IMG/VR virus record: IMGVR_UViG_3300035681_000125 | Location: 1 to 24,240 of that record | DNA length: 24,240 bases | Reading direction: 5' to 3' (one strand) | Source of the DNA: a virus | Shown: one piece after another, positions 1 to 24,240 of the stretch | How positions within the stretch are numbered: position 1 is the first letter of the stretch | Layout: each line of letters starts with the position of its first letter | Position numbers and translations under genes: made by a program | Notes under the pieces: model-generated | The model's input: only the letters and a program-made list of their open reading frames with translations | Databases searched by the model: none | What the model was told of the DNA's origin: nothing

Positions 1-630
1 GGATACTTCGGCGAGTCACCCAACACCAAGAAAGGCACGGCAGACCAGTATCTGCGAGCACAGGTACAGGGTGGGCCACGCAGACCTAAAGCATTCGAGC
101 GGCTGTTGATTAATCAAGGCGTGATGCCGCCCGGATACTTCGCCATCCCGACGAACTTCGCACCGAAGGACGCATTCGGCAATGTGCCAGCGGGTTACTA
201 CACTCGCGTGCTATCGCAACTGCAAATAGGCGATGAGTTCCAGCGAGCGAACAAGACACGAAAGACACGGCGCAAGACTCCGAAACCTAGTGACTCAAGC
301 CCGATAAAGAAGCGGGAGGAGTCCAAGCGCAAAGAGCAACGGCGACAGCAAACACCAGGCGCACCTCGCAAAGCGAAGAAGCGAGTAGCCTATCCGATGT
401 TCAACGTGTACCCAAAGCGTGAGAAGAATCGGCACCTAAAGCCCGGCATCTATGAACGGGTGAGCACTGGGTCTGGCAGCAAGGTGCGGCCCGTGTTCAT
501 CTATGTAAGCAATGCGCCGGTTTACAAGCAGCGGCTTAACTTCAACCGCATCGTGAGCGACACGGTGGCCGCGAGGCTGATCGCAAACTTCGAGGCTGGC
601 TTCCGGCTGGCCGATGCGACCAAGCGATGA
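1..630 (+). CDS. Phage protein of unknown function (5' end outside window)
   Basis: The reading frame is open from base 1 to the TGA at 628-630, so this is the C-terminal 209 residues of a longer protein. A TTG at 106 could be read as a start, but the open frame upstream (GYFGESPNTKKGTADQYLRA) continues the same composition and looks like real coding sequence. The visible part has an N-terminal segment rich in G, P, Q and R, a very basic low-complexity linker at about residues 80-130 (many K/R, TRKTRRKTPK), and a C-terminal block containing HLKPGIYERV and VRPVFIYVSNAPVYKQRL. The last block resembles unassigned proteins I associate with siphovirus morphogenesis, but I cannot give it a function. 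No membrane segment is visible. It sits upstream of the only intergenic gap in the window and probably ends the preceding transcription unit. Confidence 0.7.
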   Translation, partial: GYFGESPNTKKGTADQYLRAQVQGGPRRPKAFERLLINQGVMPPGYFAIPTNFAPKDAFGNVPAGYYTRVLSQLQIGDEFQRANKTRKTRRKTPKPSDSSPIKKREESKRKEQRRQQTPGAPRKAKKRVAYPMFNVYPKREKNRHLKPGIYERVSTGSGSKVRPVFIYVSNAPVYKQRLNFNRIVSDTVAARLIANFEAGFRLADATKR

Positions 631-651
631 GTTATGCACAAGTTATGCACA
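630..651. repeat. Two tandem 11-bp repeats matching the DnaA box
   Basis: The sequence AGTTATGCACA occurs twice back to back, at 630-640 and 641-651, with no mismatch. Each copy contains TTATGCACA (632-640 and 643-651), which fits the bacterial DnaA-box consensus TTATNCACA. The 11-bp period puts both boxes on the same face of the helix. The first copy starts on the last base of the upstream stop codon. Whether DnaA binds here is inference. Confidence 0.7.
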
Positions 652-746
652 CCTCGCGGGTCCTCCCAGGGGTATCGCATCTGGGGGTAATTCGGACCCC
701 GATGTTTTCCTAGCGACAGCAATTTACAAACGGATTTCGTTTCACC
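631..746. other. Sole intergenic region over 100 bases
   Basis: This 116-base gap contains the DnaA-like tandem repeats and the stem-loop, followed by about 45 bases without a recognisable motif. All later gaps are under 20 bases. It is therefore the natural place for the late-operon promoter and possibly for the packaging start site. Neither can be recognised from sequence alone. Confidence 0.5.
658..708 (+). terminator. Stem-loop with T-run, possible terminator of the upstream unit
   Basis: GGGTCC (658-663) can pair with GGACCC (694-699). Inside it, CCCAG (665-669) can pair with CTGGG (681-685), leaving an 11-base loop. The structure is followed by CGATGTTTT. This fits a rho-independent terminator for the gene ending at 630, although the T-run is short and offset from the stem. 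It could instead be a structured operator or part of a cos-like site, since the packaging genes follow. No convincing -35/-10 promoter could be picked between here and 747. Confidence 0.4.
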
Positions 747-1250
747 GTGAAAATCCAAATGGTCGACGTCGAGCGCGTGATCCCGTATGCGAGGAATCCG
801 CGCAAAAACGCAGCTGCGGTCGATAAGGTTGCCGCGTCTTTACGCGAGTTCGGTTTTCGACAACCCATAGTTACGGACGAAAATCTGACGGTCATCGTCG
901 GCCACACTAGATTGCTTGCGGCGAAAAAGTTAAGCCTCACGCAAGTTCCCGTCCACATCGCGGAAGGGCTGACTTCCGCACAGATCAAGGCTTATCGAAT
1001 CGCCGACAACCGAGTCGGCGAGGAAGCCGAGTGGGATAACGAACTACTACAAGTTGAGTTGCACGACATCGAATCAAAAGACTTCGACGTCGCACTGACA
1101 GGGTTTGATGGCGATGAGTTAAGCCGGATTATGTTCCCGCCCGACTTCTCGCCGGGAACCGAAGACGATCAAGGAAAACTCGACGAACTAGACCCGAAGT
1201 GGGTTTGCTGTCCTAACTGCCAAACAAAGTTCGATGCAAGAAAAGCCTAA
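747..1250 (+). CDS. ParB/sulfiredoxin-like domain protein with C-terminal CxxC
   Basis: This 167-residue protein opens with the ParB N-terminal (ParB/Srx nuclease-like) fold: a box-I-like IPYARNPR at 12-19, then FGFRQPIV at 35-42 and the box-II-like VGHTRLLAAKKL at 51-62. The usual ParB HTH and dimerisation domains are missing, so a role in plasmid partition is unlikely. Phage proteins of this size commonly sit beside DNA methylases or terminases, where they are thought to bind or nick DNA or act as accessory factors. The C-terminus ends with WVCCPNCQTKF, a single CxxC knuckle that could be half of a zinc site. GTG at 747 is chosen because it keeps the typical start before VDVERVIPY; ATG at 759 is the alternative. 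Its 3' end overlaps the Mom-like gene by 17 bases, suggesting translational coupling and a joint role in DNA modification. Confidence 0.8.
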   Translation: MKIQMVDVERVIPYARNPRKNAAAVDKVAASLREFGFRQPIVTDENLTVIVGHTRLLAAKKLSLTQVPVHIAEGLTSAQIKAYRIADNRVGEEAEWDNELLQVELHDIESKDFDVALTGFDGDELSRIMFPPDFSPGTEDDQGKLDELDPKWVCCPNCQTKFDARKA

Positions 1251-1914
1251 TCTTAAGATCGACTGGGCTACTCACGAGGCGGCAAAATACGCTTGCGAGA
1301 ATTGGCACTATAGCAAGTGTTTGCCAGTCGGCAAGTTAGTTAAAGTCGGAGCATGGGAAAATAACAAGTTTATTGGCGTTGTTGTTTTTGGCCGTGGCGC
1401 CACGCCAAATTTAGGGAAGCCATATAACTTAAATCAAGACGAATGCGTTGAACTGGTAAGGGTTGCTTTGACAAATCACTTTTACCCTGTTTCAAAAATT
1501 ATGGCGTTTGCAGTAAAGTTTTTAAAACGATCAAATTCAAATTTAAAACTTATAGTTTCATTTGCTGATCAGTCTCAAGGTCATCATGGCGGAATATATC
1601 AAGCAAACAACTGGGTATATACCGGAGCCGGATCGCCTGCTAAATTTTATCTTATCCACGGAAAGTTGACTCATCCACGATCAATAGGCGCAAAGGGGTT
1701 GGTGCAAAATTTAAATGGCGCAAAACAAATTGATGTAAATGCAAAAGCAATTGAAGTTCCTGGAAAACACAGATATTTGATGCCGCTTACTGAAGAAATT
1801 AGAATTAAGATCCAACACCTTGCAAAGCCATATCCAAAGCGTGTGACAAAGGCTCCTTCAGAGTTCCCCTCTGATAGCGGCGGGGCAGTACCGACCCACA
1901 CGCTCCACTCATGA
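1234..1914 (+). CDS. mom: Mom-family adenine modification protein
   Basis: This 226-residue protein resembles phage Mu Mom, a GNAT-fold enzyme that converts adenine in phage DNA to an N6-carbamoylmethyl form and so blocks host restriction. Family-like blocks are ENWHYSKCLPVGK (22-34), KFIGVVVFGRGA (45-56), CVELVRVAL (71-79) and SFADQSQGHHGGIYQANNW (109-127). The His-Tyr pair in the first block and the Asp in the last are plausible active-site or metal-binding residues by analogy with Mu Mom. The region after about 170 is not recognised and may be a DNA-contacting tail. The start overlaps the ParB-like gene by 17 bases, and the stop overlaps the terminase gene as ATGA. Base composition is strikingly A/T-rich (15 G or C in the 60 bases 1501-1560) against G/C-rich neighbours, which points to recent acquisition. 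The family call is confident; the exact modified base is inferred. Confidence 0.82.
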   Translation: MQEKPNLKIDWATHEAAKYACENWHYSKCLPVGKLVKVGAWENNKFIGVVVFGRGATPNLGKPYNLNQDECVELVRVALTNHFYPVSKIMAFAVKFLKRSNSNLKLIVSFADQSQGHHGGIYQANNWVYTGAGSPAKFYLIHGKLTHPRSIGAKGLVQNLNGAKQIDVNAKAIEVPGKHRYLMPLTEEIRIKIQHLAKPYPKRVTKAPSEFPSDSGGAVPTHTLHS

Positions 1915-2477
1915 GCGTAGATGTTCACGCTGTAGCAAAGGCGCTAAACCTCACACCGCGTCGCGTGCAGCAATTAAAGGCAGAGGGGATGCCGACAGTA
2001 GGCCGCGGTCAATACGAACTCGGCCCCTGCATGGCGTGGTATATCCGATATCTACAGGCTGCGCTGGAAAAGCGCGGGCCGAACGTCAACCCAGATACGC
2101 CCGACCTATTGGCCGAAAAGACTCGGTTGGCGCGAGAGCAAGGCGACAAACTTGCTATCGAGAACGCGATCAGCCGAGGCGAACTGGTGTACCTCGATGA
2201 CGTGGTAAATACTTGGGCCGACCATATATCGAGTGCTAAAGCGAAACTGCTGGCGATGCCGACGAAACTCGCCCCGCAGTTGGTGAACCAAACGAATGCA
2301 AACATCATCGCAGGACGTATCCGCGAGGAAGTCGACAACGCTCTCGTCGAACTCGCACAGGATACCTCTCACGTCGAGCGTATCGAAAGCATTGAGCCGA
2401 GCGGCGAGAACGTGGAACCCGCCACCGAAACTGACGATTTCGGAATGGGCGAATCGATACCGGAAACTATCGAGTGA
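1911..2477 (+). CDS. terS: Terminase small subunit, Nu1-like
   Basis: This 188-residue protein is the likely DNA-recognition subunit of the packaging motor. The N-terminus (VHAVAKALNLTPRRVQQLKAEG, residues 5-26) reads as a winged helix-turn-helix of the Nu1 type, followed by the wing segment GMPTVGRGQYELG. The middle (about 70-150) is predominantly helical and charged, as expected for self-association, and the acidic tail would contact the large subunit. Length is close to lambda Nu1 (181 residues). The ATG overlaps the Mom-like stop as ATGA, and the 3' end overlaps the large-subunit frame by at least 86 bases. Placement directly before a GpA-type large subunit supports the call. Confidence 0.85.
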   Translation: MSVDVHAVAKALNLTPRRVQQLKAEGMPTVGRGQYELGPCMAWYIRYLQAALEKRGPNVNPDTPDLLAEKTRLAREQGDKLAIENAISRGELVYLDDVVNTWADHISSAKAKLLAMPTKLAPQLVNQTNANIIAGRIREEVDNALVELAQDTSHVERIESIEPSGENVEPATETDDFGMGESIPETIE

Positions 2478-4203
2478 GAGCGCAGCCGAACCCGGCGTAT
2501 GGCGAACATCTCGAGCACCGTACCAACGCGGCGTTATGGATGCCGTTACGGATGAAACGGTCAAAGAGGTCTGGATTCAGAAATCCGCACAGGTAGGCTG
2601 GACGGAGATCCTCAACAACGTGATCGGGTATCACGTTCACCAAGACCCTGCGCCGATGCTGCTCGTGCAGCCGACGCTAGAGATGGCCGAGTCGTGGAGC
2701 AAAGACAGATTCGCACCGATGGTGCGGGACACGCCAGCACTGGCCGAGCGGATCGCAGACCCCAAGGCACGCGACAGCGGCAACACGCTGCTGCACAAGA
2801 AGTTCACCGGCGGGCATCTGACGGTGGCCGGAGCGAACAGCCCATCGGGCCTAGCCTCGCGGCCGATTCGGATCGTGCTATTCGATGAGGTGGACAGATA
2901 CCCATCGAGCGCGGGCACAGAGGGCGATCCGATCTCGCTGGGCCGTAAGCGAACGGCTACGTTTTGGAGTCGCAAAGTCTTGGCAGGATCGACCCCGACC
3001 ATCAAAGGATCGAGCCGCATCGAGGCCGGTTTTGAGTCGGGCGATCAGCGGTTCTATTATGTGCCATGCCCGCACTGCGGCGAGTTCCAGCGGCTCGTGT
3101 GGGCACAGGTTAAATGGCCCGAGGGCCAGCCAGAGTTAGCCGAGTACGTCTGTGTGGCGTGCGGCGCGATGCTGACCGAGGCGGACAAGGCGGAGATGTT
3201 ACAGGCTGGCGAGTGGCGCGGGAGCAAGCCATTCTCGGGTATCGCATCGTTCCACATAAGCGAGTTGTACTCTCCGTGGTCTACATGGGCGGAGATGGCG
3301 GTCGCGTTCATTCAAGCGAAAAGGTTTCCCGAAACGCTGCAAACGTGGATAAACACGGCACTTGGGGAAACCTACGAGGAACGCGGCGAACAGGTGGAGA
3401 CGGTAGGACTCGCGCAGCGACGCGAACCGTACACCGCACAGAGCATCCCACAACAGGTGCTCATGCTCACGGCTGGCGTGGACGTACAGGACGACCGGCT
3501 AGAGGTAACTATCGTCGGCTTCGGCAAGGACGAGGAGACATGGATTGTCGAGCACGGCGTGCTGCGCGGCGATCCCGGCAGCGATTCGCTGTGGCACGAC
3601 CTTGACGGATACATGGCTCGCAAACGCGAGACTGAAGACGGACGACTGCTACTGATCGAGGCCCAGGCCATCGACTCTGGCGGACACTTCACGCAACAAG
3701 TCTATGCCTACTGCGCTAAACGCAAAGCGCGGCGCGTGTGGGCGATCAAGGGAGCCGGTGGCTTCGGTCGGTTGATCTGGCCGAAGTCAGCGGGACGGGC
3801 AGGGAAAACCTCGGCGCAGGTTTTTATAGTCGGTGTTGATACAGCAAAAGATGTGCTGTACGGGCGCATGAAGCGCGTGCACCAACCGGGGGCGGGATAC
3901 ATTCACTTTCCCGTCTCGGTCGATGAGGTCTATTTTGACCAATTGACCGCCGAGACATTGATCTATCGCATGGTGCAGGGGCGGCGCGTGCGGTCTTATA
4001 AGCCGCGCTCCTCGGGCAGTCGCACGGAAGCCCTCGACTGCTTGGTCTACGCCTACGCAGCGTTCATAGGGCGCAACGGGCCGATGATATTGCCGAACCG
4101 CAAGGTCGAACCAGTTACCGAAACGCAAGTCACAGTACAACCGCAAAAACCACAACGTCGCCCCGTGCCTTCTCGCGGCGGGTGGATGAACGGATGGAGA
4201 TAG
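2296..4203 (+). CDS. terL: Terminase large subunit, lambda GpA family
   Basis: ATP-driven packaging motor and nuclease that cuts concatemeric DNA and pumps it into the prohead. The ATPase half has a variant Walker A (IQKSAQVGWTE, 94-104), a Walker B (RIVLFDEVD, 192-200) and the coupling segment AGSTPTIKGSSR. A zinc-knuckle pair, CPHC (258-261) and CVAC (286-289), lies between the domains as in GpA homologues. The RNase H-like nuclease half begins at LTAGVDVQDDRLEV (391-404), with the catalytic Asp in GVDVQ; a later acidic residue may lie in EALDCLVYAYAA near the end. The length of 635 residues matches lambda gpA (641). The start is uncertain: ATG 2296 gives a 182-base overlap with terS and an atypical Ser/Thr-rich leader, while TTG 2392 starts the protein just before the conserved RAARTWNPPPKLTISEWA. 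I consider 2392 at least as likely. Confidence 0.93.
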   Translation: MQTSSQDVSARKSTTLSSNSHRIPLTSSVSKALSRAARTWNPPPKLTISEWANRYRKLSSESAAEPGVWRTSRAPYQRGVMDAVTDETVKEVWIQKSAQVGWTEILNNVIGYHVHQDPAPMLLVQPTLEMAESWSKDRFAPMVRDTPALAERIADPKARDSGNTLLHKKFTGGHLTVAGANSPSGLASRPIRIVLFDEVDRYPSSAGTEGDPISLGRKRTATFWSRKVLAGSTPTIKGSSRIEAGFESGDQRFYYVPCPHCGEFQRLVWAQVKWPEGQPELAEYVCVACGAMLTEADKAEMLQAGEWRGSKPFSGIASFHISELYSPWSTWAEMAVAFIQAKRFPETLQTWINTALGETYEERGEQVETVGLAQRREPYTAQSIPQQVLMLTAGVDVQDDRLEVTIVGFGKDEETWIVEHGVLRGDPGSDSLWHDLDGYMARKRETEDGRLLLIEAQAIDSGGHFTQQVYAYCAKRKARRVWAIKGAGGFGRLIWPKSAGRAGKTSAQVFIVGVDTAKDVLYGRMKRVHQPGAGYIHFPVSVDEVYFDQLTAETLIYRMVQGRRVRSYKPRSSGSRTEALDCLVYAYAAFIGRNGPMILPNRKVEPVTETQVTVQPQKPQRRPVPSRGGWMNGWR

Positions 4204-4207
4204 CAGA

Positions 4208-6424
4208 ATGCCAGACAAGAAAATTAGTGCACTGACATCGCTCGCCCAAGGAGACGTAGCCGCATCAACGGACGTGCTCCCGATTGTGGACACGAGCGCA
4301 ACGGAGACGAAAAAGATCACCGCTAGCGCACTCGTCGGCGCAGGAATGACCGCGGGGGTAACGAACGTTGATATCAATAGCGGCAGCATCGACGGCACAA
4401 CCATCGGCGCGAGCAGCGCATCGACCGGCGCGTTCACTACACTTACCACCTCCTCGACCGTAACGCTCTCCGGCGGCACCGCCAACGGCGTGCTGTATCT
4501 GAACGGCAGCAAGGTGGCGACGTCGGGGAGTGCGTTTGTATTTGATGGCACCAACGTCGGCATCGGGACGAGTTCGCCTGCGACTAAATTAGACACTGCT
4601 GGAACTGTAAGAAGTACAGCGCAGACTGTTCCTTCATCTGGTACAGGAGCCGAACTATTCTACGACGCGACCAACGCGGGGCTGCGCGGATACAACCGAA
4701 CTGGCTCTGCTTATGTGAATCTGGTACTCAACGACAATATGTATGTCGGTGGCGGGTCTTCCGGCAACGTCGGCATCGGGACGAGTTCGCCTAGCGTAAA
4801 GTTGCACATTGTTGGCGGCGCACGAATTCAAGATTCAACAAGCGCATCAAACTACATTACTATTGGTTCTGGAAATGAAGCCCCATACGGCAACAACTCT
4901 ATCGTTGCTCAAACTGGCAGTTTTAATATCGGAACAGTAGCCGCTTCAACAAGTTTGTTTTTGATAACTGCTGGCACATCCAAAGCCACTCTAGACTCCT
5001 CTGGCAACCTCGGCTTGGGCGTCACGCCGAGTTTGTGGAGTACGTCTTATAGAGCGTTTGAGTTTGGCAGCGGAAGCCTTATGGGCCGAAGCACAAACAC
5101 AGACATATATCTGCTTTCTAATTCGTACCTTAATACCTCTGGCAATTTTGTTTACAAATCTTCAGCCGCTGCTGGGTATTACTCGCAAGCCGCTGGCGCG
5201 CATTACTGGTATCGCTCAACCGACGTAACGCCAACCGCAGGCAACACCATCTCGTTCACGCAGGCGATGACGCTGGATGCGAGTGGGAATTTGCTGGTAG
5301 GCACCACTAGCGCGCCAAATGGTGGCTCTGCAAGAGACGTTGTGCTACACAATACAAACAGCGCAGCTACATATCTAAAGATTTCAAACGCTAGCACCGG
5401 AGCAACATCTTCGGACGGTTTTGATTTGATTATGGGAACCTCTAGCGATGCTTATGCGTTTAACCGCGAAAACGGGCCGCTGATTTTCGGCACCAACAAC
5501 ACCGAACGCGCCCGCATCACGAACGTGGGTAATTTTGGTATTGCAAACACCGACCCTAACTACAACCTTTCAGTTGGAACGCCGGGATCAACTGCGGCTT
5601 CTTACATTCAACTTGGCTCTACCACTACCGGAACAGGTAGTTTGTTCTTTGGCGACACAACTGGCACTGGCTCTGGAAGTTTTCGGGGATATGTTCAATA
5701 CGATCACAACATAGATGCGTTGATTTTTGGTTCTGCTGCTACCAACCAAGCCCGCATCTCGTCAACGGGATTATTTTTAGTAAATATAGATAGTTCAACT
5801 GGTTATGGTGACGGGCATAGAATTTACAGAAATGTATCCGAAGGCGGTTTTATATTATCTGTTGATGGCGGAGGGGAATACGCTGCACTTTTTCAAGACG
5901 TTGCATCTGGTGGGTACAGCACTGCTGCGGCGGGAATATGGGTTGGAAAAAACAGTTCTAACTCTAGGTCAATTAATGCTGGCGGAACTGTTAACGCATC
6001 TGGCGCCGACTACGCTGAATACATGGAAAAGGCTGGCGATTTTGTTATCGCAAAGGGAGATGTGTGCGGAATAGATGCAGATGGAAAACTGACTAACGTT
6101 TATGCGAACGCAGTGGCCTTTGTCGTGAAGTCCACTAATCCATCTTATGTGGGTGGTGACTCTTGGGGTGCTGGATACAAAGATGACCCAGAAGGTCTTG
6201 AAGCCGCTCGTCAAAAAGTAGACCGCATCGCGTTTTCTGGTCAAGTTCCGGTCAATGTTCTTGGCGCAACGCCGGGACAATACATTGTGCCGGTTAACGA
6301 CAACGGCGCAATAAAAGGTGTGGCTGTGAGCAATCCGTCGTTTGAGCAGTATCAAACTGCGGTCGGTAAAGTTATCGCCATTGAAGATGACGGCCGCGCA
6401 CGAATAATTGTAAAAATTGCTTAA
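4208..6424 (+). CDS. Fibre/spike-like structural protein with autochaperone-like C-terminus
   Basis: This 738-residue protein is rich in G, S, T and N. After an N-terminal module (about 1-90) with DKKISALTSLAQGD, typical of phage fibre attachment ends, it carries repeated GNVGIGTSSP-type motifs: two with exact DNA repeats near residues 116 and 187, and diverged ones (GNLGLGVTPS, GNLLVGTTSA, GNFGIANTDP). This pattern is common in long beta-structured phage fibres. The last ~140 residues start with SGADYAEYMEKAGDF; the Asp-Tyr-Ala-Glu signature resembles G2-type intramolecular chaperones that trimerise fibres and may self-cleave. I see no S74-type DIRLKxNI motif. Several internal stretches (about 4800-4990, 5340-5960) are more A/T-rich than the flanks, suggesting mosaic exchange. 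Start: GGAGA 8 bases upstream. Its position between terminase and gpW/portal is unusual and could mean a head or neck fibre. Confidence 0.75.
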   Translation: MPDKKISALTSLAQGDVAASTDVLPIVDTSATETKKITASALVGAGMTAGVTNVDINSGSIDGTTIGASSASTGAFTTLTTSSTVTLSGGTANGVLYLNGSKVATSGSAFVFDGTNVGIGTSSPATKLDTAGTVRSTAQTVPSSGTGAELFYDATNAGLRGYNRTGSAYVNLVLNDNMYVGGGSSGNVGIGTSSPSVKLHIVGGARIQDSTSASNYITIGSGNEAPYGNNSIVAQTGSFNIGTVAASTSLFLITAGTSKATLDSSGNLGLGVTPSLWSTSYRAFEFGSGSLMGRSTNTDIYLLSNSYLNTSGNFVYKSSAAAGYYSQAAGAHYWYRSTDVTPTAGNTISFTQAMTLDASGNLLVGTTSAPNGGSARDVVLHNTNSAATYLKISNASTGATSSDGFDLIMGTSSDAYAFNRENGPLIFGTNNTERARITNVGNFGIANTDPNYNLSVGTPGSTAASYIQLGSTTTGTGSLFFGDTTGTGSGSFRGYVQYDHNIDALIFGSAATNQARISSTGLFLVNIDSSTGYGDGHRIYRNVSEGGFILSVDGGGEYAALFQDVASGGYSTAAAGIWVGKNSSNSRSINAGGTVNASGADYAEYMEKAGDFVIAKGDVCGIDADGKLTNVYANAVAFVVKSTNPSYVGGDSWGAGYKDDPEGLEAARQKVDRIAFSGQVPVNVLGATPGQYIVPVNDNGAIKGVAVSNPSFEQYQTAVGKVIAIEDDGRARIIVKIA
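4552..4579 (+). repeat. 28-bp direct repeat, copy 1
   Basis: An exact 28-base match to 4765-4792 within the fibre gene. It encodes the NVGIGTSSP motif in the same frame in both copies. It is a likely site for recombination between fibre repeats. Confidence 0.9.
4765..4792 (+). repeat. 28-bp direct repeat, copy 2
   Basis: An exact match to 4552-4579, 213 bases downstream and in the same reading frame. Exact recombination between the copies would delete 71 codons without shifting the frame. Confidence 0.9.
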
Positions 6425-6440
6425 TTTGGAGAGCAAATAA

Positions 6441-6761
6441 ATGTCTACTGTAATCACATGGAATATTTCCGTTTTGAATTGCATCCCGCAAACCGCAGAG
6501 GGCGCGGATTACGTCGTCACGGCGCACTGGCAGTGCAACGGCGTAGACGGCCAATACAACGGCAGCGTCTACTCGACCTGTTCGTTTCCCGTCGTGCAGG
6601 GTGCGTTCACCCCGTATGCCGACCTCACGCAGGATCAAGTGCTGGGTTGGATTTGGGCCAACGGCGTGGATAAGGCCGCGACCGAGGCTGCGGTGGAGGG
6701 GCAGATTGCGAACCAGAAGAATCCTCCGATCGTCTCTCCCAAGTTGCCGTGGGTAGCCTAA
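6441..6761 (+). CDS. DUF7936-like small phage protein
   Basis: This 106-residue protein has the layout I associate with a family found beside fibre genes in aquatic phages (DUF7936-like): an N-terminal beta block (VITWNISVLNCIPQT), a central VTAHWQCNGVDGQYNGSVY, then FTPYADLTQDQVLGWIWA and an ending with NPPIVSPKLPW. No enzymatic motif, signal peptide or membrane segment is visible. Its role is unknown. Position directly after a fibre gene suggests an assembly factor or minor virion component. GGAG lies about 11 bases before the ATG. The stop overlaps the next gene's start as TAATG. The family call comes from memory of its pattern. Confidence 0.72.
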   Translation: MSTVITWNISVLNCIPQTAEGADYVVTAHWQCNGVDGQYNGSVYSTCSFPVVQGAFTPYADLTQDQVLGWIWANGVDKAATEAAVEGQIANQKNPPIVSPKLPWVA

Positions 6762-6910
6762 TGATTAAACTCGAATTGACGATTGAAGAAGTCAACGCCA
6801 TTCTGCAAGTGCTCGGCGATCTGCCCACTAAAACTGGCGCATGGCCTTTGGTGTTGAAGATTAAAGAGCAGGCCGAGCCACAGGTTCCGCCTTCGGAGCC
6901 GGTACAATAA
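6761..6910 (+). CDS. Small conserved-looking phage protein (49 aa)
   Basis: ATG 6761 shares its first base with the TAA of the preceding gene, and the frame runs to TAA 6908-6910, giving 49 residues beginning MIKLELTIEEVNAILQVLGD. The first ~38 residues look like two helices separated by LPTKTGAWP; the end is P/Q/E-rich (EPQVPPSEPVQ). I recall similar short proteins (KLELT-EEVN-IL--LG) following the DUF7936-type gene in aquatic phages, which supports it being real. Function is unknown; an oligomerising helper for the fibre or its neighbour is a guess. Confidence 0.72.
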   Translation: MIKLELTIEEVNAILQVLGDLPTKTGAWPLVLKIKEQAEPQVPPSEPVQ

Positions 6911-6925
6911 ATCTAGGGGTAGTCT

Positions 6926-7513
6926 ATGGCTAACCTTTTTGACTCTGCGAATTATCCGACCCGAGAGCCGACCGCTCTGCAAGCGGGCGATCTCTGGGCG
7001 TGGAAGCGCACCGATTTAGTCACGGACTACCCATCGTCGGCCTATAGCCTTTCGTACATTGCGCGTCGAGAGATCACGGGCGAGAAGATTTCTATCTCGA
7101 CCACCGGCTCGACCGAGGCTTACACGGTCTCGGTTTCCTCGACGACGACAGCCAACTACGAAGAAGGCCGGTATCACTGGGTCGCATACATCACCCGTAC
7201 CTCGGACTCTGCCCGTATCGAAGTCGACAAAGGCGTGTTCGAGGTTGCGCCGAACCGTTCGACCAGTTCAGCCGATCCGCGCTCGTTCGCGCAGATTGCG
7301 CTCGACAATATCGAAACGTACTTAAAAGACCCGACCAACCTTGCAGCCGCGTCCTACTCGATTGCCGGACGCTCGCTCTCGCGCTGGAATCGTGCCGACC
7401 TTTTGACCGAACGCGAACGGCTCAAGGGCGAGGTGACGCGAGAGCGCAGGGCCGAACAGATCGCCAAGGGATTGGGAACCAATGCCACCATTCGCGTGAG
7501 GTTTACGGCATGA
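6926..7513 (+). CDS. Ig-like domain fused to gpW-like head-tail joining domain
   Basis: This 195-residue protein lies exactly where lambda has gpW, directly before the portal. Residues 1-112 form an all-beta module (LQAGDLWAWKR ... SLSYIAR ... GRYHWVAYITR ... DKGVFEV), like the Ig-like N-terminal domains of phage upper-baseplate proteins. After a short linker, the C-terminal ~70 residues read as helix, short beta turn, helix: FAQIALDNIETYLKDP, SYSIAGRSLSRWNRADLLTE, RLKGEVTRERR. The middle segment matches the SYSIGGRSLT-type motif of gpW-family proteins, small joiners that stabilise packaged DNA and prepare the portal for tail attachment. The stop overlaps the portal start as ATGA. The gpW assignment rests on motif and position; the function of the Ig-like half is inferred to be docking of a neighbouring structural protein. 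Confidence 0.7.
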   Translation: MANLFDSANYPTREPTALQAGDLWAWKRTDLVTDYPSSAYSLSYIARREITGEKISISTTGSTEAYTVSVSSTTTANYEEGRYHWVAYITRTSDSARIEVDKGVFEVAPNRSTSSADPRSFAQIALDNIETYLKDPTNLAAASYSIAGRSLSRWNRADLLTERERLKGEVTRERRAEQIAKGLGTNATIRVRFTA

Positions 7514-8955
7514 GTCTACTCGACTATTTCAAAAGACAAACGCCAAAGCCTCGCAAGCGATCCTTTGACGCAGCAAACACCGGACGGCTTTTCTCCGACT
7601 GGCTCGTTCAAACCAAGACCGCCGACAGCGATCTACGCTATGCACTTAAAGCCATGCGTGCTCGCTCGCGTGATCTCTGTCAAAACAATGATTATGCGCG
7701 GCGGTATCTTGATCTCGTAGCAACCAACGTCGTCGGGCCGCGTGGCATCACTTTACAGGTGCGTGCGCGTGAACAGACGGGTGCGCTCGATCAAGTAGCG
7801 AACCAGCAGTTAGAGGCGGCGTTCTATGCGTGGGCGCAGCCTGGCGTGTGTACGGTAGACGGGCGGTTGTCGTGGATCGACGCACAGCGCGTCTTTATCG
7901 AGAGCGTAGCGCGAGACGGCGAGTGCTTTGTGTTGTTCGTAGAGGACAATGCAAACCCATTCCGTTTTCGCTTACAGTTCATTGATCCCGATCTTGTCGA
8001 CCAAGACAAGAACGAGATTCTGGCAAACGGCGGTCAGATTCGCATGGGCATCGAGATAGATGCCTCTGGCCGTCCGGTCGCTTACCATGTGCGGGTACGT
8101 CCGCCCGATGATTATCAGATCGGCACGACGAACCCCAAGACAGAGCGCATTCCAGCCGAGCGCATGATTCACGCATTCCGCGTGGATCGTATCGGCCAGA
8201 ATCGCGGCAGTCCGTGGACGGCCACCTCGATGACGCGACTGAAGATGCTCGGCGGTTACGAAGAGGCCGAGTTAGTCGCAGCGCGAGTGTCGGCTTCCAA
8301 GATGGGTTTTTTCGTCTCGGAGTCCGGCGACGAGTACCAAGGCGATGGCACCGCACCGGACGGCACGCTCAATATGGACGTGCAGCCGGGACAGTTCTCG
8401 CAACTGCCCGCTGGCGTAGACTTCAAGGCATACGATCCGCAGCATCCCTCGACGGCTTTTAAGGACTTTGAGAAAGCGATGCTGCGCGGTATAGCCTCCG
8501 GCCTCGGCGTTTCTTATACGTCACTGGCGAATGATCTGGAGGCGGTATCGTATTCGTCCATCCGCCAAGGACTGCTCGAGGAGCGCGACCATTGGCGCAC
8601 CGTGCAGCATTGGGTCATTGAGCATTTCTGCCAGCCGGTCTACTTGCGCTGGCTGCGACAGACGCTCGACTCTGGCGTGATTAACCTTCCGGCAAACAAG
8701 TTCTTCAAGTTCAGCGCGACCCAGTGGGTGCCGCGTGGCTGGCAGTGGGTTGATCCGCGCAATGAGGCGGAGGCGCAGATTGTTGCGATCAATAACGGAC
8801 TGATGACACGCACACAAGCACTCGCAGAGCGCGGCCTAGACATTGAGGATGTGATGCGTGAGCGTCAAGCCGAAGAAGAGATGATCGCGTCGTTCAATGT
8901 AACGCTTCCGGGCGGCACTTCTCCGATTCCTCCAGAGGTGAGCAATGGCGGCTAA
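7510..8955 (+). CDS. Portal protein, lambda family
   Basis: The dodecameric portal forms the DNA channel at the capsid vertex and docks the terminase. The 481-residue sequence has the lambda gpB-family hallmarks: SDLRYALKAMRARSRDLCQNNDYARRYLDLVATNVVG (about 39-75) at the N-terminus, DGRLSWIDAQRVFIESVARDGECFV, the LQFIDPDLVD block, RIPAERMIHAFRVDRIGQNRGSPW, a long clip/stem region, and LANDLEAVSYSSIRQGLLEERDHWR (about 337-361) near the wing/crown. Lambda gpB is 533 residues and loses its N-terminus by processing; this protein is slightly shorter. It overlaps the gpW-like gene by 4 bases and the next gene by 11. No scaffold gene follows directly. Confidence 0.95.
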   Translation: MSLLDYFKRQTPKPRKRSFDAANTGRLFSDWLVQTKTADSDLRYALKAMRARSRDLCQNNDYARRYLDLVATNVVGPRGITLQVRAREQTGALDQVANQQLEAAFYAWAQPGVCTVDGRLSWIDAQRVFIESVARDGECFVLFVEDNANPFRFRLQFIDPDLVDQDKNEILANGGQIRMGIEIDASGRPVAYHVRVRPPDDYQIGTTNPKTERIPAERMIHAFRVDRIGQNRGSPWTATSMTRLKMLGGYEEAELVAARVSASKMGFFVSESGDEYQGDGTAPDGTLNMDVQPGQFSQLPAGVDFKAYDPQHPSTAFKDFEKAMLRGIASGLGVSYTSLANDLEAVSYSSIRQGLLEERDHWRTVQHWVIEHFCQPVYLRWLRQTLDSGVINLPANKFFKFSATQWVPRGWQWVDPRNEAEAQIVAINNGLMTRTQALAERGLDIEDVMRERQAEEEMIASFNVTLPGGTSPIPPEVSNGG

Positions 8956-9289
8956 ATACGACATCGTTTGCGATCAAGGCGCAACCTTCAGCCGTCAGTT
9001 GACATGGCTTGACGACTCATCAAGCGCGGTAAACTTGACCGGCTACACAGCGCGTATGCAAGTGCGCGAAACGGTCGAGTCATCCTCGACGCTGCTGTCG
9101 CTTACCACGGAGAACTCGCGCATTGCTCTCGGCGGCACGGCTGGCACTATCACGCTAACCGTAACGGCAGCGGATACGGCAGCGGTTGTCGCCGGTCACT
9201 ATGTCTATGACCTCGAGTTAGTCTCGGGCAGCACGGTGTATCGGCTCGTGCAGGGTTGCTTCACTGTAGACGCAGAGGTGACGCGATGA
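8945..9289 (+). CDS. Small Ig-like beta-sandwich phage protein
   Basis: This 114-residue protein is predicted to be all beta: YDIVCDQGATFSRQLTWLDD, VNLTGYTARMQVRET, ALGGTAGTITLTVTAADTAAV, GHYVYDLELVSGSTVYRLVQGCFTV. It resembles BppU-N-type or Ig-like adaptor domains that anchor fibres, and shares its strand pattern (ending in a G-F-V strand) with the N-terminal half of the 6926-7513 protein, though the two are clearly diverged. It starts 11 bases inside the portal gene and ends overlapping the fibre gene as ATGA. The tight coupling to the fibre suggests it attaches the fibre to the particle, perhaps to the head. Function is inferred from fold pattern and context only. Confidence 0.7.
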   Translation: MAAKYDIVCDQGATFSRQLTWLDDSSSAVNLTGYTARMQVRETVESSSTLLSLTTENSRIALGGTAGTITLTVTAADTAAVVAGHYVYDLELVSGSTVYRLVQGCFTVDAEVTR

Positions 9290-11472
9290 CCGAGCGCATC
9301 ATCGTTGACGAAACTTTGCAATCGGTCGTCATTGAAGAATCAAACAACGAGGTTGTCGTTCGCACCGGCTGGCCCGATGGCGCGAAGAAAGGCGCGAACA
9401 GCGACATCACCTCGATGTCGGGGCTCACTGGCGGAGTTGCCACGCCCACATATATCGATTTCGCAGCGGCTGGTGCCACGGATGCCGAGCGCCGACTGGC
9501 GTGGAATCCCGACACGGGCACAGTGCAGATCGGCATGGTCGGCGGAAACGTACAGGCCGAACTCGCTCAGACGCTCTATGCCTATGTTCACAACGCTGAA
9601 GGATCGACGATTGCCAAGGGCAAGCCTGTCTATCTCTATGAAGCGACAGGCAACAAAGCATCGGTGAAACTGGCCTACAACACCACGGACGCGACCTCTG
9701 CCAAAACTTTTGGCCTCGCAGCCGAGAGCATCGCATCGGGCGCGAATGGGTTAGTCATCTGTCAAGGCGTGCTCGATAAGATCAACACGAGCGCATATAA
9801 CGAAGGCGACACTCTATACCTCGGCGCGACTGCTGGCACGCTTACGGCCACGAAGCCGAAAGCACCGAACCACATGGTTTATGTTGGTATCGTTGAGCGG
9901 GCCAATGCTGGAAACGGGCAGATTTATGTCCGCGTGCAAAACGGCTACGAACTGAACGAAATCCACGATGTGCAAATCAACTCGCCCGCCAATGGGCAGT
10001 TGATTATTTACGATGCCGCCACGAGCCTCTGGAAGAATGCCAACCTCACGGCGGGCACCGGCATCTCGATTACGAACGGCGCAGGGTCGATCACCATTTC
10101 CGCGCCGGAGAACGGCACGGTCACAAGCGTAGCAACCGGCACAGGATTGACGGGCGGCCCGATCACCTCGACGGGCACGATCAGCCTCGCCAACACAGCC
10201 GTCAGCGCAGGGTTATACGGCAGCGCGTCCGCTGTGCCGACCTTTACGGTGGACGCACAGGGCCGACTCACGGCGGCATCGAATACGAGCATCGCTATCG
10301 CTAACACAGCGGTTAGCGGCCTCGGTACGATGTCGACGCAGAATGCCAATAACGTGACGATCAGCGGCGGCTCGGTCTCTGGGATTACCGACCTTGCCAT
10401 CGCAGACGGTGGCACCGGAGCCTCGAACGCATCGACCGCGCTGTCTAACCTAGGCGGCGTACCCACAGGGCGCACCGTAAGCGCAGGGACAGGGCTTTCT
10501 GGCGGCGGAGACCTCTCGGCCAATAGAACCATAAGCCTCGCAAATACTGCCGTCACAGCGGCCTCGTATGGCTCTGCATCACAGGTTGCAACATTCACGG
10601 TAGACGCGCAGGGCAGACTCACCGCTGCGAGCAATACGTCGATCTCAATTGCTAACACGGCGGTTTCTGGTCTGGGCACCATGTCTACCCAGAATGCCAA
10701 CAGCGTCAGCATCTCCGGCGGTAGCGTTTCCGGCATTACCGATCTGGCCGTGGCTGATGGCGGAACAGGCGCATCGTCGGCCTCGGGCGCACGCACGAAC
10801 CTGTTGCCGACTTACACCAGCAACGCGGGCAAGGTGCTTGCCGTCAATGTCGGTGGCACGGATGTCGAGTGGATCTCGGCTGGCGGCGTGGGCACGGTCA
10901 CGAGCATTGATGTCTCGGGCGGCACGACTGGGCTGACCACATCCGGTGGCCCGATCACAAGCAGCGGCACCATTACGCTGGCCGGCACGCTGGCCGTTGC
11001 GAACGGCGGCACAGGATCGACCACAGCGGGCGCGGCTTTGACTGCTCTAGGTGCTGCGGCATCTGCCACGACCATCTCGGCTGGCACAGGGTTGAGCGGC
11101 GGCGGCGATCTGTCTGCGAATCGCACCATCTCGCTCGCCAATACCGCAGTGACGGCAGCGTCCTACGGTTCGGCGTCCCAAGTTGGGACATTCACCGTAG
11201 ACGCGCAGGGTCGATTGACTGCCGCATCGAACACGTCGATTGCGATTGCAAATACCGCAGTCAGTGGCCTTGGCACAATGTCGACGCAAAACTCCAATGC
11301 GGTAACCATTCAACCCGCAGCGTCGGCTACGCCAAGCAGCAACGGCGACATGGTGTTTGAGTTGACCGACAATTCCACGCTCACGATCAAGGTCAAAGGC
11401 AGCGACGGCACGGTTCGTGTGGTAGCCTTAACATTGACGACGACGGCGGAATCGTTCTTGAGGCTTGAGTAA
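9286..11472 (+). CDS. Repeat-rich fibre protein (candidate head/neck fibre)
   Basis: This 728-residue protein has an N-terminal globular part (about 1-250) beginning TERIIVDETLQSVVIEESNN, including YAYVHNAEGSTIAKGKPVYLYEATGNK and QIYVRVQNGYELNEIHDVQI. Its C-terminal shaft is built from repeats of two kinds: a DAQGRLTAASNTSIAIANTA type preceded by YGSAS-V--FTV, and a (A)DGGTGA-S-A---L type. Such repeats are common in phage tail fibres. It ends with a small domain (MVFELTDNSTLTIKVKGSDG) and lacks an obvious autochaperone. Start ATG 9286 is chosen for its ATGA overlap with the preceding gene; a start at 9256 would add ten atypical residues. Lying between portal and capsid protease, it is displaced from the usual fibre position at the tail end, so a head or neck fibre is plausible. 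Confidence 0.8.
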   Translation: MTERIIVDETLQSVVIEESNNEVVVRTGWPDGAKKGANSDITSMSGLTGGVATPTYIDFAAAGATDAERRLAWNPDTGTVQIGMVGGNVQAELAQTLYAYVHNAEGSTIAKGKPVYLYEATGNKASVKLAYNTTDATSAKTFGLAAESIASGANGLVICQGVLDKINTSAYNEGDTLYLGATAGTLTATKPKAPNHMVYVGIVERANAGNGQIYVRVQNGYELNEIHDVQINSPANGQLIIYDAATSLWKNANLTAGTGISITNGAGSITISAPENGTVTSVATGTGLTGGPITSTGTISLANTAVSAGLYGSASAVPTFTVDAQGRLTAASNTSIAIANTAVSGLGTMSTQNANNVTISGGSVSGITDLAIADGGTGASNASTALSNLGGVPTGRTVSAGTGLSGGGDLSANRTISLANTAVTAASYGSASQVATFTVDAQGRLTAASNTSISIANTAVSGLGTMSTQNANSVSISGGSVSGITDLAVADGGTGASSASGARTNLLPTYTSNAGKVLAVNVGGTDVEWISAGGVGTVTSIDVSGGTTGLTTSGGPITSSGTITLAGTLAVANGGTGSTTAGAALTALGAAASATTISAGTGLSGGGDLSANRTISLANTAVTAASYGSASQVGTFTVDAQGRLTAASNTSIAIANTAVSGLGTMSTQNSNAVTIQPAASATPSSNGDMVFELTDNSTLTIKVKGSDGTVRVVALTLTTTAESFLRLE
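10180..10344 (+). repeat. Fibre shaft repeat, copy 1
   Basis: 55 codons running from ISLANTAVSAGLYGSASAV to GLGTMSTQN. This is the most diverged copy in its first third (SAGL/SAVP in place of TAAS/SQVA), then almost identical in protein to the later two copies. Confidence 0.8.
10483..10695 (+). repeat. Fibre shaft repeat, copy 2
   Basis: 71 codons from AGTGLSGGGDLSANRTIS to GLGTMSTQN. The protein differs from copy 3 at only two residues, yet 49 of the 71 codons are synonymous alternatives (codon-by-codon hand count). Confidence 0.88.
11080..11292 (+). repeat. Fibre shaft repeat, copy 3
   Basis: 71 codons aligned without gaps to copy 2. The two amino-acid differences are Ala to Gly in the QV-TFTV segment and Ser to Ala in NTSI-IAN. 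Nearly all other differences are silent. Confidence 0.88.
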
Positions 11473-13871
11473 TGGCTGTTGACACAAAGCCTACCGAGGC
11501 AATGGCAGCAGAAGCCGCTCGCGGATTAGAGTGGCGCGAAGAGTTCGGACGCGGCGGCACAGAGGTCGGCGTTGCTCGTGCTCGGGACATTAAGAATCGA
11601 GCGAATCTTTCGCCCGAAACGATCCGAAGGATGGTGAGTTACTTTGCAAGACACGAAATCGACAAAGAAGCCGAGGGCTTCCGTCCGGGCGAAGAGGGCT
11701 ACCCGTCCGCAGGACGTATCGCGTGGGCACTCTGGGGCGGAGACCCCGGCCAGAGTTGGGCTAATCGAAAAAGCGCGGAACTGGATCGTGAAGATGAGGG
11801 ACGAAATATGGACAAGGTAGAAACAAGGCACGTCGTCGCTGTCGTCGAGGACGAGGCAACCGTTACCGTGACATTCGCCAAGTCGGAGTACGACATGGAC
11901 GAAAGCGAGGAAGCGGACGAGGCTATCGAGGCGCTGGAAGAAGCCGCCGAAGATGGCGAGGAAATCTTCGCCGAGGGCGAGCGTCCCAAGGATATGTACG
12001 GCAACGAACCGTATGAAGAGGACTACGCTGGCCCTGCCAAGCGCAAGGGGCCGACCGAGCGTGTATTCCGCTCGGCGATCTTTGAGCGTGCGTCCATCAT
12101 GGAAGACCAGCGTCGTGCGACGTTAGCCTTCTCGAGCGAGATGGCGGTCGACCGTGGCTGGGGAATGGAAATCCTCGACCACTCGCCCGGCTCAATCGAC
12201 ATGGAGTTTATTGGCAGTGGCCGTGCGCCGCTGCTTGTGGATCACGAGATGGCCGATCAAGTCGGCGTCGTGGAGCAGATCAGCCTCGGAGCAGACCGCG
12301 TGGCGCGGGCTGTCGTGCGCTTTGGGAAAAGTGCGCGAGCCGAGGAAATCTGGCAGGACGTAAAGGATGGAATACGGTCAAACGTATCTGTCGGTTACGT
12401 TATCAGCGAGATGGTATCGGACGGAAAGCAAGGAGACCGGGAGGTTTTCCGCGCAGTCAGTTGGATGCCGCTCGAAATCAGTATCGTATCTATCCCGGCA
12501 GATACCAGCGTCGGCGTTGGTCGTGCGATCAACACTGCGCCGGTTGCCGAACCTAAAATCATTGTCAAGGAGACAAAAATGTCTGACGAAATCAACAGCG
12601 TCCGTGAGGATGCAGCAAAGGCCGAACGCGCTCGCGTTTCGGCGATTATGGATCTGGCCTCGCGTCACAACCATCGCGAGTTCGGCGAGTCGGCGATTCG
12701 TGACGGAGCCTCGATCGAGCAGTTCCGTGGCGCGTTGCTCGACAAGGTGGCCTCCAAGCCGCTGAACGTTGACCACGAGGTCGGCCTCTCCGATAAGGAA
12801 GTGCGTTCGTTCTCGTTCGTCCGTGCGATCAAGGCTCTGTCGAACCCGCAGGATCGTCGCGCCCAAGAGGACGCGGCTTTCGAGTTCGAAGTGTCCGAAG
12901 CCGCCGCGAAGAAGGAAGGCCGCACCTCACGCGGTCTCTTGATTCCGGTTGATGTGCTGTACGGGAAGCGCGATCTGACCACCTCGACGGCCTCTGGCAC
13001 GGCGAAGGCGGGCAACCTCGTTGCGACCGATCTGCTGGCTGCGTCGTTCATCGACGTGCTGCGTAACAAGATGGTGCTCAACACCCTCGGCGCGCAGTTC
13101 CTCACGGGCCTCAACGGTAACGTTGCCATCCCGCGCAAGACCTCGGCTTCTTCGGCCTACTGGGTCGCCGAGAACAGCGCACCGACGGAGAGCACCAACG
13201 CTCCGGCGTTCGATCAAGTCACGATGTCGCCGAAGACCCTCGGTGCCTACGTTGACATCAGCCGCCGCTTGATGCTCCAGTCGTCGCTTGACATCGAGAA
13301 CCTCGTCCGCAATGACTTGGCTACCTCGATTGCCGTGGCGATGGACGGTGCTGCGGTCGCTGGCTCGGGCAGCAACAAGCCGACCGGCGTGCTCAACACG
13401 TCTGGCATTGGCTCGGTGACGCTCGGCACGAACGGTGCTGCGCCGACTTGGGCGATGGTGGTGAACCTCGTGAAGGAAGTGGAGACGGACAACGCGTTGA
13501 CCGGCTCTGCGGCGTTCCTCACGAACGGACAGGTGAAGGCGAAACTCTCCACGACCTCTCGGCAGACGAGCGGAGTGGAAGGCAACTTCATCCTCGGCCC
13601 GGATATGGCGAACCTGTACGGCTACCCGATCTACGTTTCGCAGCAGGTTCCGTCGAACCTCACGAAGGGTTCGGGTTCCAGCCTCTCGGCCATGCTGTTT
13701 GGTGTGTGGAGCGATCTGCTCATCGGCCAGTGGTCGGGTATCGACATCCTCGTCGATCAGTACAGCGGTTCGAATGCCGGTACGGTGCGCGTCGTGGCGT
13801 TCCACGATTGCGACTTCGCCGTGCGGCACCCCGAGTCGTTCGCCGAGTGCAACGAGATCGTCACGACCTAA
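11472..13871 (+). CDS. Capsid maturation protease fused to HK97-fold major capsid protein
   Basis: This 799-residue frame has three parts. Residues about 17-103 form an N-terminal domain (VARARDIKNRANLSPETIRRM, YFARHEIDK, RIAWALWGGDPGQSWANRK) known from phage protease leaders. After an acidic linker (about 135-188, many E/D), residues 196-360 form an HK97-type prohead serine protease with likely catalytic His258 (LLVDHEM), Ser306 (SNVSVGY) and an acidic residue in PLEISIVSIPAD. From about 370 on is the HK97-fold major capsid protein: helical delta region to about 480, then GLLIPVDVLYGKRDL, GNVAIPRKTSASSAYWVAEN, GAYVDISRRLMLQSS, GSGSNKPTGVLNTSGI and GYPIYVSQQVP. Cleavage after assembly would free the shell subunit. 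Shine-Dalgarno sequences lie before in-frame ATGs at 11808 and 12579, so shorter products are likely. The start overlaps the fibre stop as TAATG. Confidence 0.93.
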   Translation: MAVDTKPTEAMAAEAARGLEWREEFGRGGTEVGVARARDIKNRANLSPETIRRMVSYFARHEIDKEAEGFRPGEEGYPSAGRIAWALWGGDPGQSWANRKSAELDREDEGRNMDKVETRHVVAVVEDEATVTVTFAKSEYDMDESEEADEAIEALEEAAEDGEEIFAEGERPKDMYGNEPYEEDYAGPAKRKGPTERVFRSAIFERASIMEDQRRATLAFSSEMAVDRGWGMEILDHSPGSIDMEFIGSGRAPLLVDHEMADQVGVVEQISLGADRVARAVVRFGKSARAEEIWQDVKDGIRSNVSVGYVISEMVSDGKQGDREVFRAVSWMPLEISIVSIPADTSVGVGRAINTAPVAEPKIIVKETKMSDEINSVREDAAKAERARVSAIMDLASRHNHREFGESAIRDGASIEQFRGALLDKVASKPLNVDHEVGLSDKEVRSFSFVRAIKALSNPQDRRAQEDAAFEFEVSEAAAKKEGRTSRGLLIPVDVLYGKRDLTTSTASGTAKAGNLVATDLLAASFIDVLRNKMVLNTLGAQFLTGLNGNVAIPRKTSASSAYWVAENSAPTESTNAPAFDQVTMSPKTLGAYVDISRRLMLQSSLDIENLVRNDLATSIAVAMDGAAVAGSGSNKPTGVLNTSGIGSVTLGTNGAAPTWAMVVNLVKEVETDNALTGSAAFLTNGQVKAKLSTTSRQTSGVEGNFILGPDMANLYGYPIYVSQQVPSNLTKGSGSSLSAMLFGVWSDLLIGQWSGIDILVDQYSGSNAGTVRVVAFHDCDFAVRHPESFAECNEIVTT
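11796..11810 (+). promoter_or_regulatory. Possible internal ribosome binding site for protease segment
   Basis: GAGGGA (11796-11801) stands 6 bases before an in-frame ATG at 11808 (MDKVETRHVV, residue 113). Initiation here would give a protease-capsid product without the N-terminal domain. Confidence 0.4.
12567..12581 (+). promoter_or_regulatory. Internal ribosome binding site for free major capsid protein
   Basis: A full AAGGAG (12567-12572), 6 bases before the in-frame ATG at 12579 (MSDEINSV, residue 370), falls exactly at the protease/capsid boundary. A product starting here would be a 430-residue major capsid protein. This is one of the best Shine-Dalgarno sequences in the window. Confidence 0.65.
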
Positions 13872-13873
13872 GA

Positions 13874-14392
13874 GTGATTGATCTAGCCGCATTGGAGGGT
13901 CGCCATCGTGGGCAGCGTTGCGCTGTCCTCGGTGGTGGCCCGTCCTTGGTGGAAGACATCAAGGCGGTGCAGCCACTGTTATTGCAGGGGGGCGTGTTGG
14001 TTGGAGTCAATCAGCACGCTCTCCTGCTCTCTCTTGATTACATTGTTTACCAAGACAAAGAACTCTGGCCGTTGTTGAAAGATCATGCGCCAGTGATTTC
14101 GCACCACAAGGATGCGTGCGATATTTGGTCGGGAATCTGTCCCGACTTCGGATTCTCCGGCGGCACGGCAACGTGGATTGCTGGATTTATGGGCTTCGAC
14201 CAGATATACATCTGCGGCTGCGACAACTACATGAGCAACCGGCGGTACTGGCACAGCAAGTTAGGCGATCTGCGCGTCGAGGAAGGTATCTCCAACGTGC
14301 AAGCATGGATCAAGGTTCGGGACTACATGAAAGAACCCGAACGAGTACGAGTGGTTTCTGGCTGTCTAACACAGGTATTTCAAGGATTATGA
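13874..14392 (+). CDS. MptE/DUF115-like Rossmann protein
   Basis: This 172-residue protein contains CAVLGGGPSLVEDIK (about 17-31), VGVNQHALLLSLDYIVYQDKE, and GFSGGTATWIAGFMGFDQIYICGCDNYM. This pattern is that of the 6-hydroxymethylpterin diphosphokinase MptE-like (DUF115/MAF_flag10) group, whose bacterial members act around flagellin glycosylation. Phage copies are common but uncharacterised. The GGGPS loop is the presumed nucleotide or nucleotide-sugar site. GTG 13874 is chosen because it lies 2 bases after the capsid stop and just precedes the conserved domain; the upstream open frame back to 13448 is a shadow of the capsid gene. The Shine-Dalgarno is weak, so reinitiation after the capsid gene is likely. 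A role in modifying a capsid or surface component is inferred. Confidence 0.72.
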   Translation: MIDLAALEGRHRGQRCAVLGGGPSLVEDIKAVQPLLLQGGVLVGVNQHALLLSLDYIVYQDKELWPLLKDHAPVISHHKDACDIWSGICPDFGFSGGTATWIAGFMGFDQIYICGCDNYMSNRRYWHSKLGDLRVEEGISNVQAWIKVRDYMKEPERVRVVSGCLTQVFQGL

Positions 14393-14574
14393 AAGTCGAG
14401 ATGATCCGATCCCGTCTTTACAACGGGCAAACGCTTGAACGTGGCCGGGTGGTCGAAGTAGACCCGACCTTCGGAAAGTGGCTTGTGGGCCGTGGCATGG
14501 CGGTCGAGTACAGCCGCCCGTCTTTCTTCCAGCCAGAGCAGCCGAAACGTGGACGACCGCGCAAAGGAGATTGA
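14389..14574 (+). CDS. Small protein with C-terminal AT-hook
   Basis: This 61-residue protein starts at ATG 14389 (ATGA overlap with the preceding stop, AAGG just upstream). Residues 1-45 look like a small beta-barrel-like module (MIRSRLYNGQTLERGRVVEV, FGKWLVGRGMAVEY) of a type frequent near phage capsid genes. The tail QPKRGRPRKGD contains the RGRP core flanked by Lys/Arg, a textbook AT-hook that binds the minor groove of A/T-rich DNA. It may be a minor capsid or head-completion component touching packaged DNA, or a regulator; this is inference. The 3' end overlaps the methyltransferase frame by about 26 bases. Confidence 0.75.
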   Translation: MKVEMIRSRLYNGQTLERGRVVEVDPTFGKWLVGRGMAVEYSRPSFFQPEQPKRGRPRKGD

Positions 14575-15094
14575 AAAGTACCGCGACGTCTATAGCCGCT
14601 ATCCGCACTACGCGATGGCCGACGATAGACTGCACCCTGTCCGTGCCGCATTGAGAGCCTATAAGGGGGCTTTTCTGGACGTATCTTGCGGTAGGGGTGA
14701 GTTGATCCGCGAGGCCGCTGTAATGGGCTTTAATCCAGTTATAGGCACAGAGGCGGTGCCGGAACTGTGTGGCGGCAATGTGCAAAACGCCACCATCACG
14801 AGCCTACCCTTTGCCGACAAGTCGTTCGACGTAGTGACTTGCATCGACGTAATCGAGCACATTCTGGAACCGGACATCGTGCCGGGGCTGCGAGAACTCG
14901 AGCGCGTCTGCCGTGGGACGATCATCATTGCCGCAGCCGACTATCCCACATGGTGGGACGGTGTGAACCTACACCCTTCTGCGCGACCATACCCGGAGTG
15001 GCATCGGCTGTTTAGCGAGACCTTCAGCGGTACGGTGCGATTGATCGGGCCGACCTCAACCAGCGAAATGTGGAGCGTGACGTATGCCAGTTGA
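14549..15094 (+). CDS. Class I SAM-dependent methyltransferase
   Basis: A methyltransferase with a Rossmann fold: motif I FLDVSCGRGEL (about 43-53), the acidic end of strand 2 in VIGTEAVPEL, then ITSLPFADKSFDVVTCIDVIEHILEP, the type-11-like segment with the DVIEH motif. The substrate is not evident. There is no DPPY/NPPY catalytic motif typical of amino-DNA methylases, so a DNA-adenine role is unlikely; a small molecule, sugar or protein target is more probable. The start is uncertain. GTG 14549 gives 181 residues and precedes DDRAKEIEKYRDVYSRYPHY, which matches the family's N-terminus; ATG 14615 is an alternative, and the open frame back to 14483 overlaps the previous gene and looks non-coding. 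Together with the DUF115-like neighbour it may form a virion- or glycan-modification pair. Confidence 0.82.
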   Translation: MDDRAKEIEKYRDVYSRYPHYAMADDRLHPVRAALRAYKGAFLDVSCGRGELIREAAVMGFNPVIGTEAVPELCGGNVQNATITSLPFADKSFDVVTCIDVIEHILEPDIVPGLRELERVCRGTIIIAAADYPTWWDGVNLHPSARPYPEWHRLFSETFSGTVRLIGPTSTSEMWSVTYAS

Positions 15095-15404
15095 AAGCGC
15101 ATTCGACCGCTCAGCATTTGTATCGGATGCGGCGGTGACATTTATCTACAAGAACCAAGGCACGCGCTATACCATGCGCGGCATATTCGACAGCGACTAT
15201 CAAGGCGTGAATGTCGCCGATCCAGAGTTTGCCAGCGATCAGCCGCAGATCACGCTGCCAACCTCTGCGCTGCCCTTTGAGCCACTGCAAGGCGATAAGG
15301 TTTACTACAACGAAGAGGTCTACAACGTCCGCAATTTCCGAGCAGATGGCACAGGCATGACTGTGCTCGTCCTCGAAATCACAACGGGCTTGTCTGCGCC
15401 ATGA
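15084..15404 (+). CDS. Head-tail connector protein, copy 1
   Basis: This 106-residue protein starts SAFDRSAFVSDAAVTFIYK, continues RGIFDSDYQGVNVADPEFAS and ends YNVRNFRADGTGMTVLVLEI. The size, beta-rich pattern and position between capsid protein and tail terminator match gpFII-type head-tail joining proteins, which sit under the portal and bind the tail tube. The start lies 11 bases inside the methyltransferase gene, and the stop overlaps the second copy as ATGA. It is clearly paralogous to the next gene; blocks such as VRNFRADGTGMTVL are identical. Confidence 0.8.
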   Translation: MPVESAFDRSAFVSDAAVTFIYKNQGTRYTMRGIFDSDYQGVNVADPEFASDQPQITLPTSALPFEPLQGDKVYYNEEVYNVRNFRADGTGMTVLVLEITTGLSAP

Positions 15405-15808
15405 GTTTTGAGAGCGCATTTGATCGACTGTCGATGGTGGCCTCGACGGATTGGGGCACATCGGCTGTGTACCAAAACCGCAAGACGCGGTTTCCGATTG
15501 TCGGCATATTCGACAACAACTACCAAGGCGTTGACGTTGCCGAGGTTGAATTCGCAAGCAGCACGCCGATCTTGACCATTCCTACGGCAACGCTGCCGTG
15601 CAAGCCAGTGGTCGGCGATTTCGTGATTATCGACTGCCGGAACTACACGGTTCGGAACTTTCGCGCAGACGGCACGGGTATGACCGTGCTGCATTTGGAA
15701 TACATGACCGAGTTGGAAATCGCGACGGTCAACAATCTGCTTCTGCAAGACGGCTCCAATATGCTGCTGGAGAACGGCGGCTTCATCTTGCTTGAGGTGA
15801 GCAACTGA
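15401..15808 (+). CDS. Head-tail connector protein, copy 2, with LLxDG tail
   Basis: A 135-residue paralogue of the preceding gene. It shares SAFDR, GIFD--YQGV-VA--EFAS and VRNFRADGTGMTVL with similar spacing, followed by a C-terminal extension absent from copy 1. The extension (NNLLLQDGSNMLLENGGFIL) contains three short hydrophobic strands separated by D/N-G turns, a decoration I have seen on phage structural proteins. Two copies could occupy stacked connector rings (adaptor and stopper), or one could be a variant subunit. TGATG links it to the tail terminator gene. Confidence 0.8.
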   Translation: MSFESAFDRLSMVASTDWGTSAVYQNRKTRFPIVGIFDNNYQGVDVAEVEFASSTPILTIPTATLPCKPVVGDFVIIDCRNYTVRNFRADGTGMTVLHLEYMTELEIATVNNLLLQDGSNMLLENGGFILLEVSN

Positions 15809-16251
15809 TGGCACACGCACGCACACAAGTACGCAATGCCGTGGTCTCGGTGCTGCAAACCGCAGCGGTCGCCGATACGGTGTCGAAGTCGCGGGTCTAT
15901 CCGATCCCTGCCGACACGGTATCAATGGCGCTGGTCTACACCAATGCCGAGGCGATCCCGCAGACCACGCTGACATACCCTCGCAAGTTCGAGCGAGAAT
16001 TAAATCTTGTCGTCGAATGCGTGGCGCGAGACTCTGACTATTTAGACGACCGCCTCGACCGATTGTGCGAGGCAGTCGAGAACGCCATCGGAGCGGACAA
16101 TACGCTCGGTGGCGTGGTAAAGGATTGCGTGTTAAGCGACACGCAAGTGACGCTCGACTTTAGCGGCGATGCGCCAATAGGGTCGGCGAGAATGCAGTTC
16201 CGTGTGTCTTACCGGACTGCGGAGACAGACGCAGGGACTATCATTTCGTAA
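15808..16251 (+). CDS. Tail terminator protein, gpU-like
   Basis: This 147-residue protein begins MAHARTQVRNAVVSVLQTAA and contains the family-typical SRVYPIPADTVSMALVYTNAE, then ELNLVVECVARDSDYLDDRLDRLCEAVENAI and a C-terminal beta pair (QVTLDFSGDAPIGSARMQFRVSY). This is the layout of lambda gpU-like proteins, which form the ring that ends tail-tube polymerisation and docks to the head. Position between connector and tail tube agrees. GAGGTGA upstream and TGATG coupling fix the start. Confidence 0.85.
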   Translation: MAHARTQVRNAVVSVLQTAAVADTVSKSRVYPIPADTVSMALVYTNAEAIPQTTLTYPRKFERELNLVVECVARDSDYLDDRLDRLCEAVENAIGADNTLGGVVKDCVLSDTQVTLDFSGDAPIGSARMQFRVSYRTAETDAGTIIS

Positions 16252-16262
16252 GGAGATAAAAC

Positions 16263-16655
16263 ATGGCAAATCATCATGGCTCGGAAGGCGTGGTTCGGGT
16301 TGGCGCAAACACTGTCGCCGAGGTGACGGGTTTCTCGTTCACCGCGACGGCGGAGTACGCCGAGGACACCACCCTCTCGGATACGGCAAAGACCTACAAC
16401 GTGACCGCGATCACCTCGTGGAACGGCTCTGTGACGGCATTTTGGGACGAGACGGATACCACTGGGCAGATCGCTCTGGCTCCTGGTGCTAACGTCTCGC
16501 TCGTGCTCGCGCCAGAGGGCGTGGACAGTGGCGATACGCGCTACAGCGGAAATGCTCTCGTGACCGAGATCACGCGCAATGTGCAGCGCGGTGCGATCAC
16601 GGAAGTCACCTTTAACTTCATCGGCAACGGTGCTCTGACTGCTGCCACCTCTTGA
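16263..16655 (+). CDS. Major tail tube protein
   Basis: This 130-residue beta-rich protein (EGVVRVGANTVAEVTGFSFT, SWNGSVTAFWDETDTTGQ, VTEITRNVQRGAITEVTFNF) has the length and pattern of short siphovirus tail tube subunits, which polymerise as stacked hexamers around the tape measure. AAGGAG at 16250-16255, 7 bases before the ATG, is the strongest ribosome binding site of a normal gene start in the window, as expected for a highly expressed structural protein. It lies directly before the frameshifted chaperone genes, the classic order. Confidence 0.88.
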   Translation: MANHHGSEGVVRVGANTVAEVTGFSFTATAEYAEDTTLSDTAKTYNVTAITSWNGSVTAFWDETDTTGQIALAPGANVSLVLAPEGVDSGDTRYSGNALVTEITRNVQRGAITEVTFNFIGNGALTAATS

Positions 16656-16669
16656 TATAGCGAGGACTT

Positions 16670-17026
16670 ATGAACTGGAAAGAACAGGCGAAATCGCAAT
16701 TCGCTGAACGGCGCAAGCCGGAGACGCTCGTTGCGATACCTGTACCGGCTTGGAAAACGACTGTGTTTTTCTGGCCGGACATGACGCTCGCCGAGCGTCG
16801 TGAAATCTTTATGCTGGCAAAGCAGAAAGGCGACGAAACCGTGCTAGACCTAGAGGCGATGGCGATCACGCTGATCGTTCGCGCTAGGGATATCGAGGGC
16901 AAGCGTCTGTTCAGCAAAGCCGAGCGCATGGAGTTGATGAACGACTACGATCCCGAGGTTATCGCGGAGATCGTGTCGGCCATGAACACCCCAGTTCCAA
17001 GCATTGAGGACGCAGAAAAAAACTAA
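16670..17026 (+). CDS. Tail assembly chaperone, gpG-like
   Basis: This 118-residue, mostly helical, charged protein (MNWKEQAKSQFAERRKPETL, MTLAERREIFMLAKQKGD, RLFSKAERMELMNDYDPEVI) sits between tail tube and tape measure, the position of lambda gpG. gpG-type proteins coat the tape measure and recruit tail tube subunits. Its end carries the A AAA AAC heptamer that produces the longer form, immediately before the TAA stop. Confidence 0.88.
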   Translation: MNWKEQAKSQFAERRKPETLVAIPVPAWKTTVFFWPDMTLAERREIFMLAKQKGDETVLDLEAMAITLIVRARDIEGKRLFSKAERMELMNDYDPEVIAEIVSAMNTPVPSIEDAEKN

Positions 17027-17187
17027 TAGAGGACGGGCATCTCCGAGCGATTTATGCTCTCGCGCTACGGCTGCACGTCCTCCCCGAGCAAGTTTTTGAG
17101 ATGACAGAGAGCGACTTCTACCATCTTCTGGCGGCCTGTAAGTTGGAAGCGGAAGAGCAGGAGAAATCATGGCGCAAGCACAAGTAG
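16670..17187 (+). CDS. Tail assembly chaperone fusion gpGT (by -1 frameshift)
   Basis: Slippage at 17017-17023 shifts ribosomes to the -1 frame, which continues from CTA 17023 to TAG 17185-17187. The product is the 118-residue gpG-like part plus about 54 residues (LIEDGHLRAIYALALRLHVL, then EMTESDFYHLLAACKLEAEE). The T segment is helical and acidic/basic at its end, as in other phages, where it bridges to the tail tube protein. It has no start codon of its own and ends 19 bases inside the tape measure gene. Strong evidence: canonical heptamer, open -1 frame with coding-like composition, correct neighbours. Confidence 0.9.
17017..17082 (+). promoter_or_regulatory. Programmed -1 frameshift signal with downstream structure
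   Basis: The heptamer A AAA AAC occupies 17017-17023 with the zero frame reading AAA AAC. Five bases downstream, GAGGACG (17029-17035) pairs perfectly with CGTCCTC (17076-17082). Within the loop, CCGAGCG (17043-17049) can pair with CGCT-A-CGG (17063-17070), with one bulged A. Both stems would stall the ribosome. Confidence 0.88.
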
Positions 17188-18416
17188 TCCTCACAGCGGT
17201 TGACCGCACGCAAGTTGCGATCAACTCCGCACTCAAGGGAATGAAAACCTTGGAGCGGACGGCAAAAGTAACCGCCCGCGCTGTGAATCTTGCCTTCGGC
17301 CTTTTGAGCGGGACGATCCTTGTGAGCGCGTTCGGTAAAATTACCGAAGCCGCAAAGAAGACAGAAGAAGGACGACGCGCACTTGACGACTTCAACAAGG
17401 CGCTAAAAGATCCGGCGTTAGTATCCGCTGCCAACTCATTCACGACAACGATAATCAAAGGCTTCACGGAAGTGGTGAAGTTCGCTGCAGAGGCAGCAAA
17501 GGCGACAACCAAACTTGGGCGCGATCTTGGGTTGATTGCACAGCCTGTAGATCCTTCACAGTTTGGTAAAGGCGAAGGTGGAAGGCGTGGCCGTGCGCCA
17601 AAAGTAGATCCACTCAATAGAATGGAAAACGAGTGGAAGTTCCGACAACAGATGACGGAACTACAAAGCAAGCGAGACAAAGAGGCGGCTGCCCTTTCTG
17701 CCAAGTTGTTAGAAGGTCTGCGACGCGATAACGATCTGACCATGACCGAGATCGAAAGAACGGTTATGGAGTTCAAAGAGTTCAGCGCGGCGATAGATCG
17801 GCAACTCAAGGCTGGCACAATATCGCAGTCGCTTGCCGAGTCGAGGATGTCTGAATATCTCGACCGCATACTCCCCGAGGTTGAAGTCACTGGTAAAAAA
17901 ACCCCAGTGCAGGAATTCAAAAAAGCAACCGACCAAATGCAAGAGTTTGCCAAGGCAGCAGCCGAAAGCATCCAGTCGAGTTTTGCGGACTTCCTTTTTG
18001 ATCCGTTTAAGAACGGCCTAAAGGGTATGCTCTCCGGCTTCCTAAACGTGATTCGCCGCATGATTGCAGAGGCCGCAGCAGCGACCATCTTGCAATCGTT
18101 GTTCGGAGGGTTCGTTGGTAAGGGCGGATTCCTTGGGGCATTGGCCGGTGCGCTAATCCCACGCGCAATGGGCGGCTCGGTCTCTGCTGGCACCCCGTAT
18201 CTGGTCGGCGAGCGCGGGCCGGAGATGTTCGTGCCTGGCACCTCTGGCAACATCGTGCCCAATAACAAAATGGGCGGAGTTACCGTCTCGCCGGTTTACA
18301 ATATCGACGCTCGCGGTGCGAGTGCTGATCTACAAGATGCGCTGCCGGGTATCCTCGCGGAGAACAACCGGCGCATATTCGACGAACTCGACAGACGCTA
18401 TGGGATAGGCCGATGA
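17169..18416 (+). CDS. Tail tape measure protein (short)
   Basis: This 415-residue protein sets tail length and is ejected ahead of the DNA. Residues 1-90 contain helical repeats of A/K/T (ALKGMKTLERTAKVTARAVN) with a hydrophobic stretch (LAFGLLSGTILVSAFG, about 42-57). The centre is charged coiled coil (FRQQMTELQSKRDKEAAAL), followed by a glycine- and alanine-rich hydrophobic segment (about 282-335). The C-terminus has the typical AMGGSVSAGTPYLVGERGPE and MFVPGTSGNIVPN. At roughly 0.15 nm per residue the tail would be near 60 nm, short for a siphovirus; this estimate uses the general length rule and is approximate. The ATG overlaps the frameshift product by 19 bases; the stop overlaps the next gene as ATGA. 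Confidence 0.9.
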   Translation: MAQAQVVLTAVDRTQVAINSALKGMKTLERTAKVTARAVNLAFGLLSGTILVSAFGKITEAAKKTEEGRRALDDFNKALKDPALVSAANSFTTTIIKGFTEVVKFAAEAAKATTKLGRDLGLIAQPVDPSQFGKGEGGRRGRAPKVDPLNRMENEWKFRQQMTELQSKRDKEAAALSAKLLEGLRRDNDLTMTEIERTVMEFKEFSAAIDRQLKAGTISQSLAESRMSEYLDRILPEVEVTGKKTPVQEFKKATDQMQEFAKAAAESIQSSFADFLFDPFKNGLKGMLSGFLNVIRRMIAEAAAATILQSLFGGFVGKGGFLGALAGALIPRAMGGSVSAGTPYLVGERGPEMFVPGTSGNIVPNNKMGGVTVSPVYNIDARGASADLQDALPGILAENNRRIFDELDRRYGIGR

Positions 18417-19420
18417 CAGACTATGTATTGCCGCCCGACCTTGTTGCGTCGGATGTAGAGTGGAGCCTGTTCGACAGCACGGCAGTGTTCGCATCGCCGC
18501 TCTCTGGCGCAGTGCGTACCGTGTCGCGTCCCGGCACTCGCTGGGGCGTGCGGATGACCTTTCGCAGCGTGTCGGATCAGAAGCGACGACGACTGATGTC
18601 TCTGATCGCTATCCTGCGAGGCCGTGCCAATCGCGTATGGCTTACCGATCCCGCCTATACCCTCTCCGGTTCTTTCTCCTGCCCAGAGTTACTGACCAAC
18701 AATGCAGCAGTTACAAATACAACTGGATTCAGTTCCAGCAATGCTGAACTCGTCCTTTCGTCTGATAGCCATCTTGGTTTGCGCCTCACTCGCACTGGCG
18801 TTACTGGCGACCGTTATGTTTATCAGTCTGCCGCTACTACTGTTGCGAGTGCTCCTTACGCGATACGGATGCTCTTGGCCGCTGGTAAGGGCAACGCTCG
18901 AGCCTCGATGGAGGCTGGTACGTCGCAAGGTGCGACAGATGTTCTAAACGGTGCAACGCGCACGTCGGCCGGAATGTATGTGGACAGTTTCACCGCGTCT
19001 GGCACAAGCACGCATCTGTCCTTCTACGACTACATTTCGGGACGCGCTGCGGGCGACTTCCAGTTTCTCTCGTGGGTATCCTCGGCTCGCTGTGCGCTAG
19101 TCAATGGTGCATCGCAGACAGGCGGCACGCTTATCATCGACGGCCTGCCGACATCGACCAACGGGCTTGCAAAGGCAGGCGACTGGTTTGAGGTCAATGG
19201 CGAACTAAAGCGCATGACCGCTGACCTCAATTCCGACTCATCTGGCAATGGCTTTCTGATGTTCGAGCCTACGCTGCGAACGTCTCCGGCCAACAATGCG
19301 CCAGTGATCTTCCGCTCGCCTATGGGTCGGTTCATCATTGCCGACGAGTCAACATCTATGGGTACTCGGCCCGGTATCATCTCCGATGTCACGCTGTCCT
19401 TTGTTGAGGACATCACATGA
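18413..19420 (+). CDS. Distal tail protein (Dit/gpM-position)
   Basis: This 335-residue protein lies directly after the tape measure, where distal tail proteins sit. The N-terminus (YVLPPDLVASDVEWSLFDST ... TRWGVRMTFRSVSDQKRRRL) and the C-terminus (LAKAGDWFEVNGELKRMTAD, VIFRSPMGRFIIADES, VTLSFVED) form a split beta domain. Between them (about 85-235) lies an insert rich in S, T and G that reads like a carbohydrate-binding-type beta sandwich (NTTGFSSSNAELVLSSD, SFTASGTSTHLSFYDY). The split core plus inserted module is typical of evolved Dit proteins. Assignment rests on position and layout. Confidence 0.7.
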   Translation: MTDYVLPPDLVASDVEWSLFDSTAVFASPLSGAVRTVSRPGTRWGVRMTFRSVSDQKRRRLMSLIAILRGRANRVWLTDPAYTLSGSFSCPELLTNNAAVTNTTGFSSSNAELVLSSDSHLGLRLTRTGVTGDRYVYQSAATTVASAPYAIRMLLAAGKGNARASMEAGTSQGATDVLNGATRTSAGMYVDSFTASGTSTHLSFYDYISGRAAGDFQFLSWVSSARCALVNGASQTGGTLIIDGLPTSTNGLAKAGDWFEVNGELKRMTADLNSDSSGNGFLMFEPTLRTSPANNAPVIFRSPMGRFIIADESTSMGTRPGIISDVTLSFVEDIT

Positions 19421-20043
19421 GTCGTTTTGTCTCTGCCACTAACGAGACAGAGGCCGACAAACTAGCGGTGACCGTTGTCGTGCTAGCCGATCTCGACTTT
19501 GCCTCTGGCATGGTACGGGTACACGACGGCTCCGGCACGTTATCGTTCGGCGGTAATTCTTACCTTGGCGCAGGGCAATTCGCTGGCGTTGACATCATCG
19601 ACGAGAACATTGACATCGTGGCACGCGGCATTAAGTTATCGCTGTCTGGTGTTGATTCGACGTTCGTTGTGCCGACGATGACCGAGGTATATCAAAACCG
19701 CGATGTGACCATGTATCTCGGCTTTGTAAGTCAGACCACAGGCGCACTTATCGCCACGCCAGAGACCATCTGGGAAGGGCGAATGAACCAGATGGTTTTC
19801 AAGATCAACAACGGAAGTGCTGTTGTAGAACTTTCGTGTGAGCATCGTTTGCGCCGGGAACCTCGCGTTGCTCGATACACCGACGAAGATCAGCAAGTGC
19901 TGTATTCCGGTGATCGGTTCTTCGATTTAACGTATTCCATTCAAGGCTTCATAAGCAAATGGGGCGCACGAGACGCAGCCTATGGCGGCTTCGGATTTAG
20001 TCAGCCCAGCCCTATTGAGCAGCGCGAGGTGCGAAAAGTCTGA
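19417..20043 (+). CDS. Minor tail protein, tail hub region (gpL position)
   Basis: This 208-residue protein contains VVVLADLDFASGMVRVHDG, GNSYLGAGQFAGVDII, RGIKLSLSGVDSTFV, NRDVTMYLGFV, IWEGRMNQMVF and VELSCEHRLRREPRVARYTD. It corresponds by position to lambda gpL and by pattern to a tail-hub family common in proteobacterial phages and gene transfer agents. Lambda gpL carries a four-cysteine Fe-S site; only one Cys is visible here, so that cluster is absent. It is coupled on both sides (ATGA and TGATG). Confidence 0.75.
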   Translation: MSRFVSATNETEADKLAVTVVVLADLDFASGMVRVHDGSGTLSFGGNSYLGAGQFAGVDIIDENIDIVARGIKLSLSGVDSTFVVPTMTEVYQNRDVTMYLGFVSQTTGALIATPETIWEGRMNQMVFKINNGSAVVELSCEHRLRREPRVARYTDEDQQVLYSGDRFFDLTYSIQGFISKWGARDAAYGGFGFSQPSPIEQREVRKV

Positions 20044-20441
20044 TGCGCCGCTATGACTGGGTAAGCAAACTCCACGAGCATATTGCGGCCAATACTAACC
20101 GTGAGTTTTCGTGGGGCGATAACGACTGCTGCCTGTTCGTGGCGCGTGCAGTTGATGTGATCTGCGACACGGGACACGCCACTAGTCTCGCGTCTCGTTA
20201 CCATGACGAGGCTACTGCCCAGGCGTACATCGCACAGTCTGGTGGCATCGCTGCAGCAGTCGATACATTCATCGGCCCTCACAAAACAGAAGGTCGGCCT
20301 ATGCGTGGCGATGTCGTTTTATTCAGCGGCTCGAACGGCGAAACGCTAGGCATATGCATCGGTAGGCACATCGCAAGCGTTGGGCAATCCGGCGTTGTGA
20401 TGGAAGATCGCGCAAAAACTATCTGTTATTGGAGCATCTGA
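20043..20441 (+). CDS. NlpC/P60-like papain-fold protein (DUF6950-like)
   Basis: This 132-residue protein has the DUF6950-type pattern: YDWVSKLHEHIAAN, then FSWGDNDCCLFVARAVDVI with the presumed nucleophile Cys in DNDCC (about 30), and PMRGDVVLFSGSNGETLGIC with RHIASVGQSGVVM, where His would be the partner. It is shorter than lambda gpK and lacks the JAB-like metalloprotease half. Likely function is peptidoglycan hydrolysis or assembly at the tail tip. Coupled to the upstream gene by TGATG. Confidence 0.82.
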   Translation: MRRYDWVSKLHEHIAANTNREFSWGDNDCCLFVARAVDVICDTGHATSLASRYHDEATAQAYIAQSGGIAAAVDTFIGPHKTEGRPMRGDVVLFSGSNGETLGICIGRHIASVGQSGVVMEDRAKTICYWSI

Positions 20442-20442
20442 A

Positions 20443-22863
20443 ATGCCTCAAGCGGTTGCTCAAGCGATAACGCAATTTATCGTCACGACTTTTGCCGTTA
20501 GCGCGTCAAATGCTTATTACGTCTATGCGGTAGTCACGGCTGCAACGTATCTGGCAACCCCAGCAGCATTGGCAAAAATAACCGAGTCGCTGATCGGCGT
20601 CCCCAAGGTTAACAAGCAACCGGCTGACGTTGAATACACCGGAACGGTAGAGCCTCGCCGTATCATCTACGGAGAGGTTTTGGCGTCTGGAATGAACGTT
20701 ATTCCGCCGATGACCTCCGGCACGACCAACGAGTATTTGCACCAAGTTCTCGCCATTGCGGGGCACGAGTGCAATCAACTCGGCACTGTGTACTTCAACC
20801 GCGAGGCTATTGGCACGATCTCGGCAATCAGCGGAACCGATGACGACGGCAAGGTAACAACCGGCACCTACGCCAACAAGGCCTGGGTGCGTCGTTATGC
20901 TGGAACATCTACGCAGACCGTAGACTATAAGTTAGCAGCGGCAAAGCCAGATCAGTGGACAGCGGCCCACGCTGGCAAAGGCATCGCTTACGTTGCGTTA
21001 ACCTTTAAGTACGACGAAGAAACCTATAGAACCGGCAAGCCGGAACTGACGCTGCTGGTACAAGGGCGCAAGGTCTACGACCCACGGCTCGACTCTACGC
21101 GCAGCGGTGGCAGCGGATCGCAACGGGTTACAGACCCAACGACATGGACGTACTCGACGAACCCCGCGCTGTGCCTCGCCGACTATCTTATCGACGACTC
21201 GCTTGGACTTGGCGAGGACGATACCCGCATCGACTGGCTGAAGGTAATGGATGCGGCAGACATCTGCGACGAGACCGTAAACCTACCAGCGTCTGCAACG
21301 CAGAAGCGATACACCTGTAACGTCGCACTCACCGCGACCGATAGGTTTGAGGACAACATACGGGTGCTGTCGCAAGCAATGGCGGGCGTGTGCTACTACT
21401 CGGGCGGATTGTGGCGCATCTATGCTGGCGCATGGTCGGCCTCTGCCTTCACGCTCACGGACGGTGATCTCGTGAATGGCGGCATCTCGGTTGTCACCGC
21501 ATACCCGTATAACCAGCGTTATAACTCGGTGCGCGGGCGGTTCATCAATAAAGACCGCAACTGGCAAGCGATGGAGTACCAGCCGGTCATCAATACGTCC
21601 TATGTGTCTGCCGATGGCGAGCAGATGTGGCTAGAGACCGACTTTGCAGCCTGCACGAACGAGTACGAAGCGCAGCGGCACGCCATCCTTCTCTCGCGCC
21701 GCAGCCGCAACGGGCAAGTCGCCACGGTTAAATGCGGCATGAGTGCCTTTGGCATTCTGCCGTTTGAAACCGGCACGGTGACGTTCTCCGAGATTGGCTG
21801 GACGAACAAGACCGTGCGCTGTGAGGGTTGGCAGTTCGATCCTACGGGCGCAATCGAGTTAGTGCTGCGCGAGGAAGCGTCCACGGATTGGAACGATCCG
21901 CTGACGACCGACTATCTGACACCGACGAGCGTTACCACGCCGACCCCAGACATCTACGAGCCAAGCCCTCCGACGAACCTTACCGTCACCACGCTCGAGA
22001 GCAGCATCTATCTCTCGTGGTCTGCGCCTACCGTCGTGCCGCTTGGCTCGCAATATGATCTCTATGAGTACACCTCGCAGACCCCATTCTCGTCGGCCAC
22101 GAAGGTCTGGACGGGCATCTCGACTAACGTATTCATAGCCAAGACCGACACCACCACGCGCTACTACTGGGTCAAGATCCGCACGCCCGATGGCGGCGTG
22201 TCCGATCCAGAGCCTCCGGTTAATGGCGTGCCAGCGGGCGCAGCATCACTGCCGAGTGCGCTGTCGCTGTCGGTATCACCTAGCAGCCTTACCACCTCGG
22301 GCACGAGCGCGAGCCTCACCACGGCATCTGCTACGGCCACTGCGGTCGGCGGTACGTCGCCCTATACCTATGCGTGGACACGACAAAGCGGCTCGACCAG
22401 TATCTCGGCGGACAGCGCATCCTCGGCGACCAGCACCTTCACCGGCACGAGTCTCGCCAGCGGCACCACCTACAATGCTGTTTTCCGTTGCACCGTAACC
22501 GATAACGTTGCGGCCACGAAAACGGCTGATGTTAGCGTGTCGATCACGCGCACCGTCTTTAGCGCATCGGCCAGCCCTGCGACGTTGGTTAAGATCGTGC
22601 AGACCTCAAGCGCGACGACCAACAGCACCACGGTCACGCCGACTGGCGGCACCTCGCCCTATACCTATTCGTGGGCATTGCTCGAGGGCGACACGCTCAC
22701 GGTCAATAGTCCGACCGCAGCGACCACTACATTCAGCAAGACAGGAATGAACACTGGCGAATCGTTCTATTCGACTTATCGGTGTACCGTCACCGATAGC
22801 ACATCGGGCACCCCGCTGACCGCAACAGCGGATGTGATTATCACCATCGAGCGAAGTGATTGA
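20443..22863 (+). CDS. Tail tip/host attachment protein, J-like, with FN3 and Ig-like repeats
   Basis: This 806-residue protein is the probable central fibre or tip. The N-terminus (about 5-60) is Ala-rich and hydrophobic. It is followed by PRRIIYGEVLASGMNVIPPM, a tip-protein-type block, the CLADYLIDDSLGLGEDDTRI segment and YNSVRGRFINKDRNWQAMEY (about 365-385), all typical of J/TipJ-like hub domains. After about residue 505 comes an FN3 domain (PTNLTVTTLESSIYLSWSAP to about 597), then two PKD/Ig-like repeats, about 604-704 and 706-805, each with GGTSPYTY and YRCTVTD or FRCTVTD. The variable, exposed C-terminal domains probably contact the host surface. GGAG about 9 bases before the ATG sets the start. 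Confidence 0.87.
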   Translation: MPQAVAQAITQFIVTTFAVSASNAYYVYAVVTAATYLATPAALAKITESLIGVPKVNKQPADVEYTGTVEPRRIIYGEVLASGMNVIPPMTSGTTNEYLHQVLAIAGHECNQLGTVYFNREAIGTISAISGTDDDGKVTTGTYANKAWVRRYAGTSTQTVDYKLAAAKPDQWTAAHAGKGIAYVALTFKYDEETYRTGKPELTLLVQGRKVYDPRLDSTRSGGSGSQRVTDPTTWTYSTNPALCLADYLIDDSLGLGEDDTRIDWLKVMDAADICDETVNLPASATQKRYTCNVALTATDRFEDNIRVLSQAMAGVCYYSGGLWRIYAGAWSASAFTLTDGDLVNGGISVVTAYPYNQRYNSVRGRFINKDRNWQAMEYQPVINTSYVSADGEQMWLETDFAACTNEYEAQRHAILLSRRSRNGQVATVKCGMSAFGILPFETGTVTFSEIGWTNKTVRCEGWQFDPTGAIELVLREEASTDWNDPLTTDYLTPTSVTTPTPDIYEPSPPTNLTVTTLESSIYLSWSAPTVVPLGSQYDLYEYTSQTPFSSATKVWTGISTNVFIAKTDTTTRYYWVKIRTPDGGVSDPEPPVNGVPAGAASLPSALSLSVSPSSLTTSGTSASLTTASATATAVGGTSPYTYAWTRQSGSTSISADSASSATSTFTGTSLASGTTYNAVFRCTVTDNVAATKTADVSVSITRTVFSASASPATLVKIVQTSSATTNSTTVTPTGGTSPYTYSWALLEGDTLTVNSPTAATTTFSKTGMNTGESFYSTYRCTVTDSTSGTPLTATADVIITIERSD

Positions 22864-22873
22864 GGGCGCACAC

Positions 22874-23134
22874 ATGATTGATATGTCCAAATTCAAAGTG
22901 CCGACAGGTTCGCTGTTGGTAGACGGTGGCTTGGTTGTGGCGCTGATTATCTGGGGCACGCAGATGACCTCGAAACTTGACGCGATCAGCCAACGATTGG
23001 AAAAGGTCGAGCAGACCACGATCCAGCCGGAAGCCGATAGGCGCATTGCGGTGATCGAGGCGCGTGTGGCTGATACCAATACCAGGCTGCAATCAATCGA
23101 GGCCAAGTTAGACCGCGTGCTGGAGCGTCGATAG
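22874..23134 (+). CDS. Bitopic membrane protein with coiled coil (lysis cassette)
   Basis: This 86-residue protein has one transmembrane segment (VDGGLVVALIIWGTQ, about 16-30) followed by a long charged coiled coil (LDAISQRLEKVEQ, RIAVIEARVADTNTRLQSIE, KLDRVLERR). ATG 22874 is preferred over GTG 22856 because GAGGG lies 7 bases upstream of it. There is no signal peptidase or lipobox motif. It opens the lysis-side cassette and may be a spanin-like, antiholin-like or tail-associated membrane protein; no function can be assigned. Confidence 0.75.
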   Translation: MIDMSKFKVPTGSLLVDGGLVVALIIWGTQMTSKLDAISQRLEKVEQTTIQPEADRRIAVIEARVADTNTRLQSIEAKLDRVLERR

Positions 23135-23290
23135 ATGGACATCTTCGAAATGTTCACCCGCGCATGGCCGGTAATTCTTGCGCTAATCACGCTCATCATT
23201 GTGCTGTCGAAGTTAGACCTTCGCGTCGCGGTACTCGAGGACAAGATCAAAACGCTGTTCGATCTTGTCAACAAACGCAACGACAAGTAA
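23135..23290 (+). CDS. Small membrane protein (51 aa)
   Basis: ATG 23135 directly follows the TAG of the previous gene, and the frame ends at TAA 23288-23290. Residues 11-24 (WPVILALITLIIVL) form a transmembrane helix, and the rest (LDLRVAVLEDKIKTLFDLVN) is an amphipathic coiled-coil helix. Layout matches the genes on both sides in miniature. Possible antiholin or membrane accessory; function unknown. Confidence 0.7.
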   Translation: MDIFEMFTRAWPVILALITLIIVLSKLDLRVAVLEDKIKTLFDLVNKRNDK

Positions 23291-23309
23291 TCACTAGCGA
23301 GGGCTTAAC

Positions 23310-23567
23310 ATGAATATGCAGAAGATTGTGGATATGCTCTTCCCTGTACTGCTTGCCGCTGTTGGTTGGCTACTCACGGAGATTGCATCTTTTAACAATC
23401 GTTTGCTCTCGGTTGAAAGCAAGATGCCCGCGCTGATCAGCGCAGAGGGCGTGCCAACTGACAGCCCTATATCAGCCGAGCGACGGCACAAGATGAAAGA
23501 AGAAATCTATACGGACATTCACGATCTGCAAGTACGGGTTAAATTGATTGAGGAGCGCAACAAATGA
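23310..23567 (+). CDS. Membrane-anchored helical protein (DUF7201-like)
   Basis: This 85-residue protein has a hydrophobic N-terminal segment (LFPVLLAAVGWLLTEI, about 10-25), a polar stretch (NNRLLSVESKMP ... GVPTDSPISAERR) and an amphipathic C-terminal helix (MKEEIYTDIHDLQVRVKLIE). I associate the pattern with phage proteins of the DUF7201 kind next to lysis genes. GAGGG about 9 bases before the ATG supports the start, and the stop overlaps the holin-like gene as ATGA. Confidence 0.7.
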   Translation: MNMQKIVDMLFPVLLAAVGWLLTEIASFNNRLLSVESKMPALISAEGVPTDSPISAERRHKMKEEIYTDIHDLQVRVKLIEERNK

Positions 23568-24049
23568 TGACCATGGTTAGCACCTTTCTCTCGTTCCTCG
23601 CTGGCGGATTGCCGAAGATTCTGTCCATCTTTCAAGACCGGCAGGACAAGAAGCACGAACTGGCTTTAGTCGCAGCCCAGAAGGAGCGCGAGTTAGCATT
23701 GGCCGAGCGGGGCTTTCTGGCACAGGCAAAGGTCGAGGAGATCAAACTAGAACAGATCCAGACGCAGACGGCTGGCGAGGAGCGACAGGCTCTGTACCAG
23801 CACGACATCGAGATCGGCAAGGGCGCAAGCCAGTGGATGATCAACCTACGCGCTTCGGTGCGTCCGGTTGTGACCTACATCTTTGTACTGGAATTGGTTG
23901 CTATCAATATTGCTGGTGTGTGGTACGCGTATAACACGGGTGTCCCGTTTGCCGCTGCAATGGCTGAAGTCTTCTCGGATGACGAGATGCTCATTCTGTC
24001 GTCAATTATCGCCTTTTGGTTCGGCACGCAGGCGTTCGCTAAGAAGTGA
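23564..24049 (+). CDS. Holin-like protein, 3TM-type
   Basis: This 161-residue protein begins with a hydrophobic segment (VSTFLSFLAGGLPKIL), has a long charged helical region (QDKKHELALVAAQKERELAL ... EEIKLEQIQTQ), then WMINLRASVRPVVTYIFVLE, where the RASVRPV segment before a membrane helix is typical of 3TM-type holins, two membrane stretches (YIFVLELVAINIAGVWYAY and MLILSSIIAFWFGTQAFAKK) and an FWFG motif. Holins form membrane lesions that release endolysin. The next gene is a lysozyme, which supports the role. ATG 23564 or 23567 may both initiate, giving near-identical products; dual starts are known in some holins, but here they differ by only one residue. Confidence 0.78.
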   Translation: MMTMVSTFLSFLAGGLPKILSIFQDRQDKKHELALVAAQKERELALAERGFLAQAKVEEIKLEQIQTQTAGEERQALYQHDIEIGKGASQWMINLRASVRPVVTYIFVLELVAINIAGVWYAYNTGVPFAAAMAEVFSDDEMLILSSIIAFWFGTQAFAKK

Positions 24050-24240
24050 AAGTCTCCAAGGCCGCCATCGACATGATTAAGCACCACGAGGGGGTACGGA
24101 CCAAGCCTTACCGTTGCCCTGCTCTTTTGTGGACGGTTGGTGTTGGCCACGTGATTGACCCTGCTCACGCTACGGTGAAGTATGAGGAGCGCAAGAATCT
24201 ACCGATACCCGCAGGCTGGGATCGCGCCCTCACGATGGAC
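24046..24240 (+). CDS. Endolysin, GH24 phage lysozyme (3' end outside window)
   Basis: The first 65 residues of a muramidase. GTG 24046 overlaps the holin-like stop as GTGA, and the frame is open to the window end. Catalytic positions follow the E-8aa-C/D-5aa-T rule of GH24 lysozymes: Glu15 in KHHEGVRTKPY, Cys24, Thr30 in WTVGVGH. Cys instead of Asp at the middle position is a known phage variant (as in lambdoid P21-type enzymes), in which the Cys may take part in activation. No signal anchor precedes the catalytic part, so export would depend on the holin. Identity is secure from the triad; the C-terminal domain cannot be judged. Confidence 0.9.
   Translation, partial: MKVSKAAIDMIKHHEGVRTKPYRCPALLWTVGVGHVIDPAHATVKYEERKNLPIPAGWDRALTMD

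Follow-up and report, generated by a model that had tools for sequence, protein, structure and literature searches.

Ahead of its packaging genes, the phage analysed here (referred to as the window, which at 24,240 bp is an entire IMG/VR record) carries AGTTATGCACA twice as a perfect head-to-tail tandem (630–640 and 641–651), which raises the question why sequences resembling binding sites for the replication initiator DnaA should be present at this position. The two perfect 11-bp copies with a DnaA-box-like core and an 11-bp period, as given in a preliminary description of this DNA, were confirmed, and base 630 was found to be shared with the upstream ORF, whose TGA stop ends on it. Both TTATGCACA 9-mers lie on the same strand and perfectly match the DnaA-box consensus TTATNCACA, a consensus assumed here to hold for the DnaA of the host. 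Over both strands of the record, this pair accounts for all perfect TTATNCACA matches, and the motif read backwards (as a control) has none in the 24,240 bp. When the window was modelled as a first-order Markov chain, 0.42 perfect boxes were expected per window, and 0 of 300 simulated windows contained a double box (with a 2–3 bp gap). The 2-bp gap of the pair corresponds to the arrangement of two boxes 2–3 bp apart that characterizes a double DnaA box (PMC11317965). Contrary to the preliminary description, a second gap above 100 bp exists besides the surrounding one (631–746; 116 bp), because 17027–17168 also is without a listed plus-strand ORF when ORFs of at least 50 aa are counted.

The gap itself is almost certainly a lambda-type cos site, in which the DnaA box pair is followed by cosQ, cosN, an R3-like TerS site and the packaging genes (Table 1). 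The cosQ and cosN elements, which span from 7 to 46 bp to the right of the boxes, had been overlooked, while the suggestion that the repeats mark a packaging site agrees with their position on its flank.

Table 1. Coordinates of the cos region and its flanking genes in the window.
Feature	Position	Strand	Remarks
PHROG 1924 (labelled minor tail protein), 3′ part	1..630	+	last gene of mature genome
Putative DnaA box 1, TTATGCACA	632..640	+	first half of candidate double DnaA box
Putative DnaA box 2, TTATGCACA	643..651	+	2 bp from box 1, 6 bp from cosQ
cosQ, GGGTCCT (packaging-termination signal)	658..664	+	same 7-mer at lambda right end
cosQ-to-cosN spacer, 21 nt	665..685	+	20–23 nt in 123 sites; lambda 23 nt
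cosN cohesive end, 12-nt 5′ overhang GGTAATTCGGAC	686..697	+	contig starts/ends of relatives
R3-like predicted TerS site TTTCGTTTC (cosB)	735..743	+	base 50 of left end; conserved in relatives
ParB-N-domain protein	747..1250	+	first gene of mature genome
Mom-like DNA-modification protein	1234..1914	+	Pfam Mom 2.8e-47
Terminase small subunit (TerS)	1911..2477	+	PHROG 57
Terminase large subunit (TerL), lambda gpA type	2296..4203	+	Pfam GpA_ATPase and GpA_nuclease; true start probably inside this ORF

The cosQ letters, which we take to be GGGTCCT as in the lambda record (J02459, where this 7-mer stands 23 nt before the end), were found 20–23 nt ahead of GGTAATTCGGAC in at least 119 IMG/VR stretches, and a spacer of this length was counted in 123 sites. 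Among relatives found via their ParB-like protein, the contigs of L003, L005 and L006 begin exactly at this 12-mer, and those of L004 and L007 within 1 nt of it. Another 15 contigs terminate exactly with it, including L019 and L040, which are near-identical to the first 697 bp of the window, and in L153 the sequence past the cohesive end goes directly into AGATCGGAAGAG, an Illumina adapter. The occurrence of one 12-mer at both kinds of contig end fits a filled-in 12-nt 5′ cohesive end, as judged from the assembled contigs of relatives, and the nicks would fall at 685/686 (top strand) and 697/698 (bottom strand). Many IMG/VR contigs stop exactly after GGGTCCT, 20–23 nt and a 12-nt end, i.e., at physical genome ends, which makes this pattern a practical marker for calling complete cos phages in metagenomic contigs. 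An initial placement of cosN at 651–660 (ACCTCGCGGG, based on its resemblance to lambda cosN) was ruled out by the contig ends.

The locus thereby combines 12-nt 5′ ends at a defined cosN, a cosQ 20–23 bp to its left, and a gpA-type TerL with adjacent TerS. In work by Feiss and colleagues (PMC4669245, PMC9026076 and PMC4856287), a 7-bp cosQ is described as required for packaging termination, next to 12-base 5′ ends and an R3 site at bp 48–65 (i.e., bp 50–65 in lambda and 48–60 in N15; PMC9026076). At base 50, the sequence TTTC[AG][CT]TTC is present in 16 of the 16 listed relatives (the window itself not counted) whose TerS is of the window type or for which nothing beyond the left end is known, and it is absent from L020, L106 and L111, whose TerS is 35–43% identical to that of the window. 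This predicted TerS site thus appears to vary together with TerS type. N15-type cos sites lack IHF site I1 and R2/R1. The same kind of module is carried by Pseudomonas phages Ostro and CF140a and Paracoccus phage Psul1, located ahead of terS in Ostro and Psul1 and at the record end in CF140a. A comparison of the cos pattern with genome contigs gave no match, and in L331 a DnaA pair was found close to GGGTCCT but without the cosN.

Since the window crosses the joined ends, the mature molecule should start at 686 and, after the rest of the genome, end at 697, and this placement of cos puts the boxes at the right-hand end of the mature phage DNA. The nearly complete linear genome of a relative (G003, or L333; 35,250 bp) indeed has its left end at cosN, and the box pair, cosQ and cosN at its right end. 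Positions 1–12 of this genome read GGGAAAAAGGAG in place of the GGTAATTCGGAC overhang, and there are 10 additional bases at the right end, reflecting either an end mismatch or an assembly artefact. The right arm, as seen in L019, encodes lysozyme, a lambda-O-like initiator (PHROG 678, 1.4e-13), a Q-like antiterminator, Sak annealing protein, YqaJ exonuclease and HNH endonuclease. Between cos and terS (747–1914), the genes for the ParB-like and Mom-like proteins vary independently, with ParB being 41–47% identical where TerS/TerL are 70–97% identical, and Mom 29–66% where present. Elsewhere in the window, a single 799-aa ORF (11472–13871) encodes both prohead protease and major capsid domains.

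The pair, its 2-bp gap and its 6-bp distance to cosQ are kept in L019, L020, L025, L029, L038 and L040. In L025 and L029 the upstream sequence differs, yet both boxes and both spacings are unchanged. Box differences among relatives fall at the N position of the consensus (G, C or T), and this variability, together with the changing flanks, points to DnaA rather than to a phage protein. The earlier reading of the repeats as DnaA boxes thus gained support from this N-position variation, from the double-box geometry and from the retention of the pair in diverged relatives; moreover, these boxes are the sole ones of their kind in records of 24–35 kb. Two refuting conditions named in the preliminary description, i.e., lack of conservation and many equal matches elsewhere, were thereby checked and did not apply. 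Only one box, at 7 bp from cosQ, is left in L156 and L176, L062/L077/L166 retain the 2-bp gap in a degenerate pair (TTATCCCCA and TTATCTACA), and boxes are missing from the cos of L044, L050, L074, L088, L133 and L150 (in L050 despite a 94%-identical TerS). The wider group, as represented by 12 records (230 kb), has 18 perfect boxes, every one of which adjoins cosQ. The tandem itself was found in 25 contigs, six of which form the cos group of the window (i.e., the six relatives that keep both spacings), the remainder carrying DnaA-box clusters or pairs in other settings. Since the tandem also occurs in such settings, it is unspecific by itself, and it is the position beside cosQ that is specific. 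L041 and L043 have an intergenic tandem TTATGCACA pair, with no GGGTCCT in the adjoining sequence shown.

Box frequencies were further determined in wider collections of cos sites. In 82 non-redundant sites gathered regardless of DnaA, the 60 bp to the left of cosQ hold seven perfect boxes (1.42/kb) vs. 11 in all 768 kb (0.014/kb), corresponding to an approximately 100-fold enrichment over the surrounding DNA; the next 440 bp contain none, and one is located within 60 bp right of cosN. Under a stricter redundancy cut, a box was present in 4 of 76 sites vs. 0.047 expected (shuffle mean). Boxes are carried by only ca. 5% of such cos sites and are absent from lambda's own cos. Because they are missing from most lambda-type cos sites, and from near relatives of the window, they must be optional. 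Among 81 sites with other cohesive ends, boxes at three sites account for 8 of the 18 boxes in 755 kb, and since these three are mutually related (the L180–L183 group), they add only one more lineage.

A targeted scan for a box within 25 bp of GGGTCCTYCC returned 18 stretches in forward and 33 in reverse orientation, vs. five matches (none with TerL nearby) for the reversed-motif control. The matches in L173/L177, where GGGTCCT overlaps antisense TerL, and in L179, where TerL was not found, were discarded as false positives. Boxed lineages with TerL to the right comprise L171, L172/L174, L168, L178, L185, L193, L170/L175 and the L180 group. The TerL of L171 is 87% and its TerS 37.5% identical to those of the window, with a different cosN, and the TerL beside the boxed cosQ of L168, L172, L178, L185 and L193 is only 33–42% identical, so that boxes adjoin cosQ in several distant lineages. 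In the whole records of 19 contigs (646 kb) that were selected for having boxes, 42 of the 46 boxes are at cosQ. The nearest box is 2–20 bp from cosQ in either orientation, with 2-bp pairs in the window group and (reversed) in the L180 group, and three boxes with 3-bp spacing in L193. According to Stringer, Fitzgerald and Wade (PMC11317965), the boxes that E. coli DnaA occupies in vivo are predominantly pairs with a spacing of 2 or 3 bp.

Two side observations concern other phage ends. The 83-kb contig IMGVR_UViG_3300047673_000158 (L180/L202) has two DnaA-boxed cos sites ca. 44 kb apart, as if it held two related prophages in one record. Furthermore, DnaA-box arrays or a double box are present at or near the ends of phages outside the group, i.e., Shigella phage VB_Ship_A7 (L339; 1–250), Vibrio phage BD1 (L337; last 160 bp) and Microbacterium phage Squash (L338; near 340). 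One of these phages is a T7-like Berlinvirus, and boxes in such positions may be a wider theme.

The best overall explanation is that the pair is a double DnaA box with which cos is flanked on its left side, to which we assign a probability of roughly 60%. Judging from the sequence, binding of the pair by host DnaA is quite probable. Since replication is the classic role of DnaA, the boxes might alternatively serve replication at the joined ends, as a secondary origin or as a site for loading DnaB, and thereby perhaps supply rolling-circle replication at a late stage. Help from host DnaA is conceivable, as a scan of right-arm ORFs did not reveal a P-like helicase loader. Nevertheless, the right arm encodes its own lambda-O-like initiator, no skew minimum is present at cos in either the 35-kb relative or the window, and the tight, repeated adjacency to cosQ would be left unexplained, making such a use rather unlikely. 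A replication origin at the boxes, as raised in the preliminary description, likewise finds no skew inflection, and by inspection the flanks are G+C-rich, with no AT-rich unwinding element to be seen.

DnaA is also a known transcription factor (PMC11317965), and transcription across cos is implied by the positions of a Q-like gene (upstream) and of the late genes (downstream). In the circular genome, DnaA could regulate or road-block this transcription in the stretch that separates the packaging operon from the right-end gene. This is unlikely as well, given that no promoter or promoter-like site was found beside the boxes, that their orientation is variable, and that they hug cosQ instead of a gene start; a link to late gene expression, proposed earlier, is not supported. 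Two further candidates were rejected, i.e., an RNA element (Rfam matches not exceeding chance, and folding no better than that of shuffles; z = 0.00) and a small ORF starting in the repeats (627–713; no clear ribosome-binding site by reading, and frame lost in L025/L029).

That the repeat is a functionless product of chance or hitch-hiking would accord with its absence from most cos sites and several close relatives, but is improbable in view of the local enrichment, the recurrence in distant lineages, the spacing that is conserved while the flanks of L025 and L029 diverge, and the exclusivity in whole records. Finally, the repeats lie within cos and lambda's cosB TerS sites are also repeated (PMC9026076), but a leftward cosB extension bound by TerS is very improbable and largely refuted, since the boxes are found unchanged next to two TerS types that are unrelated (L020 and L171, with 35% and 37.5% identity), are lacking in L050 with its near-identical TerS, and do not covary with TerS as the right-hand R3-like site does, so that boxes independent of TerS type are not terminase sites.

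Returning to a double DnaA box on the flank of cos, the chances that the pair has some cos-linked role appear about even. As packaging proceeds from left to right on the concatemer, the motor would meet the boxes just ahead of cosQ at each genome end, and hence before cosQ itself. A DnaA dimer bound 2–20 bp before cosQ in either orientation could then slow or hold the motor in the manner of a road-block, and a slowed motor would terminate more often at cosQ. The occurrence of both orientations and of variable distances suits such a road-block better than a rigid protein contact. In lambda, portal changes reportedly suppress cosQ mutations (a title cited in PMC7617512), which would make termination tunable from outside cosQ, and this suppression may work by slowing. 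Pausing of the motor by bound DnaA before the termination signal is the mechanism we favour, though it is a somewhat doubtful proposal. Alternatively, the state of DnaA could gate cutting, or DnaA could assist cos otherwise. More broadly, it is possible, though only tentatively proposed, that a minority of lambda-type cos phages, recurring in different lineages, make use of host DnaA as a dedicated co-factor or gate of cos; bound to double boxes directly left of cosQ, it would tune termination or link cutting to replication state.

If these boxes are bound, a host replication initiator would sit at a phage packaging-termination signal, recurrently and in distant lineages. If it moreover acts at cosQ, DnaA would be a new host packaging factor beside IHF, would directly link replication state to genome cutting, and would have a role outside replication and transcription. 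According to PMC4856287, cosQ must be recognised for the motor to stop (the motor running on without it), and how the motor knows to stop there is described as still debated; DnaA-boxed cos sites offer natural variants for probing this. In the open-access literature, no description was found of DnaA boxes joined with cos or cohesive ends in phages, an absence that is weak evidence for the novelty of a cos site of the lambda type to which a double DnaA box is attached.

Compared with known systems, the locus shares with lambda cos a GGGTCCT cosQ (21 nt before a 12-nt 5′ cohesive end vs. 23 nt in lambda), a TerS-site-like motif around base 50 of the left end and a GpA-type terminase to the right, whereas the overhang is different, ParB-like and Mom genes intervene between cos and terS, and the double DnaA box flanking cosQ has no counterpart in lambda. 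The simple cosB of phage N15 likewise has a single R3-like site close to base 50, and the first gene follows cos at a short distance there too, but N15 begins with terS, and DnaA boxes are not described in the N15 literature found. The double DnaA boxes of E. coli (e.g., purH, mioC and mutH/DARS2; PMC11317965) also consist of two same-strand boxes 2–3 bp apart, but regulate chromosomal genes or DnaA activity, whereas the pair described here abuts a phage packaging signal. Lastly, IHF site I1 of lambda cosB also is a site for a host DNA-binding protein within cos, but it is located right of cosN, between R3 and R2, whereas the DnaA boxes of the window are located left of cosQ.
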